Shown piece by piece: positions 1 through 64,000 of a stretch of 64,000 bases of DNA. The position numbers were made by a program, and so were the translations under genes. The stretch's first letter is position 1, and each line of letters begins with the position of its first letter. The stretch spans positions 1,192,661 through 1,256,660 of the forward strand of contig NZ_OY761810.1 of assembly GCF_963664915.1 (NCBI RefSeq), given 5' to 3'. Below the pieces are notes generated by a model. The model ran no database searches. It was not told the DNA's origin and worked only from the letters and a program-made list of their open reading frames with translations. The DNA is from an uncultured Caproiciproducens sp. Lineage in GTDB: Bacteria; Bacillota; Clostridia; Oscillospirales; Acutalibacteraceae.

Positions 1-441
1 CCATTTCAGTTTGCAGAAGCATTTTTTCTGGATGACCAATATTTCTATCTCATAGGCAATGGACAGGTAAGGAGAGTGAACCGGGTAACTGGCGAAACGG
101 AGGGTATCATCGAAGTACCTGTTCTTAAATCCCTTTCTTATGATGGCGAAAGTATTTATTACATCAATGAGAAATCCGAGCTTATGCGATATGATGTCCG
201 CACAGGTCAAGAAACGGAACTGTACGGAATCGTTACGGAGTCCTTCCTGTTGACCGAAAAAGAAGTGGTTTTTATAAACCGGCTGGAGCAAAACAAGCTT
301 TATGCATGTAACCACTTTGATGGAACACTTCGGCAGCTTACGCAGGAAGCAGTGCTATCTTTTTCAATGGATGGTAGCACCGTTATTTATACAGGTAAAG
401 CAGACATACAAGAACACCGGATTGTCTTGTATGATCAATAA
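1..441 (+). CDS. DUF5050-like beta-propeller protein, C-terminal fragment
   Basis: The reading frame is open from base 1, so the gene starts outside the window; a GTG at 76 is internal. The visible 146 residues are short repeated strands such as YINEKSELMRYDVRTGQETEL and KLYACNHFDGTLRQLT, the alternating display-value pattern of DUF5050/prolow-density-receptor-like propellers in clostridial surface proteins. No catalytic motif is visible. It ends at 441 and is followed by two terminator hairpins. It may be cargo of the integrative element whose recombinase lies downstream. Family assignment is by pattern only. Confidence 0.5.
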   Translation, partial: PFQFAEAFFLDDQYFYLIGNGQVRRVNRVTGETEGIIEVPVLKSLSYDGESIYYINEKSELMRYDVRTGQETELYGIVTESFLLTEKEVVFINRLEQNKLYACNHFDGTLRQLTQEAVLSFSMDGSTVIYTGKADIQEHRIVLYDQ

Positions 442-489
442 CATTTTTATATAGGCAAAAGGATAATTGTTTAATAACAAATTAATCAC

Positions 490-530
490 CCGCCAAATAA
501 AAAAAACGGCGCTTTGGCGGGGCTTTCTTC
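490..530 (+). terminator. Rho-independent terminator after the DUF5050-like gene
   Basis: CCGCCAAA (490-497) pairs with TTTGGCGG (513-520), followed by a T-rich stretch. It lies about 50 bases after the stop at 441. Confidence 0.65.
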
Positions 531-551
531 ATGCTCGAATACCTTCTACTA

Positions 552-587
552 CCCCTCCAAACCCGTAAAGTTTGGAGGGGTTTTATA
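552..587 (+). terminator. Second terminator-like hairpin
   Basis: An 11-bp perfect stem, CCCCTCCAAAC with GTTTGGAGGGG, a 7-base loop and then TTTT. The rest of 588-762 shows no gene that I can support. Confidence 0.7.
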
Positions 588-762
588 TGTGTTGGTCTCT
601 ACAGGCTACACCGCTGCGCATTTGCTGCAGCGATATTAAGCAATCTGCATAACCGATACTTACATAGGTGATTCGTTAAAAAAAGCCTGTGTTCCTTAGC
701 GGATAGCTATGCCCATCAACACGAACTACCAGAGCAGGTAAAACGTGAAGTAATATACAGGG

Positions 763-806
763 GCGTACCAACGGACGGCCATGTCCATTGGTACGCTCTT
801 TTTTTG
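763..806 (+). terminator. Strong terminator upstream of the element sigma factor
   Basis: GCGTACCAA (763-771) pairs with TTGGTACGC (788-796), with an extra GGAC/GTCC pairing inside, followed by a T-run. No intact gene precedes it, so it probably ended a gene now lost. Confidence 0.7.
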
Positions 807-890
807 CTTTACAAAACCATTCCCCGATGCCGGTCACCGCCTCTTGTCCTTCGTTTTCAATCACATTTTGAAAATTTGGAGGACAAGCAT

Positions 891-1304
891 ATGTCAGAGA
901 ACAAAAAATATACCCTTGTTATAAAAAGGCAGCGTGTGGAGGTCAGCGAGGCCATCTACCGTGCCTACCATAAAGAGCGGGAAGCAGAACGCTATCAGAA
1001 TAAGCTGATCCGCCAGAATGAACTATCATTGGAGCGGTTCCGGGAGGACGGAGTTAATGTTGATTACCTCATTGTCCGTGTTCAGCCGGATATCGTGGAC
1101 AAGCTCATTTATCAGGAACAGCTGGAGGCATTGTGGATTGCCCTTCAATCCTTGCCGGAGGATGAACGCACACTCATTGATGAATTGTTTTTCAATAATA
1201 AAAGCGAGCGGATGCTGGCTGCAGAGCTTGGAATAGCTACCATGACACTCCACGACCGTAAGCATCGTATTCTCAGAAAACTGAAAAAACTTCTTGAAAA
1301 TTAA
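891..1304 (+). CDS. Sigma-70-like factor of an integrative element
   Basis: 137 residues. The start is the ATG at 891, preceded by TTTGGAGG (876-883); the longer upstream frame has no ribosome site. The C-terminal half (LQSLPEDERTLIDELFF, then a helix-turn-helix AELGIATMTLHDRKHRILRKLKKLL) is a sigma region 4-type fold. Small proteins of this kind sit beside excisionase and integrase genes of Tn916-like and other clostridial conjugative elements, where they drive element genes. The recombinase gene follows directly. Its role in this remnant is inferred. Confidence 0.75.
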   Translation: MSENKKYTLVIKRQRVEVSEAIYRAYHKEREAERYQNKLIRQNELSLERFREDGVNVDYLIVRVQPDIVDKLIYQEQLEALWIALQSLPEDERTLIDELFFNNKSERMLAAELGIATMTLHDRKHRILRKLKKLLEN

Positions 1305-1321
1305 AAATTAATCCGTACATC

Positions 1322-1353
1322 CCCCTCACTTTTTCCTTTATAGAAGTGAGGGG
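1322..1353 (+). terminator. Hairpin between sigma factor and recombinase
   Basis: CCCCTCACTT pairs with AAGTGAGGGG around a short AT-rich loop, followed by ATTTTC. It probably ends the sigma-factor transcript. It also marks where the 5' part of the recombinase gene is missing. Confidence 0.55.
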
Positions 1354-1377
1354 GATTTTCTATCTCTCTCGTGTTCC

Positions 1378-2316
1378 TTGAAAAACACCGAGCCATACCG
1401 CACCATGTTGGACGGCCGGGTCAATCGATATTTTACAAAGCTGGATGTTACCGTGGGTGAAGTGAATCCTCAGCATCTTCAGGATTTCTATCAAACAATT
1501 TTTGATGAGGGGCATACTCCGAATACGGTCATTCACTATCACGCCGTGCTTCGCAAGGCACTGCAAAATGCTGTGAAAAAGGATATTATCGGTAGCAACC
1601 CCGCCGATAAAGTGGACAGACCTAAGAAGAATGTATATCAGGCACAGTTTTATTCCGCAGAAGAAATGATGACACTATTTGATGCGGTATCAAACGATCC
1701 CTTGGAAATTTGCGTAAAGTTGGCTGGCTACTATGGGCTACGGCGAAGCGAAGTCCTCGGTCTGAAATGGGATGCAATTAACCTCGAGCAAAAAACGATC
1801 TCCATCAGGCACAAGGTAATTGAGGACGAAGTGGACGGCAAGTTTATACCAGTCGGTGAAGATGTGCTGAAAACCAAATCCAGTTTCCGTACACTTCCTT
1901 TGCTGTCCTCTGTTGAAAAATTGCTGCTCGCAGAGAAAGAGAAACAGGAAATGTACCGCAGGCTATTCAAACGCTCTTACTGCCGAGAATATCTCGATTA
2001 CATTTGTCTCGATCAAACCGGAAAGCTCATGCGCCCTAATTATGTAACAGAGCATTTCAGCTGGCTGCTTGAGAAATTTGGCCTTAAAAAGATTCGCTTC
2101 CACGACCTCAGACATAGCTGCGCCAGTCTGCTGCTGGCAAACGGCATATCCATGAAGCAAATCCAAATCTGGCTTGGACATAGCACCTTCTCGACCACAG
2201 CGGATATTTACTCGCATCTGGACTTCCATGCACAGATCGAATCGGGCTTGGTTATGGATGGGATGTTTGAAAGAAACCGAGTGGCTGAACCGAGTGGACT
2301 TGAACCAAACGAATGA
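1378..2316 (+). pseudogene. Tyrosine recombinase/integrase lacking its N-terminal domain
   Basis: 312 residues if read from the TTG at 1378. The whole catalytic domain is intact: Arg in GLRRSEVLGL, the beta-strand Lys in LKTKSSFR, the HDLRH box, LGH, and the nucleophile Tyr in ADIYSHL. Family members of Tn916/ICE type are usually about 380-400 residues, with an arm-binding domain first. Here the frame is open only from about 1312 and begins inside the core-binding domain (GRVNRYFTKLDVTVGEV). No ribosome site precedes the TTG. The enzyme would lack arm-site binding, so it is probably a decayed integrase. It points at the tRNA-Ser 3' end, the usual attachment position. Confidence 0.75.
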
Positions 2317-2403
2317 TTTTCTACGGATTGCTTCACAAAAATACTACAAAGCCTTATATACCAATGGATTGGGCGAATTTGTTTTCTACGAAAACAGAAA
2401 AAA

Positions 2404-2476
2404 CGCCCTCAAAAAAGGGCGTAGAAAAGAGCAAAAAAGAAGAGCCTGCCTGCGGACATTGACCGCAAACAGGCTC
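2404..2476 (-). terminator. Tandem terminators of tRNA-Ser (minus strand)
   Basis: Two hairpins read correctly only on the minus strand. GAGCCTG/CAGGCTC with an inner TGCGG/CCGCA stem (2442-2476) is followed on that strand by a T-run at 2440-2428. A second stem (ACGCCC/GGGCGT, about 2403-2422) is followed by TTTTTT. They lie directly after the tRNA 3' end. Confidence 0.7.
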
Positions 2477-2477
2477 A

Positions 2478-2566
2478 TGGCGGAGACGGTGAGATTCGAA
2501 CTCACGTGCCCTTGCGGACAACCTGATTTCGAGTCAGGCTCGTTATGACCACTTCGATACGTCTCC
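2478..2566 (-). tRNA. tRNA-Ser(CGA)
   Basis: On the minus strand an acceptor stem GGAGACG/CGTCTCC, an anticodon stem CCTGA/TCAGG with loop CTCGAAA giving anticodon CGA, a long class II variable arm (TTGTCCGCAAGGGCA), a T-arm GTGAG TTCGAAT CTCAC and an encoded CCA. The length is 89 bases. The long variable arm is typical of serine tRNAs. The 3' end faces the recombinase remnant. Confidence 0.95.
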
Positions 2567-2713
2567 ATATTTTATTTTAATACACAAAGCCTTTCGTAGA
2601 AGTCAAGGCAAAGTGTAGAAAAACCGTAGAAATCGTTTAAAAGCTAAATTTTCAAAATCCAGCAAATCCGCATAAACTCAAGGGTTTCCGGCATTTTCAA
2701 GGCAACTGACCGA

Positions 2714-2758
2714 GTGGATTTCGAGTCAGTCCCGTTGTGACCACTTCGATACTTCTCC
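2714..2758 (-). pseudogene. Degenerate copy of the tRNA-Ser 5' half
   Basis: This stretch repeats the 5' half of the tRNA-Ser gene (acceptor, D-arm, anticodon loop with CTCGAAA) with about five substitutions in 42 bases. The 3' anticodon stem is disrupted, and no variable arm, T-arm or CCA follows. It is a partial duplication and not a functional tRNA. The remainder of 2567-2959 holds no gene that I can support. Confidence 0.6.
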
Positions 2759-2877
2759 GTATGATGTGCGTATGATGGAATCTTACATTAATACGCAGCA
2801 AGGGCACTTATACATTTTATAGATTTAGGACATAAAAGTCAAGTGTTTTTCTTTTTCATAGAACTGTAAAAAAATAA

Positions 2878-2903
2878 CGGCACAGCAGAGGATGTTGTGC
2901 CGC
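2878..2903 (-). terminator. Terminator-like hairpin, minus-strand polarity
   Basis: CGGCACA pairs with TGTGCCG; on the minus strand a T-run (TTATTTTTTT) follows. No minus-strand gene lies immediately to its right, so what it would terminate is unclear. Confidence 0.4.
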
Positions 2904-2959
2904 CAAAGCAGTAAGGAACATATTATGCCATTAGACAACTTATAAAATCAGGTGATAAT

Positions 2960-3406
2960 ATGCCCGTAACAACAAGAGAACTTTTAGCGAAATTAATCAA
3001 ATGCGAAGCAGGAGGAGAAGGAGATAACGGAATGCGTGCGGTTGCCTCCGTGATTGTTAACCGAGCCCAGGTTCCTAACGGAGAATTCGCAAGGGTGAGC
3101 CGCGGCGGCGATATCCGCGCCATTATTGAGCAGCAAGGCCAGTTTACCTGCATGAAAGAGGCTATTGCCGGCGCTTACAATGCGCAGAATGTATGGAATA
3201 TGGATCCGGAGGAAGTTCACTATGCAATAGCGGACTGGGCTATTGCAGGCAACACATTTTCCGGTGCCGGAGAATCCCTTTTCTACTTTAACCCCTTTAA
3301 TCCCCAGTGCCCGCCTTATTTCCCGCCGGGAGGGGCAGGCGTCATTTTCAATAGAATTAATCAGCACTGTTATTATACCCCTACCTCAGTTTACGCGACT
3401 ACGTGA
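2960..3406 (+). CDS. cwlJ: Spore cortex-lytic cell-wall hydrolase, CwlJ/SleB type
   Basis: 148 residues, the short CwlJ form: a Hydrolase_2 (SleB/CwlJ) catalytic domain with no signal peptide and no binding domain. The N-terminal LLAKLIKCEAGGEGDNGMRAVASVIVNR carries the conserved acidic residue expected to be catalytic (the Glu after Cys-15), and the C-terminus ends in the usual YTPTSVYAT. CwlJ is made in the mother cell, sits in the coat and degrades cortex muramic-lactam peptidoglycan during germination. The next gene, 18 bases on, is a GerQ homologue, the protein CwlJ needs for localisation in Bacillus. That linkage is the strongest support for cwlJ over sleB. Confidence 0.88.
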   Translation: MPVTTRELLAKLIKCEAGGEGDNGMRAVASVIVNRAQVPNGEFARVSRGGDIRAIIEQQGQFTCMKEAIAGAYNAQNVWNMDPEEVHYAIADWAIAGNTFSGAGESLFYFNPFNPQCPPYFPPGGAGVIFNRINQHCYYTPTSVYATT

Positions 3407-3424
3407 TTCAAAGGAGGAATCAAG

Positions 3425-4063
3425 ATGATGGACAACAATAATGAAGCCGGTGATTATAAAATGCCCCCATGCCCGTACGCCAATTATCCTGTAGCGGAAA
3501 CATCCATGAAAACTGCGGTGCCTGCTATCGGGGATATCGCCAGCTACAATTATATGAATCCTATTCAGCAACAGCAGCAAAAACAACAGTTCCAGCAAAC
3601 AGGGCAGCAATTTCCGGGGAGTCCGCCGCTGCAATCGGCGGGGAATGTCCTGCCGCAAATGGGAATGCAGCAGCCTATGGTAAGCGCCGCGCAAACCGGT
3701 GCCCCTATGCCGCAAATACAAATACCGGCACAACAATCAGATATGGGTGTCGTGCGGCAATCCGGCAGCGGGGTACCGCAGCAGACAGGCGACCAGGCGA
3801 CAACATCAGGTACAAGGATCCAGACCGGCTTGCAGCCGAGTGTGGTTTCGGCCGACAGCCTGCAATACCTGAACGGATTTCTAAGAACACAGATCGGCCG
3901 ACCGGTGCTCGTAACGTTTCTGATAGGAACGAATACCCTGACGGATCGCACAGGCACTTTGTTGGGGGTGGGCATAAACTACATCCTGATCAAAGAGACA
4001 CGGACCGATGATATTTTGGCATGCGACTTTTACAATATTAAATTTGTCAGGTTCTACTATTAA
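3425..4063 (+). CDS. gerQ: Spore coat protein GerQ
   Basis: 212 residues, start ATG at 3425 after AAAGGAGG (3411-3418); a second ATG follows at once. Residues about 40-140 are a Gln/Pro-rich low-complexity region (runs such as QQQQQKQQFQQ). The C-terminal 70 residues (QYLNGFLRTQIGRPVLVTFLIGTNTL...DDILACDFYNIKFVRFYY) are the conserved GerQ domain. In Bacillus GerQ is cross-linked by transglutaminase through Lys residues and anchors CwlJ in the coat. The order cwlJ-gerQ is conserved. The Gln-rich segment is longer than in Bacillus and could supply cross-linking sites; this is inference. Confidence 0.87.
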   Translation: MMDNNNEAGDYKMPPCPYANYPVAETSMKTAVPAIGDIASYNYMNPIQQQQQKQQFQQTGQQFPGSPPLQSAGNVLPQMGMQQPMVSAAQTGAPMPQIQIPAQQSDMGVVRQSGSGVPQQTGDQATTSGTRIQTGLQPSVVSADSLQYLNGFLRTQIGRPVLVTFLIGTNTLTDRTGTLLGVGINYILIKETRTDDILACDFYNIKFVRFYY

Positions 4064-4087
4064 TCATCATGCTTTTTGTCTCCCTCC

Positions 4088-4114
4088 ACGGGCCCGTGCA
4101 GGTGCAGGGCCCGT
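4088..4114. terminator. GC-rich hairpin between convergent gerQ and lipoprotein gene
   Basis: ACGGGCCC pairs perfectly with GGGCCCGT around an 11-base loop. No clear T-run follows on either strand, but it lies exactly between two convergent gene ends. Confidence 0.45.
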
Positions 4115-4140
4115 TAAAGGGAGTAAAACCGGCGATTACT

Positions 4141-4962
4141 CTAACCGGCGGCTTGCACTGTTTGCGCAGCAGCGGCATCGGCGGGCAGCTGAACTGCGGG
4201 CGCTTTTCCGATATTGGTGATGTTTCCGCTGATCTCACATTTTGATATAGTAACCGTAGTGCCGCTTCCGTCTATATTTTTAAATATTTTGTTGACTGTC
4301 TCAGTGGCGTCAAGTTCCACACGTACAATCTGGCCGGATGTTTCGCCAATATAGCAATAACCGTAAATTGCAGGCGCGCTGTCGAGCAGGGTCTGTACAA
4401 TTGTCTGGGAGCCATTGGCCATTCCCGTGGCGGTAACAATATTTTCAATCGTGCTGCGAAGCACCTCACTCTGAAAAGTCAGCTCTATTTTATGTACCTT
4501 TTGGGAGTCGATGGTTGTCTCGCGCACATACTTTTGACCGGATACATTGCTGAGAAGCCTTAGAATATCGATTTGTTCCAATGGGATGGTGGCAACGCTT
4601 TCAGCCGAGGTTTTCTGCCAGCCGCTTCCGGTATTCGAGTAAAACCAAACGCCGTCGCTGTCTGTAACGGTATAGGACACGCTGTTGCCCGTCGTACTGC
4701 CGAGCAGAGAAGTTTGGGTGGATTTTAAAGCGAACGGCTTTGCCCAGTATACACTGTCACTGCCGGTTTTAAAGTTGTATTGTTTGCTGTTGGCGGTAAA
4801 ATTAAGCGTATTGTCGATTGTGGCCGTACAGTTTTGAATGGAATTGGCATTGGCTTTCGCTTCGCGCATCAGGATGTCGGCATCGGCCTTTTTACCGCAG
4901 GCGGACAAACTCAAAATGAGTACAGACACCAAAAGAAAGCTTGCTGTTTTTGCTATTTTCAT
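4141..4962 (-). CDS. Secreted lipoprotein of unknown function (DUF6612/LolA-like)
   Basis: 273 residues. A lipoprotein signal peptide (MKIAKTASFLLVSVLILSLSACGKK) with lipobox LSAC places Cys-22 as the lipidated residue. The mature part is rich in beta strands of the kind seen in LolA/LppX-like and DUF6612 lipoproteins (VYWAKPFALKS, DGVWFYSNTGSGWQKTS, CYIGETSGQIVRVELD). The C-terminus is Ala-rich. The start has GGAGAGG upstream. It is probably exposed on the outer face of the membrane. Substrate and role cannot be read from the sequence. It is transcribed divergently from the DUF815 ATPase gene. Confidence 0.7.
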   Translation of the reverse strand: MKIAKTASFLLVSVLILSLSACGKKADADILMREAKANANSIQNCTATIDNTLNFTANSKQYNFKTGSDSVYWAKPFALKSTQTSLLGSTTGNSVSYTVTDSDGVWFYSNTGSGWQKTSAESVATIPLEQIDILRLLSNVSGQKYVRETTIDSQKVHKIELTFQSEVLRSTIENIVTATGMANGSQTIVQTLLDSAPAIYGYCYIGETSGQIVRVELDATETVNKIFKNIDGSGTTVTISKCEISGNITNIGKAPAVQLPADAAAAQTVQAAG

Positions 4963-5047
4963 GCATTACCTCTCCGCTTATGTTTCACTATTATATAGTA
5001 TCATATCAAATTTTTACTGGAATCGCAACCCAATTGTTCCCCATAAC

Positions 5048-5077
5048 TTGACATAATACCCGCAACAAGGGTAAAAT
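5048..5077 (+). promoter_or_regulatory. Sigma-A type promoter of the DUF815 gene
   Basis: TTGACA (5048-5053), 18 bases, then TAAAAT (5072-5077), about 40 bases before the start codon. Confidence 0.6.
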
Positions 5078-5117
5078 AACAAGTATTAAGTTTATGATTA
5101 TCAAAAGGGAGTCTGGA

Positions 5118-6368
5118 ATGAATGAAATGAAGCGGGCCGCAGTGAAAATGGCGTCCCTTTCAATCTATAAGGGTATTCTGAACCGTACCGTTCCCAAAGC
5201 CTTTTATCGGCTTTTGTGGTCGGCAGACCGGTCCGAAGAAGAGTTCCTAAACGCGTGGGGCGATTTTTTTGCCGTACTGTGCGAACGCGGATGCAGCGAA
5301 AACCTTGCCGAGTGCATCACAGGTACAGCGCTGTATGATGAAAATGCCTTTTCTCTTGCCGCGGCGGGGGGCACAACCGATTTTCCGCAAACTTTGATGG
5401 ATGCGGTGGAACGTGACCTGCAAATTATTCTGGATATTTCCTTCATTACCCCGCAGCAGCTTTTGGCTGACTGCAAATTTGAACAGGATATTTCGTTTTT
5501 ACAGCTCCCAGGGTGGAAAACCGGTGAACCGGTTGACGCACTTAAAGGGGAACTGAAGGAAAGCATCCACAAAATGACGGAATATTACCGTGAAAACGGC
5601 TGTGGAATGTATGCGCGATACCGTGCGTTTATTTGGCGTGATAAAAAAATTCAGCCGGTCGCGTATCCCGACAAAACGTCGCTCACCGATTTAAAAGGGT
5701 ATGAATTGCAGCGCGGGCTGGCAACGGACAATACGCTGTCTTTCCTGCAAAACCTGCCCGCGAACAACTGTCTGCTTTACGGCGACCGCGGCACGGGAAA
5801 ATCCTCAACGGTCAAGGCGCTTTTAAATGCTTATTACACAAAGGGCCTGCGAATGATTGAGATGCCGAAAGAATCCTTAATGGACTTTCCGCTTTTGGTT
5901 GACCAGATTGCCGCAATTCCGATGAAGTTCATCATTTTTATTGATGATCTTTCATTTTCCAAACAAAACGATACATATGCCGCTTTAAAAGCGGTGCTTG
6001 AGGGCGGCCTGGCAGCGCGGCCGGATAATACGCTGATTTACGCGACCTCGAACCGCCGCCATTTGGTGCGCGAAACTTTTTCCGACAGGGAAGGCGACGA
6101 GGTGCACCGCGGCGACACCATGCAGGAGAGCCTTTCGCTGGCGGACCGCTTCGGTCTTTCCATCAGCTTTACCCTGCCGGACAAAACAAGGTTTTTGGAA
6201 ATTGTCCGCCTTTTGGCAAGGCAGCGGCAGCTTAACGAGTATGTGGAAGAACTGGAATTGGGTGCGGAACGCTGGGCTACCGCGCGCGGCGGACGTTCCC
6301 CGCGCTGTGCAAGACAATTTATCAATGATGCGGAAGCACGCATCAGGCGCGGACAGAAGCTATTATAA
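5118..6368 (+). CDS. AAA-family ATPase, DUF815
   Basis: 416 residues from the ATG at 5118, which follows AAAGGGAG (5105-5112); an upstream ATG at 5094 has no ribosome site. The N-terminal half is helical and unassigned. From about residue 205 comes the DUF815 AAA module: LLYGDRGTGKSSTVKALL is Walker A and KFIIFIDDLSF is Walker B. Later NTLIYATSNRRHLV and a SLADRFGLSISF segment fit sensor regions, and the C-terminus ends in the RGGRSPRCARQFINDA arm. It is cytoplasmic. DUF815 proteins are widespread in clostridia with no agreed function. The next gene begins 21 bases on, so the two are probably co-transcribed. Confidence 0.85.
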   Translation: MNEMKRAAVKMASLSIYKGILNRTVPKAFYRLLWSADRSEEEFLNAWGDFFAVLCERGCSENLAECITGTALYDENAFSLAAAGGTTDFPQTLMDAVERDLQIILDISFITPQQLLADCKFEQDISFLQLPGWKTGEPVDALKGELKESIHKMTEYYRENGCGMYARYRAFIWRDKKIQPVAYPDKTSLTDLKGYELQRGLATDNTLSFLQNLPANNCLLYGDRGTGKSSTVKALLNAYYTKGLRMIEMPKESLMDFPLLVDQIAAIPMKFIIFIDDLSFSKQNDTYAALKAVLEGGLAARPDNTLIYATSNRRHLVRETFSDREGDEVHRGDTMQESLSLADRFGLSISFTLPDKTRFLEIVRLLARQRQLNEYVEELELGAERWATARGGRSPRCARQFINDAEARIRRGQKLL

Positions 6369-6388
6369 GCGACGGAAAGGAGCATAAC

Positions 6389-7627
6389 ATGCTAAAAAAA
6401 ATGACGGCGGTATTCCTGTGTATGATTATTGCCGCGGGCGCGCTTGCGGCCTGCGGTCCTAAAAACGATATTTCCTCCGGTGCCGGCACAAAAGATTTCC
6501 CCGTTACCATCGGCGGCGTCACCATCAGTGAGGAGCCGGCGGGGGTTGTGGTGCTTTCACCAAACATTGCCGATGTGATTCTCGCTATGGGATATGAAGT
6601 CCAGCTGAAGGCAAAAAGTGCGGAATGCACACAAAGCGACCTTGCCGTTTTGCCGGATGTTACCGTAGATGATGTACAGAAAATCAAGGATTTAGGCGCG
6701 ACATTGGTGTTTACCGATACGAAGCCGGCCGACGATAAAATTTCCGCTCTGAACAAAGACGGAATTGCTGTGCTGAGCATCGCAAGAGCGACCAGCAGAG
6801 AGGATCTGGACAGGCTTTATTCACAGGTAGGTGCGGCAATGAAAGGCGCGAAAACCGGGTATGAACGCGGAAAGAAAATATCACAAAGTATTTTCTTAAC
6901 CATTGATGATATCAGCCGGAATATTCCGTCAAGCGACACGCCGACTTCCGTTGCGTATCTTTACGATGCCGAAGGGTCGGTTGCCACCGGAGATACGCTG
7001 GAAGGCAAATTGATTGAATCCGCCGGGTTGGTCAACGCCGCGTCCGACGGCACGGAAAATAAGCTTTCGTCAAGTGATCTGCTGATTGCAAATCCAAAAT
7101 ATATTTTTTGCCCGACCGGCTTGAAAGCGAAGCTGGCACAATCCGAGGAATACAAAAAGCTGACCGCGGTTAAAGAAGGCAAGGTTTTCGAGATGGACCC
7201 GAACCTCATGCTTCTGCAGGGCAGGGGTATGGTTGACGCGGTAAGTTTTATGGCCGGTACCGCTTACCCCGAACTTTTGGAGGGAACAGAGGCTTCCAGT
7301 GCACCGTCGGCATCTTCCTCGTCCGGCACAGCGTCCGGCTCATCGCCGGGTACGGTGACAGGTTCTTCCGTCAGCTCCTCCGTTACGCCGGGCAGTACGA
7401 CCGTCACACTTAAAAAGGGTGATAAGGGGGACGAGGTACTTAAACTGCAAAACCGTTTGAAGGAGCTTGGTTATATGTTCGTAAAACCAAGCGGAGAATT
7501 TGCCGAAGGAACGGAGCAGAGCGTAAAGGACTTCCAGCTGCTCAACGGGCTGACGGTTACTGGCATTGCCGACCCGTCCACGCTTCAGCTGGTGTACTCG
7601 GCCAATCCTGTTAAACGCACGAATTGA
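6389..7627 (+). CDS. BtuF-like binding lipoprotein fused to a peptidoglycan-binding domain
   Basis: 412 residues. The signal peptide ends in LAAC (Cys-21 lipidated). Residues about 35-295 are a Peripla_BP_2 (BtuF/FepB-type) binding domain: SPNIADVILAMGYEVQLKAKS, DVTVDDVQKIKDLGATLVFTD and the closing EGKVFEMDPNLMLLQGRGMVDAVSFM. A Ser/Gly/Thr linker (about 300-345) leads to a C-terminal PG_binding_1 domain (KGDKGDEVLKLQNRLKELGYM...VKDFQLLNGLTVTGIADPSTLQLV). Normal family members end after the binding domain. No ABC permease or ATPase for cobalamin or siderophore lies nearby. It may have become a wall-attached sensor or scaffold, but ligand binding cannot be judged here. Confidence 0.8.
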   Translation: MLKKMTAVFLCMIIAAGALAACGPKNDISSGAGTKDFPVTIGGVTISEEPAGVVVLSPNIADVILAMGYEVQLKAKSAECTQSDLAVLPDVTVDDVQKIKDLGATLVFTDTKPADDKISALNKDGIAVLSIARATSREDLDRLYSQVGAAMKGAKTGYERGKKISQSIFLTIDDISRNIPSSDTPTSVAYLYDAEGSVATGDTLEGKLIESAGLVNAASDGTENKLSSSDLLIANPKYIFCPTGLKAKLAQSEEYKKLTAVKEGKVFEMDPNLMLLQGRGMVDAVSFMAGTAYPELLEGTEASSAPSASSSSGTASGSSPGTVTGSSVSSSVTPGSTTVTLKKGDKGDEVLKLQNRLKELGYMFVKPSGEFAEGTEQSVKDFQLLNGLTVTGIADPSTLQLVYSANPVKRTN

Positions 7628-7641
7628 TTTTTTAATAATAT

Positions 7642-7682
7642 TAAGGCCTTGTACATTTTATATGAAGTGTGCGGGGCCTTTA
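7642..7682 (+). terminator. Terminator after the BtuF-like gene
   Basis: AAGGCC pairs with GGCCTT across a long AT-rich loop, followed by TATTC. The stem is weak. Confidence 0.4.
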
Positions 7683-7693
7683 TTCATAAACAG

Positions 7694-7721
7694 TTGACAA
7701 CCGTGGAATATTCGTTATATT
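7694..7721 (+). promoter_or_regulatory. Promoter of the TraX-family gene
   Basis: TTGACA (7694-7699), 16 bases, TATATT (7716-7721), about 105 bases before the chosen start. Confidence 0.6.
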
Positions 7722-7828
7722 CTATAGATACAATACTATTGATGCAGGAAGGTGCTCCGCTTTGTCAGCGCAGAAATTCCGGAATACGGCGAATTTTTGC
7801 GGTAGGGCATCTTGAAGAGGTGAAAGAA

Positions 7829-8659
7829 ATGGAAGATACGGCAATTGACATTCCCCAGCTCAAAAAATCCACGGGTAGGCTCAGCTCAAACACACTCAAG
7901 CTGATCGCCATTGCGGCGATGCTGATTGACCACATTGCGTGGGCGTTTGTGCCGACTCTTTCTCCGCTCGGTCAGGTCATGCATATTATTGGCAGGACGA
8001 CCGCGCCCATCATGTGCTATTTTATTGCAGAAGGGTACTATCACACCCGCAGTGTGAAAAAATATGCGCTGCGGCTGTTCGTTTTCGCCGTTATTTCCTA
8101 TCTTCCGTTTGTACTGTTTGAAACGCACGGACTCCCCACTGTACAGACTTTTTTGACTTTGAACGTCATCTACACGCTCTTTTTGGGCCTGCTTGCGCTG
8201 TGGGCATGGGATAAAATGGAGAATGCAGTACTGCGGGTTCTTGTCGTTATCGGGCTTTGTATTCTGGCCATGCCGGGCGACTGGATGTACTATGATGTAC
8301 TGTGGGTGTTACTGTTCGGAATTTATCATGGGGATTTTAAAAAGCAAATGTGCTCGTTTACTGTCATTGCGCTGATAATGGCGGCAACTTCTTCCCTGCC
8401 GTATCTTATGATGAATCTCGCCGTTCAGAATCCCGCGACGGCCCCCGCTGTTTATGCGAGTTTGAAGCAGTTAGGCATTACGAGTGTTCCGCCGGTTTAT
8501 TCCCAGTTTTTCCAGCTGGGTGTGTTCCTTGCGCTTCCCCTGCTTTCGCTTTACAACGGAAAACGCGGAGGCGGAAAATACGACAAATGGATCTTTTACA
8601 TCTTTTATCCCACCCATCTGTTGATTATCGCTCTGCTGAGAATTTATGTGATTAAATAA
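7829..8659 (+). CDS. TraX-family membrane protein
   Basis: 276 residues from the ATG at 7829 (GAGGTGAAAG just upstream). The longer frame from 7649 runs through a promoter and is unlikely to be translated. The protein has about eight hydrophobic segments. The first (LKLIAIAAMLIDHIAWAF) and the motif GRTTAPIMCYFIAEGYYHTRSVKKYALRLFVFA are typical of TraX (PF05857), an integral membrane acetyltransferase that acetylates F-pilin. In Firmicutes the family is chromosomal and not tied to pili, and the substrate is unknown. A terminator follows. Confidence 0.83.
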   Translation: MEDTAIDIPQLKKSTGRLSSNTLKLIAIAAMLIDHIAWAFVPTLSPLGQVMHIIGRTTAPIMCYFIAEGYYHTRSVKKYALRLFVFAVISYLPFVLFETHGLPTVQTFLTLNVIYTLFLGLLALWAWDKMENAVLRVLVVIGLCILAMPGDWMYYDVLWVLLFGIYHGDFKKQMCSFTVIALIMAATSSLPYLMMNLAVQNPATAPAVYASLKQLGITSVPPVYSQFFQLGVFLALPLLSLYNGKRGGGKYDKWIFYIFYPTHLLIIALLRIYVIK

Positions 8660-8660
8660 A

Positions 8661-8701
8661 ATCCGCCCTGTTACCATAAACGTAGCAGGGCGGATCGTTT
8701 T
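8661..8701. terminator. Bidirectional terminator, traX-like gene / murein-peptide operon
   Basis: ATCCGCCCTG pairs with CAGGGCGGAT around a 15-base loop. T-rich sequence follows on both strands, and it lies between convergent stops at 8659 and 8703. Confidence 0.8.
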
Positions 8702-8702
8702 A

Positions 8703-9518
8703 TCAGAAGATACTGCCGGCGCAGAGCAGTTTTTCAGGCAGATCGGCACGGTAATCGGGTGCTTTCGGGTCAAGGCTGTTGATGACGACACCGTGGCAGT
8801 TGTTTCCCGCCGTGGCGTGAATGTACCGGCTGTCACCGATGTACATGGCGACATGGCCCGGGAAAAACAGCAGGTCGCCTTCTTTTATATCGGTCAAAGC
8901 AATTTCGCGCATATCAAACTCCGGCAGAATGTGCGCGTCACGGTAAATCAGTACGCCGTTCAGCAGATAGGCCATGGAGCACAGCCCGCTGCAGTCGATG
9001 CCGAGCGGTGATTTTCCGCCCCAGCGGTACTGGGTGCCGAAATAGCTGAGCGCGGTGTTCACCAGCGCTTTGCGCAAGGCAGGTTCCTGCGCCTTATTCC
9101 ACGAAGTGATGTAATCGCCGAGAAAAGCGCTCCAGATGAAGCCCTCGCGCCCGTCGCAGAAGCAAACGCGCTGCCAGCCGTCTTCCGGCTGTCCCACGGG
9201 GTTCAGCACGCCGCCGCGGGTGATTGATCCAACAAGGTGCCCCTGCACCTTCGGCACGTCCAGAACATCGGCGTAAGCCTGTAAAACGACTTTTTTCAGG
9301 GAGATGTTCCAGCTTTCAACCAAAGCCCCATCAAAGCAAAGCGTTTCTTCGTTTACCCAGCCCTCGTACCGGTAGTGCGTGCGGATGCGAACCCATGAAC
9401 CTTGTTTTTCCAAGACCTCCACAGTCATGCCGCACAGCGCCTCGTCGGTCAGCTCGCTTTCGCGGGACGGCGACTCCATGAGCGGCGCAATCACACTTTT
9501 AATCAATGCATGTTCCAT
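8703..9518 (-). CDS. NlpC/P60 gamma-D-glutamyl endopeptidase, YkfC-like
   Basis: 271 residues, no signal peptide, so probably cytoplasmic. Two SH3-like domains come first (about 1-60 and 75-140), then an NlpC/P60 domain: Cys-176 in GIDCSGLC, His-221 in FFPGHVAMYIG and His-233 in YIHATAG form the expected triad. This is the architecture of B. subtilis YkfC, which cuts the gamma-D-Glu-diamino acid bond of L-Ala-gamma-D-Glu-DAP. It is the last gene of an operon with epimerase and LD-carboxypeptidase genes, as in ykfABCD. It starts 1 base after the stop of the preceding gene. Confidence 0.88.
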   Translation of the reverse strand: MEHALIKSVIAPLMESPSRESELTDEALCGMTVEVLEKQGSWVRIRTHYRYEGWVNEETLCFDGALVESWNISLKKVVLQAYADVLDVPKVQGHLVGSITRGGVLNPVGQPEDGWQRVCFCDGREGFIWSAFLGDYITSWNKAQEPALRKALVNTALSYFGTQYRWGGKSPLGIDCSGLCSMAYLLNGVLIYRDAHILPEFDMREIALTDIKEGDLLFFPGHVAMYIGDSRYIHATAGNNCHGVVINSLDPKAPDYRADLPEKLLCAGSIF

Positions 9519-9519
9519 G

Positions 9520-10320
9520 TCAACCCTCTTTATAATAGTCGTAGACCGCTTTCGAAAGCCTTCCGATCAGTTTTTTGGACAGTTCGTTTTCTTCGGTGTC
9601 ATCCATGGCGTCGGTTACAAAGCATCCGAAAAAGTATTCCCGGTTCGGAAGATAAAAAATACCGGCGTCGTGGTTCAGGTAATTAAGCCCGCCGGTTTTG
9701 TGCGCGGCGGTCAGACTTTCGTCCGCGATATACCGCAGAGCGCTGCCGAAATCACGCTGGCGCTTTAAGATGCGCAGCGTATAACCGCATAGCTCCGGCG
9801 TTAAAACAGAAGCATGATGTAAACAGGAGAATACGGCGAGCTGGTCTTCTGCGCTGGTGTAATTGTTGCGCCCCTGTTCAATTGCGTCCCAGTCGAGCAT
9901 TTTGCGCTCGAGCACGGTCGATTTCAGTCCGAGTTTGCGGCAATAAGCGTTGATTGCGTCCATCCCTAAAAATTCAATCAGCACATTGGTGGCGGTATTG
10001 TCGCTGTTGATGATCATCCACGTGAAAAGCTCTTCCAGCGTGTAATCCCGAATGCCGCGGTCAAATATCTGCGTGTCATCCAGAATTTCTTTTGCGGGGA
10101 CGGGAACTTTTTGGTCGGTTTTCAGCGTTCCGTTTTGCACCAGCTCAAGCGCCGTCAGCAGAATGGGCGTTTTTATTGTGCTGGCCGAAACGACTTTATC
10201 CCCGGCATGAAATGAAAGAAGCGTTTTGTTTTCGGTAAAGTCATAAACCAGAAGCGACACCTTCGCGTTGATGTCGTTTATCTCGTTTTCCGCGTAATCG
10301 CGCAGTTCATCGTATTTCAT
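9520..10320 (-). CDS. Class A beta-lactamase-like serine hydrolase, cytoplasmic (copy 1)
   Basis: 266 residues. The three active-site motifs of the penicillin-recognising fold are present: Ser-47/Lys-50 in SASTIKTP, Ser-106-Asp-Asn in NSDNTATN, and Lys-208-Thr-Gly in AHKTGGL. The omega-loop ExxLN with the deacylating Glu-166 of true class A beta-lactamases is not recognisable; the region reads ERKMLDWDAIEQGRNNYTSAED. There is no signal peptide, although known beta-lactamases and PBPs act outside the membrane. It lies inside the murein-peptide operon between ldcA and the NlpC/P60 gene. A role on cell-wall peptides is plausible but inferred; a resistance function is unlikely. Confidence 0.8.
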   Translation of the reverse strand: MKYDELRDYAENEINDINAKVSLLVYDFTENKTLLSFHAGDKVVSASTIKTPILLTALELVQNGTLKTDQKVPVPAKEILDDTQIFDRGIRDYTLEELFTWMIINSDNTATNVLIEFLGMDAINAYCRKLGLKSTVLERKMLDWDAIEQGRNNYTSAEDQLAVFSCLHHASVLTPELCGYTLRILKRQRDFGSALRYIADESLTAAHKTGGLNYLNHDAGIFYLPNREYFFGCFVTDAMDDTEENELSKKLIGRLSKAVYDYYKEG

Positions 10321-10324
10321 AGTA

Positions 10325-11239
10325 TCAGTCCAATACGGTTATTTTTCCGGAAATAGAGTTCATCTCAATTCCTTTTCCGAGCGGCAGGGACATGCTCGGC
10401 AGGCTGTGACCGCAGACCACGTTCATAATCGCGGGTTTGTGCTCCGGCACGAGAAGTCCTTCAAACACCTGCCCCAGCGTCAGCGATTTTTCCGGATGCT
10501 CAGCGTTGCAGTCGGTAAAACCGCCAAGGATGATTCCGGCGCAGTCTTTGAATTTCCCCGCCATTTTCAGGTGGTTCAGCATGCCGTCTATGCGGTACGG
10601 CTCCTCACCCACGTCCTCAAGAAACAGAATCCTGTCCTTGGTGTTGATTTCATAGCAGGTTCCGAGCGAAGACGATACAAGCGACAGGTTTCCGCCGGTT
10701 AAAATTCCTTTTGCACATCCGCCGACAAGCGTTTTCATCGGCATATTGTCCGGATTATGCAGTTCACCCAGTTTTTCGCCGAACAGCACTTTTTTCAGGC
10801 TGTTCATGGTGTATTCATCCACGCCCCCGTACAGCTCCGTCGAGGGCATGGGGGTATGGTAAGTGACAAATCCGCATTGCTGGTTCAAAACAATATGCAG
10901 TGCGGTAATATCGCTGTATCCGCAGAAAAATTTCGGATGTCTGCGGATCATGTTCCAGTCGATCAGGTTCATCAGGCGCTGCGCGCCGTATCCGCCGCGG
11001 ATACACAGAATCCCGTCAATTTCGCTGTCGGCGAACGCGGCGTTGATGTCGTCCGCGCGCAGCCGGTCGCTTCCGGCCAAATAACCGTTCGCCCTGCGGC
11101 AGCTTTCGAAAATAACGGGTCTTAGTCCAAGTTCTTCCACCGCCGTTACAGCCGGGCCGAAGCGTTCCGGCGAAACCGGGCCGGCCGGGGCGATCAGCGC
11201 GATGCGCGCGCCCTCGAACAATGGCTTTGGGGTCAACAT
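10325..11239 (-). CDS. ldcA: Muramoyltetrapeptide LD-carboxypeptidase (peptidase S66)
   Basis: 304 residues from the ATG ending at 11239, preceded by GGAGGG; the longer frame begins inside the upstream gene. Ser-109 in CGYSDITALH, Glu-208 in LFLEDVGE and His-278 in CGHSLP form the S66 Ser-Glu-His triad. The enzyme removes the terminal D-Ala from the L-Ala-gamma-D-Glu-DAP-D-Ala tetrapeptide in the cytoplasm, which allows tripeptide recycling (LdcA, YkfA). It follows the transporter ATPase gene with almost no gap. Confidence 0.9.
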   Translation of the reverse strand: MLTPKPLFEGARIALIAPAGPVSPERFGPAVTAVEELGLRPVIFESCRRANGYLAGSDRLRADDINAAFADSEIDGILCIRGGYGAQRLMNLIDWNMIRRHPKFFCGYSDITALHIVLNQQCGFVTYHTPMPSTELYGGVDEYTMNSLKKVLFGEKLGELHNPDNMPMKTLVGGCAKGILTGGNLSLVSSSLGTCYEINTKDRILFLEDVGEEPYRIDGMLNHLKMAGKFKDCAGIILGGFTDCNAEHPEKSLTLGQVFEGLLVPEHKPAIMNVVCGHSLPSMSLPLGKGIEMNSISGKITVLD

Positions 11240-11240
11240 G

Positions 11241-12185
11241 CTATCCCTCCAATGATTTTCGATATTCTTCAATTTCAGGTTCGTTTGCCAATACAAAATG
11301 ACCCGGCTCAATTTCGCACCAAACCGGTTTGTTCACGGAATAGTCGTGCATTTCCGGATCATACACGATCAATTGCTTGTTTTTCTCCGCGGCCGGGTCA
11401 GGCAGCGGAATTGCCGAAAGAAGCGCGCGGGTGTAAGGATGCAGCGGGTGAGCAAACAACTGTTCCGTTTCAGCCAGCTCGACCAGCACCCCTTTGCGAA
11501 TAACCGCGATGCGGTCGGAAATAAAACGCACCACCGAAAGGTCGTGAGCGATAAACAGATAGGTCAGACCGTGCTTTTTTTGCAGCTCAGAAAGCAGGTT
11601 CAGTACCTGTGCGCGGATGGAGACATCCAGCGCGCTGATCGGTTCGTCGGCAATGATGAAATCCGGCTGCATAATCAGCGCCCGCGCAATGCCGATACGC
11701 TGCCGTTGCCCGCCTGAAAATTCATGCGGAAACCGGCTGGCGAATTCGGGCAGCAGACCCACATCGGTCAGTGCCTTGTCGACTTCTTCCCGGCGCTGCG
11801 CTTCACTCAGATGCCTTCCGCTGTTGAAAAGGCCCTCCGAAACAATATAGTCCACTTTGGCGCGCTCATTCAGACTCGCCATCGGATCCTGAAAAATCAT
11901 CTGAATCCGGCGTGTCAGTTCGCGGTCCAGTTCCTTTGAAATAGTTCCGTTTATTTTTTTGCCCTTGTAAAGAATATCGCCGCCGGCGGTCGGGTTAATG
12001 CGGATGATTGAGCGGCCGATGGTCGTTTTCCCCGAACCGGATTCACCCACAAGGCCGAAGGTTTCACCTTCGTAAATCGTGAAGCTTACACCGTTCACGG
12101 CGACAAATTTCTGTTTTCTTGTACCGAAAGTAACTTCAAGGTTTTTCACTTCGAGCAGCGGAGTTTTTTGCTCTGTCTCAGACAT
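11241..12185 (-). CDS. Oligopeptide ABC transporter ATPase, OppF/DppF type
   Basis: 314 residues. Walker [10 protein letters not shown] near residue 45, signature [15 protein letters not shown] and Walker [13 protein letters not shown]. The family C-terminal extension follows ([38 protein letters not shown]). It overlaps the upstream OppD-type gene by 8 bases, so the two ATPases are translated together. It corresponds to YkfD in the Bacillus murein-peptide operon. Confidence 0.93.
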
Positions 12186-13218
12186 CTTCGTTCACCCCCT
12201 GGTGCAGTTTTGCAATAATCTCAGGCGGGTCCACTTTGGGCGAACGCGGGTCCAAAAGCCATGTGCGCGCCTTGTGGGTGGGGCTGATATCAAAGTACGG
12301 CGGGCGCTTGACAAAGTCAATTTTCAGTGCGCGGGGATTGCGCGGCGCGAATGCGTCCCCTTCAATGTGCGTGAACAGGTTCGGCGGGGCGCCTTTGATA
12401 GAATACAGGTTTTCGCCCTTGATGCCGAGCTGCGGCAGAGAGGAAAGTAAAGCCCAGGTGTAGGGGTGGCAGGGAACATAAAATACTTCTTCGCATTTCC
12501 CGATTTCAACAATGTCGCCCGCGTACATAACCGCAATGCGGTCCGCCACGTTGGCGACGACCCCGAGGTCATGCGTGATATAGATTGTAGTCAAATCATA
12601 TTTCGTTTTTAAATCCTTAAGCAGTTTTAAAATCTGTGCCTGTATGGTTACGTCCAGCGCGGTGGTGGGTTCGTCGCAGATCAAAATTTTCGGCTTGCAC
12701 GCAATAGCGATGGCGATGACCACACGCTGGCGCATTCCCCCGGAAAACTCATGGGGATACTGGTGAATTCGGTTTTCCGCGTCGGTGATGCCCACATCCT
12801 CTAAGATCGAAACCGCCGCCGCTTTCGCTTCGGCTCCTTTTAATCCCTGATGAAGTTCAATCGCCTCGCAGATCTGAAAGCCGATGGTTTTGAGCGGGTT
12901 CAGGCTGGTCATCGGGTCCTGCAGCACCATGGCAATTTCTTTGCCGCGTACCCCAAGCCATTCCTTTTCGGTCTTAAACTTGCTTAAGTCCTGACCTTTA
13001 TAGAGAATTTCACCACTTGTAATGGCGCCGTTTGCGTCGAGAAGTCCCATAAACGTTTTGACCAGAACGGATTTTCCGGAACCGGATTCCCCCACGATGG
13101 CAAGGCTTTCACTTTTGTATAAATCAAGCGATATTCCGCGGATAGCGTGCAGAATCCGTCCGCGAAGGTCGAATTTCACTTCAAGGTTCCTTACGGATAA
13201 AACTACTTCCTGTTCCAT
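12178..13218 (-). CDS. Oligopeptide ABC transporter ATPase, OppD/DppD type
   Basis: 346 residues. Walker [14 protein letters not shown]-loop [12 protein letters not shown], signature [16 protein letters not shown], Walker [14 protein letters not shown]. The C-terminal segment ([15 protein letters not shown], then a tail with MCVN-type Cys-poor sequence) is the usual Opp/Dpp extension, slightly longer than normal. It pairs with the downstream OppF-type subunit. Confidence 0.93.
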
Positions 13219-13230
13219 GATTCAGCCTCC

Positions 13231-14226
13231 TTAAACATGATTTTTCGGGTCGGACGCGTCCGCAAACGCATTGCCGATGATATAAAATGAGATGGTGACC
13301 ACGGAGAGCGCGATGGAGGGGAAGAACAGCTGGTACCGCAGCGCGGCGGAAGTCATCAGTACGCGTCCCTCATTGATGAGGTTGCCGAGCGACGGGATGC
13401 TGACCGGAAGTCCCAGACCGATGTAGGTGAGAAAAACCTCGTTGCCGATTGCCGCGGGGATCGCCAGCGCCATGCGCAGCATAATGACGGATACGAGATA
13501 CGGCAGCAGATTTTTTAAGATAATACGGTATGTCGGCGTTCCAAGACAGCGGGAGGCCAGATTATAGTCCCGGTCGCGGATAATCAGAATCTGATTGCGG
13601 ATAAAGCGCGCCATGTCAAGCCAGCCTGTCAGGCACATGGCAAACACAAGGGTTGAGATGCTCGGCCGCATGATATAGGAAAACAAAATCAAAACAACGG
13701 TTTGCGGGATATTGTCCAGAACGTTGTAAATTTCGGTGAACAGCCGGTCAAGTTTGCGCACGTACCCCCAGACAACGCCCATTAGAATGCCGAGAACGGC
13801 CTCGCTGAGCGCGACGGCGAAACCGATCAGCAGCGAGGTGCGCGTGCCGCTCCAGACGCGGCTCCACAAATCCTGACCGATGGAGTTTGTGCCGAACCAG
13901 TATTCCCCGCCGGGCTGAAGATTTCTCAGCTGCATACCGCTCGCATTGTTAAAAATTTCCGTGGCGGAGCGCTGACCCGGAATCATCGGCTGGAGAAACG
14001 TGAACAGAAGGATGACTCCCATTAAGATCAGAAGAGACAGGGCAACTTTGTTCTTTAGAAAAACCTGAAAGGTGGAGCGCCAGTAGGAATAGTCCGAGTA
14101 ACCGGAGCGTTCGGCAGCTGCCTCATCGAAGCCAGCAAAGGTAAAAAGCTCGTCGTCGGACAAATTGCGGAAGGACTGATTGATGCTGTCTTCTACAGCA
14201 GCCGCTTTTTTATGCCGCAGAGCCAT
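13231..14226 (-). CDS. Oligopeptide ABC transporter permease, OppC/DppC type
   Basis: 331 residues. A cytoplasmic N-terminal tail of about 65 residues precedes the first membrane helix (KVALSLLILMGVILLFTF). Six helices follow, with a BPD_transp_1 domain and the EAA-type cytoplasmic loop around LASRCLGTPTYRIILKNLLPYL. The C-terminus has the family ADASDPK. Start and stop adjoin the OppB-type gene (shared base at 14226). Confidence 0.92.
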   Translation of the reverse strand: MALRHKKAAAVEDSINQSFRNLSDDELFTFAGFDEAAAERSGYSDYSYWRSTFQVFLKNKVALSLLILMGVILLFTFLQPMIPGQRSATEIFNNASGMQLRNLQPGGEYWFGTNSIGQDLWSRVWSGTRTSLLIGFAVALSEAVLGILMGVVWGYVRKLDRLFTEIYNVLDNIPQTVVLILFSYIMRPSISTLVFAMCLTGWLDMARFIRNQILIIRDRDYNLASRCLGTPTYRIILKNLLPYLVSVIMLRMALAIPAAIGNEVFLTYIGLGLPVSIPSLGNLINEGRVLMTSAALRYQLFFPSIALSVVTISFYIIGNAFADASDPKNHV

Positions 14227-15167
14227 TATCGGGCACCTCCTTTTTTTACAAAGCTGATGCGCGGATCCATTAAGTTCATCAGCACATCGCCAAGAAGAAG
14301 ACCGATAATACCGATTGCGGAGTAAATCAGAACCAGTGCCTGCACCATGTTGTTGTCCTGACGCTGAATCACATTGACCAGAAGACCGCCCATGCCCGGT
14401 ACGGAATAGAGGGATTCAATGTAGATGGAACCGGCGATGGTGTAAAGCAGGGAGGTCGGAAGATACTGCACCATCGGTACAAAAGCGTTGCGAAACACAT
14501 GGTTTTTCATGATGGACTTACTGTCCACGCCCTTTGCGCGCGCAAGCCTTATGTAGTCTTTGTTCAGTTCGTCAACCATATAGCGCCTGAGCCACATGGC
14601 GTAATAGGCGATGTTGCCGAGTGAAAGGGAAATGGTCGGAAGAATCCAGCTCAGCGGATTCGAGGCGCTGAAAAGAATCGGCAGGCCGAGCCAGTCGGTA
14701 AAATACAGCTGTACCAGAAGATAGTAAACAGCGGCGGGTACGGCTGTAATAAACACGATGAACGCGGTGCCGAATTTATCCCAGAATTTGCTCTTGCTCC
14801 TTGCCATGGCGGTGCCGAGCGGCAAGCCGAGCAGGAGGGCAATGATCATGGACGCAATTCCCATATAGATGGAAACCGGCGCCTTTGAAGTGATAATTTC
14901 AATGACCGGCACATTGGGGCGGTAAATCAGGGAATTGCCCAAGCTGCCGTGAAAAAGCTGAATAAAAAAGTTTTTGAGCTGAATGGGCAGCGGGTCGAGT
15001 AACCCCATACTCAACAGGGCGTTGTGAATCTGGTTTTTATCAAGTTTATCAAAGTTTTGAAAGTACCCTTCAATTGGCATCATTCTCATCAGGGAAAATA
15101 CAATGGCGGTGATGATAAACAATGTGACGAGGGACTGTGCCAGCCGTTTGGCTGTGTACTTTAACAT
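14226..15167 (-). CDS. Oligopeptide ABC transporter permease, OppB/DppB type
   Basis: 313 residues from the ATG ending at 15167, which follows AAAGGAG at good spacing; an ATG seven codons earlier lacks one. Six membrane helices begin with LAQSLVTLFIITAIVFSLMRM. The EAA loop is RLARAKGVDSKSIMKNHVFRNAFVP, and the C-terminus ends in LMDPRISF as is usual for DppB. Confidence 0.92.
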   Translation of the reverse strand: MLKYTAKRLAQSLVTLFIITAIVFSLMRMMPIEGYFQNFDKLDKNQIHNALLSMGLLDPLPIQLKNFFIQLFHGSLGNSLIYRPNVPVIEIITSKAPVSIYMGIASMIIALLLGLPLGTAMARSKSKFWDKFGTAFIVFITAVPAAVYYLLVQLYFTDWLGLPILFSASNPLSWILPTISLSLGNIAYYAMWLRRYMVDELNKDYIRLARAKGVDSKSIMKNHVFRNAFVPMVQYLPTSLLYTIAGSIYIESLYSVPGMGGLLVNVIQRQDNNMVQALVLIYSAIGIIGLLLGDVLMNLMDPRISFVKKGGAR

Positions 15168-15250
15168 GGCAATGCTCCTTTGCGGCAAGATATGCGAATT
15201 GGCACTGCATGGAATGACAATTCGTATATCTTGATCAATTAGAAATACGA

Positions 15251-15285
15251 ATAATGACTCCGCCGCGCATCAACGGAGTCATTAT
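15251..15285 (-). terminator. Intra-operon hairpin between binding-protein and permease genes
   Basis: A perfect 12-bp stem, ATAATGACTCCG with CGGAGTCATTAT, around an 11-base loop. It lies just after the binding-protein stop at 15306 and before the permease start. Without a strong T-run it probably stops only part of transcription or protects the upstream mRNA, giving more binding protein than permease. Confidence 0.6.
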
Positions 15286-15305
15286 TCCTTCATTTTACGA
15301 TCGCT

Positions 15306-17162
15306 TTATTTTTCTGCTTTTGCAAGCGCGGCCGCGCGCTCCTCGTTCCATTTCTTTTCTGTGGCATAGTATTCATCCATGCTCATGGGCTTTGCAAGCA
15401 GATGCTGACCCTTGTAGCGGAGGATGGAAACGCCGAACGGGGCGTACTGATAATCAAATTCGTTTCTCTTGGTCACCTGATATCCGTCGGTGTTCAGTCC
15501 GTAAGGAATGACAAACGCGTTGTTGATGAGGAACGATTCCGCTTTTGCAAACGCGTTGTAACGTTTGGTCAGGTCAAGGGATTCCCCGATGGCGGCGTTA
15601 AAAAGGTTGGTGTAGGTCTTGTTGCCGTCTGCGTCGGTGTAGCCCTGCACTTTTTCGGGCTTGTTGTACGAACCGCCGCCATCGCCGTTCGCGTCGTTTG
15701 GCTGGAACGGGTCGGTAAAGGTCTGCGGGTCGGCGTAGTCGGGGCCGAAATTGCACTTCATCAGCGCGTATTTGCCCGCGCGGCGGGTCGCGGAAAGGAA
15801 TCCGGTCGACGGGCCGGCTTCCGGAATAATATCGATGTAATCCTTGCCGAGCAGGTTTTCGAGCTGCTGCTCAACCACCTGGCACTCCTTATCCCAGTTG
15901 GCGGTAGTCGGATTGTACGGCATCAGAATCTTGACCGGCAGGGTCGCTCCCGCCGCTTTCAGTTCTGTTTTTGCCTTTTCGGCGTACTTTTTGGCTTCGT
16001 CCGCCTGGAAGGAATCCCTTGCGGTAATCGCTTTCAGGTCGCCGATATTGGTGTAGTCCGTACCGTCAAGGTCAACAAGGGCGGGCGGCGTGACCGTGTT
16101 CAAAAGCTGTTTGTCCGGATTGTTCGGCTCTGCGACGGAAAGCGCTTTGATGCGGTCCAAGCCGTAGAAAATCGACTTGCGGAAGTTTTCGTTATTGACG
16201 GCCTTTGTCCAGTTGTCCGGCTGGTACTGTGCGTCGAACTCCGGATTGAAGTTGAAGGCGTAGAAATAGGAGTAGCACTGGCTGCGGCTCGGGCTGACCA
16301 GATCCTTGGTCGCGGGGTCCTTCAGCCACTGGTCGAGGATATCGGAGGAGATAAATGCCTGGTCAATTTCGCCGCGCTTATACATTTCCGGCGCGAGGGT
16401 GTTTTTTTCCTTATTATAGGTTTCTGTAATCGTGCTGATATAAACCTTATCCTTATCCCAGTATTGATCATTCTTAGTAAAAACATGGGATACCTGCGGT
16501 TCATAGGTGCTCAAAATATAAGCGCCGTTGTAAAGAAAACTGGTGTTGTCGGTACCGAAATTAGCACCCTTTTCCTTCAGAAAATCGCCGTTCGCCGGTA
16601 AAAAGCAGACGTAAACCAGCATGGAAAGAAAATAAGGGGTGGGTTTCTTCAATGTGTAAACCACGGTGCTGTCATCGGTTGCCTTCACGCCGACCTGTGA
16701 AAAGTCCGTGATCTTTTTGTTGTAGTAATCCTCGGCGTTTTTTACCACGCTGTAGAAGATGTTTGCGGTTTCGGATTTATACGTGTCGGTCAGAAGATAC
16801 TGGGCGGCGTCCACAAAGTCCTGCGCCTTTACGTCGGCAACTTCTTTGCCGGTATTGTCCACCCACTTCACGCCTTTGCGCAGATGGAAGGTCCAGGTGA
16901 GCTGATCGTCACTGGTTTCCCATTTTTCCGCAAGACCGGGCTGTACGACGCCGTATTTGTCGTACTCAATCAGGCCGTCCACGCAGTTCGCCGCAACTTT
17001 CTGATCTTCCTGGTCGCCGGTGATCAGGTAGTTCAATGTTTTGTATTCATCGGAATACAGCTTGCGAAAATTCTCAGACGTGTCCGCGGCTTTTTGGCCG
17101 CACCCCGCCAGCGTGCCAAGCAGCATGGCAACACACAGCAGCATTGATAACAGCTTTTTCAT
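15306..17162 (-). CDS. Peptide-binding lipoprotein (SBP family 5)
   Basis: 618 residues. The signal peptide ends in LAGC (Cys-21). The mature protein is a full-length SBP_bac_5 domain: LAEKWETSDDQLTWTFHLRKGVKWVDNTG near the N-terminus, YFYAFNFNPEF in the middle and YNAFAKAESFLINNAFVIPYG near the end. It captures peptides outside the cell for the transporter encoded next. The neighbouring epimerase, carboxypeptidase and NlpC/P60 genes suggest murein tripeptide or tetrapeptide as the ligand (MppA-like use). That is inference from context. Confidence 0.9.
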   Translation of the reverse strand: MKKLLSMLLCVAMLLGTLAGCGQKAADTSENFRKLYSDEYKTLNYLITGDQEDQKVAANCVDGLIEYDKYGVVQPGLAEKWETSDDQLTWTFHLRKGVKWVDNTGKEVADVKAQDFVDAAQYLLTDTYKSETANIFYSVVKNAEDYYNKKITDFSQVGVKATDDSTVVYTLKKPTPYFLSMLVYVCFLPANGDFLKEKGANFGTDNTSFLYNGAYILSTYEPQVSHVFTKNDQYWDKDKVYISTITETYNKEKNTLAPEMYKRGEIDQAFISSDILDQWLKDPATKDLVSPSRSQCYSYFYAFNFNPEFDAQYQPDNWTKAVNNENFRKSIFYGLDRIKALSVAEPNNPDKQLLNTVTPPALVDLDGTDYTNIGDLKAITARDSFQADEAKKYAEKAKTELKAAGATLPVKILMPYNPTTANWDKECQVVEQQLENLLGKDYIDIIPEAGPSTGFLSATRRAGKYALMKCNFGPDYADPQTFTDPFQPNDANGDGGGSYNKPEKVQGYTDADGNKTYTNLFNAAIGESLDLTKRYNAFAKAESFLINNAFVIPYGLNTDGYQVTKRNEFDYQYAPFGVSILRYKGQHLLAKPMSMDEYYATEKKWNEERAAALAKAEK

Positions 17163-17228
17163 TGTTTATCCTCTTTTCTCATAGTAATGTCCTCAAGTGA
17201 TTATTATGATAAAAGTATGGCAAGCGTC

Positions 17229-18323
17229 CTATTTGCCATACTCTTTAAATGCGGGAACGGTTCGTATCCCGATGCCGGGAAGGTCGTTCATTACGATTCT
17301 GTTTTCCAGAAAATCCGGGCCGCCCTCGAACGGGTCAATTTTACACAGGGATGGGCCGTCCAAATCGGCGCGCGTAATAATGCCCTTTGCCGCGGCAAGG
17401 TGCGCCGCCGCGCTGACGGACAGCTTGCTTTCCAGCATACAGCCGATCATGCATTCCACACCGTAGGTTTCCGCAATGCCGCAAATCTTCAAAGCGTTGT
17501 AAATGCCGCCGGTTTTCATCAGTTTAATATTGATAAGGTCAGCCGCGCCCGTTCGGATGATTTCCACCGCGTCTTCGGTTGAAAATACGCTTTCGTCCGC
17601 TAAAATAGGCGTGGACACCGCTTTTGTCACGGCGCGCATTCCGTCAAGGTCATGCGCTTTTACCGGCTGTTCGCAAAGCTCAATGTCAAGCCCCTGGACC
17701 TCCATCGCCGTGAGAATGCGGATGGCTTCCTTGGCGGTCCAGCCCTGATTGGCGTCAACGCGGATTTTCACGTCTTTGCCGACCGCTTCGCGGATGGCTG
17801 CGATGCGCTCAATATCTTTCAGGCCTTCTTTGCCGACCTTGGTCTTTAAAATGCGGAAGCCGCGTTTCACAGCGGAAACGCTGTCCCGGACCATCTCATC
17901 GATCGGGTTGACGCTGATGGTCAAATCGGTTTCAAACTCTCTGCGGTACCCGCCCAAAAGCTGATAAAGCGGCGCGCCGTAACGTTTTCCGTACAGGTCG
18001 TAAAGCGCCATGTCCACACAGGCCTTGGCACTGGTATTCTTTTGTATGCAGGAGTGAAGTTTCTGCATGATGCCGTCCATGTTTTCGATTTCCATGCCCA
18101 GAATGGCCGGACGGATAAAATCGCGGATCGCACAGACAATGGAGCCTTTGGTGTCGCCGGTAATCACAGCGGTGGGCGGCGCTTCACCAAAGCCGGATTC
18201 ACCGCTGTCGGACGTTATCCTTACGACGATATCCTCCACATTTTCCACTGTGCGCAGAGCGGTTTTAAAAGGGGTCGCCAGCGGCACAAAAATTTCGCCG
18301 AGTTCAATCTCTGTTATTTTCAA
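17229..18323 (-). CDS. L-Ala-D/L-Glu epimerase (dipeptide epimerase)
   Basis: 364 residues from a TTG ending at 18323, preceded by GGGAGGAAG; the ATG further upstream has no ribosome site. Enolase-superfamily, muconate-lactonising-enzyme subgroup. Catalytic Lys-160/Lys-162 (LKTKVG), metal ligands Asp-190 (RVDANQGW), Glu-218 (CEQPV), Asp-243 (LADES) and the second-face base Lys-267 (NIKLMKTGG) are all visible. It converts L-Ala-D-Glu from murein to L-Ala-L-Glu so that ordinary peptidases can finish it (YcjG/YkfB). Neighbours are the peptide-binding protein and the murein peptidases. Confidence 0.9.
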   Translation of the reverse strand: MKITEIELGEIFVPLATPFKTALRTVENVEDIVVRITSDSGESGFGEAPPTAVITGDTKGSIVCAIRDFIRPAILGMEIENMDGIMQKLHSCIQKNTSAKACVDMALYDLYGKRYGAPLYQLLGGYRREFETDLTISVNPIDEMVRDSVSAVKRGFRILKTKVGKEGLKDIERIAAIREAVGKDVKIRVDANQGWTAKEAIRILTAMEVQGLDIELCEQPVKAHDLDGMRAVTKAVSTPILADESVFSTEDAVEIIRTGAADLINIKLMKTGGIYNALKICGIAETYGVECMIGCMLESKLSVSAAAHLAAAKGIITRADLDGPSLCKIDPFEGGPDFLENRIVMNDLPGIGIRTVPAFKEYGK

Positions 18324-18500
18324 GCAGCTTCCTCCCAGCCGGTAATGCAATTTTATATATAGGAAAATTCATGCATCGATAAATATAATGAATTATAGCA
18401 CCGTAAGGCTTTTTTGTAAAGGCAAAAACCTTAAGAAATGACGCCTTACAGGGCTGAAAATTCATTACATCTTTGTCATCAAAATTGCGGAGAAACGCCG

Positions 18501-19268
18501 TCATAGACCGGACTGCATGTCGTACAGCATTTTCGTAATATCCTGTATGGCCCTTTCAAAACGCGGCACGTCCGTCTCGTTTGAACAGAAGCACGCCACA
18601 AACGGCTGCGGAGCGAACACAATGCCCACATCATGGGTGATTCCGCCGTCTTCTCCGGTTTTATGCGCGATTTTCACTTTGCCCGTGAAGTGAAACGGCA
18701 TTTTGCCGTTCAGTCGCTGGTTTTTTAATATGGAAATCATTTTATCCGACGCTTTTTGTGAAATCAGCCGGCCGCGGTACATTTGTTCAAGGAGAAAGCC
18801 GATTTCCTTTGCGCAGATGTAGTTTTCCTTGCCGGCCGCCGCCGCGTCCGCGTCAAAAAGCAGGCGGTTGAGGGTGGTGACATTCAGGCCGAGACCGCGC
18901 ATCCGCTGATTGATCCGCTCCATGCCGAATTTCCGGATCAACAGGTTAGCGGCGGTATTGTCGCTTAAGATGATCATCAGGGTATATAAATCCTCTAAGG
19001 TTACCTCAAGGCCGGTGTGCATGTAGTTCAGCGCGCCGCAGGAAGGCAGTTTGTCCTGTGCCTGAATCCGGTAAAGCTCGTCTTTGTGCGCGGCGCCGGT
19101 TTCCAGCTGCGCAAAGACCTCGGTCAGAACCGCAAGTTTTATCACGCTCGCGGCCAGCATCGGTGCGGAAGAATTGTATTCCCATTCCTCATCCGTGATT
19201 AAATTCTTATAATAAAATCCTGCTTTTCCCGGAATTGCGCTCAAAATTTTAAGGATTTTTTCTTTCAT
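18501..19268 (-). CDS. Class A beta-lactamase-like serine hydrolase, cytoplasmic (copy 2)
   Basis: 255 residues, start ATG after GGAGA. The motifs are Ser-41/Lys-44 (AASVIKLA), Ser-102-Asp-Asn (LSDNTAAN) and Lys-203-Thr-Gly (AHKTGEDGG). As in copy 1, the omega loop (LNRLLFDADAAAAGKENY) lacks the ExxLN deacylation motif and there is no signal peptide. It is the first gene of the murein-peptide operon, next to the promoter, and copy 1 is the ninth of ten. The two are clearly related but diverged (similar motif spacing, low overall identity by eye). Function is unknown; a peptidase or amidase acting on imported wall peptides is my inference. Confidence 0.8.
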   Translation of the reverse strand: MKEKILKILSAIPGKAGFYYKNLITDEEWEYNSSAPMLAASVIKLAVLTEVFAQLETGAAHKDELYRIQAQDKLPSCGALNYMHTGLEVTLEDLYTLMIILSDNTAANLLIRKFGMERINQRMRGLGLNVTTLNRLLFDADAAAAGKENYICAKEIGFLLEQMYRGRLISQKASDKMISILKNQRLNGKMPFHFTGKVKIAHKTGEDGGITHDVGIVFAPQPFVACFCSNETDVPRFERAIQDITKMLYDMQSGL

Positions 19269-19303
19269 AAATGATCGTTCTCCAACTCAATTTATTTCCA
19301 TAT

Positions 19304-19332
19304 ATTATAACTGCTTTACCTGTTTGATACAA
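19304..19332 (-). promoter_or_regulatory. Promoter of the murein-peptide operon
   Basis: On the minus strand TTGTAT (19332-19327), 17 bases, TATAAT (19309-19304), about 35 bases before the first start codon. Confidence 0.65.
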
Positions 19333-19339
19333 GAAAATT

Positions 19340-19360
19340 TTCTGTCAAAAACAGAAAGAG
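19340..19360 (-). terminator. Terminator of the GntR-ABC operon
   Basis: TTTCTGT pairs with ACAGAAA around a 5-base loop, followed on the minus strand by ATTTTCTTG. It sits between the permease stop at 19403 and the next promoter. Confidence 0.55.
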
Positions 19361-19402
19361 GGAACGATATGTTTAGATTGTCTGGGCACTTAACCGATGG
19401 GC

Positions 19403-20173
19403 TTATTTTTTAACAGTCGCTCTTCTTGCCAGTAAGTACGTAAGAAGAGTGAAAACGGCGGCGGAAAGAAACATACTGACAATTCCGATATACGGATTGT
19501 ATCCGCCGGATATGCCCAGCGCCGCGTCTCTGAAGCTTTGAATAAAGGCCATAATCCGGCCCTGTAAAAAGAGGGTGTCAAGAAACGGGATTCCGTTCAG
19601 CACTACGGTAGGAACCGCAATCGATACAACAATTTTCTGCACCCGGCTCATCCGGTAATACAATGTTGTAATCAGCAGGCCCGCCATGGAACACAGGAAG
19701 TATAAGAATATAATCCATATAAAATTTTCAATCAGCATCTGCGGCGTAAGGGAGACTCCCTTGTAAAAGGCACTCGCGGAATACCCGAAGCGCAGCCCGT
19801 AAATTTCCAGGAATAGGGGGCGGAAGACTGCGATGTGCGACATGATAACCGAATTGACTGTATCCATAAAAGCAAATGCGGCGGATAAAATGCCGAGCGA
19901 AACCACCGTACTGCACAGCTGCGTTTTTCGCGAAATACCGTTTGCTGAAAAGAATTTGAAGTTATCTTTAAATGAATTCAGCCCCGTAATAAAGATCGTG
20001 ATTGCCGATATTCCTTCAATTCCGCTGCTTGCCCCGACCGACACGGCAAAAAAACGGCTCGAAACAGCGATGAGGAGCATAAAAAGGTAGACGAAGAAAT
20101 ACATAATGACAAAGACATGACGGAAATGCCGCAACTGATATTTGATAGGAGCTTTAAGCTTCAACAGACTCAT
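19403..20173 (-). CDS. ABC transporter membrane subunit
   Basis: 256 residues with six hydrophobic segments (for example VFVIMYFFVYLFMLLIAVSS, IWIIFLYFLCSMAGLLITTLYY and the C-terminal MFLSAAVFTLLTYLLARR). No binding protein is encoded, so this is probably an export-type or membrane-sensing ABC system like YtrC/D or YhcI in Bacillus. It overlaps the ATPase gene by 4 bases. The substrate cannot be inferred. Confidence 0.75.
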   Translation of the reverse strand: MSLLKLKAPIKYQLRHFRHVFVIMYFFVYLFMLLIAVSSRFFAVSVGASSGIEGISAITIFITGLNSFKDNFKFFSANGISRKTQLCSTVVSLGILSAAFAFMDTVNSVIMSHIAVFRPLFLEIYGLRFGYSASAFYKGVSLTPQMLIENFIWIIFLYFLCSMAGLLITTLYYRMSRVQKIVVSIAVPTVVLNGIPFLDTLFLQGRIMAFIQSFRDAALGISGGYNPYIGIVSMFLSAAVFTLLTYLLARRATVKK

Positions 20174-21030
20174 TTTCTTTCCTCCTGTGAATTGGTAAGC
20201 TGGATAAACAATTTTTGCAGGTTAAGCGTTCCAATTTCAAGTCCCTGCGGTGCGTCGGCATCGTGCTCCATGAGGTAAACAGTCTTTAAGCCGCCGAGGG
20301 TGTCGTAACCGAGCACCTGTTTTCCTTTTGTGAATTGATCCACCGCACCGGCCGGCCCGCTTACCGTACAGCCAAGCGACAGTACGTTCTGTACTTCATC
20401 GTCCAAAATGAGGCTTCCGTTCTTGATTACGACGACGTGGTCAATGATCCCGGCGACTTCTTCGATCAGATGGGTTGAAAGAATCAACGTGCGGGGATTG
20501 TCGCTGAAATTTAAAATGAGCTCTTTGTAGAACAGTTCACGGTGGTTTGCGTCAAGGCCGAGAACCGGTTCGTCAAAAATGACAATTTCTGTGCCGCAGG
20601 ACAGTGCGACGATGATTTTGAAAATGGAAGCGTAGCCGGTTGAAAGATCCCTGATTTTTCGTTCCTGCCCCAATTCAAATTTTTTGCATAGAGAATCCGC
20701 GTACTCCGGGTCGAATTTCGGGTAAAATTCCGCACTCCAGCGAAAGGCTTCCTTTACCCGCATCCGTTCGGGATAAAGGTTCATTTCTGTCATGCAGTAC
20801 ATCTTGGAAAGTACTTCGTCGTTTTCAGCCACCCGCTTTCCGTCAACCGTAATTTCACCGCTGTCCGGAAACATTTTGCCCGTTAGCAGGTTCAGCAGCG
20901 TTGTTTTCCCCGCACCATTGCGCCCAAGTAAGCCATAAATATGGTTCTCCTCCAAATCAATGGTTATATTTTTCAGAGCTGTCAAACCGCCGAAGGTTTT
21001 GGTTATGTTTCGCATCTTAATTTTGCTCAT
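20170..21030 (-). CDS. ABC transporter ATPase, YtrB-like
   Basis: 286 residues. Walker A GRNGAGKTTLLNLL, a divergent signature LSTGYASIFKIIVAL, Walker B IVIFDEPVLGLD and H-loop LSTHLIEEV. The C-terminal 70 residues are an added domain common in GntR-linked ABC exporters. The gene overlaps the regulator gene by 14 bases. Confidence 0.88.
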   Translation of the reverse strand: MSKIKMRNITKTFGGLTALKNITIDLEENHIYGLLGRNGAGKTTLLNLLTGKMFPDSGEITVDGKRVAENDEVLSKMYCMTEMNLYPERMRVKEAFRWSAEFYPKFDPEYADSLCKKFELGQERKIRDLSTGYASIFKIIVALSCGTEIVIFDEPVLGLDANHRELFYKELILNFSDNPRTLILSTHLIEEVAGIIDHVVVIKNGSLILDDEVQNVLSLGCTVSGPAGAVDQFTKGKQVLGYDTLGGLKTVYLMEHDADAPQGLEIGTLNLQKLFIQLTNSQEERK

Positions 21031-21388
21031 CGTTCCAGCACCTCTCTATCATTGAAAAAATTTCGTCCCTGCTCAAGTTCAGCTTTTTCGCCTCGCTGAA
21101 AAGGGAACGTACAAAGCTGTCGTAAAAAACTTCTTTGCGCTTGCCGAGAATGATCTTCTTTGCCCCGGGGGAAACAAACATCCCAAGGCCGCGCTTTTTG
21201 TAAAGAATGCCGCTGTCCGCCAGCAGGCTTACCCCTTTTAAAGCAGTCGCCGGATTGATTTTATAATTGACCGAGAATTCGGTCGTACTCGGGATCTGGC
21301 TGTCCTCTTCAAAAGCATCCGAAAGAATGGCGTCTTCAATTTTCTCCGCAATTTGAAGGTAGATCGGTTTTTCCTCCGCGAAAGTCAT
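21017..21388 (-). CDS. GntR-family repressor, YtrA type
   Basis: 123 residues. The N-terminal winged helix (PIYLQIAEKIEDAILSDAFEEDSQIPSTTEFSVNYKINPATALKGVSLLADSGILYKKRGLGMFV) is the GntR DNA-binding domain. Only about 45 helical residues follow, as in the YtrA subfamily, which lacks a large ligand domain. It heads a three-gene operon with an ABC exporter. A 37-base inverted repeat lies 15 bases upstream of its start, so autoregulation is expected. Confidence 0.88.
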   Translation of the reverse strand: MTFAEEKPIYLQIAEKIEDAILSDAFEEDSQIPSTTEFSVNYKINPATALKGVSLLADSGILYKKRGLGMFVSPGAKKIILGKRKEVFYDSFVRSLFSEAKKLNLSRDEIFSMIERCWNDEQN

Positions 21389-21403
21389 GATATCACCTCT
21401 TGG

Positions 21404-21440
21404 TTCTATAGTTAATTACTCATGCAACTAACTATAGAAC
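21404..21440 (-). promoter_or_regulatory. Palindromic operator of the GntR-ABC operon
   Basis: GTTCTATAGTTA and its exact inverted copy TAACTATAGAAC, separated by about 13 bases, lie between the GntR start codon and upstream sequence. YtrA-type repressors bind such extended palindromes over their own promoter. From here to 21832 there is no gene that I can support; that stretch holds the mglB promoter region. Confidence 0.7.
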
Positions 21441-21832
21441 GTATCCTTTATTCTGTCAAGTAATTTTTGAAATTATAAAATGATGTTCCGCAAAATTAAA
21501 CGGCTATTCTTGCAGCATTCGCAAATAATAGCGCAAACGGAATTTGAAAAATGTTCGCTTCTGAAAATGAGGTTGCATTTCATCATTTTTCAATAATTTC
21601 CCCCTGTGCTTTGTCAAAAACAAACAATATCTCTTGCCATTTCTCCAGTGATTTTGCCAAAGCAGTAAAGAAATTTAATAGAAGTGAAAAGAAATTCATA
21701 TGGATTTATTTTCGAATGGCAGTTATACTATCCAATAGAAAGATGCAAACGTCTTAAATTTTGTGCAATAGCACAATAAGCAAAGATTTTGCGAACATGC
21801 GAACAAAAGAAAAGAAAGTAGGGGATTTTTTA

Positions 21833-22927
21833 ATGAAGAAAATAGTTGCATTGATTCTGGCCACATTAATGATGGCCTCAGCAGCAGTAGGCTGCTCCAG
21901 CACACCAACAGAAAGCAAAGCTGCTTCAGCAGCGGAGAGCAAAGCTGCCGAGAGCGCAGCCGCAAGTACAGTAGCCGCTTCCGATGTGAATGTCGGTGTC
22001 TGCATCTACAAATTCGATGATACTTTTATGACAGGCGTCCGCAACAACATGACTGCGCAGGCAGGAACACTGGGTGCGAAGCTTGACATAGTGGACTCAC
22101 AGAACAAGCAGCCGACTCAGAACGAGCAGGTTGATACATTTATTACCAAGGGCGTTACCGCACTTGCAATTAATGCAGTTGACCGTACAGCGGCGGCTCC
22201 GTTAGTTGAAAAAGCAAAAGAAGCAAGCCTTCCGGTCGTGTTTTTAAACCGTGAGCCTGAAGCGGACGTCATGAAGAGCTACGACAAAGTTTGGTATGTA
22301 GGCGCGAAGGCTGAGCAGTCCGGAACAATGTCCGGCGAAATCATTGCCGATTATTTCAAAGCAAACCCGACTGCCGATAAGAACGGCGACAAGAAAATTC
22401 AGTACGTAATGCTGCAGGGCGAGCCTGGCCATCAGGATGCCACACTCCGCACACAGTATTCTGTAGAAGCAATTAAAAATGCAGGCTTCGAGCCGGTTAA
22501 ACTGGCTGCGGATACAGCAATGTGGGATAAGGTTAAAGCTACCGATTTGATGAACACATTCATTTCCTCACAGGGCCTTGATAAAATCGAAGCCGTTCTT
22601 GCCAACAACGATGATATGGCTCTCGGCGCAATCGAAGCTTTGAAGGCACAGGGCTACAACAAAGGCGACAAAACAAAGTATATTCCGGTTGTCGGTGTTG
22701 ACGCCACATCTCCCGCACTGGCCGCAATGGCTGACGGTTCCCTGCTGGGCACCGTTTTGAACGACGGCGAAAACCAGGGCAAAGCAACAGTCAACATCGC
22801 GGTTGCAGCTGCACAGGGCAAAGAAATTACAAAAGATACAGTCGGCTATGAAATCACAGAAGGCAAGTATGTTTGGATTCCTTATGTTAAGGTAACGGCA
22901 GAAAACTACAAACAATTCCAGAAATAA
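21833..22927 (+). CDS. mglB: Galactose/glucose-binding lipoprotein MglB
   Basis: 364 residues from the ATG at 21833 (AGGGGA upstream); the longer frame adds a non-signal extension. The signal peptide ends in AVGC (lipid Cys) and is followed by a Ser/Ala/Glu-rich linker. The sugar-binding domain is GGBP-like: FDDTFMTGVRNNM, NAVDRTAAAPLVEKA, FLNREPE, the calcium loop DKNGDKKIQYV, GEPGHQDATLRTQYS, NNDDMALGAIEAL and VGVDAT. It delivers galactose or a related hexose to MglAC, encoded next. Confidence 0.92.
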   Translation: MKKIVALILATLMMASAAVGCSSTPTESKAASAAESKAAESAAASTVAASDVNVGVCIYKFDDTFMTGVRNNMTAQAGTLGAKLDIVDSQNKQPTQNEQVDTFITKGVTALAINAVDRTAAAPLVEKAKEASLPVVFLNREPEADVMKSYDKVWYVGAKAEQSGTMSGEIIADYFKANPTADKNGDKKIQYVMLQGEPGHQDATLRTQYSVEAIKNAGFEPVKLAADTAMWDKVKATDLMNTFISSQGLDKIEAVLANNDDMALGAIEALKAQGYNKGDKTKYIPVVGVDATSPALAAMADGSLLGTVLNDGENQGKATVNIAVAAAQGKEITKDTVGYEITEGKYVWIPYVKVTAENYKQFQK

Positions 22928-22973
22928 TTTTAACTAATTCTCGGTTGAATTAGTAGTTTTAGGGGTTACTGTT

Positions 22974-23015
22974 CAACGGGGAATGCGAAAGCAAAGTGCT
23001 TTGCGTTCCCCGTTG
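22974..23015 (+). terminator. Attenuating hairpin between mglB and mglA
   Basis: CAACGGGGAATGCGAAAGC pairs with GCTTTGCGTTCCCCGTTG, nearly perfect, loop AAAGT, with only a weak T-stretch. A smaller hairpin (AACTAATTC/GAATTAGTAGTT) precedes it. It probably raises mglB mRNA relative to mglAC. Confidence 0.65.
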
Positions 23016-23040
23016 ATTTTAGCAAAAGGAGGAATGGTGT

Positions 23041-24540
23041 ATGGGCGAATATGTGTTGGAAATGAAAAATATCACAAAGGTTTTCCCTGGCGTTAAAGCT
23101 TTGGACAACGTCAGTCTGCAGGTTCGGCCTGGCAGTGTTCATGCGCTGATGGGCGAGAACGGAGCCGGAAAATCGACCCTGATGAAATGTCTTTTCGGAA
23201 TCTATCAGGAAGACGGCGGAGAGATCATTTTGGAGGGGCAACCGCAAAATATTACAAGTTCAAAGCAGGCGCTAGATTTGGGCGTTTCTATGATTCATCA
23301 GGAACTGCACCCCATTCGTTTCAGGCCGGTTATGGAAAATATCTGGCTCGGACGATTCCCGATGAGAGGGATTGCAGTCGATCGAAGGACCATGATTCGA
23401 AAAACCAAGGATCTTTTCAAAGAGATTGACCTCGATGTCAACCCGGAGGTACTTGCCGGCAGTTTGTCCGCTTCCAACCTTCAGCTGGTTGAGATCGCAA
23501 AAGCTGTCAGCTATAATTCAAAGATAATTATTATGGATGAGCCGACATCTTCCCTAACGGATAATGAAACGGAACATCTTTTTAAGATTATACGCCAGCT
23601 TCAGGGCAAGGGATGCGCAATCATTTATATCTCCCACAAGATGGAGGAAATTCTCAAAATTGCCGATGAAGTCACCATTATGCGCGACGGTCAGTACGTC
23701 GGCACATGGCCTTCCAATGAACTGACTACCGAACTGATTATCAACCGCATGGTCGGGCGCGACATGACGAACCGCTTCCCGCCGAGGGTGCACACCCCGG
23801 GCAGCGAAGTGGTTTACAAGGTGTCGGATTTATGTTCACCCATTCTAAAATCCTTTCAACATGTCAGTTTTGATTTACATAGGGGTGAAATTCTAGGGAT
23901 CGGCGGACTGGTCGGCGCACAGCGCACGGAGTTGGTCGAAGCACTTTTCGGACTGCGGGCGATTGAGTCCGGCACAGTGGAAAAGGATGGCGAACAGTTC
24001 AGAGTCAAGTCCGTGCAGGATGCGAAAAAACACGGAATCGCACTTTTAACCGAGGAACGCCGCGCAACCGGTGTGTTTAGTATTCTTTCCGTTTTGGATA
24101 ACACGGTTATTGCAAGTCAGAAGGATTATGCGAAAAGGGGCGTGCTCCAACAGGGCAGACGCCTGAAAGCCGCAAAAGAGGCCAACCAGCAGCTGAATGT
24201 AAAGACTCCCACGTTGGAAACGCTGATGCAGAATCTGTCGGGAGGAAACCAGCAGAAGGTTTTGATTGCACGATGGTTGCTTACGCACCCGGATATTCTG
24301 ATTTTGGACGAACCAACCCGCGGAATCGACGTCGGTGCAAAATATGAAATTTATACAATTATGCTTGATTTGGTTAAGCAGGGAAAATCAATTATCATGA
24401 TTTCGTCTGAAATGCCGGAGCTTCTGGGTATGTCTGACAGGGTCATGGTTATGTGCGAGGGAAAGGTTTCAGGAATGCTGAACCGTGATGAAGCAGATCA
24501 AATCGAGGTCATGCGTTTGGCGACGAAATTCGTCCAATAG
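23041..24540 (+). CDS. mglA: Galactose/methyl galactoside ABC ATPase MglA
   Basis: 499 residues with two ABC modules, as in the CUT2 family. The first has Walker A GENGAGKSTLMK, signature LSASNLQLVEIAKA and Walker B IIIMDEPTSSL. The second has a degenerate Walker A (GLVGAQRTELVEAL), signature LSGGNQQKVLIARWL and Walker B ILILDEPTRGID. It starts 6 bases after AAAGGAGG. Works with MglB and MglC. Confidence 0.93.
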   Translation: MGEYVLEMKNITKVFPGVKALDNVSLQVRPGSVHALMGENGAGKSTLMKCLFGIYQEDGGEIILEGQPQNITSSKQALDLGVSMIHQELHPIRFRPVMENIWLGRFPMRGIAVDRRTMIRKTKDLFKEIDLDVNPEVLAGSLSASNLQLVEIAKAVSYNSKIIIMDEPTSSLTDNETEHLFKIIRQLQGKGCAIIYISHKMEEILKIADEVTIMRDGQYVGTWPSNELTTELIINRMVGRDMTNRFPPRVHTPGSEVVYKVSDLCSPILKSFQHVSFDLHRGEILGIGGLVGAQRTELVEALFGLRAIESGTVEKDGEQFRVKSVQDAKKHGIALLTEERRATGVFSILSVLDNTVIASQKDYAKRGVLQQGRRLKAAKEANQQLNVKTPTLETLMQNLSGGNQQKVLIARWLLTHPDILILDEPTRGIDVGAKYEIYTIMLDLVKQGKSIIMISSEMPELLGMSDRVMVMCEGKVSGMLNRDEADQIEVMRLATKFVQ

Positions 24541-24566
24541 AGTTTAAATTGAAAGTGAGGTTGCGT

Positions 24567-25790
24567 ATGATGCAAGGAGAGAGAGTCATTCCCCGGCAAA
24601 AATTCGCGATGATTTACATAGTTGTTGGTGTGGTGCTGGCCGTGATTGGCGTGCTGCTGAAATTCGCGTTGTACACTAAAACAATGTATGATATGCCGTT
24701 GTTTCTCATCGGAATCGGTATTATCCTATGTATTTACGCCGGTATCCAGATGCTGAACTCCGAGCGTTTGGGTGAGGTTATATTTTCCAGGAAAACTGGA
24801 AAGATCTTTTTGACAAATAATGCGATTATTCTTGCGCTGTTGGTACTGGTTGTTGTCATCATCATTATTCAGCCCCGTTTCATGCAGATTAGGGTTTTGC
24901 TCGATATTATGACGCAGTCGTCCACAAGGCTGATTATCGCTCTGGGTATCTGCTTCACCCTGTTGATTGCGGGTACCGATCTTTCGGCAGGCCGAATGGT
25001 CGGTCTGGCGGCAGTTATTTCGACCTCTCTCATGCAGACGGCGGAATACAAGAACAGGTTTTACCCGAACCTGCCGCAAATTCCGGTAATAGTTGCAATT
25101 ATCGCGGCCGTGGTGGCGTGTTTGCTGTTTGGCGTTTTGAACGGCTATCTGGTCGCCCGCTTTGACATGCATCCGTTTATCGCGACCTTAGCGGTACAGG
25201 TTATTATTTACGGCGCATGTTCGCTGTACTTTGACCTGCCTCCGAACAATTCCCAGCCAATCGGCGGAGTCCGCCCTGACTTTGTGATGCTTGGCCAGAA
25301 AAAGCTGTTTCAATCCTTTTTTGGAGGATTCTCCGTTTTAATTCCTATTGCGCTTTTTATCACACTGATCATCTGGTTTGTGCTGAACAAAACTGTTTTT
25401 GGTAAAAATGTTTACGCAATCGGCGGCAACCGTGAGGCAGCAATTGTTTCCGGTGTGAATGTGTTTGCTACAATCATGTTCATCTTTATTTTGGCCGGCG
25501 GCCTCTACGGTGTTGGCGGCGTGCTTGAAGCGGCGAGAACTGCGGGAGCTACCAATAACTACGGCAACGGCTATGAACTTGATGCTATCGCGGCCTGCGT
25601 GGTCGGCGGTGTTTCGCTCAACGGCGGTGTCGGCAAGATACGCGGTATTGTGACCGGCGTTTTAATCTTTACGGTTATTCAGTATGGCCTCCAGTTTATA
25701 AACGTAAGCCCGATGTGGCAGCAGATTATCAAGGGCATCATCATTGCCGTTGCTGTTGCGATCGACCTGTCGAAGTACAGGAAAAAATGA
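24567..25790 (+). CDS. mglC: Galactose/methyl galactoside ABC permease MglC
   Basis: 407 residues from the ATG at 24567 (GTGAGG upstream); a TTG at 24549 is less likely. About ten membrane segments, with the BPD_transp_2 hallmarks GTDLSAGRMVGLAAVI, FMHPFIATLAVQ-like sequence, GKNVYAIGGNREAAIVSGVNV and AACVVGGVSLNGGVGKI. The extended N-terminus with two extra hydrophobic segments is typical of clostridial MglC. Confidence 0.92.
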   Translation: MMQGERVIPRQKFAMIYIVVGVVLAVIGVLLKFALYTKTMYDMPLFLIGIGIILCIYAGIQMLNSERLGEVIFSRKTGKIFLTNNAIILALLVLVVVIIIIQPRFMQIRVLLDIMTQSSTRLIIALGICFTLLIAGTDLSAGRMVGLAAVISTSLMQTAEYKNRFYPNLPQIPVIVAIIAAVVACLLFGVLNGYLVARFDMHPFIATLAVQVIIYGACSLYFDLPPNNSQPIGGVRPDFVMLGQKKLFQSFFGGFSVLIPIALFITLIIWFVLNKTVFGKNVYAIGGNREAAIVSGVNVFATIMFIFILAGGLYGVGGVLEAARTAGATNNYGNGYELDAIAACVVGGVSLNGGVGKIRGIVTGVLIFTVIQYGLQFINVSPMWQQIIKGIIIAVAVAIDLSKYRKK

Positions 25791-25819
25791 TTTCTCCGTT
25801 TTACGTCTCATACTATTCC

Positions 25820-25860
25820 CGCAAACGGCCCGCGCAGCATTGCTGTGCGGGCCGTTTGCG
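25820..25860 (+). terminator. GC-rich hairpin after mglC
   Basis: CGCAAACGGCCCGC pairs with GCGGGCCGTTTGCG around an 11-base loop. No T-run follows, so termination may be partial. Confidence 0.5.
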
Positions 25861-25937
25861 CTTAGGCTATCCATTGCACATTCAGCACAGAAATGATACA
25901 ATAGTAACAGTTTCAATTCGATTGGAGTGGAATTTTT

Positions 25938-27542
25938 ATGGCACTTTACCGTGTCCTTCTTGTGGATGATGAAGAGGAAATACGAGAAGGCATTATTCGA
26001 AAAATAGATTGGGTTCGTTTGGGTTACACCATTGTGGGCGATGCGGAAAACGGGCTTGAAGCGCTGGAAAAAGCAGAGCATCTGCACCCGGACGTTGTGA
26101 TGACGGACATTAAAATGCCGTTTATGGACGGCCTTGAGCTGGGGGAACGATTGCAGGTGGTCCTGCCTTCGGCAAAGCTGATTATTTTTTCAGGGTTCGA
26201 CGATTTTGAATATGCCCAGAAAGCAATTAAAATTAATGTAGCCGAATATGTTTTAAAACCGATTAATGCAAATGAACTGACCGAAACATTAAAGAAGCTG
26301 AAGCAGCAGCTTGACAGGGAATTTGCGGAGAAACGCGATGTGGAGATGCTGCGGCGCAGTTATATGGACAGCCTTCCGGTCATGCGCGAGCAATTTCTGG
26401 TCGGTCTGATCGAGGGCCGTATTACCGAAGAGCGGCTGCGGGCGCAGGCACCGCTGTTTAAGGTTGATCTGGCGTCGGCGGACCGGTGGGCGGTGGCCCT
26501 TGTCCGCGCCGATTCCGCGCCAAAGGATGACGCGGCTCTTCATGGGGAGGAGGAACTGATTCCGATTTCCCTGAAATGTACCGTGGACGAGATTCTGGGG
26601 AATTACTGTGTGTTTAAGGGATTCCTTTATTCCGACTGCGTCGCGGTGATCGCAGAGCTGAAATCGGAAAGCGGTATTGTGCCGCTGATTAACGGCATGA
26701 ATCAGGTGTGCAAATCTGCTGAGCGTGTGCTGGGGGTTAAGGTGATGGCCGGTGTGGGTACGATGTGCTCCCCCTTGACCGAAATTCGCCATTCTTACCG
26801 CGAGGCGCAGAACGCGCTGGATTACAGTGCCACCATGGGTGCCGGAAAAGCAATTTATATTGCGGATGTTGAACCTGAAACATCCGTGAAACTCCAATTT
26901 GACGAGCATGATGAACGTGAAATAACAAACGCGATAAAAATGGGCTCCGAACAGGATATTTCGAACCGTATTAATGCACTGTTCACGCGTTTTGAAACGT
27001 TGCTGCTCCCGCTCAGCCAATATCAGATTTATCTGATGGAAATGATGACTTCTCTGCTGAAGGTAATGCACGCATATGAACTGAGTACGCAGGAAATTTT
27101 CGGTGAGAATTTCAATTATGTCAATACCATTGCTTCTCTACATTCGCCTGTAGAGATGAAACAGTGGTGTACGGAATGCTGTGTCAAAATCAGTATGCTG
27201 ATCAAGCGCGAGCGCGTGGACTCAACCAAGCTGCTCGCACAGAACGCCAAACAGTATATAGGGGCACATTATCAGAACGCCGAGCTTTCTGTGGAAAGCC
27301 TCTGTTCGTTTCTGCATGTCAGTTCCGCTTATTTTTCAACAATTTTCAAACGGGAGACCGGCATGAGCTTCGTCGGGTATCTGACGGAGGTGCGGCTTCA
27401 GGAAGCCGTCAACCTGCTGAACACCACAAGCGACAAAACGTATGTTATTGCCGGTAAGGTGGGCTATACCGAACCGAACTATTTCAGTTATGTATTTAAA
27501 AAGAAATTTGGCGTATCGCCTTCAAAATACAGGAACAATTAA
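25938..27542 (+). CDS. YesN-type response regulator with AraC DNA-binding domain
   Basis: 534 residues. Receiver domain at 1-125 with Asp-10/Asp-11, phospho-acceptor Asp-57 (VVMTDIKMP) and Lys in VLKPI. The middle is a variable signalling region. Two AraC helix-turn-helix motifs are at about 430-534 (VESLCSFLHVSSAYFSTIFKRETGMSFVGYLTEVRLQEA and GYTEPNYFSYVFKKKFGVSPSKYR). It is followed by its cognate histidine kinase and a sugar-binding sensor. The likely target is the mgl operon just upstream. Confidence 0.9.
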   Translation: MALYRVLLVDDEEEIREGIIRKIDWVRLGYTIVGDAENGLEALEKAEHLHPDVVMTDIKMPFMDGLELGERLQVVLPSAKLIIFSGFDDFEYAQKAIKINVAEYVLKPINANELTETLKKLKQQLDREFAEKRDVEMLRRSYMDSLPVMREQFLVGLIEGRITEERLRAQAPLFKVDLASADRWAVALVRADSAPKDDAALHGEEELIPISLKCTVDEILGNYCVFKGFLYSDCVAVIAELKSESGIVPLINGMNQVCKSAERVLGVKVMAGVGTMCSPLTEIRHSYREAQNALDYSATMGAGKAIYIADVEPETSVKLQFDEHDEREITNAIKMGSEQDISNRINALFTRFETLLLPLSQYQIYLMEMMTSLLKVMHAYELSTQEIFGENFNYVNTIASLHSPVEMKQWCTECCVKISMLIKRERVDSTKLLAQNAKQYIGAHYQNAELSVESLCSFLHVSSAYFSTIFKRETGMSFVGYLTEVRLQEAVNLLNTTSDKTYVIAGKVGYTEPNYFSYVFKKKFGVSPSKYRNN

Positions 27543-27590
27543 GGCTAACTGCCGACACCTATTTGGCGCGGCAGGCGTGGAGTTGATAAA

Positions 27591-29411
27591 ATGCGAAAAA
27601 AGGTAAAAGACTTTATCGATAAGATCACCCAGCTCCTGCAAAAGAAAAGTTTGCAGTTTACCATTTCCCTTACGTTTACCGCTGTTTCAGTCCTGGGAAT
27701 GCTGATTGTGGGGGTTTCCCTTTCGATGCGCTTTATCAGTTCAAGTGAAAGAATGGTTTCAGAGGACAGCACGCGCATGGTGGATCAGGTAAATCTGAAT
27801 CTGGACAACTATCTTCGCAACATGATGCGTATTTCCGATTCCATGTATTACCGCGTGATTAAGAATGCGGATCTGTCCACCGACAACATCAGCAACGATA
27901 TGAGCCTGCTGTATGAGACGAATCGCGACCTGCTCATCAGCATCGGGGTGTTTTCCAATTCAGGAGAGGTAATCGCTGCCGAACCGCTCGCACAGTTGAA
28001 ACCGTCCGCCAATGTAAGCGGTGAAAAATGGTTTAAAAATGCCGCGCTCAAAATTGAAAACTGCCATTTTTCAACCCCCCATGTGCAGAATTTGTTTGTT
28101 GACCCTGATAATAAATATCGATGGGTCGTTTCACTCAGCCGGTCGGTAGAGCTGACCAGCGCCGGCTCCATTACCCATGGCGTTTTACTTGTCGATATGA
28201 ATTTCAGCGGAATTGAACAAATCTGCAAGAACGTCGATTTGGGCGAATCCGGGTACATCTATCTGATTGACGGGAACGGAGAAATCATTTATCATCCCCG
28301 TCAGCAGCTGATCTATTCCAATCTGATTCACGAAAATAATTTTGTCGCCGCGAAATACGACGACGGTAACCATAATGAGACCTTTGAGGGGCAGCAGCGG
28401 CTGATTACGGTGAAAACAGCGGGATACACCGGCTGGAAAATTATTGCGGTCTCTCCGACGCAGGACATCACTTCAAACTATCAGCAGATAAAGATGTTTG
28501 CTCTTTTCTTTATTTTCTTTGCGATCTTTCTGATGGTTTTTCTCAATATGTTCCTTTCCTCGCGTATTGCCAACCCGATTAAGGAGCTGGAGCTCTCTGT
28601 CAAGGATCTTGATAAGGGCAATCTGAGCGGGGTGGATATTTCTATATCGGGTTCCTATGAGGTTCAGCATTTGGGCAAGACAATACGGTCCATGGTGGAC
28701 CAGCTCCACAGGCTGATGGACGACATTGTTGCGGAGCAGGAGTCCAAGAGAAAGAGTGAGCTGGACGCGCTTCAGTCCCAGATTAATCCGCATTTCCTTT
28801 ACAACACGCTGGATTCCATTATCTGGATGATTGAAAATGAACGGTATGACGGTGCAGTCACAATGGTAACGGCACTGGCAAAGCTTTTCCGAATCAGCCT
28901 GTCGAAGGGAAAAAATATTATCACCGTGGCTGACGAGCTTGAACATGTCCGTAACTATCTGACCATTCAAAAGATGCGCTATAAAAATAAGTTCAGTTAT
29001 GAAATTACGACCGAGCCAGAAACGCTCAGGTGCGCCACCATTAAACTGATTGTTCAGCCGCTGGTCGAAAATGCTATTTATCATGGGATGGAGTTTATGA
29101 GCGGTGACGGCGAAATCAAAATCAGCGCCTACAGCAAGGGAAATGATCTGTTTATTGATATCATCGATAACGGCCTCGGCATGCCGCAGGAGCAGGCGGA
29201 TGCGCTGTTAAAGGAGGAATCCACTAAAGTTCGGGGAAAAGGCTCGGGCATCGGGCTGAAAAATGTACAGGAGCGGATTCAGCTTTATTTCGGCAGTGAA
29301 TACGGCCTTGCCATTTACAGTGAGCCGGACGAGGGAACCACTGCCAGAATACATTTACCGATGAAAACGCTGGAAGAATCCGATGGAAACGAAGGAGGCG
29401 GTGTGAAATGA
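27591..29411 (+). CDS. YesM/LytS-type sensor histidine kinase
   Basis: 606 residues. N-terminal membrane helix (about 25-45), an extracellular dCache-like region (about 46-295), a second helix (MFALFFIFFAIFLMVFLNMFLS), HAMP, then a His_kinase domain with phospho-acceptor His in SQINPHFLYNTLDSIIWM. The ATPase has N (LVENAIYHG), G1 (DNGLGMP) and G2 (GSGIGLKNVQERI). Its stop overlaps the start of the membrane-anchored sugar-binding protein by 4 bases, implying a three-part sensor. Confidence 0.9.
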   Translation: MRKKVKDFIDKITQLLQKKSLQFTISLTFTAVSVLGMLIVGVSLSMRFISSSERMVSEDSTRMVDQVNLNLDNYLRNMMRISDSMYYRVIKNADLSTDNISNDMSLLYETNRDLLISIGVFSNSGEVIAAEPLAQLKPSANVSGEKWFKNAALKIENCHFSTPHVQNLFVDPDNKYRWVVSLSRSVELTSAGSITHGVLLVDMNFSGIEQICKNVDLGESGYIYLIDGNGEIIYHPRQQLIYSNLIHENNFVAAKYDDGNHNETFEGQQRLITVKTAGYTGWKIIAVSPTQDITSNYQQIKMFALFFIFFAIFLMVFLNMFLSSRIANPIKELELSVKDLDKGNLSGVDISISGSYEVQHLGKTIRSMVDQLHRLMDDIVAEQESKRKSELDALQSQINPHFLYNTLDSIIWMIENERYDGAVTMVTALAKLFRISLSKGKNIITVADELEHVRNYLTIQKMRYKNKFSYEITTEPETLRCATIKLIVQPLVENAIYHGMEFMSGDGEIKISAYSKGNDLFIDIIDNGLGMPQEQADALLKEESTKVRGKGSGIGLKNVQERIQLYFGSEYGLAIYSEPDEGTTARIHLPMKTLEESDGNEGGGVK

Positions 29412-30382
29412 CAAAAAATAAACTCTTGGTTTTCATTCTGATTTTTTGTGCGTTTCTGGGTTTATTTATGATCCTGTACAAGGATCAGATTTTTGAAAAG
29501 AAAAACAGTGATCCCTATGAGATCTCTGTGATCTGGCGCAGTAAAAGCACCGAAAGCAGCACCACCATCAAACAGGGAATCGATCAGGCGGCGAGGGATT
29601 TTAACGCAGAGGTCAGTTTTATTACGCTGTCGAGCGAGAATAATGCAGAGGAACAAATTTCACTGCTGCAGCGTGAAATCAAGAATGGTGCGGACGCCAT
29701 TGTGATTGCTCCCGTCAACTCAACCGATCTGAAAGAACCGATTGAGAAAGCGCAGAAGGGTATCCCTGTTGTCGCTATGCAGTCAACCGTGAATATCATC
29801 AAAGATCTGCCGTCCATTTCGTGCGATAATCAGCAGCTTGGCAGTGCATTGGCAGGTACCATCTTAAAAAACAAAGGAAATCACCGCCGTATTGCCATCC
29901 TGCGCAACAGTATGGACTGCAGCAATATTCAGCAGCGGTACTTCGGCGTTCTTCAAGCGCTCAAGGCCAATAAAAATGAAATTGAATACTGGGAAATTCC
30001 TGATGATTCACAAGAGGCGTACGATACGGCGAAAGGAATGCTGCAAACCAGCATGGCCGACACACTGGTCGCACTGGACGCTTCAACACTGGAAGCCGCC
30101 GCAAAGGCCGAGAAAGATCTGCTGAAAACCGGTAGCTCTCAAGTGCAGATTTACGGAATAGGCAGAACGAATACGGTAGTCTCTCTGCTTGAAGAACAGG
30201 TGATCAATTCCATTGGCGTGGAAAACGAATACAATCTGGGATATCTCAGCATCCAAACCGCGGTAAACAAGATCAACAAAAAGCAGGATGAGAATCATAC
30301 CAGCATTAATTTTGCAATTGTAAACCACGAAAATATGTACAACTCCGATAATCAAAGACTGCTTTTCCCGTTTGTAAGATGA
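29408..30382 (+). CDS. Membrane-anchored sugar-binding sensor protein
   Basis: 324 residues. The N-terminal hydrophobic segment (LLVFILIFCAFLGLFMILY) has no lipobox and no clear signal-peptidase site, so it is probably an uncleaved anchor. The rest is a Peripla_BP_4 domain (ISVIWRSKSTESSTTIKQGIDQAARDFNAEVSF, DAIVIAPVNSTDLKEPIEKA, GIPVVAMQS). Clostridium beijerinckii XylFII, an anchored binding protein that signals through LytS/YesN, is the closest described arrangement. The ligand here is inferred to be galactose from the mgl and gal context. Confidence 0.82.
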   Translation: MTKNKLLVFILIFCAFLGLFMILYKDQIFEKKNSDPYEISVIWRSKSTESSTTIKQGIDQAARDFNAEVSFITLSSENNAEEQISLLQREIKNGADAIVIAPVNSTDLKEPIEKAQKGIPVVAMQSTVNIIKDLPSISCDNQQLGSALAGTILKNKGNHRRIAILRNSMDCSNIQQRYFGVLQALKANKNEIEYWEIPDDSQEAYDTAKGMLQTSMADTLVALDASTLEAAAKAEKDLLKTGSSQVQIYGIGRTNTVVSLLEEQVINSIGVENEYNLGYLSIQTAVNKINKKQDENHTSINFAIVNHENMYNSDNQRLLFPFVR

Positions 30383-30394
30383 TGGAGGAAAAAA

Positions 30395-31447
30395 ATGAAA
30401 AGCTTAACCAGAATCATGGCTTTGTTTTTGACTGTGTCAATGCTTCTTCCTCTGACCACTGCCTGTGACGCAGGCAGCGGAAGCGGAAAAGTCGAAACAA
30501 TTAAAATCGGCATTTCGCTTTACCGCAAGGATGATACCTTTGTGGCAAGCCTTTGCACCTACCTTGAAAAGGTAGCCAAGCAAAAGGAAGCTGAATCAGG
30601 GAAAAAAATCGTAGTCAACATGGTGGACGGACAGTCCAGTCAGGCACTGCAAAATGATCAGGTAGACAACTTTATTTCACAGAATTATGACGTAATCTGT
30701 GTCAATATGGTTGACCGCACTGCGGCTGCGGTGATTGTGGACAAGGTGAAAGCGGCGAATATTCCGGTCATTTTTTTCAACAGGGAACCGGTCGAAGAGG
30801 ATTTGCGCATGTGGGACCGGGCGTATTACGTCGGTGCGGATGCAGCCCAGTCCGGGCGGCTTCAGGGCGAAATTATCTCGGAAGCCTTTAAAAGCGACCG
30901 TGCGGCGATTGACAAAAACGGCGACGGGAAAATCCAGTATGTTATGCTCGAGGGCGAACAGGGGCATCAGGATGCGCTTTTAAGAACGGAATATTCCATC
31001 AAGGCGGTCACTGGGGAGGGTATTCAGGTTGAGAAGCTTGCCAATGACACCGCCAACTGGCAGCGCGCGCAGGGTTCGGCAAAAATGACGCAGTGGCTTG
31101 AAAAGTTCGGCGACAGAATAGAAGTAGTCTTTTGCAATAATGACGATATGGCGCTCGGTGCGATTGATGCCATTAAGGACAGCAAAAAGAAAGTCAAATT
31201 TGCCGTTGTGGGAATCGACGCGACGGAAAGCGGTTTGAACGCCATTAAAGACGGCAGCATGTTCGGCACGGTTTTTAACGACGCGCAGGGCCAGGCCAAA
31301 GCAATTTTTGATTTGGCCTACTCATTTCCCACGGGGGAGAATTCCACCAGCAAGCTGGACGTGCAGAACGGACATTATATCCGTGTTCCTTACCGCTCGG
31401 TTACAAAGAGCAATGCCGACGAAATCCTCAGCATACTGAAAGAATAA
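30395..31447 (+). CDS. Second MglB-like galactose-binding lipoprotein
   Basis: 350 residues, start ATG 12 bases after the sensor gene, with GGAGG upstream. The signal peptide ends in TTAC (lipid Cys-24). The domain matches MglB closely: RKDDTFVASLCTYL, MVDRTAAAVIVDKV, FFNREPVEEDL, calcium loop DKNGDGKIQYV, GEQGHQDALLRTEYS, NNDDMALGAIDAI. Lying in the regulatory rather than the transport operon, it may load the same MglAC or supply ligand to the sensor complex. Confidence 0.88.
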   Translation: MKSLTRIMALFLTVSMLLPLTTACDAGSGSGKVETIKIGISLYRKDDTFVASLCTYLEKVAKQKEAESGKKIVVNMVDGQSSQALQNDQVDNFISQNYDVICVNMVDRTAAAVIVDKVKAANIPVIFFNREPVEEDLRMWDRAYYVGADAAQSGRLQGEIISEAFKSDRAAIDKNGDGKIQYVMLEGEQGHQDALLRTEYSIKAVTGEGIQVEKLANDTANWQRAQGSAKMTQWLEKFGDRIEVVFCNNDDMALGAIDAIKDSKKKVKFAVVGIDATESGLNAIKDGSMFGTVFNDAQGQAKAIFDLAYSFPTGENSTSKLDVQNGHYIRVPYRSVTKSNADEILSILKE

Positions 31448-31461
31448 CAATACCGTGCAAA

Positions 31462-31491
31462 AAGGCAGCGCCGAAAACTCGGCGCTGCCTT
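31462..31491 (-). terminator. Terminator of galKTE (shared with the mgl regulatory operon)
   Basis: AAGGCAGCGCCGA pairs with TCGGCGCTGCCTT. The T-run (TTTTTGC) follows on the minus strand, so it is best suited to the gal operon but lies between both convergent ends. Confidence 0.8.
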
Positions 31492-31503
31492 AAAGGGATA
31501 TCA

Positions 31504-32499
31504 TTATTTATTTTTGATGAAATTCCAGTTGTCGCGGCACATGTCGTCAAGGCTGTATTTGGCTTCCCAGCCGAGTTCCTTTTTCGCTTTCGAAACATCC
31601 GCGTAGCATTCGGCAATATCGCCCGCCCTGCGCGGGGCAATTTTATAAGTGACTGTTTTGCCGCTCGCTTTCTCAAAAGCGTGAACCACGTCGAGCACGC
31701 TGCTGCCTTTGCCGGTTCCAAGGTTGTAAGCCTGTGCGCCGTCAATCTGCGGCAGTTTCTCCAGTGCTTTCAAATGTCCGGCGGCAAGGTCGCACACATG
31801 GATGTAGTCGCGCACGCCGGTTCCGTCCGGTGTCGGGTAATCATCGCCGTAAATACTCAGGCAGTTGAGCTGGCCGATCGCAACCTTCATGATGTATGGC
31901 ATCAGGTTGTTTGGAATTCCGTTCGGATTTTCTCCGATCAGGCCGCTTTCGTGTGCGCCGATCGGGTTAAAATAGCGCAGAAGAGCAACTTTCCATTTTT
32001 TATCTGCGAAGCAAAGATCCTTCAAAATGTTCTCAATCATCAGCTTGGTTGTTCCGTAGGGGTTCGTGGTGGAAAGAGGCATGTCTTCATTGAACGGCGC
32101 GGTGTTGTTCATGCCGTATACGGTGGCGGAGGAACTGAACACCAGATGGAACACATTATATTGCTTCATCAGCCGCAGAAGATTGATGGTACCGACCAGA
32201 TTGTTGTGATAATACTCCAGCGGTTTTCCGACCGACTCGCCGACTGCTTTCAGTCCCGCGAAATGGATGACGGCGTCAATTTTGTTTTCCTTGAAAATCT
32301 TTTCAAATCCGTCGTAGTCAAGCGTGTCGCATTCATAAATCGGGAAGGTTTTATTGGTGAGTTTTTCCACTATTTTTAAAACATCGGGTGAGGAGTTGCA
32401 GTAGTTATCCATTACTACGATTTCACAGCCATTGTTTAAGAGTTCAATGCAGGTATGGGAACCGATGTATCCTGCGCCGCCGGTAACTAATACTCTCAT
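31504..32499 (-). CDS. galE: UDP-glucose 4-epimerase GalE
   Basis: 331 residues. Rossmann motif GGAGYIGSHTC, Ser/Tyr/Lys catalytic set (SSSATVYG, then YGTTKLMIEN), and the family C-terminal RAGDIAECYADVSKAKKELGW. It interconverts UDP-galactose and UDP-glucose in the Leloir pathway. It overlaps galT by 4 bases and is the last gene of galKTE. Confidence 0.96.
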   Translation of the reverse strand: MRVLVTGGAGYIGSHTCIELLNNGCEIVVMDNYCNSSPDVLKIVEKLTNKTFPIYECDTLDYDGFEKIFKENKIDAVIHFAGLKAVGESVGKPLEYYHNNLVGTINLLRLMKQYNVFHLVFSSSATVYGMNNTAPFNEDMPLSTTNPYGTTKLMIENILKDLCFADKKWKVALLRYFNPIGAHESGLIGENPNGIPNNLMPYIMKVAIGQLNCLSIYGDDYPTPDGTGVRDYIHVCDLAAGHLKALEKLPQIDGAQAYNLGTGKGSSVLDVVHAFEKASGKTVTYKIAPRRAGDIAECYADVSKAKKELGWEAKYSLDDMCRDNWNFIKNK

Positions 32500-33467
32500 T
32501 CTTTATTCTCCTTATAACATTTGTATGCCTCGCGGAGCTCCTGTGCGGTCTCCTCGGGACAGGTGGGATTACAGCTGGCCCATGCGCCTGTTTCACTTGA
32601 GGCGTTGAATTTCTGCTTTTCTGCGCTCCTCATCGGCGGGAAGAATTCAATGTGGAAATGAAATTCCTTTGAATAATCGCCCATGTTTACGGGAGCGTTA
32701 TGCATGCACATCATATACGGGAACCGGTAATTGAACAGGCTGTCGAGCATTCCGACGGTGTCGCGGATGGTCAAACCGAGTGATGCTTTCTCTTTCTCGG
32801 TAAAATTTGTCATATATTCCGTATGACGATTCGAGATAATATACACGCCATAGGGATATTCACAATAAAACGGAAGAAACACCGTAAAATGTTCGCTGCG
32901 GAAAATGATGCGCTTGTCCGCTTGCAGCTCATTTTTGAGGATGTCGCAGAACAGGCACGTGTGCTTATCCTCATAATACTCTTTTGCCGCGCCGGTTTCA
33001 AGCTCCAACTTTTTTGGCAGAAATGGGTAGCCGTACATCTGACCGTGCGGATGAGGCATGGTAACGCCCACAACGTCTCCGCGGTTTTCAAACGGATACA
33101 CATATTTTATTTTTTCGTCGGAGCGCATCCCGTCAAAGCGTTCGCACCATAAGTCCACAAGCTTCTTCATGTGTTCGTCGGAAAGTTCCGGCATGGTTAC
33201 CGTGTGGCGGGGAGAATATAAAATGACCTCGCATTTTCCATAGCTTGGTCTGACTTGAAAGAAGTCGGTTGCAATGTCGTCCGGCTCGGGCGGGGTTTGT
33301 GACAGCGCGGGGAAGTCGTTGTCGTATTCCATTACGTCATAGTCCGGAACATTGCCGAAGCCGGGGCAGAACGGGCAGTAATCCTTGGGCATCTGCGGGC
33401 GGTCCTGCCTGTTTGAAGCAATCATAATCCAGTCCTTGATCAAGGGATGCCATCTTAGCTCAGCCAT
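32496..33467 (-). CDS. galT: Galactose-1-phosphate uridylyltransferase GalT
   Basis: 323 residues from the ATG ending at 33467, preceded by GGAGG; an earlier in-frame start lies inside galK. Zinc site CPFCPG, active-site HPHGQ with the uridylylated His, a second CLFCD motif and FHFHIEFFPP mark the GalT type I HIT-superfamily enzyme. It transfers UMP from UDP-glucose to galactose-1-phosphate. Confidence 0.94.
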   Translation of the reverse strand: MAELRWHPLIKDWIMIASNRQDRPQMPKDYCPFCPGFGNVPDYDVMEYDNDFPALSQTPPEPDDIATDFFQVRPSYGKCEVILYSPRHTVTMPELSDEHMKKLVDLWCERFDGMRSDEKIKYVYPFENRGDVVGVTMPHPHGQMYGYPFLPKKLELETGAAKEYYEDKHTCLFCDILKNELQADKRIIFRSEHFTVFLPFYCEYPYGVYIISNRHTEYMTNFTEKEKASLGLTIRDTVGMLDSLFNYRFPYMMCMHNAPVNMGDYSKEFHFHIEFFPPMRSAEKQKFNASSETGAWASCNPTCPEETAQELREAYKCYKENKE

Positions 33468-33486
33468 GAAAAGTCCTCCAAATATC

Positions 33487-34773
33487 TTATAAAATCTTTG
33501 TGCCGCCAACCGGCCGGATCGACAGTGTGTGGCAGCTCCCTGCGCCGAGCACCGCTTCCATTTTTTTCACGAACTCGTCGAGATAGTCCGCCGGCACAAA
33601 CGACTGCACCGTTCCGGCAAATCCGCCGCCGTGCACACGGTACGCGCCGCCCCTGTCGCTTAAAAGCTTCTGGCAGAGCGCAAGCGTCAGCGAAACGCCC
33701 TGTTCCTGCACATGCGACGAAGAAAATACATTTTGAAGGTACATATAGGAGGAATAGCCGCTTTCAATGATCAGTTTTTTAAACCCGTCAAAATCATTGC
33801 TCTTTAAAGCCGCGACCTCTTTGGTCACTTTGTCGTTGTCCGCAAAATAATGGATTGCGCGCAGAACCGCACGGTCACCCGTCTTTTCACGTATTGCGGC
33901 GATATTCTGATAGAACGCCTCCTGTGAAACTTCGGAAAGCACTTCTTTGCCGAAGAATGCCGCCACCGATTTCATCTCGGCGGGTATCGCGGCATAGTCC
34001 GGCGTCAGGTCGGAATGGCTGCCCTTTGTGTCGATGATACACAGCGCGTAGCCGCATTCTGCAAAATTAAAATCAACTTTCTCAACAATGGGTTCCTCAA
34101 GATTCTTAAAATCGATAGTAACGAACCCGCCGACGGAGCTTGCCGCCTGATCCATCAGACCGCAGGGCTTACCGAAGTAGACGTTCTCCGCGTACTGGCC
34201 GATCTGCGCGATTTTGAGCGCGCTTTCTTTTCCGCCGCAGAATAAGTCGTTAACAATGGTGCCGATCAGCACTTCAAAAGCCGCCGACGAGGAAAGCCCG
34301 GAACCGGCAAGCACGTTTGAAGTGGTATAGGCGTCGAATCCTCCGACGTGATAGCCGAGCTGTGAGAATTTGCTGATAATTCCGCGCACGAGCGCGATGG
34401 AAGAGTTGGATTCCCTTTTCTTCAGGTCCAAATCCGCTGCGTCCAAAGCATCCATAGGATACCCTTCCGACTTGACCTGTACCCGGCTGTTTTCATTGAT
34501 TGAGACAACGGCGATGATATCGAGGTTTACGCTCGCCGCAAGAACCCGGCCGCGCTGATGGTCGGTATGGTTGCCGCCCACTTCGGTTCTTCCCGGGGCG
34601 CTGAATATACTGATGTCCCGTCCCGTGCCGAACAGCTTTTCAAAATTTTCAACTGCAAGGAGCAGTCTTTTGCGGCAGTCCGCCGCTTTCCTGAAATCGC
34701 AGACATAAAGATAGGATAGGTTTTCATCGTATTTTCCCTGAGTAATCAATTCTTTTACTTTTGCAGACAGCAT
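33487..34773 (-). CDS. galK: Galactokinase GalK
   Basis: 428 residues. GHMP-kinase signatures: APGRTEVGGNHTDHQRGRVLA (sugar site), VLAGSGLSSSAAFEVLIG (ATP loop) and GGAYRVHGGGFAGTVQSFV (motif 3). It is longer than E. coli GalK because of an N-terminal extension of about 40 residues. First gene of galKTE, with a promoter directly upstream. It phosphorylates the galactose imported by MglBAC. Confidence 0.95.
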   Translation of the reverse strand: MLSAKVKELITQGKYDENLSYLYVCDFRKAADCRKRLLLAVENFEKLFGTGRDISIFSAPGRTEVGGNHTDHQRGRVLAASVNLDIIAVVSINENSRVQVKSEGYPMDALDAADLDLKKRESNSSIALVRGIISKFSQLGYHVGGFDAYTTSNVLAGSGLSSSAAFEVLIGTIVNDLFCGGKESALKIAQIGQYAENVYFGKPCGLMDQAASSVGGFVTIDFKNLEEPIVEKVDFNFAECGYALCIIDTKGSHSDLTPDYAAIPAEMKSVAAFFGKEVLSEVSQEAFYQNIAAIREKTGDRAVLRAIHYFADNDKVTKEVAALKSNDFDGFKKLIIESGYSSYMYLQNVFSSSHVQEQGVSLTLALCQKLLSDRGGAYRVHGGGFAGTVQSFVPADYLDEFVKKMEAVLGAGSCHTLSIRPVGGTKIL

Positions 34774-34834
34774 CGTGTTACCCCCTGTATCTTTCGTAAG
34801 GAAAAAATTAAATTATTATGCAGTATCCGACTAT

Positions 34835-34863
34835 ATTTTATTCTAATCATCGGCTGTTTGCAA
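34835..34863 (-). promoter_or_regulatory. Promoter of galKTE
   Basis: On the minus strand TTGCAA (34863-34858), 17 bases, TAAAAT (34840-34835), about 60 bases before galK. No operator palindrome was recognised. Confidence 0.6.
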
Positions 34864-35012
34864 GGACGATATACTCAATTTTATAGACTTATGTTGCATA
34901 ATGAAGAAGCAGTAGCGGTGCGCCGGATTGCAGAAAAATATTTGATCAATTTTCTTATTCCATGCAAGATCGGTATGTTTTTATTCGTATTGTATATGAA
35001 GGGGGCGAAAAG

Positions 35013-35498
35013 GTGAAATCATCAATCGACACAGACAGCAGGATTCAGTCATGCCTGACAAATTATGCGGATATGGTCGTCCGCATCGCTTTTCAGAACG
35101 TAAAAAGCAGGCAGGAAGCCGAAGATATTGCGCAGGAGGTCTTTCTGCGGCTCTTTACGCTTGGTACCGACTTTAAAAGCGCGGCGCATGAAAAAGCGTG
35201 GATTATCCGGGTTACCGTTAACCTGTGCAAGGATTATCTAAAGTCTTCGTGGTTTAAAAAAAGAGCCGTGCTGGATGACAATATTCTTTCTCATGACAAA
35301 AACAGTGAGGTCTTGGACGCGGTGATGCGGCTGCCGGTTAAATACCGAAATGTTGTTTATCTCCATTACTACGAAGATATGAGCGTAACTGAAATCGCGT
35401 CTGTTTTACAGCAAAAGGAGAATACGGTCTCCTCATGGCTGCACAGGGCGCGAAAGCAGCTGAAGGAATCGCTGACAGGAGGTTTTGACGATGAATAA
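35013..35498 (+). CDS. ECF-type RNA polymerase sigma factor
   Basis: 161 residues from a GTG at 35013, preceded by a GGGGGCG-type site; an ATG at 34962 is possible. Region 2 (YADMVVRIAFQNVKSRQEAEDIAQEVFLRLF) and region 4 (LPVKYRNVVYLHYYEDMSVTEIASVLQQKENTVSSWLHRARKQLKESL) are both clear, with no region 3. Its last 8 bases overlap the next gene, the translational coupling usual for a sigma factor and its anti-sigma factor. ECF operons are normally autoregulated. No target promoter motif was derived. Confidence 0.9.
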   Translation: MKSSIDTDSRIQSCLTNYADMVVRIAFQNVKSRQEAEDIAQEVFLRLFTLGTDFKSAAHEKAWIIRVTVNLCKDYLKSSWFKKRAVLDDNILSHDKNSEVLDAVMRLPVKYRNVVYLHYYEDMSVTEIASVLQQKENTVSSWLHRARKQLKESLTGGFDDE

Positions 35499-36879
35499 AG
35501 AAAACTATATTAACGAATTGGAGCAAATAAAAGCATCCGAGGAGTTTCAACAAAATACAGCGGCGCTGTTGAAAAATCCGCCGCAGGGCAAAGAACCGAA
35601 ACATAAAAAGAAACCCCTGCGTTTTGTTCTGGTTCCCGCAATTGCGGTTGTGCTGGTCTGCGGTTTGTTTTTCAGCGGCGTACTGTTCCCGCTCAGTACG
35701 GTGAGCGCTTCCGAAAACCTGATGAACGGAATTACTGCAAATAAAATCGATGCTGACGATACAATCGGCGAAGACTTTATCCGTTTCGCACAGGATTTTT
35801 CCGTAAAACTGTTTCAAAAATCTGTCACAAAGGATAAAAACTCCCTTGTGTCGCCGGTGTCAGTCTATCTTGCGCTGGGCATGACGGCGAACGGCGCGGA
35901 CGGTGAAACCTTAAAGCAGTTTGAACAGGTGCTTGGCGGCGGGATGAGCATTAGCGAGCTAAGCCGGAATTACTACAATTTTGCAAATCAGCTGAAATCC
36001 ATTCAGAACGGAAAACTGCAAATTGCCAATTCCATTTGGTACCGCGACAAAAGCCTGACGGTGGAAAAGGGATTTCTGCAAAAAAATGCCGATTATTTCG
36101 GCGCGGGCGCGTTTCAGCTTGATTTTACCAAACGGTCCACGGTCAATAAAATAAACGGATGGGTCAAAGAAAACACCGGCGGTAAAATTGATAAAATGGT
36201 GGATAAAATCGACGACACGACCATGATGTACCTGATCAACACCCTTTATTTTGAAGCAAACTGGAGGGATGAATACCTGAAGCATAACATTAGCAGCAAA
36301 GACTTTCACACCGAGAAGGGGACGGTTTCCACTTTATTTATGTCTTCGGATGAAACTTATATTCATGATGAAAAATCCGCAGGAATGGTAAAGCCTTTTA
36401 AGGACACGCGATACGCTTTTGCCGCTATCCTGCCAAACGAGGGCGTCAGCTTGGACGGGTATATTCAGCAGATGACTGGAGAAGGTTTTTTTCAAATGAT
36501 GAATTCAGCCAAAAGCGAAACCGCTGACTGCTGGTTACCTAAGTTTAAGTATGAATACATCACGGATTTGAACGACCCGCTGAAAGCGCTGGGTTTGACG
36601 GACGCCTTCGACTCCGACCGCGCGGACTTCCATTCCATGGGCAGTACGCCGGAAGGGGGGCTTTTTATCAGCGATGTGCTGCACAAGACTTTTATTCAGG
36701 TTGACGAAGCCGGTGCGAAAGCCGGAGCCGCCACTTCGGTGACAATGGCGTGCAGTTCCAGTGCGCCCGGAGCTGAAAAAAAGAAGGTCGTGTTTGATCG
36801 TCCCTTTGTGTATGCGATTATTGATACACAGACGAAACTGCCCGTCTTTATTGGCACGGTTAACAATCCGCAGGAATAA
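35491..36879 (+). CDS. Anti-sigma-like membrane protein with extracellular serpin domain
   Basis: 462 residues from the ATG at 35491 (AGGAGG upstream). Residues 1-43 are cytoplasmic and charged (NKENYINELEQIKASEEFQQNTAALLKN), resembling the short sigma-binding tails of clostridial anti-sigma factors. Residues 45-68 are one membrane helix. About 90-462 is a complete serpin: LVSPVSVYLALGMTANGADGET, LINTLYFEANWRDEY, and the C-terminal DRPFVYAIIDTQTKLPVFIG. The hinge of the reactive loop (EAGAKAGAATS, 406-416) has the small residues of inhibitory serpins, with P1-P1' near Ser-422/Ser-423. A strong terminator follows, so the operon has two genes. A protease-sensing anti-sigma factor is inferred; the domain composition is seen. 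Confidence 0.85.
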   Translation: MNKENYINELEQIKASEEFQQNTAALLKNPPQGKEPKHKKKPLRFVLVPAIAVVLVCGLFFSGVLFPLSTVSASENLMNGITANKIDADDTIGEDFIRFAQDFSVKLFQKSVTKDKNSLVSPVSVYLALGMTANGADGETLKQFEQVLGGGMSISELSRNYYNFANQLKSIQNGKLQIANSIWYRDKSLTVEKGFLQKNADYFGAGAFQLDFTKRSTVNKINGWVKENTGGKIDKMVDKIDDTTMMYLINTLYFEANWRDEYLKHNISSKDFHTEKGTVSTLFMSSDETYIHDEKSAGMVKPFKDTRYAFAAILPNEGVSLDGYIQQMTGEGFFQMMNSAKSETADCWLPKFKYEYITDLNDPLKALGLTDAFDSDRADFHSMGSTPEGGLFISDVLHKTFIQVDEAGAKAGAATSVTMACSSSAPGAEKKKVVFDRPFVYAIIDTQTKLPVFIGTVNNPQE

Positions 36880-36895
36880 AATATTGATGTAAAAA

Positions 36896-36936
36896 GGCAG
36901 GAGACAATGAAAATTGTTGTCTCCTGCCGCTTTTTA
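36896..36936 (+). terminator. Terminator of the sigma/serpin operon
   Basis: GGCAGGAGACAA pairs with TTGTCTCCTGCC, followed by GCTTTTT. It abuts the stop of the small convergent gene at 36934. Confidence 0.85.
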
Positions 36937-37104
36937 TTGGTGATGATCAGACTTTTGCGGGGTTTCACGAATTTTTAGCTCTGTTACGGCAAGTTGCCCT
37001 TCAATATAGTCATTTTCCCCTTTTTGCTGCGCTTTTACAAGAAGCTCGACAGCATCTGCCGTTTTTGCCGCAAGCTCAAAATACATTTTTTTGTAATTTG
37101 GCAT
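36934..37104 (-). CDS. Small 56-residue protein, unknown
   Basis: On the minus strand an ATG at 37104 follows AGGAGG at good spacing and opens 56 codons. The product begins MPNYKKMYFELAAKTADAV and ends in TPQKSDHHQ; it is helical and charged, with no cysteine motif or membrane segment. Proteins of this kind (MPNYKKMYFxLF...) recur in clostridia and phages without known function. Its promoter region carries a perfect 24-bp palindrome that recurs in shorter form before the divergent XRE gene, so that regulator probably controls it. Confidence 0.7.
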   Translation of the reverse strand: MPNYKKMYFELAAKTADAVELLVKAQQKGENDYIEGQLAVTELKIRETPQKSDHHQ

Positions 37105-37116
37105 TTTAATCCTCCT

Positions 37117-37140
37117 ATATTAACTATATATAGTTAATAT
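37117..37140. promoter_or_regulatory. Palindromic operator 1 (small gene side)
   Basis: A perfect 24-bp palindrome with core AACTATATATAGTT, directly upstream of the ribosome site of the 56-residue gene. A degenerate copy (caactataaataggtaat) is at about 37161-37179. Confidence 0.65.
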
Positions 37141-37209
37141 AACACAGACTTTTTAAAAGTCAACTATAAATAGGTAATTATTCTTGCAATTTACAGCTAA
37201 ACTAAAATC

Positions 37210-37223
37210 AACTATATATAGTT
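37210..37223. promoter_or_regulatory. Palindromic operator 2 (XRE gene side)
   Basis: The core AACTATATATAGTT is repeated exactly 12 bases before the XRE start codon, overlapping its ribosome site region. Confidence 0.65.
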
Positions 37224-37234
37224 AGGATGATTAT

Positions 37235-37477
37235 ATGACAATCGGTAAAGCGGTAGCTGACAGAATTGAAGAATTGTGCGGTGAAAAAGGAATTACACTC
37301 AATAAATTGGGGACGATTTCTGGGGTGACCCAATCGACATTGAACAATATTATCAGTGGGGTTAGTAAAAATCCGACGATTTCCACTATCAAAAAGGTTT
37401 GCGACGGCTTGGATATCGATATTATTCAGTTTTTCGACACGCCTGTGTTCCGCAATTTGGAACAGGAAATTAAGTGA
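37235..37477 (+). CDS. XRE-family helix-turn-helix regulator
   Basis: 80 residues, essentially one HTH_3 domain: RIEELCGEKGITLNKLGTISGVTQSTLNNIISGVSKNPTISTIKKVCDGLDIDIIQFF. It is cytoplasmic with no sensor domain. It is divergent from the 56-residue gene, and the shared intergenic region has repeated palindromes, so it probably represses both. The same fold in clostridia often regulates small mobile or phage-derived modules. Confidence 0.85.
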   Translation: MTIGKAVADRIEELCGEKGITLNKLGTISGVTQSTLNNIISGVSKNPTISTIKKVCDGLDIDIIQFFDTPVFRNLEQEIK

Positions 37478-37625
37478 CTGCCTCCTGTGGAAGGCTTTGT
37501 TCCATGTTGTAAATTTATATAAGGAGGCATGTAAATTTCTTATAAGAACGAACGATATATTAAATGAAGCTTAAATAAGCGCAGTGAAAGGATTCGCTGC
37601 GTTCGGATTGTTAGGGAGTAAGACA

Positions 37626-38495
37626 ATGGTTATTCAACATAATATCAGTGCGCTTTTTGCGCTGCGTCAGATTTCGATCAATCAGGCGCTGTGTAATAAA
37701 AGCATTATGAGGCTTTCTTCCGGTTACCGGATCAATTCCGCCGCGGATGACCCGGCCGGCCTTGCCGTTTCTGAAAAAATGCGCTCGCAGATACGGGGGC
37801 TGAAAGTTGCGCAGCAAAACACGCAGGACGGCATCAGTATGGTTCAGACTGCCGATGGGAATCTGAACGAAACGCAGTCCATCCTGCAAAGAATGATGGA
37901 GCTTGCGGTACAGTCCTCCAACGGAACCTATCAGAATGACACGGACAGAAAAAATTCCAGCAAGGAATTTGAGTCGCTGAAGCAGGAAATTGACCGCATT
38001 GCCAATACTACCGACTTTAACGGAACCAAACTGCTCAATGGCAGTCTGGCGGAAAAAACAGACCCTGCCGACCCATCCTTCGGGAAAGACGGCATAACGC
38101 TTCAGGTTGGCGCCGATAATTCGGCGGCCAGCAGTTATACCATTCATATTCCGAATATGAGCGCGAAAGGGCTTGGAGTTGACGGGGCCTCCATTGGCAC
38201 ACAGGAAGACGCGCAGAAAGCCATTGGTCTGATACAAAAAGGAATTGACGCCGTTTCCGGCGCGCGCGGCGGCTTGGGCGCTGAACAGAACAGCCTGGAA
38301 CGTACGCTGAACAGCCTTGGCACGATGGAAGACAACCTGACGGCTGCCGAAAGCCGCATTCGCGATGTGGATATGGCAAAAGAAATGATGGAGCTGGCAA
38401 AGCACAATATTCTGGTACAGGCGGGAATGGCGATGCTTGCGCAGGCGAACCTACAGCCACAGAGCATTTTGAAGCTCCTCGATATGAAAATTTAA
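37626..38495 (+). CDS. Flagellin, short form
   Basis: 289 residues from the ATG at 37626 (AGGGAG upstream). The N-terminal D0/D1 (VIQHNISALFALRQISINQALCNKSIMRLSSGYRINSAADDPAGLAVSEKMRSQIRGL) and C-terminal D1/D0 (NLTAAESRIRDVDMAKEMMELAKHNILVQAGMAMLAQANLQPQSILKLL) are complete. The middle is short, so the surface domains D2/D3 are missing. The C-terminus ends in LLDMKI rather than the usual LLR. No other flagellar gene lies in the window. Confidence 0.93.
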   Translation: MVIQHNISALFALRQISINQALCNKSIMRLSSGYRINSAADDPAGLAVSEKMRSQIRGLKVAQQNTQDGISMVQTADGNLNETQSILQRMMELAVQSSNGTYQNDTDRKNSSKEFESLKQEIDRIANTTDFNGTKLLNGSLAEKTDPADPSFGKDGITLQVGADNSAASSYTIHIPNMSAKGLGVDGASIGTQEDAQKAIGLIQKGIDAVSGARGGLGAEQNSLERTLNSLGTMEDNLTAAESRIRDVDMAKEMMELAKHNILVQAGMAMLAQANLQPQSILKLLDMKI

Positions 38496-38502
38496 TACTA
38501 TA

Positions 38503-38550
38503 AAAATAAAAAGCTTCGGCCGGGATTTCTCCCTTCCGAAGCTTTCTTTA
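38503..38550. terminator. Bidirectional terminator, flagellin / FtsA-like gene
   Basis: AAAGCTTCGG pairs with CCGAAGCTTT. T-rich sequence follows on both strands between the convergent stops. Confidence 0.8.
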
Positions 38551-38554
38551 TGGG

Positions 38555-40645
38555 TTACGGCCTTACGGAATTTTCCCAGTAGATATCTACTTTATCCCCG
38601 TCTGCAAGTATCTGCAGATACGCCGCGTCCTCTCCGTTTACGTGCAGGACAATATTGCCCTGCGGTTTGGATAAATCGATATCCACCAGATTGAGCATAT
38701 CGATCAGGCAATAGGGTGTTTTATCCGGCTTCGCGTTCAGCGCGAGGGTCGCGCGGTTCAGGGTGATATGAGTGACTGCGGCAACTTGCGGCTCTTCATC
38801 AGTCTGCGCCTGTGCAAAAGGCGGCTCAAAAGCCAAAAGCGGTGCCGCCGAAACAGCGGGCGGAGCGTATTCGACCTGATCCTCCGCCGAGAGCGGATCA
38901 TCAAGTCCGGCGGGCTGGCCGTTGATTAGAAAGGTCCGATTCTCATCTTCCCCGGCAAAACAGAGGAGCTCCCGCAGCGTATTGATTTGAAACGTTTGCA
39001 CTTGGTCGCGTGCGGAGAGCGGCTGTTCCGGGTTGGCGGGCTGACCGTTGACCATCGCGCGGGTGCCGACGGTAAATTCGGAGCCATTTAAAAACACCCT
39101 GTGCGTCTTTTCAAAATGCACCACGTCTTCCAATGCGGGATGCGCGTTCGCTCCGGGAATTGCAGGCTCGAATTCAATGCTGTCTCCGGCTTTAATCATA
39201 GCGGCAATATTGCTTTCCGCACCGTTCAGCAGGATGCGCGCGGCGGTCGGATGCCCGCCGTATAAAATTTTATTTTCCCCGTTCAGTTCAACAATCATAC
39301 TTTGGCCGGAACGGCTGATGAGTTGATTGTAGCTGTACCCGTTCATCAGCAGCACATCCAGAACGGAAAGCCTGCCGCTGCGGAACAGCTTTGCCCGGCT
39401 GCCGTTGAGGGTGATGGAAAAGCTGTCGTTAATCAGGTTGAGCGCCGCGGATACGGCAATTCCCAGCGGCGTTGCGTATTCCGGCCCGGTAATGTCTTCG
39501 TCCGACGCGGAGACATGAACCATAAAGTTGCTGCCGCCGATTGCCACACGGGTGAGCGGCAGATTGAGGTATTCCGATACACAGGCGCACATTCCGGGCA
39601 GCTTGCTGCCTCCCCCAACCAAGAAGACGGCGGAAGGGGGGCCTCCGTTGGCCTGTACAATTCTCAGCGAAATTTCTTCACAAAGGGAACGCATGACCGG
39701 CTCCGTTTTATTCCGGATTTCTTCCGGTGTAACCGTATGTTCAAATCCCAGAATATCCTTAAATACGATATTCCGTTCTCCGCTCATTTTTAGTTTGATA
39801 TCTTCCGCTGATGCAAAATCAACAAGATAATCCTTCATAATCGATTCGGTAATCTCATCGCCAGCCACGGTCGCCATGGTGTAGCCAACGACGCCGCCGT
39901 CCTTTGACACGGCAATATCGGAGGTGCCCGCGCCGATATCGACCAGCGCCAGATTCAGCAGGCGCAGTTTCTGCGGGATGGCCGCGTTCATTGCGGCAAT
40001 CGGCTCCAGCGTCAGGCTCGAAACTTCCAGTCCGGTCTTGTGCATGGTTGTGTACAGGCTGTCAACTACTTCGCGGGGCAAAAAGGTTGCAATCACTTCA
40101 ACGCCGATGTTTTGCCCACGATGTTCCAAAAGGTTGGAGATGGGGTAGTTGTCCAGTGTGTACTGAATGATGGAATAACCGACGAGATAAAAAACGGACT
40201 GGTTTTCGTCGGTGGATTCCGGATTGAACTGCCGTTCAGCCGCTTCAATCGCGCCTGCTTCAAGGCGGCAGACAAGTTCTTCGTCAATGGTCTGCGACTG
40301 TTTCAGCGCAAGTTCATAGGAAGCTTTCTGTGTTTTCAGTGCGCGGCCGGCCGCGGCGACGCATACATGTTTGAGCGGATAGCCGATTCGTTTTTCGAGC
40401 CGGTCTTTGACAAGTTTCGCCACCCGGCTCACCTGCTCAATATCCTCGATCTGGCCGTCTATCATGGCCCGCTTCGGATGTTCAACCGTTTCAATCGCCG
40501 AAATACGCAGCTTTTCATTCTCCACGGTTCCTACAATACCAATGACGCTCCGCGTTCCGATATCCAGTGCGAATACGTAATCTTCCGGAGCTTTTCCGGT
40601 TTCCGCGCCTTCCGGCAAAAAATCAGGCTGTTCTTCAATTTGCAT
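38555..40645 (-). CDS. FtsA-like actin-fold protein with long repeat-containing C-terminus
   Basis: 696 residues, start ATG after GGAGG. Residues about 20-405 are an FtsA/PilM-type actin fold: FALDIGTRSVIGIVG (phosphate 1), VDIGAGTSDIAVS (phosphate 2) and VFLVGGGSKLPGM (adenosine), with the 1C-type domain between. FtsA is normally about 420 residues. The extra 290 residues contain several NG-centred units (LLNGAESN...AGDSIEF, VNGQPANPEQPLSARDQV, INGQPAGLDDPLSAEDQV, VNGEDAAY...DGDKVDIYW) that look like repeated beta-grasp domains. There is no C-terminal membrane amphipathic helix. It stands alone, away from ftsZ, so it is probably a paralogue and not the division FtsA. Confidence 0.82.
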   Translation of the reverse strand: MQIEEQPDFLPEGAETGKAPEDYVFALDIGTRSVIGIVGTVENEKLRISAIETVEHPKRAMIDGQIEDIEQVSRVAKLVKDRLEKRIGYPLKHVCVAAAGRALKTQKASYELALKQSQTIDEELVCRLEAGAIEAAERQFNPESTDENQSVFYLVGYSIIQYTLDNYPISNLLEHRGQNIGVEVIATFLPREVVDSLYTTMHKTGLEVSSLTLEPIAAMNAAIPQKLRLLNLALVDIGAGTSDIAVSKDGGVVGYTMATVAGDEITESIMKDYLVDFASAEDIKLKMSGERNIVFKDILGFEHTVTPEEIRNKTEPVMRSLCEEISLRIVQANGGPPSAVFLVGGGSKLPGMCACVSEYLNLPLTRVAIGGSNFMVHVSASDEDITGPEYATPLGIAVSAALNLINDSFSITLNGSRAKLFRSGRLSVLDVLLMNGYSYNQLISRSGQSMIVELNGENKILYGGHPTAARILLNGAESNIAAMIKAGDSIEFEPAIPGANAHPALEDVVHFEKTHRVFLNGSEFTVGTRAMVNGQPANPEQPLSARDQVQTFQINTLRELLCFAGEDENRTFLINGQPAGLDDPLSAEDQVEYAPPAVSAAPLLAFEPPFAQAQTDEEPQVAAVTHITLNRATLALNAKPDKTPYCLIDMLNLVDIDLSKPQGNIVLHVNGEDAAYLQILADGDKVDIYWENSVRP

Positions 40646-40753
40646 TTATTGTGGCCTCCGCTTCGCAGAAATTCTTTCCGTTTATGACGTTATTTTCCAT
40701 TTAATTTTACTACAAATTGTCGATAAATGCAATCGGGACGATCATTTCTCAAA

Positions 40754-41431
40754 CTACAGAAGCTTTTCAAGTTTTTTCCGATCGGTGATGGTAATGCCTC
40801 CGCGGAATAGGGAAACCATGCCCTCGCTCTGAAAATATTTCAGCATTCGGGTTATAACCTCACGCGCGGAACCCATATTCTTTGCGATAGTTTCGTGTGT
40901 CATATTGAGCGTGTCGGTACCGTCAATAGTGGACTGCTCAAGAAGAAAATTAGCCAGCCGCCGGTCAAAGCTCATAAAAAGCACTTGCTCCATCACCCAC
41001 ATCACGTCGGAAAAACGGGAGGAAATCAGCTGGCTGGTGAAGTTCGAAACAGCAAGAGAAGTCTGATTCAGTTCATTATACACCGCAGTCGGAATCAGCA
41101 GAATCCGGGTTTCCTGTTCCGCTTCAATATAAATGTCAAAGCTGATGTTTTTCAGCATGCAGGAGGCTGAGAAAATACAGATGTCCCGCTCAAGAAGGCG
41201 GTAGATAGTAATTTCTTTGCCCGTTTCCGAAAGGATAAAGGCGCGCAGATGCCCGCTCAAAACCATAATCAACCCCATGCAGTCCTGCGAACCGTCATGG
41301 AGCCGCTGCCCTTTCTCGTAAACAGAGGAGACAGCCGACTGCTCCAGCATGTTTTTCTGTCTTTCTGTCAGGCTGTTCCAGAAAGGAAAAGCTTCTTTCA
41401 TAAATGCAAACTCTGTTTGTGTAACGGCCAT
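40754..41431 (-). CDS. Crp/Fnr-family transcription regulator
   Basis: 225 residues from the ATG ending at 41431 (GGGAGG upstream); the longer frame is untranslated sequence. A cNMP-binding-like beta barrel (GLIMVLSGHLRAFILSETGKEITIYRLLERDICIFSASCML) is followed by the long helix and a winged HTH. The recognition helix GSAREVITRMLKYF keeps the R-E-xxx-R pattern (Arg-190, Glu-191, Arg-195) that CRP uses to read TGTGA. There is no FNR-type N-terminal Cys cluster; Cys-51, Cys-85 and Cys-91 are the only cysteines in the sensor domain. Three TGTGA-N5-TCACA sites lie in the next two promoter regions. Confidence 0.87.
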   Translation of the reverse strand: MAVTQTEFAFMKEAFPFWNSLTERQKNMLEQSAVSSVYEKGQRLHDGSQDCMGLIMVLSGHLRAFILSETGKEITIYRLLERDICIFSASCMLKNISFDIYIEAEQETRILLIPTAVYNELNQTSLAVSNFTSQLISSRFSDVMWVMEQVLFMSFDRRLANFLLEQSTIDGTDTLNMTHETIAKNMGSAREVITRMLKYFQSEGMVSLFRGGITITDRKKLEKLL

Positions 41432-41526
41432 CTTGTTGCCTCCCTGTCGGTTCATCAGCCTGATTGTTTTACAAACGGCTGAATATCCATATATGTTTAT
41501 TATACTACAGAAAAACAAAAGAACAA

Positions 41527-41552
41527 AGCCCCGCATCAATTGATGCGGGGCT
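41527..41552 (-). terminator. Terminator of trxA
   Basis: AGCCCCGCATCA pairs with TGATGCGGGGCT. T-rich sequence follows on the minus strand (TTTGTTCTTTTG). Confidence 0.8.
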
Positions 41553-41569
41553 AAAAAACAGAGATTATT

Positions 41570-41881
41570 TTATTGCAGCATTCCAAGTATGGATTCTTTG
41601 CTTTTTGTACCGACAGAGGTATTTACAATTTTTCCGTCTTTCATGACAACCAAGGTCGGAATACTCATTACGCCGAACTGGGAAGCAAGTTCAGGCTGTT
41701 CATCCACGTTTATCTTGCCTACTTTTAAAGTATCGGAAGTCTCTTCCGCAATTTCATCCACAATCGGGGAAACCATGCGGCAGGGACCGCACCAGGGCGC
41801 CCAAAAGTCAATAAGTACCGTTTTATCTGAGTTTACGGCCTCCTGTGTGAAATTATCTTTTGTTAATGTTAAAACTGACAT
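41570..41881 (-). CDS. trxA: Thioredoxin
   Basis: 103 residues from the ATG ending at 41881, which gives normal spacing to AAAGGAG; the ATG two codons earlier is too close. Active site FWAPWCGPCRMVSP and the cis-Pro loop MSIPTLVV are standard. It reduces protein disulfides using electrons from the reductase encoded next. A TGTGA-N5-TCACA site lies 79-93 bases upstream. Confidence 0.95.
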   Translation of the reverse strand: MSVLTLTKDNFTQEAVNSDKTVLIDFWAPWCGPCRMVSPIVDEIAEETSDTLKVGKINVDEQPELASQFGVMSIPTLVVMKDGKIVNTSVGTKSKESILGMLQ

Positions 41882-41959
41882 ATCCATTCTCCTTTATCTA
41901 TTATAACAATTGTTCTTTCTGATTGTAACATTATTATACGCTGGGAATTGTTTTTTTTC

Positions 41960-41974
41960 TGTGACTAAATCACA
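41960..41974. promoter_or_regulatory. Crp/Fnr-type site, trxA promoter region
   Basis: TGTGACTAAATCACA: TGTGA and TCACA half-sites with five bases between, upstream of trxA. Confidence 0.6.
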
Positions 41975-41989
41975 CGGCACAGCTAAAAT

Positions 41990-42856
41990 CTATTTTTTAC
42001 GCTTGCGAACATACTGGATTGCGCTGGTCGCAGCCTTCGCACCGTCATAAACCGCCTTGGAAATTTGGAACATCCCTCCGGTGCAGTCGCCCGCCGCATA
42101 AAGGCCGGGAATATTTGTTTGCTTGTTTTCATCCACCACAATGCGGTTTCCCTCGGTTTCCGCGCCCATGGTTTTGGCAAAGTCCGCGCTTGAAGCCACG
42201 CCGATCGCGACAAACAAACCGCTGAGCGGCTGGGTGGAACCGTCACGGAAAGCGATGGACTCCAAAACAAGATCGCCGCGAAGGGATGCGATTTCCTTTT
42301 TGTTGACAGAAATTTGCTCCGGAAACTGGGCGGAGGGCTCATGGCCGTTGGTCAGCAGCGTTACCGAACCGACAAGGGGCAAAAGCTCGTTTGCCTCGTG
42401 CAGGGCGTAATCGCCGTCACCCAGCACAGCAACGGATTTTCCTCTGTAAAAAAACGCGTCGCAGACGGCGCAGTAGCTGACGCCTTTTCCCTCGAATTCA
42501 CTCAGTCCCTCTATTTTGGGCGTTTTTCTGGAAGCGCCCGTTGCGAGGATGACACAAGGGACTCTGTATGTTTCCGATTTTGACTCAACGGTAAATTCAC
42601 CGTCATAGCTGATACCCAGAACCTCGTCGCTGATGATTGATACGCCGAGCCTTTCAGCCTGGTTAATTCCGTTTTGGACCAGCTGTTCACCGGAAATAGG
42701 TGTCGGAAAACCATAGTAATTTTCTATTTCCCCTGCTTTTGACAAAGCGCCGCTGTCGCGTCCGATCACAATTGTGTTCAGCCCGGCCCGTGCCGTATAA
42801 GCTGCTGCGGATATTCCCGCGGGACCATTTCCTAAAATAATTACATCCGCCATCAT
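41990..42856 (-). CDS. trxB: Thioredoxin reductase-like flavoprotein
   Basis: 288 residues. FAD motif ILGNGPAGISAAAYTARAG, redox-active CAVC (canonical TrxB has CATC), NAD(P) motif VLGDGDYALHEANELL with GDGD in place of GxGxxA, and C-terminal FAD motif GLYAAGDCTGG. It is shorter than typical TrxB (about 310) and the altered pyridine-nucleotide motif suggests a ferredoxin-dependent or atypical clostridial reductase; that is inference. It lies upstream of trxA in the same direction. Confidence 0.85.
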   Translation of the reverse strand: MMADVIILGNGPAGISAAAYTARAGLNTIVIGRDSGALSKAGEIENYYGFPTPISGEQLVQNGINQAERLGVSIISDEVLGISYDGEFTVESKSETYRVPCVILATGASRKTPKIEGLSEFEGKGVSYCAVCDAFFYRGKSVAVLGDGDYALHEANELLPLVGSVTLLTNGHEPSAQFPEQISVNKKEIASLRGDLVLESIAFRDGSTQPLSGLFVAIGVASSADFAKTMGAETEGNRIVVDENKQTNIPGLYAAGDCTGGMFQISKAVYDGAKAATSAIQYVRKRKK

Positions 42857-42909
42857 TTCACCCTCTTTATGATTCTAAATTTAGTATATGCCGAGGTTTC
42901 AAATTATTC

Positions 42910-42924
42910 TGTGATATCATCACA
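42910..42924. promoter_or_regulatory. Crp/Fnr-type site 1, trxB / CoA-disulfide-reductase intergenic region
   Basis: TGTGATATCATCACA, the centre of a 21-base perfect inverted repeat (TTCTGTGAT and ATCACAGAA around ATC). Confidence 0.65.
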
Positions 42925-42940
42925 GAATACAATTTATCTG

Positions 42941-42955
42941 TGTGATTTAGTCACA
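42941..42955. promoter_or_regulatory. Crp/Fnr-type site 2, same intergenic region
   Basis: TGTGATTTAGTCACA, with the same N5 spacing, 31 bases centre-to-centre from site 1 (about three helical turns). The two sites lie between divergent trxB and the fusion oxidoreductase gene. Confidence 0.65.
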
Positions 42956-43091
42956 GAATAGTCTTTAAATTAATGATATCATAAATTCATAAAAAATGGC
43001 ATCAATTATTTACAATATTCTAAAAAATATTATGCTGCTTTAGTTTGTGAAGAAATTGTCAAATTCGAAATAAAGAAAGGCGGATATTAGG

Positions 43092-45539
43092 ATGAAAGTA
43101 CTGATTGTGGGCGGTGTCGCCGGCGGAGCAGGTGCGGCAACAAGACTGCGCAGGCAAAGCGAGGAAGCTGAAATCATTTTGTTTGAAAAAGGGGAATACA
43201 TCTCATACGCAAACTGCGGTCTTCCCTACTATATTGGAGGAACCATCAAGGACAAGGAAAAGCTGATTGTCACACAGCCGAAGCTTTTGCGTGACCGCTT
43301 CCGTGTGGATGTGCGCACGATGAGCGAGGTTGTGAAAATTGATCGGGAAAAAAAGACGGTAACCGTGCAAAATCACGCGGACGGCAGCACCTATGAGGAA
43401 AGCTACAATAAGCTGATTCTTTCTCCGGGCGCTGTGCCAAAACGTCCCAACCTGCCCGGAATTGACAGCGAAGGAATTTTCACGCTCCGTACGGTGCCGG
43501 ACACCTATCAGATTGACGCATATATAAAGGAAAAGAACGCAAAAACAGCCGTAGTGGTCGGTGCGGGCTTTATCGGGGTCGAAATGGCCGAAAATCTGAA
43601 AGAACGCGGCCTTGACGTTACGATCGTCGAATTTTTGGATCAGGCAATTGCCTCGCTCGACCCCGAAATGGCGGCGATTCTGCATCGCCATCTCAGAGAA
43701 AACGGAATTAAATTACTGTTCGGTACAGGCGTGCAGGGCTTTGAAAAGACAGACGGTCTGAAGGTAAAGCTAAGCGGAGACAGAGAACTTCCGGCGGATG
43801 TCGTGATTTTAAGCATCGGTGTAGCGCCGGACAGCCGCCTTGCAAAACAGGCCGGACTGGAACTTGGCGTGGGCGGAAGTATTCAGGTCAACGATACCTT
43901 TGCCACCTCCGACCCGGATATCTTCGCAGTCGGCGACGCTATTTCCGTGCGCCAGCTTGTTACCGGAAGCGAAACCCTGATTCCTCTTGCCGGACCCGCC
44001 AACAAACAGGGCCGGCTTGCCGGAGAAAATGTACTCGGGCAAAGGGTGACAAAAGACAGCGGCGTGCAGGGCAGTGCGGTTTTGAAGGTGTTTGATATGA
44101 CCGCCGCGTCCACGGGACTGAATGAAAAACAGCTCAAAGCACAGAAGATTGCTTATCAGAAGACGTATGTTCATCCGTCGAGCCACGCGGGATATTATCC
44201 CGACTCCACGCAGATGAGCATGAAACTGCTGTTTGCGCAGGACGGTAAAATCCTCGGCGCACAGGCGGTCGGATATGACGGCGTAGACAAACGCATTGAT
44301 GTGCTTGCCACCGCGCTTCGTCTGGGCGGAACGGTGTTTGACCTTGAAAAATTGGAACTGTGCTATGCGCCGCCATACTCTTCCGCAAAAGATCCGGTTA
44401 ACATGCTGGGTTTTACGGCGGCAAATATTCTGCGCGGCGATGTAAAAGTATTCCATTATGACGAAGCCGACGCGCTCGACCTTGAAAAAATCAGCCTGCT
44501 CGACGTGAGGACTCCCGACGAAATGAAAATGGGCACACTCAAAGGCGCGATGGGCATTCCCCTTGACGACCTGCGCGACCGCATGAGCGAACTGCCGAAG
44601 GGAAAACCGGTCTATGTGTTCTGTCAGGTGGGCTTGCGCGGCTATCTTGCCGCAAGGGTTTTGCAGCAGAACGGCTATGAGGTTTACAACCTCAGCGGCG
44701 GATACAAGACCTACATCACCGCCAAAGGGGACAGAGAAAATCCCACAGGCACCGATTGTGTGGGCGTAAAAAAAAACAATAACGGCGAAGCGGTAAAATC
44801 GGCGTGCTGTCAGGATGCGAAAATGATTGAAGTGGATGCCTGCGGCCTGCAATGCCCCGGCCCGATTATGAAAGCCTCGGAAGGAATCAAGAGTATCCGC
44901 GACGGCGAATGTCTGATCATCCGCGCGACCGATCCGGCGTTTGCTTCGGACATCAGCGTCTGGTGCGAGCGGACGGGAAATCTGCTGCTCGGAGTGCAGC
45001 GCGAGGGAGCCGCTTATATCGTAAAAATTCAGAAGGGTGCGCAGGCACCGGCTATTCCCGCACAGAGCGGAAACGACAAAAGCATGGTGGTGTTCAGCGG
45101 CGACCTCGACAAAGCGCTTGCGGCACTGATTATTGCCAACGGCGCCGCCTCCATGGGTAGGAAGGTAACCCTGTTTTTCACCTTCTGGGGGCTGAACATT
45201 CTTCGCAGAAACGAAAAAGTACACGTGAAAAAGAATTTCATTGAAACGATGTTCGGCGTCATGATGCCGCGCGGTACCAAAAAACTGGGACTTTCCAAAA
45301 TGAATATGATGGGCATGGGCTCGAAAATGATCCGCGGGGTCATGAAAAGTAAAAACGTCACTTCGCTTGAGGAGCTTCTCCGCTCCGCTATGGACAGCGG
45401 GGTCAGAATTGTTGCCTGTCAGATGTCCATGGACATTATGGGCATTAAGCCGGAGGAATTGATCGACGGGGTTGAAATCGCCGGAGTGGCGACCTTCTTA
45501 GGCTCCGCGGAACAATCGGACACCAATTTGTTTATATAA
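43092..45539 (+). CDS. CoA-disulfide reductase-rhodanese-TusA-DsrE fusion protein
   Basis: 815 residues. About 1-450 is a CoA-disulfide/NADH-persulfide reductase: FAD motif IVGGVAGGAGAATRLRR, active-site Cys in ISYANCGLPYYIGG, NAD motif VVGAGFIGVEMAENL, and FAVGDA. Next is a rhodanese domain (about 460-550) with Cys in VFCQVGLRGYLAARVL, then TusA (about 578-650) with VDACGLQCPGPIMKASEGI. A C-terminal DsrE/F-like domain (about 660-815) ends IMGIKPEELIDGVEIAGVATFLG, with Cys in VACQMSMD. All four modules handle protein- or CoA-bound persulfide sulfur. The start follows AAAGAAAGG. Two regulator sites lie upstream. Confidence 0.9.
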   Translation: MKVLIVGGVAGGAGAATRLRRQSEEAEIILFEKGEYISYANCGLPYYIGGTIKDKEKLIVTQPKLLRDRFRVDVRTMSEVVKIDREKKTVTVQNHADGSTYEESYNKLILSPGAVPKRPNLPGIDSEGIFTLRTVPDTYQIDAYIKEKNAKTAVVVGAGFIGVEMAENLKERGLDVTIVEFLDQAIASLDPEMAAILHRHLRENGIKLLFGTGVQGFEKTDGLKVKLSGDRELPADVVILSIGVAPDSRLAKQAGLELGVGGSIQVNDTFATSDPDIFAVGDAISVRQLVTGSETLIPLAGPANKQGRLAGENVLGQRVTKDSGVQGSAVLKVFDMTAASTGLNEKQLKAQKIAYQKTYVHPSSHAGYYPDSTQMSMKLLFAQDGKILGAQAVGYDGVDKRIDVLATALRLGGTVFDLEKLELCYAPPYSSAKDPVNMLGFTAANILRGDVKVFHYDEADALDLEKISLLDVRTPDEMKMGTLKGAMGIPLDDLRDRMSELPKGKPVYVFCQVGLRGYLAARVLQQNGYEVYNLSGGYKTYITAKGDRENPTGTDCVGVKKNNNGEAVKSACCQDAKMIEVDACGLQCPGPIMKASEGIKSIRDGECLIIRATDPAFASDISVWCERTGNLLLGVQREGAAYIVKIQKGAQAPAIPAQSGNDKSMVVFSGDLDKALAALIIANGAASMGRKVTLFFTFWGLNILRRNEKVHVKKNFIETMFGVMMPRGTKKLGLSKMNMMGMGSKMIRGVMKSKNVTSLEELLRSAMDSGVRIVACQMSMDIMGIKPEELIDGVEIAGVATFLGSAEQSDTNLFI

Positions 45540-45556
45540 AGATGCATTGGTATAAA

Positions 45557-45585
45557 AAAGCGCGCCGGATTGTCCGGCGCGCTTT
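45557..45585. terminator. Bidirectional terminator after the fusion oxidoreductase gene
   Basis: AAAGCGCGCCGGA pairs with TCCGGCGCGCTTT around loop TTG, between convergent stops at 45539 and 45599. Confidence 0.8.
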
Positions 45586-45598
45586 CAAATTATAATTA

Positions 45599-45832
45599 CT
45601 ATTCTCTGACAATAAACGGGGTTAGTTCTTTCAATAGATCATCACAGGATTCACAATGGATGTTCGCGGTTAATGGTTTTGTAATATCCAGACTGAAAAT
45701 TCCCATGATAGATTTCGCGTCAATGACATACCGGCCCGAAACCAGATCAACATCGTAAGGACAGCGCTCAACGATTTGAACGAATTCTTTTATATTTTCG
45801 ATCGAACGAAGCAGCACAGCGATTGAAATCAT
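45599..45832 (-). CDS. HPr-like protein without the phosphorylatable histidine
   Basis: 77 residues from the ATG ending at 45832 (AAAGG upstream). The Ser-46 region of HPr is conserved (DAKSIMGIFSLD), followed by the usual HCESCDDLLKELTPFI end. The His-15 loop (GIHARPA in HPr) is replaced: the N-terminus reads ISIAVLLRSIENIKEFVQIV. It therefore cannot carry phosphate from EI. By analogy with Bacillus Crh, a serine-phosphorylated regulatory role is possible, for example in catabolite repression. The longer frame to 45985 is unlikely. Confidence 0.75.
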   Translation of the reverse strand: MISIAVLLRSIENIKEFVQIVERCPYDVDLVSGRYVIDAKSIMGIFSLDITKPLTANIHCESCDDLLKELTPFIVRE

Positions 45833-45972
45833 GATGGCCACAACCTTTCTGACTTTTCTATTTATTTCAAAGTTCCAACAATAGTTTACCAATAAATTCA
45901 AAAAATTACAACCTTGCATCAAGCTGCGCAGCTGCTTTACAGAAAGTGGCAGATGCTGATGTCGTTTATTCA

Positions 45973-46001
45973 TTGACAAAACCAACCCGCAGGTGTAGAA
46001 T
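45973..46001 (+). promoter_or_regulatory. Promoter of the glycerol-3-phosphate oxidation operon
   Basis: TTGACA (45973-45978), 17 bases, TAGAAT (45996-46001). Confidence 0.75.
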
Positions 46002-46037
46002 ATACACAGAAAATTGAATAAAAAGGCAGGAGTTTTT

Positions 46038-46096
46038 GAGTAATGCTGAATTTACCGTACTTTATGTACTGGTAATTCCGTACTGCTCTTTTTTTT
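46038..46096 (+). terminator. Leader terminator, probable GlpP antitermination target
   Basis: A long imperfect hairpin: GAGTAATGCTGAATT...CCGTAC pairs with GTACTGG...AATTCCGTACTGCTC (some bulges and wobbles), loop TTTAT, followed directly by eight T. It lies between the promoter and the first gene, and a glpP antiterminator gene is at the other end of the operon. GlpP acts on just such leader terminators in Bacillus glpD/glpFK. Confidence 0.7.
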
Positions 46097-46135
46097 ATGC
46101 TTTTAAATCAATATGTATTGGAAAGGGTGTTTTTT

Positions 46136-47584
46136 ATGTATGATGTAGTAATTATAGGCTGCGGCGTGATTGGGGCGGCAACGGCCTATGAGCTTTCCCG
46201 TTACGATTTAAAGATCGCCGTGCTGGAAAAGGAAAACGATATAGCTGATGGTACAACCAAGGCCAACAGCGCAATTGTCCACGCGGGGTATGATCCGGAA
46301 CCCGGCACGGCGATGGCTCACCTCAATGTTCGGGGGAACGCCATGATTGAAGAAATTGCAAAAAAACTGTCCGTGCATTATCAAAAATGCGGTTCTCTGG
46401 TTCTGGCGTTCAATGAAGACGATCTGCACGTAATCTATAGGCTCTACAGGCAGGGCGTGATAAACGGTGTGCCGGGCATCCGTGTTTTGAACACGCAGGA
46501 AACGCTTGCAATGGAGCCGAATCTTAGTACGGAAATTAAGGGCGCGCTGTACGCGCCGTCCGGCGCGATTGTCAGCCCGTGGGAGCTTTGCATCGCCATG
46601 GCGGATACTGCCAAGCGCAACGGCGTGGATTTTTTCCTCAACAGTAAGGTAGACCGGATTGAGCGGACAGGGACGGCTTATCGCCTGTACTGCGGCGATA
46701 AAATGTACGAGGCGGCCCGTATCGTCAATGCGGCCGGACTTCACTCCGATGATGTGCATAATTTGGTGGCGGCTAAACCGGAATTCCGGATTATTCCGAG
46801 CAAGGGGCAGTATTATCTGCTGGATAAAAGTCAGGGCAGTCTGGTCAGCACGGTGATTTTTCAGTGCCCGAGCAAAGTGGGAAAGGGCATCCTTGTTTCT
46901 CCCACCGTTCACGGAAATCTGATAGTCGGGCCCGACGCCGTTGAAAGCAAAGAGGACGACGATGTGTCCACCACTCAAAGCGGACTTGATTTTGTCAGGG
47001 AAATCGCCGTCAGGTCTGTGCCGGGCATCAACTTCCGGGACTCCATCCGCAATTTTGCGGGCGTTCGCGCGCAGAGCGAGCGTTCGGACTTTATCATCGA
47101 AGAATCCAAAACCGCAAAGGGATTTATCAATCTTGCGGGCATTAAATCGCCGGGTTTAACCAGCGCGCCTGCAATTGCGCTTGAATGCATTAAAATTTTA
47201 GAAAAAACGGGCGTTTATCTGAAGAAAAAAGAGAATTTCATCGATGAGAGAAACAAAGTGAACTTTAAGTCGCTGTCTCCGGATGAGAAAGAAGCGCTGA
47301 TTGAGAAAAATCCGCTTTACGGGCGGGTGATCTGCCGCTGTGAGACCATCACGGAAGGTGAAATTGTGGATGCGATTCACAGCCCGATCACGCCGCGTTC
47401 CGTTGACGCGATCAAGAAAAGATGCAATGCCGGAATGGGACGCTGCCAGGGCGGCTTCTGCGGCCCGCGCGTGCAGGAGATTCTCGCGAGGGAACTGCAC
47501 ATTCCGCTTGAAGATGTGCTTTTGAATAAAGACGGCACTTTTATTCTGACTGGGGAAACCAAAAAGGGAGGAATACAGCAATGA
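46136..47584 (+). CDS. FAD-dependent glycerol-3-phosphate dehydrogenase, GlpA/GlpO-like with BFD domain
   Basis: 482 residues from the ATG at 46136 (AAAGGGTG upstream). FAD motif VIIGCGVIGAATAYELSRYD and a DAO domain with KANSAIVHAGYDPEPGT. The C-terminal BFD-type [2Fe-2S] region has CRCE, then KRCNAGMGRCQGGFCGPR (four Cys). This is the GlpA layout of anaerobic bacteria. It oxidises sn-glycerol-3-phosphate to dihydroxyacetone phosphate. It overlaps the next gene by 4 bases; the partner genes there complete an electron-transfer complex. Confidence 0.85.
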   Translation: MYDVVIIGCGVIGAATAYELSRYDLKIAVLEKENDIADGTTKANSAIVHAGYDPEPGTAMAHLNVRGNAMIEEIAKKLSVHYQKCGSLVLAFNEDDLHVIYRLYRQGVINGVPGIRVLNTQETLAMEPNLSTEIKGALYAPSGAIVSPWELCIAMADTAKRNGVDFFLNSKVDRIERTGTAYRLYCGDKMYEAARIVNAAGLHSDDVHNLVAAKPEFRIIPSKGQYYLLDKSQGSLVSTVIFQCPSKVGKGILVSPTVHGNLIVGPDAVESKEDDDVSTTQSGLDFVREIAVRSVPGINFRDSIRNFAGVRAQSERSDFIIEESKTAKGFINLAGIKSPGLTSAPAIALECIKILEKTGVYLKKKENFIDERNKVNFKSLSPDEKEALIEKNPLYGRVICRCETITEGEIVDAIHSPITPRSVDAIKKRCNAGMGRCQGGFCGPRVQEILARELHIPLEDVLLNKDGTFILTGETKKGGIQQ

Positions 47585-48843
47585 TCAGTGAAGCTTATGA
47601 TTTAGTGGTAATCGGCGGCGGCCCTGCGGGGCTTGCAGCCGCTCTGGAGGGGTATTCCAACGGCGCCAAAAGCGTTCTGATTTTGGAACGCGACAAAGAG
47701 CTGGGCGGTATTCTCAACCAGTGCATTCATAACGGATTCGGACTGCATTACTTTAAAGAGGAACTGACCGGCCCCGAATATGCCCAACGGTTTGTGGAGA
47801 TGCTGCGCGACACCAGCGTGCAGGTAAAGCTCGACACCATGGTGCTCGAAATTACGAAGGATAAGCAGATTCATTGCGTCAACAGCAAAGACGGATATTT
47901 GATTATCCAGGCGAGGGCAATCGTCCTTTCCATGGGATGCAGGGAAAGAACCCGCGGTGCAATCGGAATTCCGGGCGACCGTCCGGCGGGTATTTTTACT
48001 GCGGGAACCGCGCAGCGCTACGTCAATATGGAAGGGTATATGGTCGGAAAAAGAGTGATTATTCTCGGTTCCGGCGACATTGGGCTGATTATGGCGCGGC
48101 GCATGACGCTGGAGGGTGCGAAGGTGCTCGCCTGCGTGGAGCTGATGCCCTACTCAAACGGACTAAACAGGAACATTGTGCAGTGCCTGAAAGACTATGA
48201 TATTCCGCTTTACCTTGCGCATACCATCACGGACATTCAGGGGAACGGCAGAGTGGAAAAAGTGGTGGTGTCCAAGGTGGATGATAATAAAAAACCCATT
48301 CCGGGAACAGAAATGACCTTCGACTGTGACACCATTCTGCTGTCCGTCGGGCTGATTCCGGAAAACGAACTGTCCAAATCAGCGGGACTTACCATGGACA
48401 GGCGCACCAGCGGGCCGGTTGTTTTTGAAAATATGGAGACCTCCGTGGACGGAATTTTTGCCTGCGGCAATGTGGTTCATGTTCATGACCTTGTGGATTT
48501 TGTAACAGCGGAAAGCCAGCGGGCGGGCCGTGCGGCGGGAAAATATATCGCCGAAGGGCAGCCGAAGCTCAAGAACTATATTGAAGTTAAAAACGGAAGC
48601 TGTGTCAATTACACCGTTCCGCAGAAAATCCGCACGCAAAATGTGGACAAGGCGGCCGAAATCTTCTTCCGTGTCAACAATGTTTATAAAGATGTCGTTA
48701 TTAAGGTAACCGAAGGCGAAAATGAAATCGCACGGTTTAAAAGGGAACATATGGCGCCGGGCGAGATGGAGAAGATCTCCATTCCTAAGGCGTTTTTGGA
48801 AAATGCCGCGGGTGAACTGACCGTAGCGGTCGGAAAGGAGTGA
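47581..48843 (+). CDS. FAD/NAD-dependent oxidoreductase, GlpB-like partner
   Basis: 420 residues. FAD motif VIGGGPAGLAAALEGYSNGA, an ELGGILNQCIHNGFGLHYF segment, NAD motif VIILGSGDIGLIMARRM, and C-terminal FAD motif GIFACGNVVHVHDLVDFVTAES. In clostridia this protein always follows the GlpA-like gene and precedes DUF1667. It probably passes electrons from the G3P dehydrogenase to NAD(P) or another acceptor. The acceptor is not visible in the sequence. Confidence 0.85.
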   Translation: MISEAYDLVVIGGGPAGLAAALEGYSNGAKSVLILERDKELGGILNQCIHNGFGLHYFKEELTGPEYAQRFVEMLRDTSVQVKLDTMVLEITKDKQIHCVNSKDGYLIIQARAIVLSMGCRERTRGAIGIPGDRPAGIFTAGTAQRYVNMEGYMVGKRVIILGSGDIGLIMARRMTLEGAKVLACVELMPYSNGLNRNIVQCLKDYDIPLYLAHTITDIQGNGRVEKVVVSKVDDNKKPIPGTEMTFDCDTILLSVGLIPENELSKSAGLTMDRRTSGPVVFENMETSVDGIFACGNVVHVHDLVDFVTAESQRAGRAAGKYIAEGQPKLKNYIEVKNGSCVNYTVPQKIRTQNVDKAAEIFFRVNNVYKDVVIKVTEGENEIARFKREHMAPGEMEKISIPKAFLENAAGELTVAVGKE

Positions 48844-48848
48844 GCAAA

Positions 48849-49193
48849 ATGACTGAACTGATTTGTATTGTATGCCCCAAGGGCTGTCATTTAAAGGTGG
48901 ACGAGCAGAATGATTACGCGGTAACCGGGAACGGCTGCAAAAGGGGTGAGGCTTACGGTAAAAAAGAACTGACCAATCCGACAAGGGTTGTTCCGTCCAC
49001 TGTGAGGATCAACGGCGGTTCGCACCGCCGCCTGCCGGTAAAAACCAGCGACCCCATCCCCAAGGCAATGATTTTCGACGCGATGAAACTGCTGGATGCC
49101 GTTGAGGTGTCCTCTCCGGTGAAACGCGGCGAGGTGGTTTATAAAGATATTCTAGGAACCGGAATCGACTTTATTGCAACAAGGGATATGTAA
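48849..49193 (+). CDS. DUF1667 protein
   Basis: 114 residues from the ATG at 48849, at good spacing from AAAGGAG; a GTG at 48840 is too close. Cysteines in ICIVCPKGCHL and GNGCKRG (four in all) suggest a metal or Fe-S site. The end is the usual GEVVYKDILGTGIDFIATRDM. DUF1667 always accompanies the two flavoproteins encoded before it and probably belongs to the same complex. Confidence 0.85.
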   Translation: MTELICIVCPKGCHLKVDEQNDYAVTGNGCKRGEAYGKKELTNPTRVVPSTVRINGGSHRRLPVKTSDPIPKAMIFDAMKLLDAVEVSSPVKRGEVVYKDILGTGIDFIATRDM

Positions 49194-49196
49194 AAA

Positions 49197-49233
49197 CGAT
49201 GCCCCGCGGCTAAGCCACGGGGCATCGCTTTTT
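49197..49233. terminator. Terminator between the G3P operon and glpP
   Basis: CGATGCCCCG pairs with CGGGGCATCG, with an inner GGC/GCC pairing, followed by CTTTTT, between convergent stops. Confidence 0.8.
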
Positions 49234-49239
49234 AAGCGC

Positions 49240-49809
49240 TTATATGTTGTCCCATACATCCGTGCTGGTGGAGGAGATTGCGTCCGCGCCGGCGCCCAGG
49301 GCAGCCACTACGTCCTCTTTGTCGAACACCAGACCTCCGGCGATAATCGGAACATTCACCACTTTCTGAATGGCCTTCAGCACCTTGGGCATACATCCCG
49401 GCATAATTTCAATGCAGTCCGGGCTGCATATGGCAATCTGCTTTGCAACATTATGAAAGGACATGGAGTCTATCAGAAAGAAACGGTGCACCGTGTAAAG
49501 CCCCCTTGTGTTCGCGGCTTTAATCAGGGACGATTTTGTGCTGATAATGCCGTCCGCGCCGGTCGTTTCTTTAATAAAGTCAACTACGATTTCCTTGTTG
49601 GAGGCCCCGTCAATTAAATCGACATGGACAAAGGCATATTTTCCAGCCTGTTTGACCTGATGGACAATGTCCGCGATTGTGCAAAGATTTCCGTATAGGA
49701 TAAACACAATATTGCAGCCGGAATGTACCACATTTTTTAAACCGTCATCATCCTTAATGGCCGCGATGATCGGATTGTCGCCGAGCAAATCCAAAATATC
49801 TTCTTTCAT
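49240..49809 (-). CDS. glpP: Glycerol-3-phosphate responsive antiterminator GlpP
   Basis: 189 residues, the usual length. The G3P_antiterm family pattern is clear: NPIIAAIKDDDGL, HVDLIDGASNKEIVVDFIKE, DGIISTKSSLIKAA, IEIMPGCMPKVLKAI and VPIIAGGLVFDKEDVVAALGAGADAISST. With G3P bound it lets RNA polymerase read through leader terminators. It is convergent with the G3P oxidation operon, whose leader has a strong hairpin with a T-run. Confidence 0.92.
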   Translation of the reverse strand: MKEDILDLLGDNPIIAAIKDDDGLKNVVHSGCNIVFILYGNLCTIADIVHQVKQAGKYAFVHVDLIDGASNKEIVVDFIKETTGADGIISTKSSLIKAANTRGLYTVHRFFLIDSMSFHNVAKQIAICSPDCIEIMPGCMPKVLKAIQKVVNVPIIAGGLVFDKEDVVAALGAGADAISSTSTDVWDNI

Positions 49810-49896
49810 TTCGGCCTCCTGATGATCAGTAATCTGTATTTAACAAATAGTATACAGCAAAATTTGGAAAAAACAAAGCTGTTTTTATAGGATTTT

Positions 49897-51207
49897 TTAG
49901 ATTTTTTCGGCCTTTGCAACCGCCTGTTTGTATACTGTATCATAAGCCGCGCCATGTTTTTGGGAGGCGCTTAGCACATCGGCATACTCCGGCTTATACT
50001 TCGTAATACCATGGCCGCTGCTGGTTTTTATGCGGATGGGACCGTAATCGGTCTCAACCGTGTAAAAGGAAGAAGTTAGGATGGTGCGCACGCAGCTGGT
50101 TTCGCGAACCCCCAGCGTTGTGGTGTGCAAAAGCATCAGACGGATCATTTTTTCTTTATCGTCGGGTCTGCACAGGCAGGTCAGCATGGTGGACGGACGG
50201 TTTTTCTTCATGAAAATCGGGGTGGAAAATACGTCCAAAGCGCCGCCTGCAAGAATCAGCTCAATCGCACAGCCGATTGCTTCCGGCGTCATGTCATCCA
50301 GATTACAGCTCAGCTCCGAAATTTCATCGTGGCAGCCGTCGCTTTCCGCCCAGAAAGCGCGCACACAGTTCGCTACCTCAAAATCCTTGGTACCCATGCC
50401 GCAGCCGATTTTATTGACCGACATCGGAGGCATGGGGCTGAAGCGTGATACAAAATGTTTCAGCAGCGCCGCGCCTGTCGGGGTACAGAGCTCCCCGCGG
50501 ATTTCTCCGCCGTAGATGGGAATACCCCGTAAAATGTATGCGGTGGCGGGTGCGGGGATCGGCAGAATTCCATGGGCACAGCGCACAAAGCCGCTGCCGA
50601 CATGAACCGGAGAAGCCGTAACGGAGTCCGGCGCCAAAAGGTGGAACAGCAGGCAGCAGCCGACTACATCCACAATGGCATCCAGCGAACCGACTTCATG
50701 AAAATGAATCTGTTCGACGGGGACTCCATGCACATGGGATTCCGCTTCGCCGATCAGTGAATAAACAGCGAGCGCGTCTGCTTTCACCTGCTCCGGAACC
50801 GGCAATTCCGCAATGAGAGTTTTCAGGTTTTCATAGCTTAAATGGCTGTGAGAATGATTTTCTGCATGCGCATGTTCGTGCTCGTGCTCGTGCTCGTGCT
50901 CATGGTCGTGGTCATGCTCGTGCTCATGTGGGTGCATATGATCGTGTTCATGCTCATGACTGTGGTAGTGAAGCTCACCGGGGTCTACATCCTCGCTGAC
51001 TTCTTCCAATCCGTTTACAATCACATTAATGTGGCTTCCGTTAATGCCGCATTTCTGTGCGGGAACGCATTTTACCGACACGCCTTCAAGGCCAAGGGAA
51101 TTCATCTGTTCCAGAAAGCGCTCCTTTTCGGGATAAAGCTCCAGCAGGGCGGCCATCAGCATATCTCCGGCGGCGCCCATGTTGCATTCGAGGTACAGCT
51201 TTTTCAT
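49897..51207 (-). CDS. larC: Nickel insertion protein LarC (nickel-pincer cofactor)
   Basis: 436 residues in one frame. In Lactiplantibacillus, LarC needs a programmed frameshift; here it does not. The N-terminus YLECNMGAAGDMLMAALLELYP is typical. Residues about 83-122 are strongly His-rich (HEHEHDH repeats) and likely bind nickel. The C-terminal half has EISELSCNLDDMTPEAIG and RETSCVRTIL. LarC loads nickel into the P2TMN cofactor precursor using CTP. It overlaps larB by 4 bases. Confidence 0.92.
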   Translation of the reverse strand: MKKLYLECNMGAAGDMLMAALLELYPEKERFLEQMNSLGLEGVSVKCVPAQKCGINGSHINVIVNGLEEVSEDVDPGELHYHSHEHEHDHMHPHEHEHDHDHEHEHEHEHEHAHAENHSHSHLSYENLKTLIAELPVPEQVKADALAVYSLIGEAESHVHGVPVEQIHFHEVGSLDAIVDVVGCCLLFHLLAPDSVTASPVHVGSGFVRCAHGILPIPAPATAYILRGIPIYGGEIRGELCTPTGAALLKHFVSRFSPMPPMSVNKIGCGMGTKDFEVANCVRAFWAESDGCHDEISELSCNLDDMTPEAIGCAIELILAGGALDVFSTPIFMKKNRPSTMLTCLCRPDDKEKMIRLMLLHTTTLGVRETSCVRTILTSSFYTVETDYGPIRIKTSSGHGITKYKPEYADVLSASQKHGAAYDTVYKQAVAKAEKI

Positions 51208-51965
51208 TTTTTGTTCCCTCCCATGTGATTGATCATGCTGGCAAGATATCCGGCGCCGAAGCCGTTGTCGATATTCACCACGCTGACGCCGCTCGCGCAG
51301 GAGTTCAGCATGGAAAGCAGGGCGGAAAGGCCGTTGAAATTCGACCCGTAACCAATGCTGGTCGGTACGGCGATGACCGGGCAGTCCACAAGACCGCCGA
51401 TGACGCTGGCAAGCGCGCCCTCCATGCCTGCCACGGCGATGATGACCTTTGCCTCCATCAGTATGTCCAGTTTGGAAAGCAGGCGGTGAAGGCCCGCAAC
51501 GCCCACGTCGTAAAGGCGGGCTACCTTGTTGCCAAGCACTTCCGCAGTAATAGCCGCTTCCTCGGCAACCGGCATGTCGCTGGTGCCGCCGGTCGCAATT
51601 ACAATGGTACCGCAGGCGGTAATTTCGTTTTTGCGGCCCACAATTCCGATTTTGGCCATGGGGTCATAAGTAAGGGGGATGCTCTCCTCCACCTTTTTTG
51701 CCGATTCGGGGGAAAGACGGGTGATCAGAATGTTTTCACCGCCGTGAGCCTGCATGGCGGAGGCGATGCCGATGATTTGCTCCGGGGTTTTCCCGCTTCC
51801 GAAAATCACTTCCGGAATACCCTGACGCAATTCTCTGTGCAGATCAATTTTTGCATATCCCAAATCCTCGTAAGGACTCATTTTCAGTTCCAAAACCGCT
51901 TCTTCAGGGGAAAGCTTTCCCTCTTTTACCTTTTGAAGAAGCGCAAGCGCTTTTTCCTGTTCCAT
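51204..51965 (-). CDS. larB: Pyridinium biscarboxylate mononucleotide synthase LarB
   Basis: 253 residues. The C-terminal part is PurE-like (GGTSDMPVAEEAAITAEVLG, DVGVAGLHRLLSKLDILMEAKVIIAVAGMEGALASVIGGLVDCPVIAVPTSIGYGSNFNGLSALLSMLNSCASGVSVVNIDNGFGAGYLASMI). LarB carboxylates and hydrolyses nicotinic acid adenine dinucleotide to P2CMN, the first step of nickel-pincer cofactor synthesis. It lies between larE and larC. Confidence 0.92.
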   Translation of the reverse strand: MEQEKALALLQKVKEGKLSPEEAVLELKMSPYEDLGYAKIDLHRELRQGIPEVIFGSGKTPEQIIGIASAMQAHGGENILITRLSPESAKKVEESIPLTYDPMAKIGIVGRKNEITACGTIVIATGGTSDMPVAEEAAITAEVLGNKVARLYDVGVAGLHRLLSKLDILMEAKVIIAVAGMEGALASVIGGLVDCPVIAVPTSIGYGSNFNGLSALLSMLNSCASGVSVVNIDNGFGAGYLASMINHMGGNKK

Positions 51966-51982
51966 ATTGTAAACCTCTCTTT

Positions 51983-52729
51983 TTATACTCTGGGGGTTAA
52001 ATCGAGCAATACCCCGTCAAAATAAGGGGAAAGAGCCTGTATCAGCTCGTTCTTCTTTTCAAAAGCCATTTGAAACTGCTTTTCCGGCAGCTGAATTTTT
52101 GCCGCGCCGTGAAAAAACCGAATTCTAAAATCGGTAAAACCCATGGTAAACATGATATTTTCTCCCTGTTCAACCTTTTTAAGCAGTTCCTCCGTAATTT
52201 TTGTACCGGTGGGAATCCTGGTGGCAAGACAGGCGTAGGAGGGCTTATCCGACGTAAACAGCCCCGCTTCTTTGGAGAGACTGCGAATTTCGGTTTTGGT
52301 TAAGCCGCATTCGCGCAAGGGGGAACTCACGCCCAGTTCTTCTAAAGCGCGCATACCCGGCCGGCCGTCAAAGCTGTCGGAAGCGTTCGTCCCGTCCATT
52401 AAAAGGGTACAGCCGTCTTTGGCGGCAAGTTTTCTAAGCTGTGTGAACAGCGTGGTTTTGCAGTAATAACACCGCAGGGGATCATTGGCCGCAACCTGCG
52501 GATTTTCCAAAGCGTCAAATTCAGCTACCGTGAAGGGGACTTTGAGCTGCTCCGTCAGCCGGCGCGCATCATCCAGCTCAAACTGCGGCTGAAAAGCCGA
52601 TTTGATAAAATAAGCATGGACGTCGCATCCATACTGATTCGCCGCGTACAGCAGATAAGAGGAGTCCACTCCTCCGGAAAAGGCAAGCGCTGCGCGCGGA
52701 TGCTGTGCAAAGAACATTTTCAAGTCCAT
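51983..52729 (-). CDS. larE: Sulfur transferase LarE
   Basis: 248 residues. PP-loop ATP motif FSGGVDSSYLLYAA (Ser-18) and the conserved Cys-167 in PSYACLATRIPTG. A second pair, Cys-87 and Cys-90 (CYYCK), gives three conserved cysteines. The Lactiplantibacillus LarE gives up its single Cys sulfur; three-Cys LarE of Thermotoga type hold a [4Fe-4S] cluster and can turn over. The three-Cys pattern here suggests the second kind. LarE adds sulfur to P2CMN. First gene of larEBC. Confidence 0.92.
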   Translation of the reverse strand: MDLKMFFAQHPRAALAFSGGVDSSYLLYAANQYGCDVHAYFIKSAFQPQFELDDARRLTEQLKVPFTVAEFDALENPQVAANDPLRCYYCKTTLFTQLRKLAAKDGCTLLMDGTNASDSFDGRPGMRALEELGVSSPLRECGLTKTEIRSLSKEAGLFTSDKPSYACLATRIPTGTKITEELLKKVEQGENIMFTMGFTDFRIRFFHGAAKIQLPEKQFQMAFEKKNELIQALSPYFDGVLLDLTPRV

Positions 52730-52743
52730 TTTATAACTCCTTA

Positions 52744-52775
52744 CAAAAACAATAAAAGCTCACAATACTGTGAGC
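52744..52775 (-). terminator. Leader terminator upstream of larE
   Basis: On the minus strand GCTCACA pairs with TGTGAGC, loop GTAT, then a T-rich run (TTTTATTGTTTTTG), ending about 15 bases before the larE start. The 100 bases before it contain GGCAG/CTGCC pairing that could compete. The position suggests attenuation, perhaps by a riboswitch, but no known class was recognised. The rest of 52780-53068 has no gene. Confidence 0.65.
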
Positions 52776-53068
52776 CTTCTGGCAGAGTACGCAGCTGCTG
52801 CCGCGTGCTGAATATTCTTTAGATCACCCTGATTCGCATTTGTTAAACAGACATGCTTCTGCATATCAATATAATAAGTATATTACAATATAGGGAGAAT
52901 TTTGTCAATGTTTCTGAGTTTTTAGGAATGTTTGATATTGGTTCTTTTCTTTATGGTTTCCGCGTGATAAGATATTCATTGACGGTACAAAGAATTTTAT
53001 GCCATCATCTTTTTTACGGCAGCTTTTATATCAAGATATTATTGTAAGGCAATAGGCGGAGGATTTAA

Positions 53069-53479
53069 ATGAGGATTATTGTTATAGACGGTCAGGGCGG
53101 CGGAATCGGCCGAAGCATCGTGGAGAAATTAAAGACAGAGATTCCTTCTGCTGAAATTATTGCAGTCGGTACCAATGCCCTTGCGACTGCGGCTATGCTG
53201 AAAGCGGGAGCCGATGCAGGCGCTACCGGTGAGAATGCTGTGATTTACAGCTGTTCAGACGCAGATATCATTGCTGGGCCAATCGGAATTATCCTTGCAA
53301 ACGCAATGCTGGGGGAAATATCGCCCGCAATAGCCAGTGCCGTATCCGGCAGCAGGGCGGAAAAGGTGCTGGTACCTGTGCTGACCTGCCATGTGTTTAT
53401 GGCGGGAGTAGAGGACAAACCAATGTCCAAGTATATTGAACTTGCGGTGGCGGCTGTTAAAAGGCTTTGCGGCGCATAG
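53069..53479 (+). CDS. DUF3842 protein
   Basis: 136 residues. It begins with a nucleotide-binding-like motif (RIIVIDGQGGGIGRSIVEKL) and continues GTNALATAAMLKAGADAGATGENAVIYSCSDADIIAGPIGIILANAMLGEI, the DUF3842 pattern. The Rossmann-like start suggests a small cofactor-binding domain. Function unknown. It is divergent from larEBC and followed by tRNA-Arg. Confidence 0.82.
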   Translation: MRIIVIDGQGGGIGRSIVEKLKTEIPSAEIIAVGTNALATAAMLKAGADAGATGENAVIYSCSDADIIAGPIGIILANAMLGEISPAIASAVSGSRAEKVLVPVLTCHVFMAGVEDKPMSKYIELAVAAVKRLCGA

Positions 53480-53550
53480 TACTGTGTATTTTCCGCCTGT
53501 TTCCATTGACTTCCGGTGCAGACGTGATATAATACTGTTTGGCTATACAT

Positions 53551-53627
53551 CCGCCCGTAGCAAAGCTGGATATTGCAGCAGATTCCGATTCTGAAGGCCG
53601 GGGGTTCGAATCCCTCCGGGCGGGCCA
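53551..53627 (+). tRNA. tRNA-Arg(CCG)
   Basis: Acceptor CCGCCCG/CGGGCGG, D-arm GCAA/TTGC with A20 in the loop (an arginine identity base), anticodon loop TTCCGAT (anticodon CCG), T-arm GGGGG TTCGAAT CCCTC, discriminator G and encoded CCA. One G-A mismatch at the base of the anticodon stem. Confidence 0.92.
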
Positions 53628-53796
53628 AAATAAAACAGGCTAGAGTGAATCTGGTGGTGTCCCCGACCGGAGGGTGAGAACCCCCCGGCGCAGGCAGGGA
53701 GCAGCACCGGAAATCCTTTCCCGCAGGAAAACGAAGGGACTCGCGGAACGCGGGTTGGAAATGCACTGCCTTCGAATCCCTCCGGGCGGGCCAAAA
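53605..53796 (+). repeat. 26-bp direct repeat of the tRNA-Arg 3' end flanking a structured 140-bp segment
   Basis: The last part of tRNA-Arg, from the T-loop through CCA plus AAAA (53605-53630), is repeated exactly at 53771-53796. The intervening 140 bases have no protein gene but several hairpins: CCGG-AGGG/CCCC-CCGG at 53667-53688, CCTTTC/GAAGGG at about 53714-53737, and CGCG/CGCG at 53742-53752. A 3' tRNA end duplicated in this way is the footprint of site-specific integration; see the finding. Confidence 0.75.
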
Positions 53797-53893
53797 AACA
53801 CAGCAATCCCAAGTGAAATTTGAACCCTAAGAGGATCATCTGGTCCGGCACCGCCGCATAAGCGGAGGTGGACAAGCAAGAGGAGAGGTTTTT

Positions 53894-54517
53894 GTGAATG
53901 TTCTTGTAGTGGGGTGCGGCAGATTGGGTACACGTCTGGCAGAATTGCTTGACGAGCACGGTCATGATGTCGCCGTCATTGATTCCAACCCGGATGCATT
54001 TCGAAATTTGAACGAAGAGTTCAGCGGGATTACGGTTACCGGTATGCCCATGGACATGACAGTGCTTCAAAACGCCGGAGTTGAAAACTGCGATGCGGTT
54101 GCCGTGGTTACGCCCGATGATAATCTGAACATTACAGTGTCACAGATTGTGCGTGAATTTTTCGGTGTGAAGAATGTGGTTGCACGTATTTCAGACCCGG
54201 CCCGTGAAAATGTGTTTGAGCGATTCGGCCTTAAAACTGTTTGCCCGACCAACCTTGCCGGCGACGCCATTTTTACTGCGCTGACACAGCCGATTAGCTC
54301 GAAGAATATCTCCTTTGAAACTGCCACAGCTACCTTTCACTGCCGGGCTGTAGATAAGGCGCATGAAGGTATTCCTGCCGCCTCAGCGCCGAAGGACACC
54401 GGCGAAACCATATTTGGTGTTCTGCATAAAAACGGCACAATGGAACTTTTTTCGGCTGACCGCAGGATTATTCTGGCCGAGGGAGACAAAGTCGTATTTG
54501 CAAAGATCATTGACTGA
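53894..54517 (+). CDS. TrkA-type potassium channel regulatory protein (1)
   Basis: 207 residues from a GTG after GAGGAGAGG. RCK_N domain (VLVVGCGRLGTRLAELLDEHGHDVAVID, the NAD/ATP-binding Rossmann fold) and a shorter RCK_C domain (GETIFGVLHKNGTMELFSADRRIILAEGDKVVF). It gates a TrkH/KtrB pore, probably the one encoded at 55311-56696. A second TrkA gene follows after 33 bases. Confidence 0.85.
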   Translation: MNVLVVGCGRLGTRLAELLDEHGHDVAVIDSNPDAFRNLNEEFSGITVTGMPMDMTVLQNAGVENCDAVAVVTPDDNLNITVSQIVREFFGVKNVVARISDPARENVFERFGLKTVCPTNLAGDAIFTALTQPISSKNISFETATATFHCRAVDKAHEGIPAASAPKDTGETIFGVLHKNGTMELFSADRRIILAEGDKVVFAKIID

Positions 54518-54550
54518 CTGATTAGGTCATGTTGAATTTGGGGGACATAT

Positions 54551-55216
54551 ATGAGGATAGTAATTGTTGGCGGCGGCAAGCTTGGGCATCAGATTGCCAG
54601 GAATATGCTTGAGAGAAAATATAATGTGAAACTAATTGAAAAAGATAAAATAAAATGTATGCGTCTTGCAAATGAACTTGACGCTGAAGTGATTTGCGGC
54701 GACGGTACGGAGATTGAAGTGCTTGAAGAAGCCGGCACGAAGAATGTCGACTGTTTTATTGCGGTTACAGGCAGCGATCAGGACAATTTGGTTGCTTCGC
54801 AGCTTGCCAGAAAAGAATTTAAAGCGGGAAAAGTAATTGCAAGGGCGAACGACCCCCGCAATCTGGCGGCTCTGCGCACATTGGGCGCGGATATCGCCGT
54901 CAGCAGCACGGAAATTATTACAAATCTGATTGAGCAGGAAGTTGACGTGTCAAAGATGCACCTGCTTGCGACACTTAACAAAGGGAAAGCCGGTATCTGC
55001 TCTATCACGCTTTCACGTGACACCGCGTTGGACGGCATCCAGTTGAGGGATATTACGCTTCCTCACGGCTCGCTGATAATTTCTGTTGTGCGCGGCGATT
55101 CCATGATGATTCCAAACGGATTTACCGTGATCCATGCGAATGACGAAATTGTCGCTGTCTGCGAGAATAAAAGCCAAAAGGAACTGATGAGAATCTTAGG
55201 CGTTCAAAAAGAATAA
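54551..55216 (+). CDS. TrkA-type potassium channel regulatory protein (2)
   Basis: 221 residues. RCK_N IVIVGGGKLGHQIARNMLERKYNVKLIEKD and RCK_C ITLPHGSLIISVVRGDSMMIPNGFTVIHANDEIVAVCE. It is the classical KtrA/TrkA length. Two tandem RCK proteins with one pore could form a mixed ring. Confidence 0.88.
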   Translation: MRIVIVGGGKLGHQIARNMLERKYNVKLIEKDKIKCMRLANELDAEVICGDGTEIEVLEEAGTKNVDCFIAVTGSDQDNLVASQLARKEFKAGKVIARANDPRNLAALRTLGADIAVSSTEIITNLIEQEVDVSKMHLLATLNKGKAGICSITLSRDTALDGIQLRDITLPHGSLIISVVRGDSMMIPNGFTVIHANDEIVAVCENKSQKELMRILGVQKE

Positions 55217-55256
55217 ACTGCAAATTGATGGGGATCATCCGTTTGCATGTATACAT

Positions 55257-55291
55257 AAAAATCCCACCGCTTAACTCGCGGTGGGATTTTT
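55257..55291. terminator. Bidirectional terminator between trkA genes and trkH
   Basis: AAAAATCCCACCGC pairs with GCGGTGGGATTTTT around a 7-base loop, flanked by A-run and T-run. Confidence 0.85.
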
Positions 55292-55310
55292 GCTGTATAA
55301 GGGGGGCTTA

Positions 55311-56696
55311 TCAGCCTACAATCACTTTACCTTCAGGAAGGACAGAATCCGCGCAATGACGGCCTCTGCGAAGCGTCAGTGCAAGTCCAAGGGAAACCGG
55401 GCCCACTCGGCCAATGAACATGGTAAAAGTCACCGCAAGTCTGGAAATCCAGCTGAGGGTTGGCGTCACTCCCGCTGTCAAACCGACAGTGCCGAAGCCC
55501 GAGGTTGCCTCAAATAAGGCGTCGACGCCGTTGACGTTCGGATTGGCGGTCATAATAATGCCGGAAGTGATCAATACAACCATGGCAGCAACGGAAAGAA
55601 TGGAAAGCGCACGGTATACCGTAAATTTATCTACCCGGCGTTTAAAAATGGTGGTTTCTTCATTTCCCCGCATTACGCTGACAACCGTAGCCAGCAGTAC
55701 AACAAACGTAGTCGTTTTAATACCGCCGCCGGTACCTGCCGGGGACGCGCCGATGAACATCAGAACGACTGTTATAATTTTGGTAAAATCGTGCTCCTTC
55801 GCAATGTCGACCGTGGAAAAACCTGCGGTACGCGCGCTGATCGACTGGAAAAGAGAGGCATTCAGCTTTGTCCAAAAATCCATGCCTGAAAGGGTGTTGT
55901 TATTTTCGCAGATAAAAAACAGCACGGTTCCGGATACAATTAAAATAGCGGTCATCATTAAAACCAGTGTGGTGTGAAAATTCAGATGAACAGCTTTTCG
56001 CTTATGCCAACGCGGAAACAGCTGCGCGTAATAAATATCGCTGATCACGACAAAGCCGAGGCCGCCGATGACAATCAGCCCGCCAACCGTCAGACAAACC
56101 AGGGGGTCGCTCACATAGGGGATCAGACCTCCGTAATTCATAATAAAGCCGAGAATATCGAAACCGGCGTTACAGTAAGCGGAAACTGCTGTAAACACTG
56201 CGATCCATATGCCCCTTGCCCCAAACTGGGGTACAAAACGAAACATCAAGAGCACTGTACCGGTTAGTTCGCAGAAAAATGTAAAAAATAAAATAATTTT
56301 AATCAGATGCGTTATGTTGATGGTATCCCCGCTGGTGTTTTCCGTTGCGAGCTGTAAGTCGCGCAGGCCGATTTTACGGCGAACCAACATGGAAAACCCT
56401 GTGGTGAACGTGACAACGCCTAAACCGCCGACCTGAATCAGCACAAGAATAATAATCTGCCCCAGCACATTCCAGTGAGCCCATGTATCAAATACAACAA
56501 GACCGGTTACGCAGGTAGCCGATGTAGCGGTAAATAACGCATCAATAAACGCCGTCGGTGCTCCGCTGCGCGAAGAAACCGGCAGCGTTAGCAGAATTGC
56601 GCCCACAAGAATGACAATGACAAAGCTCACCACAATCAATCTGACAGGCAGCACATTTTTCAACCGTTTTTTTCCACAAAACTGTTCTTCCCCCAT
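55311..56696 (-). CDS. Potassium uptake channel, TrkH/KtrB family
   Basis: 461 residues from the ATG ending at 56696 (GGAG upstream). Eight-plus membrane segments with four P-loops: TSATCVTGL, SAYCNAGFD, SARTAGFSTVD and TSGFGTVGLT, each with the filter Gly. The final GRVGPVSLGLALTLRR is the family end. With the convergent TrkA-type proteins it forms a K+ uptake system. Confidence 0.93.
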   Translation of the reverse strand: MGEEQFCGKKRLKNVLPVRLIVVSFVIVILVGAILLTLPVSSRSGAPTAFIDALFTATSATCVTGLVVFDTWAHWNVLGQIIILVLIQVGGLGVVTFTTGFSMLVRRKIGLRDLQLATENTSGDTINITHLIKIILFFTFFCELTGTVLLMFRFVPQFGARGIWIAVFTAVSAYCNAGFDILGFIMNYGGLIPYVSDPLVCLTVGGLIVIGGLGFVVISDIYYAQLFPRWHKRKAVHLNFHTTLVLMMTAILIVSGTVLFFICENNNTLSGMDFWTKLNASLFQSISARTAGFSTVDIAKEHDFTKIITVVLMFIGASPAGTGGGIKTTTFVVLLATVVSVMRGNEETTIFKRRVDKFTVYRALSILSVAAMVVLITSGIIMTANPNVNGVDALFEATSGFGTVGLTAGVTPTLSWISRLAVTFTMFIGRVGPVSLGLALTLRRGRHCADSVLPEGKVIVG

Positions 56697-56715
56697 TAAA
56701 ACCAACACTCCAAAA

Positions 56716-57234
56716 TCAGTATATTTTTCTTCCCCTTTTTACTTTTTGCAAAGCTGCAGCGAGTGGAAGACCCAGACCGTAGCATATCACCAGTTCCCCT
56801 GCGCCGACCGACAGGGCCGCAGACCAAAATCCTGCCCACGAAAAACCGTCCGTAGACAGAACGGCAATTTCTAGACCAACAATCACCGCATTGAATAGAA
56901 CAGGCGGCAGCGGAGCTAAAACAGGAACTTTTTTAATGCGGATGTTTCTGACCATTCTGGTAGAAATTGCCGCTAAAAGTGTCGCCAAAGTGCCAAAAAC
57001 CATATCCGCCGCACCGTATCCGCTCCATATATTGGAAAGCAGACAACCGATTGCGAGCCCCGGAACAGCCGCTGGGGTAAATATTGGCAGAATGGTGAGC
57101 GCTTCGGAAAAACGAAATTGCACCGGACCATAAGCGAGGTTTGCCATAGCCGCCAAAAGGGTAAGTACCGTGTAAATAGCGGCAATCATAGCCCCCTGAG
57201 CCAAATACTGAGTGCGCTGAGACTGAGTTTTCAT
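56716..57234 (-). CDS. queT: Queuosine precursor transporter QueT
   Basis: 172 residues from the ATG ending at 57234 (GGAGG upstream). Five to six membrane segments with the QueT pattern (GAMIAAIYTVLTLLAAMANLAYGPVQFRFSEALTILPIFTPAAVPGLAIGCLLSNI, then DMVFGTLATLLAA). It is the substrate-binding subunit of an ECF transporter for a queuine precursor; the shared energising module is elsewhere. A preQ1-I riboswitch precedes it. Confidence 0.9.
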   Translation of the reverse strand: MKTQSQRTQYLAQGAMIAAIYTVLTLLAAMANLAYGPVQFRFSEALTILPIFTPAAVPGLAIGCLLSNIWSGYGAADMVFGTLATLLAAISTRMVRNIRIKKVPVLAPLPPVLFNAVIVGLEIAVLSTDGFSWAGFWSAALSVGAGELVICYGLGLPLAAALQKVKRGRKIY

Positions 57235-57243
57235 GATTAAATT

Positions 57244-57283
57244 CCTCCGTGTTTTTTTTAAGGTCAGGATTTTGCGACTGACC
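57244..57283 (-). promoter_or_regulatory. PreQ1-I riboswitch of queT
   Basis: On the minus strand the hairpin GGTCAG/CTGACC (57283-57262) encloses a loop beginning TCGCA, followed by an A-rich tail TTAAAAAAAACACGG that runs into the ribosome site. This matches the Thermoanaerobacter preQ1-I aptamer (hairpin with GUCGCA loop, A-rich tail ending AACAAGG). Binding would fold the tail into a pseudoknot and hide the GGAGG. Confidence 0.75.
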
Positions 57284-57427
57284 ATCCCAAACATCATGTG
57301 CTCGGTAATTACCATACGATACTACAAAATAGTAATAAAAGCAACTCATTTCGGTAAAATAATTCAGCACTGAAGCCAGTATAATACAAGAGAGCCTGAT
57401 GCCGAAGCAACAGACCCTCTGCCCAAA

Positions 57428-58831
57428 CTATTTGTTCTCATCCCGATTGCTGCCATCGCCGGGTTCAGGGAATGTTTCAACCAGAATCTTTGAGATCCTC
57501 CGGTCCTCGACTTTCTGAACGGTCAGTGTAAGGTTTCTAATCTGCACGCTCGGATTTTCGTTCGGTTTTGGAATTCTGCCAAGCATTTCGACGACAAGGC
57601 CCGCAATCGTATCATAATCTCCCTCTGGAAGCTCAATGCCTACAAGATCGGAAATTTCATCAATGGAGGTACCACCGTCTACGGTGAATTTGTGATCGTC
57701 CACTTTATGTATTTCCTCTTCTTCGTGGTCGTACTCATCCTGAATGTTGCCGACAATGGATTCAAGCAAATCTTCCATTGTAATAATTCCCTCTGTTCCC
57801 CCGTACTCGTCGACAACAATCGCAATCTGCGTTCTCCATTCGGTCATTTCTGTGAAAAGCTGGCTGCACCGTTTGCTTTCAGGTACAAAATATGCTGGGC
57901 GCATCAAATCGGTGATTTTTGTTTTTCCGTCCAGTTCACAGCCTATATACTGGAGCAGATCCTTTACATAAATCACGCCGAGCACCTCATCCAGGTCCTC
58001 GCGGTAAACCGGAATTCTGGAATGTCCGTCCGCAATAGAAAGATTTACAACATCCTGTATGGTGGCAGTGTCCTCCACTGCGTCCACTTCGGTGCGGTGT
58101 GTCATGATTTCACTTGCGGTAATGTCATTGAAGTCGAAAATATTGGAGATCATGTCCTTGGCACTTTCGCCGATGACACCCTTTTCCTCGCCGGCGTCCA
58201 CCATCATCAGAATTTCCTCTTCTGTCACGGTTTGCTCCGAGGCGTTTGGGTCAAAGCCCAGCATTTTCATAACAATGTTGGTTGAAAAAGATAAAAAAGA
58301 GATGAACGGCCTGAACACGGTGGAAGTGCCGTTTAAAATCCCGATAAATTTAAAAGACAGCTCCTCAGCGCGCTGCATGGCGATTTTTTTAGGAACCAGC
58401 TCGCCAAATACAAGAGAAAAATAGGATAACAGAACGGTAATCAGCACAGTAGAAATACCGTAGATCAAGCCTGTTGACAAGGGCAGGAAAGAAAGCAGAG
58501 CCGTCAGTTTTCCGGCGAAGCTCTGCGAAGCCGAAGCGGAAGTCAAAAATCCGCTCAGCGTAATGCCAACCTGGATGGTGGCAAGGAAACGGCTGGAATT
58601 TTCCGTTAGCTTAAGCACTTTGGCGGCTTTTTTATTGCCGTCCTCTGCCATTTTTCTAATCTTATTGTCGTTCAGGGTGATGATTGCGATTTCACTCGCG
58701 GCAAAAAAGGCGTTTACTAAAATGAGGGCCAGCAAAAGAAGTATGGATAAAAAGTCGTTTGATGGCTGTTCCCCAGCAACAGGCAGTGCGCTCAGCAAAT
58801 GGAAAAATGAGCCGTCAGGTTCGGGAGACAT
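57428..58831 (-). CDS. CNNM/CorC-family transporter (hemolysin-like, CBS domains)
   Basis: 467 residues. A DUF21/CNNM membrane domain (about 25-215, with NAFFAASEIAIITLN and FGELVPKKIAMQ), then a CBS pair (about 225-345; IMTHRTEVDAVE and VDEYGGTEGIITMEDLLE) and a C-terminal CorC_HlyC domain. Members export magnesium or act in metal and membrane homeostasis. The acidic DEYDHEEEEIHKVDDH linker is usual. The start is the ATG with AAGGGG upstream. Confidence 0.9.
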   Translation of the reverse strand: MSPEPDGSFFHLLSALPVAGEQPSNDFLSILLLLALILVNAFFAASEIAIITLNDNKIRKMAEDGNKKAAKVLKLTENSSRFLATIQVGITLSGFLTSASASQSFAGKLTALLSFLPLSTGLIYGISTVLITVLLSYFSLVFGELVPKKIAMQRAEELSFKFIGILNGTSTVFRPFISFLSFSTNIVMKMLGFDPNASEQTVTEEEILMMVDAGEEKGVIGESAKDMISNIFDFNDITASEIMTHRTEVDAVEDTATIQDVVNLSIADGHSRIPVYREDLDEVLGVIYVKDLLQYIGCELDGKTKITDLMRPAYFVPESKRCSQLFTEMTEWRTQIAIVVDEYGGTEGIITMEDLLESIVGNIQDEYDHEEEEIHKVDDHKFTVDGGTSIDEISDLVGIELPEGDYDTIAGLVVEMLGRIPKPNENPSVQIRNLTLTVQKVEDRRISKILVETFPEPGDGSNRDENK

Positions 58832-59073
58832 TTAGTTTTCCCCTTTCGGAATAAAAATTTAGATATTAATATTGTATAGTATTACTGATACTAATGTCAA
58901 ACAGCTTTTGGCGTATCTGTGCATTTGTGCGCACGAGCAAGACAAAGAAGCAGGGACATAGGTGGCTGAAGCCGCCTTACAGGGTGCAATCACCGCCAAA
59001 ACGGACGAATTCAGAGTTAATTTTCCAAACATTTAAAAAGCTGTAAATTCTATGGTGTTTTATGCAAATTTTC

Positions 59074-59102
59074 TTTACATATCTTATAAAAGATGATAAA
59101 AT
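59074..59102 (+). promoter_or_regulatory. Promoter of the PFOR gene
   Basis: TTTACA (59074-59079), 17 bases, TAAAAT (59097-59102), about 70 bases before the start. The rest of 58832-59073 has no gene that I can support. Confidence 0.65.
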
Positions 59103-59172
59103 TTAGACAAGGTACAGGTTGTAATTGTACCCAAAGAAATAGATTATCCTTAAAAGGAGGAAAATAATAATA

Positions 59173-62100
59173 ATGGATTCAAGAAAGATGAAAACTATGG
59201 ATGGCAATAACGCTGCCGCACATGTGTCTTATGCGTTTACAGATGTTGCTGCCATCTACCCCATCACCCCGTCATCTGTTATGGCTGATGAAACGGATAA
59301 GTACGCCGCAGCCGGCAGAAAAAATCTTTTTGGCAGAGAAGTTAAGGTAACCGAGATGCAGTCTGAAGCAGGCGCCGCAGGTGCGGTTCACGGCTCACTG
59401 GCAGCCGGCGCATTGACCACCACCTACACTGCGTCACAGGGACTTCTTCTGATGATTCCGAACATGTACAAGATGGCAGGCGAATTTCTTCCGAGTGTCA
59501 TCCACTGTTCGGCACGTTCCCTTTCGACCCATGCTCTTTGCATTTTTGGCGATCATTCCGACATTTATGCATGCCGCCAGACCGGTTATGCAATGATGTG
59601 CTCCAACAGCCCGCAAGAGGTTATGGATCTTGGTGCAGTTGCCCACCTTTCCGCAATTAAGGGCCATATGCCGGTTCTTCACTTTTTCGACGGTTTCCGC
59701 ACTTCCCATGAAGTACAGAAAATCCACATGTGGGATTATGCCGATTTGGGCGAAATGCTCGATTGGGATTCGGTTGAATCCTTCCGCCGCAATGCGATGA
59801 ATCCTGAGCACCCGGTAACACGCGGCACCGCTCAGAATGACGACTTCTTCTTTCAGGCAAGTGAAGCCGGCAACAAGAATTACGATGAATTCCCAGAAAC
59901 AGTTGTTGGTTATATGAATAAAATCAACGAAAAAATCGGCACCGACTATAAGCCCTTCAACTATTACGGCGCACCGGATGCTGAAAGAGTAATCATTGCG
60001 ATGGGTTCTGTCTGTGAAGCAGCGGAAGAAGTTGTAGATTACCTGAACGCGGCAGGCGACAAAGTCGGCTTGATTAAAGTCAGACTTTACAGACCTTTCG
60101 TAGCAAAATACCTGCTTGACGTGATGCCGAAAACGGTTAAGAAAATTTCCGTACTCGACAGAACAAGAGAGCCCGGTTCTATCGGTGAACCTCTGTATCT
60201 GGATGTTCTGGCCGCTATTAACGGTACAGAATTTGGCGTTGTTCCTGTTTGTACCGGTCGTTACGGCCTTGGTTCCAAGGACACGACCCCGGGCCAGATT
60301 ATCGCCGTATACCGCAACATGGAAACTGATGCGCCGAAGAAACGTTTCACCATCGGCATTAACGATGATGTCACCCACCTTTCCCTCGACGTAAAAGACA
60401 ATACGGATACAACCCCGAAGGGCACGCATTCCTGCAAATTCTGGGGCCTTGGCGCCGACGGTACCGTCGGTGCAAACAAGAACTCCATTAAAATTATCGG
60501 CGACCATACCGACATGTATGCGCAAGGCTATTTCGCCTATGACTCCAAAAAGTCCGGCGGCCTGACCGTTTCCCATCTTCGTTTCGGCAGCAAACCGATC
60601 AAATCCACCTACTATATCAGCCAGGCTGATTTTGTTGCCTGCCATAAGCCATCCTATGTGGATGAGTATGACATGGTTCAGGATCTGAAAAAGGGCGGTA
60701 GCTTCCTTTTGAACTGCCAGTGGGATCTGGAAGAACTCGACAAGAGACTGCCAGGTAAGATGAAAAAATATATCGCGGACAACGATATCAATTTCTATAC
60801 TATCGACGGTATTAAGCTTGGTAAAGAAATCGGCCTCGGCGGCCGTATCAATACCATTCTTCAATCCGCGTTCTTTAAAATTGCCAACATCATTCCTTCC
60901 GAGCAGGCTCTTCAGTACATGAAGGATGCCGCTCTGCACTCCTACGCAAAGAAGGGTCAGAAGATTGTTGACATGAACTACGCCGCAATTGAGCGCGGCG
61001 CAACCGATTTCGTCAAGGTACAGGTTCCGGAATCCTGGAAGAGCTGTACGGATGATTCCGCAGTGCACGCCTTTACCGACGGCAGACCGGAAACGCTTGA
61101 CTATGTCAACAACGTAATGGTCCCCGCCAACAAATACAAGGGCAACCAGCTGCCTGTATCCGCCTTTATGAAGATGGCTGACGGTACTGTCCCGGCCGGC
61201 TCTTCCGCATACGAGAAGCGCGGCATTGCCATTGATATTCCTGAGTGGCACCCGGAAAATTGTATCCAGTGTACTTTCTGCTCCTATGTCTGCCCGCACG
61301 CTGTGATCCGTCCGGTTGCAATGACCGCGGAAGAAGCTGCCGCTGCACCGGCAAGCCAGAAGACCAAGGATATGACCGGTATGCCCGGCATGAAATATGC
61401 AATCACCATCTCCTCTTATGACTGCACCGGATGCGGCTCCTGCGCGTCTGTCTGCCCGGGAATGAAGGGTGCAAAAGCACTTGTCATGAAACCGATGGAT
61501 ACACAGCTTGAAAGCCAGAAGGGCTTTGATTATTGCCTTACCCTCGATGAGAAGCCGGAAGTAATTGAGAAGTTCAAGGCGTCTTCCATTAAGGGCAGCC
61601 AGTTCAAGCAGCCTCTGCTTGAGTTCTCCGGCGCATGTGCGGGCTGCGGTGAAACTCCGTATGCAAAGCTCGTCACACAGCTCTTTGGCGACAGAATGTA
61701 TATTGCAAACGCAACAGGATGCTCCTCTATTTGGGGTGGTTCCGCGCCTGCAACACCGTACACTGTTAACAAAAAGGGTTACGGTCCTGCTTGGAACAGT
61801 TCCCTGTTTGAAGATAATGCGGAGTTCGGCCTCGGCATGACGCTTGCTCAGAACGCAATCCGCGGCAGACTTGCCGAGTATGTCGAAAACATAGAAGCTT
61901 CTGAAAAAGCATCCGCAGCACTGAAAGAAGCCTGCAAGAACTACCTTGCAACCGCTGAAGACAGCCATACCAACCGTGCTGCTTCCGACACTCTGATTAC
62001 AGAGCTCGGCAAAGTGGCAACCGGCAGTGACGATGTTGCAAAGCTTGCTGCAAAGACCCTGAAAGATAAGGATTACCTCGCTAAGAAATCCATGTGGATC

Positions 62101-62736
62101 TTCGGCGGCGACGGCTGGGCATATGATATCGGTTTCGGCGGCGTTGACCATGTTATCGCTTCCGGCGAGAATGTCAACATCCTCGTATTCGATACCGAAG
62201 TATATTCCAACACAGGCGGGCAGGCTTCCAAGTCAACACCAATCGGTTCCGTTGCACAGTTCGCGGCAACCGGTAAGGCGACAAAGAAGAAAGATCTTCC
62301 TGCTATCGCAATGAGCTATGGCTATGTCTATGTTGCCCATATTGCAATGGGTGCGGACTACAACCAGACCATCAAAGCGATTACGGAAGCCGAAAGCTAC
62401 AACGGTCCCTCCATTATCATTGCTTATGCTCCATGTATCAACCATGGTATTAAGGGCGGCATGAGCATTGCGCAGATGGAAGAGAAAAAGGCGGTTGAGG
62501 CCGGTTACTGGAGCAACTTCCGCTTTGATCCCCGTCTTGCGGCAGAAGGCAAGAATCCGTTCCATCTCGACAGCAAGGCTCCTACAGCCAGCTATCGTGA
62601 CTTCATTATGGGCGAGGTTCGCTATAACTCTCTTACACGTGCGTTCCCTGAGCGCGCAGAGACTCTGTTCCAGAAGGCTGAAAAGAATGCCGTTGAGAAT
62701 TACGAGCATCTTTCTAAGCTCTCCAATATGGAATAA
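59173..62736 (+). CDS. nifJ: Pyruvate:ferredoxin (flavodoxin) oxidoreductase
   Basis: 1187 residues, the full single-chain form; start ATG after AAAGGAGG. Domains in order: pyrimidine-binding domain (AAIYPITPSSVMADETD), a transketolase C-like domain, the gamma/CoA region, an eight-iron ferredoxin domain with CIQCTFCSYVCPH and CTGCGSCASVCPG, then the TPP domain. The proximal cluster Cys are in CAGCGETPYAKL, with GCSSIWGGSAP and the TPP motif GDGWAYDIGFGGVDHV followed by YSNTGGQ. It makes acetyl-CoA, CO2 and reduced ferredoxin, the core of clostridial fermentation. A strong own promoter and terminator mark a single-gene unit. Confidence 0.97.
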   Translation: MDSRKMKTMDGNNAAAHVSYAFTDVAAIYPITPSSVMADETDKYAAAGRKNLFGREVKVTEMQSEAGAAGAVHGSLAAGALTTTYTASQGLLLMIPNMYKMAGEFLPSVIHCSARSLSTHALCIFGDHSDIYACRQTGYAMMCSNSPQEVMDLGAVAHLSAIKGHMPVLHFFDGFRTSHEVQKIHMWDYADLGEMLDWDSVESFRRNAMNPEHPVTRGTAQNDDFFFQASEAGNKNYDEFPETVVGYMNKINEKIGTDYKPFNYYGAPDAERVIIAMGSVCEAAEEVVDYLNAAGDKVGLIKVRLYRPFVAKYLLDVMPKTVKKISVLDRTREPGSIGEPLYLDVLAAINGTEFGVVPVCTGRYGLGSKDTTPGQIIAVYRNMETDAPKKRFTIGINDDVTHLSLDVKDNTDTTPKGTHSCKFWGLGADGTVGANKNSIKIIGDHTDMYAQGYFAYDSKKSGGLTVSHLRFGSKPIKSTYYISQADFVACHKPSYVDEYDMVQDLKKGGSFLLNCQWDLEELDKRLPGKMKKYIADNDINFYTIDGIKLGKEIGLGGRINTILQSAFFKIANIIPSEQALQYMKDAALHSYAKKGQKIVDMNYAAIERGATDFVKVQVPESWKSCTDDSAVHAFTDGRPETLDYVNNVMVPANKYKGNQLPVSAFMKMADGTVPAGSSAYEKRGIAIDIPEWHPENCIQCTFCSYVCPHAVIRPVAMTAEEAAAAPASQKTKDMTGMPGMKYAITISSYDCTGCGSCASVCPGMKGAKALVMKPMDTQLESQKGFDYCLTLDEKPEVIEKFKASSIKGSQFKQPLLEFSGACAGCGETPYAKLVTQLFGDRMYIANATGCSSIWGGSAPATPYTVNKKGYGPAWNSSLFEDNAEFGLGMTLAQNAIRGRLAEYVENIEASEKASAALKEACKNYLATAEDSHTNRAASDTLITELGKVATGSDDVAKLAAKTLKDKDYLAKKSMWIFGGDGWAYDIGFGGVDHVIASGENVNILVFDTEVYSNTGGQASKSTPIGSVAQFAATGKATKKKDLPAIAMSYGYVYVAHIAMGADYNQTIKAITEAESYNGPSIIIAYAPCINHGIKGGMSIAQMEEKKAVEAGYWSNFRFDPRLAAEGKNPFHLDSKAPTASYRDFIMGEVRYNSLTRAFPERAETLFQKAEKNAVENYEHLSKLSNME

Positions 62737-62753
62737 TCTTTCTTGAATCAGCA

Positions 62754-62789
62754 GGCCCCGCGCAGCGTTACGCTGCGCGGGGCCTTTTC
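62754..62789 (+). terminator. Terminator of the PFOR gene
   Basis: GGCCCCGCGCAGCG pairs perfectly with CGCTGCGCGGGGCC around TTA, followed by TTTT. Confidence 0.9.
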
Positions 62790-62888
62790 ATATGATTAGA
62801 GTCATGTATTTAAGGGAAAATATAGTGATAACAATTTTTTAATTAGAAGGATTTTTTTATAATTTATAAGATTAAAGCAATAAAACAT

Positions 62889-62904
62889 TCACAATATATT
62901 GACT
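62889..62904 (+). promoter_or_regulatory. NrdR box 1
   Basis: TCACAATATATTGACT matches the NrdR consensus acaCwATATATwGtgt at most positions. It overlaps the -35 TTGACT (62899-62904). Confidence 0.7.
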
Positions 62905-62926
62905 TGTGACTGGAGTATGATACAAT
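62899..62926 (+). promoter_or_regulatory. Promoter of the ribonucleotide reductase gene
   Basis: TTGACT (62899-62904), 16 bases, TACAAT (62921-62926). Both hexamers lie in NrdR boxes. Confidence 0.65.
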
Positions 62927-62935
62927 ATATAGTAT
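62920..62935 (+). promoter_or_regulatory. NrdR box 2
   Basis: ATACAATATATAGTAT, 31 bases centre-to-centre from box 1, three helical turns, as is standard for paired NrdR boxes. It lies within a larger inverted repeat (62915-62940). Confidence 0.75.
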
Positions 62936-62958
62936 CATACGAAATTAGGGGGAGAGAC

Positions 62959-64000
62959 ATGACTATTTCGCAAAACGCAATGACGGTCTTAAAAAAACGC
63001 TATTTGATAAAAGATGAAACTGGTGAAACCATTGAAACGGTAGAAGGGCTGTTTCACCGTGTAGCCGCTGCAATTGCATCACCGGACAAACTGCACGACC
63101 AGAACGCCGACTTAAAAAAGACGGAGGAGCTATTTTTTAATATGATGCAGGAGCTTGAATTCCTGCCGAATTCTCCGACCCTGATGAACGCCGGCCGTCC
63201 GCTCGGGCAACTTTCGGCGTGCTTTGTGCTGCCTGTGGAGGACAGCATGGAAGCGATTTTTGAAGCGATTAAGCAGGCCGCGCTGATCCACAAGTCCGGC
63301 GGCGGCACAGGCTTTTCGTTTTCCCGCCTTCGCCAGCAGGGCAGCACGGTCAATTCGACCGGCGGCGTTGCTTCCGGCCCGATCAGTTTCATGAAGGTGT
63401 TCAACATGGCGACGGAAGCCGTTAAACAGGGCGGAACACGGCGCGGGGCAAACATGGGGATTCTGCGCATCGACCATCCGGATATTATGGATTTTATCGA
63501 CTGCAAAGCAAATAACGATGAAATCAATAACTTTAATATTTCTGTCGGCCTAACGGAAAAATTTATGGAAGCGGTGGAAAAAGACACCGACTACCACCTG
63601 ATTGACCCTCACACAAAAATGGCCGTTTCCACACTGCACGCCCGCACGGTATTCGACCATATTGTAGATGCCGCCTGGCACAACGGAGAGCCGGGCATTA
63701 TTTTTCTCGACCGCCTCAACCGGGACAATATCGTACCCTCACAGGGTGAAATTGAATCCACCAATCCCTGCGGCGAACAGCCGCTCCTGCCGTACGAATC
63801 CTGTAATCTCGGTTCGGTCAATCTTTTAAAGATGCTCAAAACAACGGATGAAACACAGGAAATCGACTGGGCGAAGCTGGAAAGTACAGTAAAAATCGCT
63901 GTGCATTTTCTGGATAATGTCATTGACGCCAATAAATATCCCCTGGAAAATATTGACCATGTCACCAAACAGACGCGAAAAATCGGGCTGGGCGTTATGG
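62959..64000 (+). CDS. nrdJ: Adenosylcobalamin-dependent (class II) ribonucleotide reductase, 5' part
   Basis: The frame starts at the ATG at 62959 (TAGGGGGA upstream) and is open to the window end, so about 347 residues are seen. FLPNSPTLMNAGRPLGQLSACFVLPV, HKSGGGTGFSFSRLRQQGSTVNSTGG, VKQGGTRRGANMGILRIDHPDIMDFI and the active-site segment STNPCGEQPLLPYESCNLGSVNL (Asn-Cys-Glu set) are class II signatures. No ATP-cone is present at the N-terminus. It reduces ribonucleotides using B12 and does not need oxygen. NrdR boxes lie over the promoter. Confidence 0.93.
   Translation, partial: MTISQNAMTVLKKRYLIKDETGETIETVEGLFHRVAAAIASPDKLHDQNADLKKTEELFFNMMQELEFLPNSPTLMNAGRPLGQLSACFVLPVEDSMEAIFEAIKQAALIHKSGGGTGFSFSRLRQQGSTVNSTGGVASGPISFMKVFNMATEAVKQGGTRRGANMGILRIDHPDIMDFIDCKANNDEINNFNISVGLTEKFMEAVEKDTDYHLIDPHTKMAVSTLHARTVFDHIVDAAWHNGEPGIIFLDRLNRDNIVPSQGEIESTNPCGEQPLLPYESCNLGSVNLLKMLKTTDETQEIDWAKLESTVKIAVHFLDNVIDANKYPLENIDHVTKQTRKIGLGVM

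What the first reader, a model, noticed from the sequence alone, without database searches (positions are those of the whole stretch)
35013..36879. ECF sigma factor paired with a membrane protein whose outer domain is a serpin
Seen: an ECF sigma gene overlaps by 8 bases a gene for a 462-residue protein with a short charged cytoplasmic tail, one membrane helix (45-68) and a complete serpin with an inhibitory-type hinge (406-416). Known: ECF sigma factors are usually followed by a single-pass anti-sigma factor, and clostridial RsgI proteins carry outer carbohydrate-sensing domains. Serpins trap proteases by loop cleavage and a large conformational change. Inference: the serpin is the sensor; cleavage of its loop by a host or competitor protease would change the outer fold and release the sigma factor. 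I know of no described system of this kind.
Basis: partly seen in the sequence, partly recalled or inferred. Interest (0 to 1): 0.88.

Follow-up and report, generated by a model that had tools for sequence, protein, structure and literature searches.

The report
Serpin-bearing anti-sigma factor in clostridia
A clostridial bacterium carries a gene switch whose likely membrane-bound brake has a protease-trapping serpin as its outer half, and relatives show the same partnership in several independent versions, which suggests, without proof yet, that these cells use a serpin to sense and answer attack by proteases.

Summary
In detail: an ECF sigma gene (35013-35498) overlaps by 8 bases a gene for a 462-residue protein made of cytoplasmic tail, one membrane helix and a complete serpin with an inhibitory-type hinge. 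The pair lies between galK and a flagellin gene in the window and three named relatives of the Caproiciproducens group. It is part of a wider pattern: of 150 distinct serpin genes sampled from the order, 45 follow an ECF gene, 18 as tail-membrane-serpin fusions and 27 as separate serpins behind an ECF and a small membrane protein. Three ECF groups (one weakly supported) and at least three tail types took part. Outside the order the link was rare in my sample: 2 of 26 loci, both tengpin relatives. No paper that I found links serpins with ECF or anti-sigma factors. The tail is probably an anti-sigma domain. That protease attack on the serpin frees the sigma factor is the best explanation but untested; rivals are a serpin that is only the regulated output, and a serpin consumed while guarding its stalk. 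The model aligns with native tengpin from the membrane outward, beside a signal-peptidase-like site, which suggests an RsiV-like release, by inference only.

The parts
34963..34991 (+). candidate ECF-type promoter TGCAAG-N17-CGTATT just upstream of the sigma gene's ribosome-binding site
   Evidence: intact in all 5 genus sequences aligned, within a poorly conserved stretch; reading it as an ECF promoter is recalled knowledge
35013..35498 (+). ECF sigma factor, 161 aa, GTG start
   Evidence: Pfam regions 2 and 4; start and RBS; 83-89% identical in 3 named relatives
35491..36879 (+). membrane-anchored serpin, presumed anti-sigma factor, 462 aa; overlaps the sigma gene by 8 bases
   Evidence: same overlap in 4 other genus genomes
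35491..35622 (+). cytoplasmic tail, residues 1-44, predicted helices 3-12 and 17-28; presumed sigma-binding domain
   Evidence: model, pLDDT 72-77 over residues 1-30; a profile of 7 such tails matches the tail of the LCP-type protein of this genome, hhalign E 4e-4, probability 34%, against 0.03 or worse for the 14 other targets
35623..35694 (+). single membrane helix, residues 45-68, preceded by KHKKKPLR
   Evidence: hydropathy; predicted helix 47-63, low confidence
35701..35709 (+). Val-Ser-Ala (71-73), a signal-peptidase-like site after the membrane helix, followed by SENLM
   Evidence: sequence; the aligned VQA|AENLM looks like the end of a plain signal peptide in the syntenic C. galactitolivorans serpin (by eye); use of the site is inference
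35695..35790 (+). linker 69-100, the counterpart of the tengpin N-terminal segment
   Evidence: phmmer alignment to 2pee from residue 75; model 69-460 aligns to native tengpin 36-422
35791..36870 (+). serpin domain, residues 101-460
36706..36786 (+). reactive-centre loop with inhibitory-type hinge (residues 406-432; by convention P1 = Ser422)
   Evidence: P-numbering by recalled convention
36896..36928 (+). intrinsic terminator, 15 pairs, closing a two-gene operon
   Evidence: 6 terminator-like sites found in the region, 3.2 expected; this one has by far the longest stem

Best explanation
A two-gene, probably self-activating ECF operon whose anti-sigma factor has a serpin as its outer domain. 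Shown from sequence: ECF gene, overlapping gene for tail + one membrane helix + serpin, a terminator directly after, a conserved promoter-like site in front, and the same pairing in several separate lineages. Inferred: at rest the tail holds the sigma factor at the membrane. [quoted passage not shown] When a foreign protease cuts the loop, the loop inserts into the main sheet, the docking surface changes, and the signal-peptidase-like site next to the membrane becomes accessible. Signal peptidase, then the RasP/RseP-type site-2 protease, would destroy the anti-sigma and free the sigma factor, whose first target would be its own operon: more membrane serpin. Sensor, inhibitor and output would be one molecule.
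For: Conserved overlapping pair and synteny. Order sample: 18 fused + 27 operon-linked of 150 distinct serpin ORFs. Around 89 serpin ORFs of the named loci, ECF ORFs within 1.5 kb: 25 same-strand upstream, 2 same-strand downstream, 0 opposite-strand upstream, 1 opposite-strand downstream. Three ECF clades, each with fused and operon forms; two with support 0.999, the window's with 0.80-0.85. Hinge pattern in 24 of 25 fused serpins. LCP-bearing protein with a similar tail in the same genome. Model: residues 69-460 on native tengpin 36-422. VSA|SENLM against VQA|AENLM of the sigma-less ortholog. Site-2 protease present. Promoter-like site and terminator. Precedents: RsiV is cut by signal peptidase only when lysozyme binds (PMC6066255, passages; PMC9044953, abstract); tengpin's N-tail stabilises the native state at the site that vitronectin uses on PAI-1 (PMC8233489, passages).
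Confidence: 0.5

Rival explanations
1. The serpin is only the cargo. The tail is an anti-sigma domain answering some other envelope signal, and the fused serpin is the regulated product, tethered where it protects the cell surface.
For: 27 of 150 order-sample serpins are separate proteins behind an ECF and a small membrane protein with its own outer part; the only promoter-like target found is the operon itself; the serpin is kept without sigma in C. galactitolivorans; B. breve has a protease-inducible serpin operon run by a separate two-component system (PMC8012564, passages).
Against: In the window's protein the serpin is the entire outer part, so no other sensor domain is visible; fusion happened with several different tails.
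Confidence: 0.27
2. Guard or titration model: the serpin inhibits a site-1 protease near the stalk; when external proteases consume the serpin, the stalk is cut and the sigma factor is freed. The signal is loss of free inhibitor, not a conformational push.
For: Inhibitory hinge kept; tolerates long linkers and separate serpins.
Against: No protease is encoded in the two-gene operon; each anchored serpin would have to guard itself. Sequence does not distinguish this from the best explanation.
Confidence: 0.15
3. The serpin is a non-inhibitory binding domain that senses a small ligand or peptide, as the hormone-binding serpins do.
For: A serpin fold can sense ligands (recalled); L223 has a degenerate hinge.
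Against: All six hinge positions fit the inhibitory pattern in 24 of 25 fused serpins; hinge 89% identical to the window in 4 genus genomes while P8-P10' is 44-78%.
Confidence: 0.05
4. Chance neighbours or shared regulation without function.
For: 5 of 10 other genus genomes lack the pair and one more has only the serpin.
Against: Strand-specific enrichment and three ECF clades, repeated fusion, synteny, purifying selection (dN/dS 0.15-0.18).
Confidence: 0.03

Closest known systems
RsiV / sigma-V (lysozyme receptor anti-sigma, Bacillus and C. difficile)
   Same: ECF gene with a single-pass anti-sigma whose outer domain binds a host defence enzyme; signal-peptidase site next to the membrane, then a site-2 protease (PMC6066255 passages; PMC9044953 abstract)
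   Different: outer part here is a serpin; no DUF4179 hit; an inhibitor that would itself be consumed; the release step is inferred
RsgI / SigI of cellulolytic clostridia
   Same: membrane anti-sigma with exchangeable outer sensor domains (PMC3990059 and PMC3413522, passages)
   Different: no RsgI domain found; the sigma here has ECF regions 2 and 4; sensor domains named in the passages read are carbohydrate-related, none a serpin
Tengpin (PDB 2pee, 2pef, 2vh4)
   Different: no tail of the window's kind; a relative (L260) has a separate ECF and DUF4367 protein upstream, a near-identical copy (L290) only remnants
Bifidobacterium breve serpin operon with adjacent two-component system
   Same: protease-inducible bacterial serpin expression (PMC8012564, passages)
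LCP-domain protein beside the closest ECF paralog of the same genome (L032)
   Same: overlaps its ECF gene, similar tail, one membrane helix
   Different: outer domain is LytR-CpsA-Psr

Membership tests
Serpin superfamily (PF00079) | complete serpin domain by profile | tested here: met
   E=1e-90, 4-370 of 370 positions
Serpin superfamily (PF00079) | serpin fold | tested here: met
Inhibitory serpins | hinge with Gly at P15 and small residues at P14, P12-P9 | tested here: met
   EAGAKAGAATS; all six positions
Inhibitory serpins | SDS-stable complex with a protease | not testable with these tools
   needs purified protein
ECF sigma factors | regions 2 and 4 only, about 160-190 aa | tested here: met
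   Sigma70_r2 and r4_2, 161 aa from GTG 35013; TIGR02937 over its cut-off
Single-pass membrane anti-sigma factors | gene overlapping or directly after the ECF gene, short N-terminal tail, one membrane helix | tested here: met
Single-pass membrane anti-sigma factors | tail binds and inhibits the partner sigma factor | not testable with these tools
RsiV / DUF4179 family | DUF4179 domain | tested here: not met
   not among the three Pfam hits at E up to 1
RsiV / DUF4179 family | signal-peptidase site next to the membrane helix, protected at rest | tested here: inconclusive
   VSA|S present by sequence, counterpart of the likely C. galactitolivorans signal-peptide end; protection untested
RsiV / DUF4179 family | site-2 protease in the genome | tested here: met
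   PF02163, best of 3 matches 206.8 bits
RsgI family | RsgI N-terminal domain | tested here: not met
   no such hit at E up to 1
Zinc anti-sigma (ZAS) family | HxxxCxxC motif in the cytoplasmic tail | tested here: not met
   tail 1-44 has no cysteine; motif definition recalled
Tengpin-like serpins | N-terminal segment that traps the native state | tested here: inconclusive
   segment aligns in sequence and model, but mean pLDDT is 60 at 71-80 and 76 at 81-90, and the effect is untested

The most novel reading that the evidence does not exclude
A serpin used as a one-shot membrane receptor: protease cleavage of its loop drives the large serpin transition, which undocks the stalk segment, exposes a signal-peptidase site and releases an ECF sigma factor that makes more serpin. 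The class arose several times by fusing serpins to different anti-sigma tails, and a large share of the serpins of this order, with tengpin's line outside it, would be parts of ECF-controlled protease-defence circuits.
Probability: 0.38. Interest if true: 0.92.

Novelty: new variant of a known kind. Interest (0 to 1): 0.8.

Why it matters
What bacteria use serpins for is an open question; a 2021 superfamily analysis calls understanding the pressures that make some prokaryotes keep them a major goal (PMC8233489, section 15 read). Here 45 of 150 serpin genes sampled from one clostridial order are tied to ECF sigma factors, which gives a concrete regulatory frame and a testable signal, protease attack. 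If true, it adds an irreversible suicide-inhibitor receptor to the known anti-sigma sensors, links a bacterial response to host or competitor proteases with gene control, and offers a natural route to protease-responsive switches. It also gives tengpin a genomic context that the passages I read do not mention.

Tried and rejected

Literature: ten searches, all used. Of the 2 + 9 papers holding serpin with ECF sigma factor or anti-sigma factor, four were opened by passages, none linking the two; the others were judged from titles and abstract starts, as were the hits. Of the 3, two were opened by passages. Two gut-serpin papers were searched by terms and showed no link. Of 19 papers listed for tengpin, three were opened, by passages or one section. 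PMC1905895 (tengpin) and PMC3457475 (B. breve) are not held.

Rows dropped: 261 serpin-like ORFs became 252 near full-length and 232 distinct. L128 and L161 were set aside as weak because of poor sigma scores. ECF ORFs under 120 aa were left out of the sigma tree. Matches that one search did not list were not examined. The named loci are the best 80 of 199, biased toward the window's serpin; they gave 3 fused, 13 operon, 1 distal and 55 none of 72 distinct. A locus with little upstream sequence counts as none (13 of 103 in the order sample). Tail types and lipoprotein-type N-termini were assigned by eye.

Full report
WHAT IS THERE. The ECF sigma gene runs 35013-35498 (GTG start behind AAGGGGGCG) and carries regions 2 and 4. 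The next gene, 35491-36879, overlaps it by 8 bases and encodes 462 residues: tail 1-44, lysine-rich toward its end; one membrane helix; and a full serpin domain, 101-460, E=1e-90. It is the only serpin match in the 3.13 Mb genome. A 15-pair terminator follows at once (36896-36928), so the operon has two genes. A promoter-like TGCAAG-N17-CGTATT at 34963-34991 lies just before the ribosome-binding site and is intact in all five genus sequences aligned, while its near surroundings are not. The same motif elsewhere in those genomes is no commoner than the control: 7 other hits against 6.

CONSERVATION. The protein is found from residue 1 to 462 in 4 of 10 other genomes of the genus, at 71-76% identity, each with the sigma gene and the same 8-base overlap. 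One of 10, G400, has a match without tail or sigma, and 5 of 10 have none. Named relatives are Caproiciproducens faecalis AGMB10547, 'Amazonia massiliensis' MS4 and UBA2656; in all three galK lies upstream and the flagellin gene downstream, as in the window. That the window belongs to the Caproiciproducens group is inferred from these matches. In C. galactitolivorans the same place holds a serpin with what reads by eye as a plain signal peptide, and no sigma match. Whole-gene dN/dS against the window is 0.15-0.18 in four comparisons; the hinge is 89% identical in all four, the loop from P8 to P10' 44-78%.

THE TAIL. The closest ECF paralog of this genome (L032, 33% identical) is also overlapped by a gene for a tail, a membrane helix and an outer domain, but that domain is LytR-CpsA-Psr. 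A profile of seven window-type tails matched that tail with hhalign E 4e-4, probability 34%; the 14 other targets, controls included, gave 0.03 or worse, among them L004, which I had typed as A by eye. This supports an exchangeable anti-sigma cassette, moderately. The model gives the tail two helices.

A WIDER PATTERN. In 394 genomes of the order, 184 have serpins. I took the listed matches (L001-L030 regions) and classified the ORFs by serpin and ECF profile searches. Of 150 distinct, near full-length serpin ORFs, 18 are fused (the window among them) and 27 operon-linked; 1 is distal, 1 weak, and 103 show no ECF, 13 of these with under 700 bases upstream. In operon cases a small single-pass protein overlaps or follows the ECF gene, most often with a 4-base overlap, and a serpin follows, mostly with a lipoprotein-type N-terminus by eye. 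Around the 89 serpin ORFs of the named loci, ECF ORFs within 1.5 kb number 25 upstream on the same strand against 2 downstream, 0 upstream opposite and 1 downstream opposite; beyond 1.5 kb 5, 2, 2 and 1 (a sigma near two serpins counts twice). Outside the order, 2 of 26 loci had an ECF upstream.

SEPARATE ORIGINS. The 25 distinct fusions use at least three kinds of tail (A, 8, with the window; B, 10; C, 6; one other; typed by eye). Their ECF partners fall in separate clades: B and C with support 0.999, the A clade weaker with 0.80-0.85; each also holds operon forms, the A clade one (L040). On a FastTree tree of 232 serpin domains, fused versus not needs at least 15 changes; 200 shuffles of the labels need 20-25. 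The tree has long branches and cannot tell fusion from fission, but tails, ECF clades and serpins together say that it happened several times. L223 (Lachnospiraceae) has a fused serpin with a degenerate hinge followed by a lipoprotein-type serpin with an intact one.

TENGPIN. The closest solved structure is tengpin. A tengpin relative in G796 (L260) follows an ECF gene, cut by the locus edge, and a complete 297-residue membrane protein with DUF4367. In L290 the serpin is nearly identical to 2pee, but the upstream ECF gene looks frameshifted and the anti-sigma gone except perhaps its first codons (by eye). Two further tengpin relatives, L287 and L288, show no such ORF in the listing. So tengpin's line may descend from an ECF operon (inference).

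WEIGHING. Firm: ECF operon, membrane-anchored serpin, repeated pairing. Probable: the tail is an anti-sigma domain. Open: whether the serpin is sensor, output or both. The window's architecture, with no other outer domain, favours the sensor; the 27 operons with a separate serpin favour output. The two fit together if the operons use the serpin as output and the fusions add sensing. Closest precedent for protease-controlled serpins: the B. breve operon with its two-component system (PMC8012564, passages).

NOVELTY. Papers with 'serpin' and 'ECF sigma factor' (2) or 'anti-sigma factor' (9), and the other searches, showed none that links them, by titles, abstract starts and the passages opened. 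The library holds open-licence papers only, so absence from print is not proven.

Noticed in passing
L260 (3-2739) and L290 (738-2781): Tengpin relatives: ECF gene (cut by the locus edge), DUF4367 membrane protein and serpin in L260; an apparently frameshifted ECF remnant and lost anti-sigma before a near-identical tengpin in L290.
   Followed up: partly
L032 (own genome, G000:C1:566252-569698): ECF gene overlapped by a gene for tail, membrane helix and LCP (LytR-CpsA-Psr) domain, an unusual outer domain for a presumed anti-sigma.
   Followed up: partly
L223, 3264-6167: Lachnospiraceae ECF gene followed by a fused serpin with a degenerate hinge and then a lipoprotein-type serpin with an intact hinge.
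   Followed up: partly
L166, upstream of 4901: Two ECF-like ORFs in tandem before one fused serpin (UBA5413).
   Followed up: no
L021, L068, L098, L104; L135, L138, L221: Serpins joined to what look by eye like S-layer-homology or dockerin-type repeats, other ways of fixing serpins to the cell surface.
   Followed up: no
window 31504-34773, - strand: Genes that read as galE, galT and galK (by eye) diverge from the ECF-serpin operon; about 80 conserved bases lie between galK and the ECF gene in the five sequences aligned.
   Followed up: no
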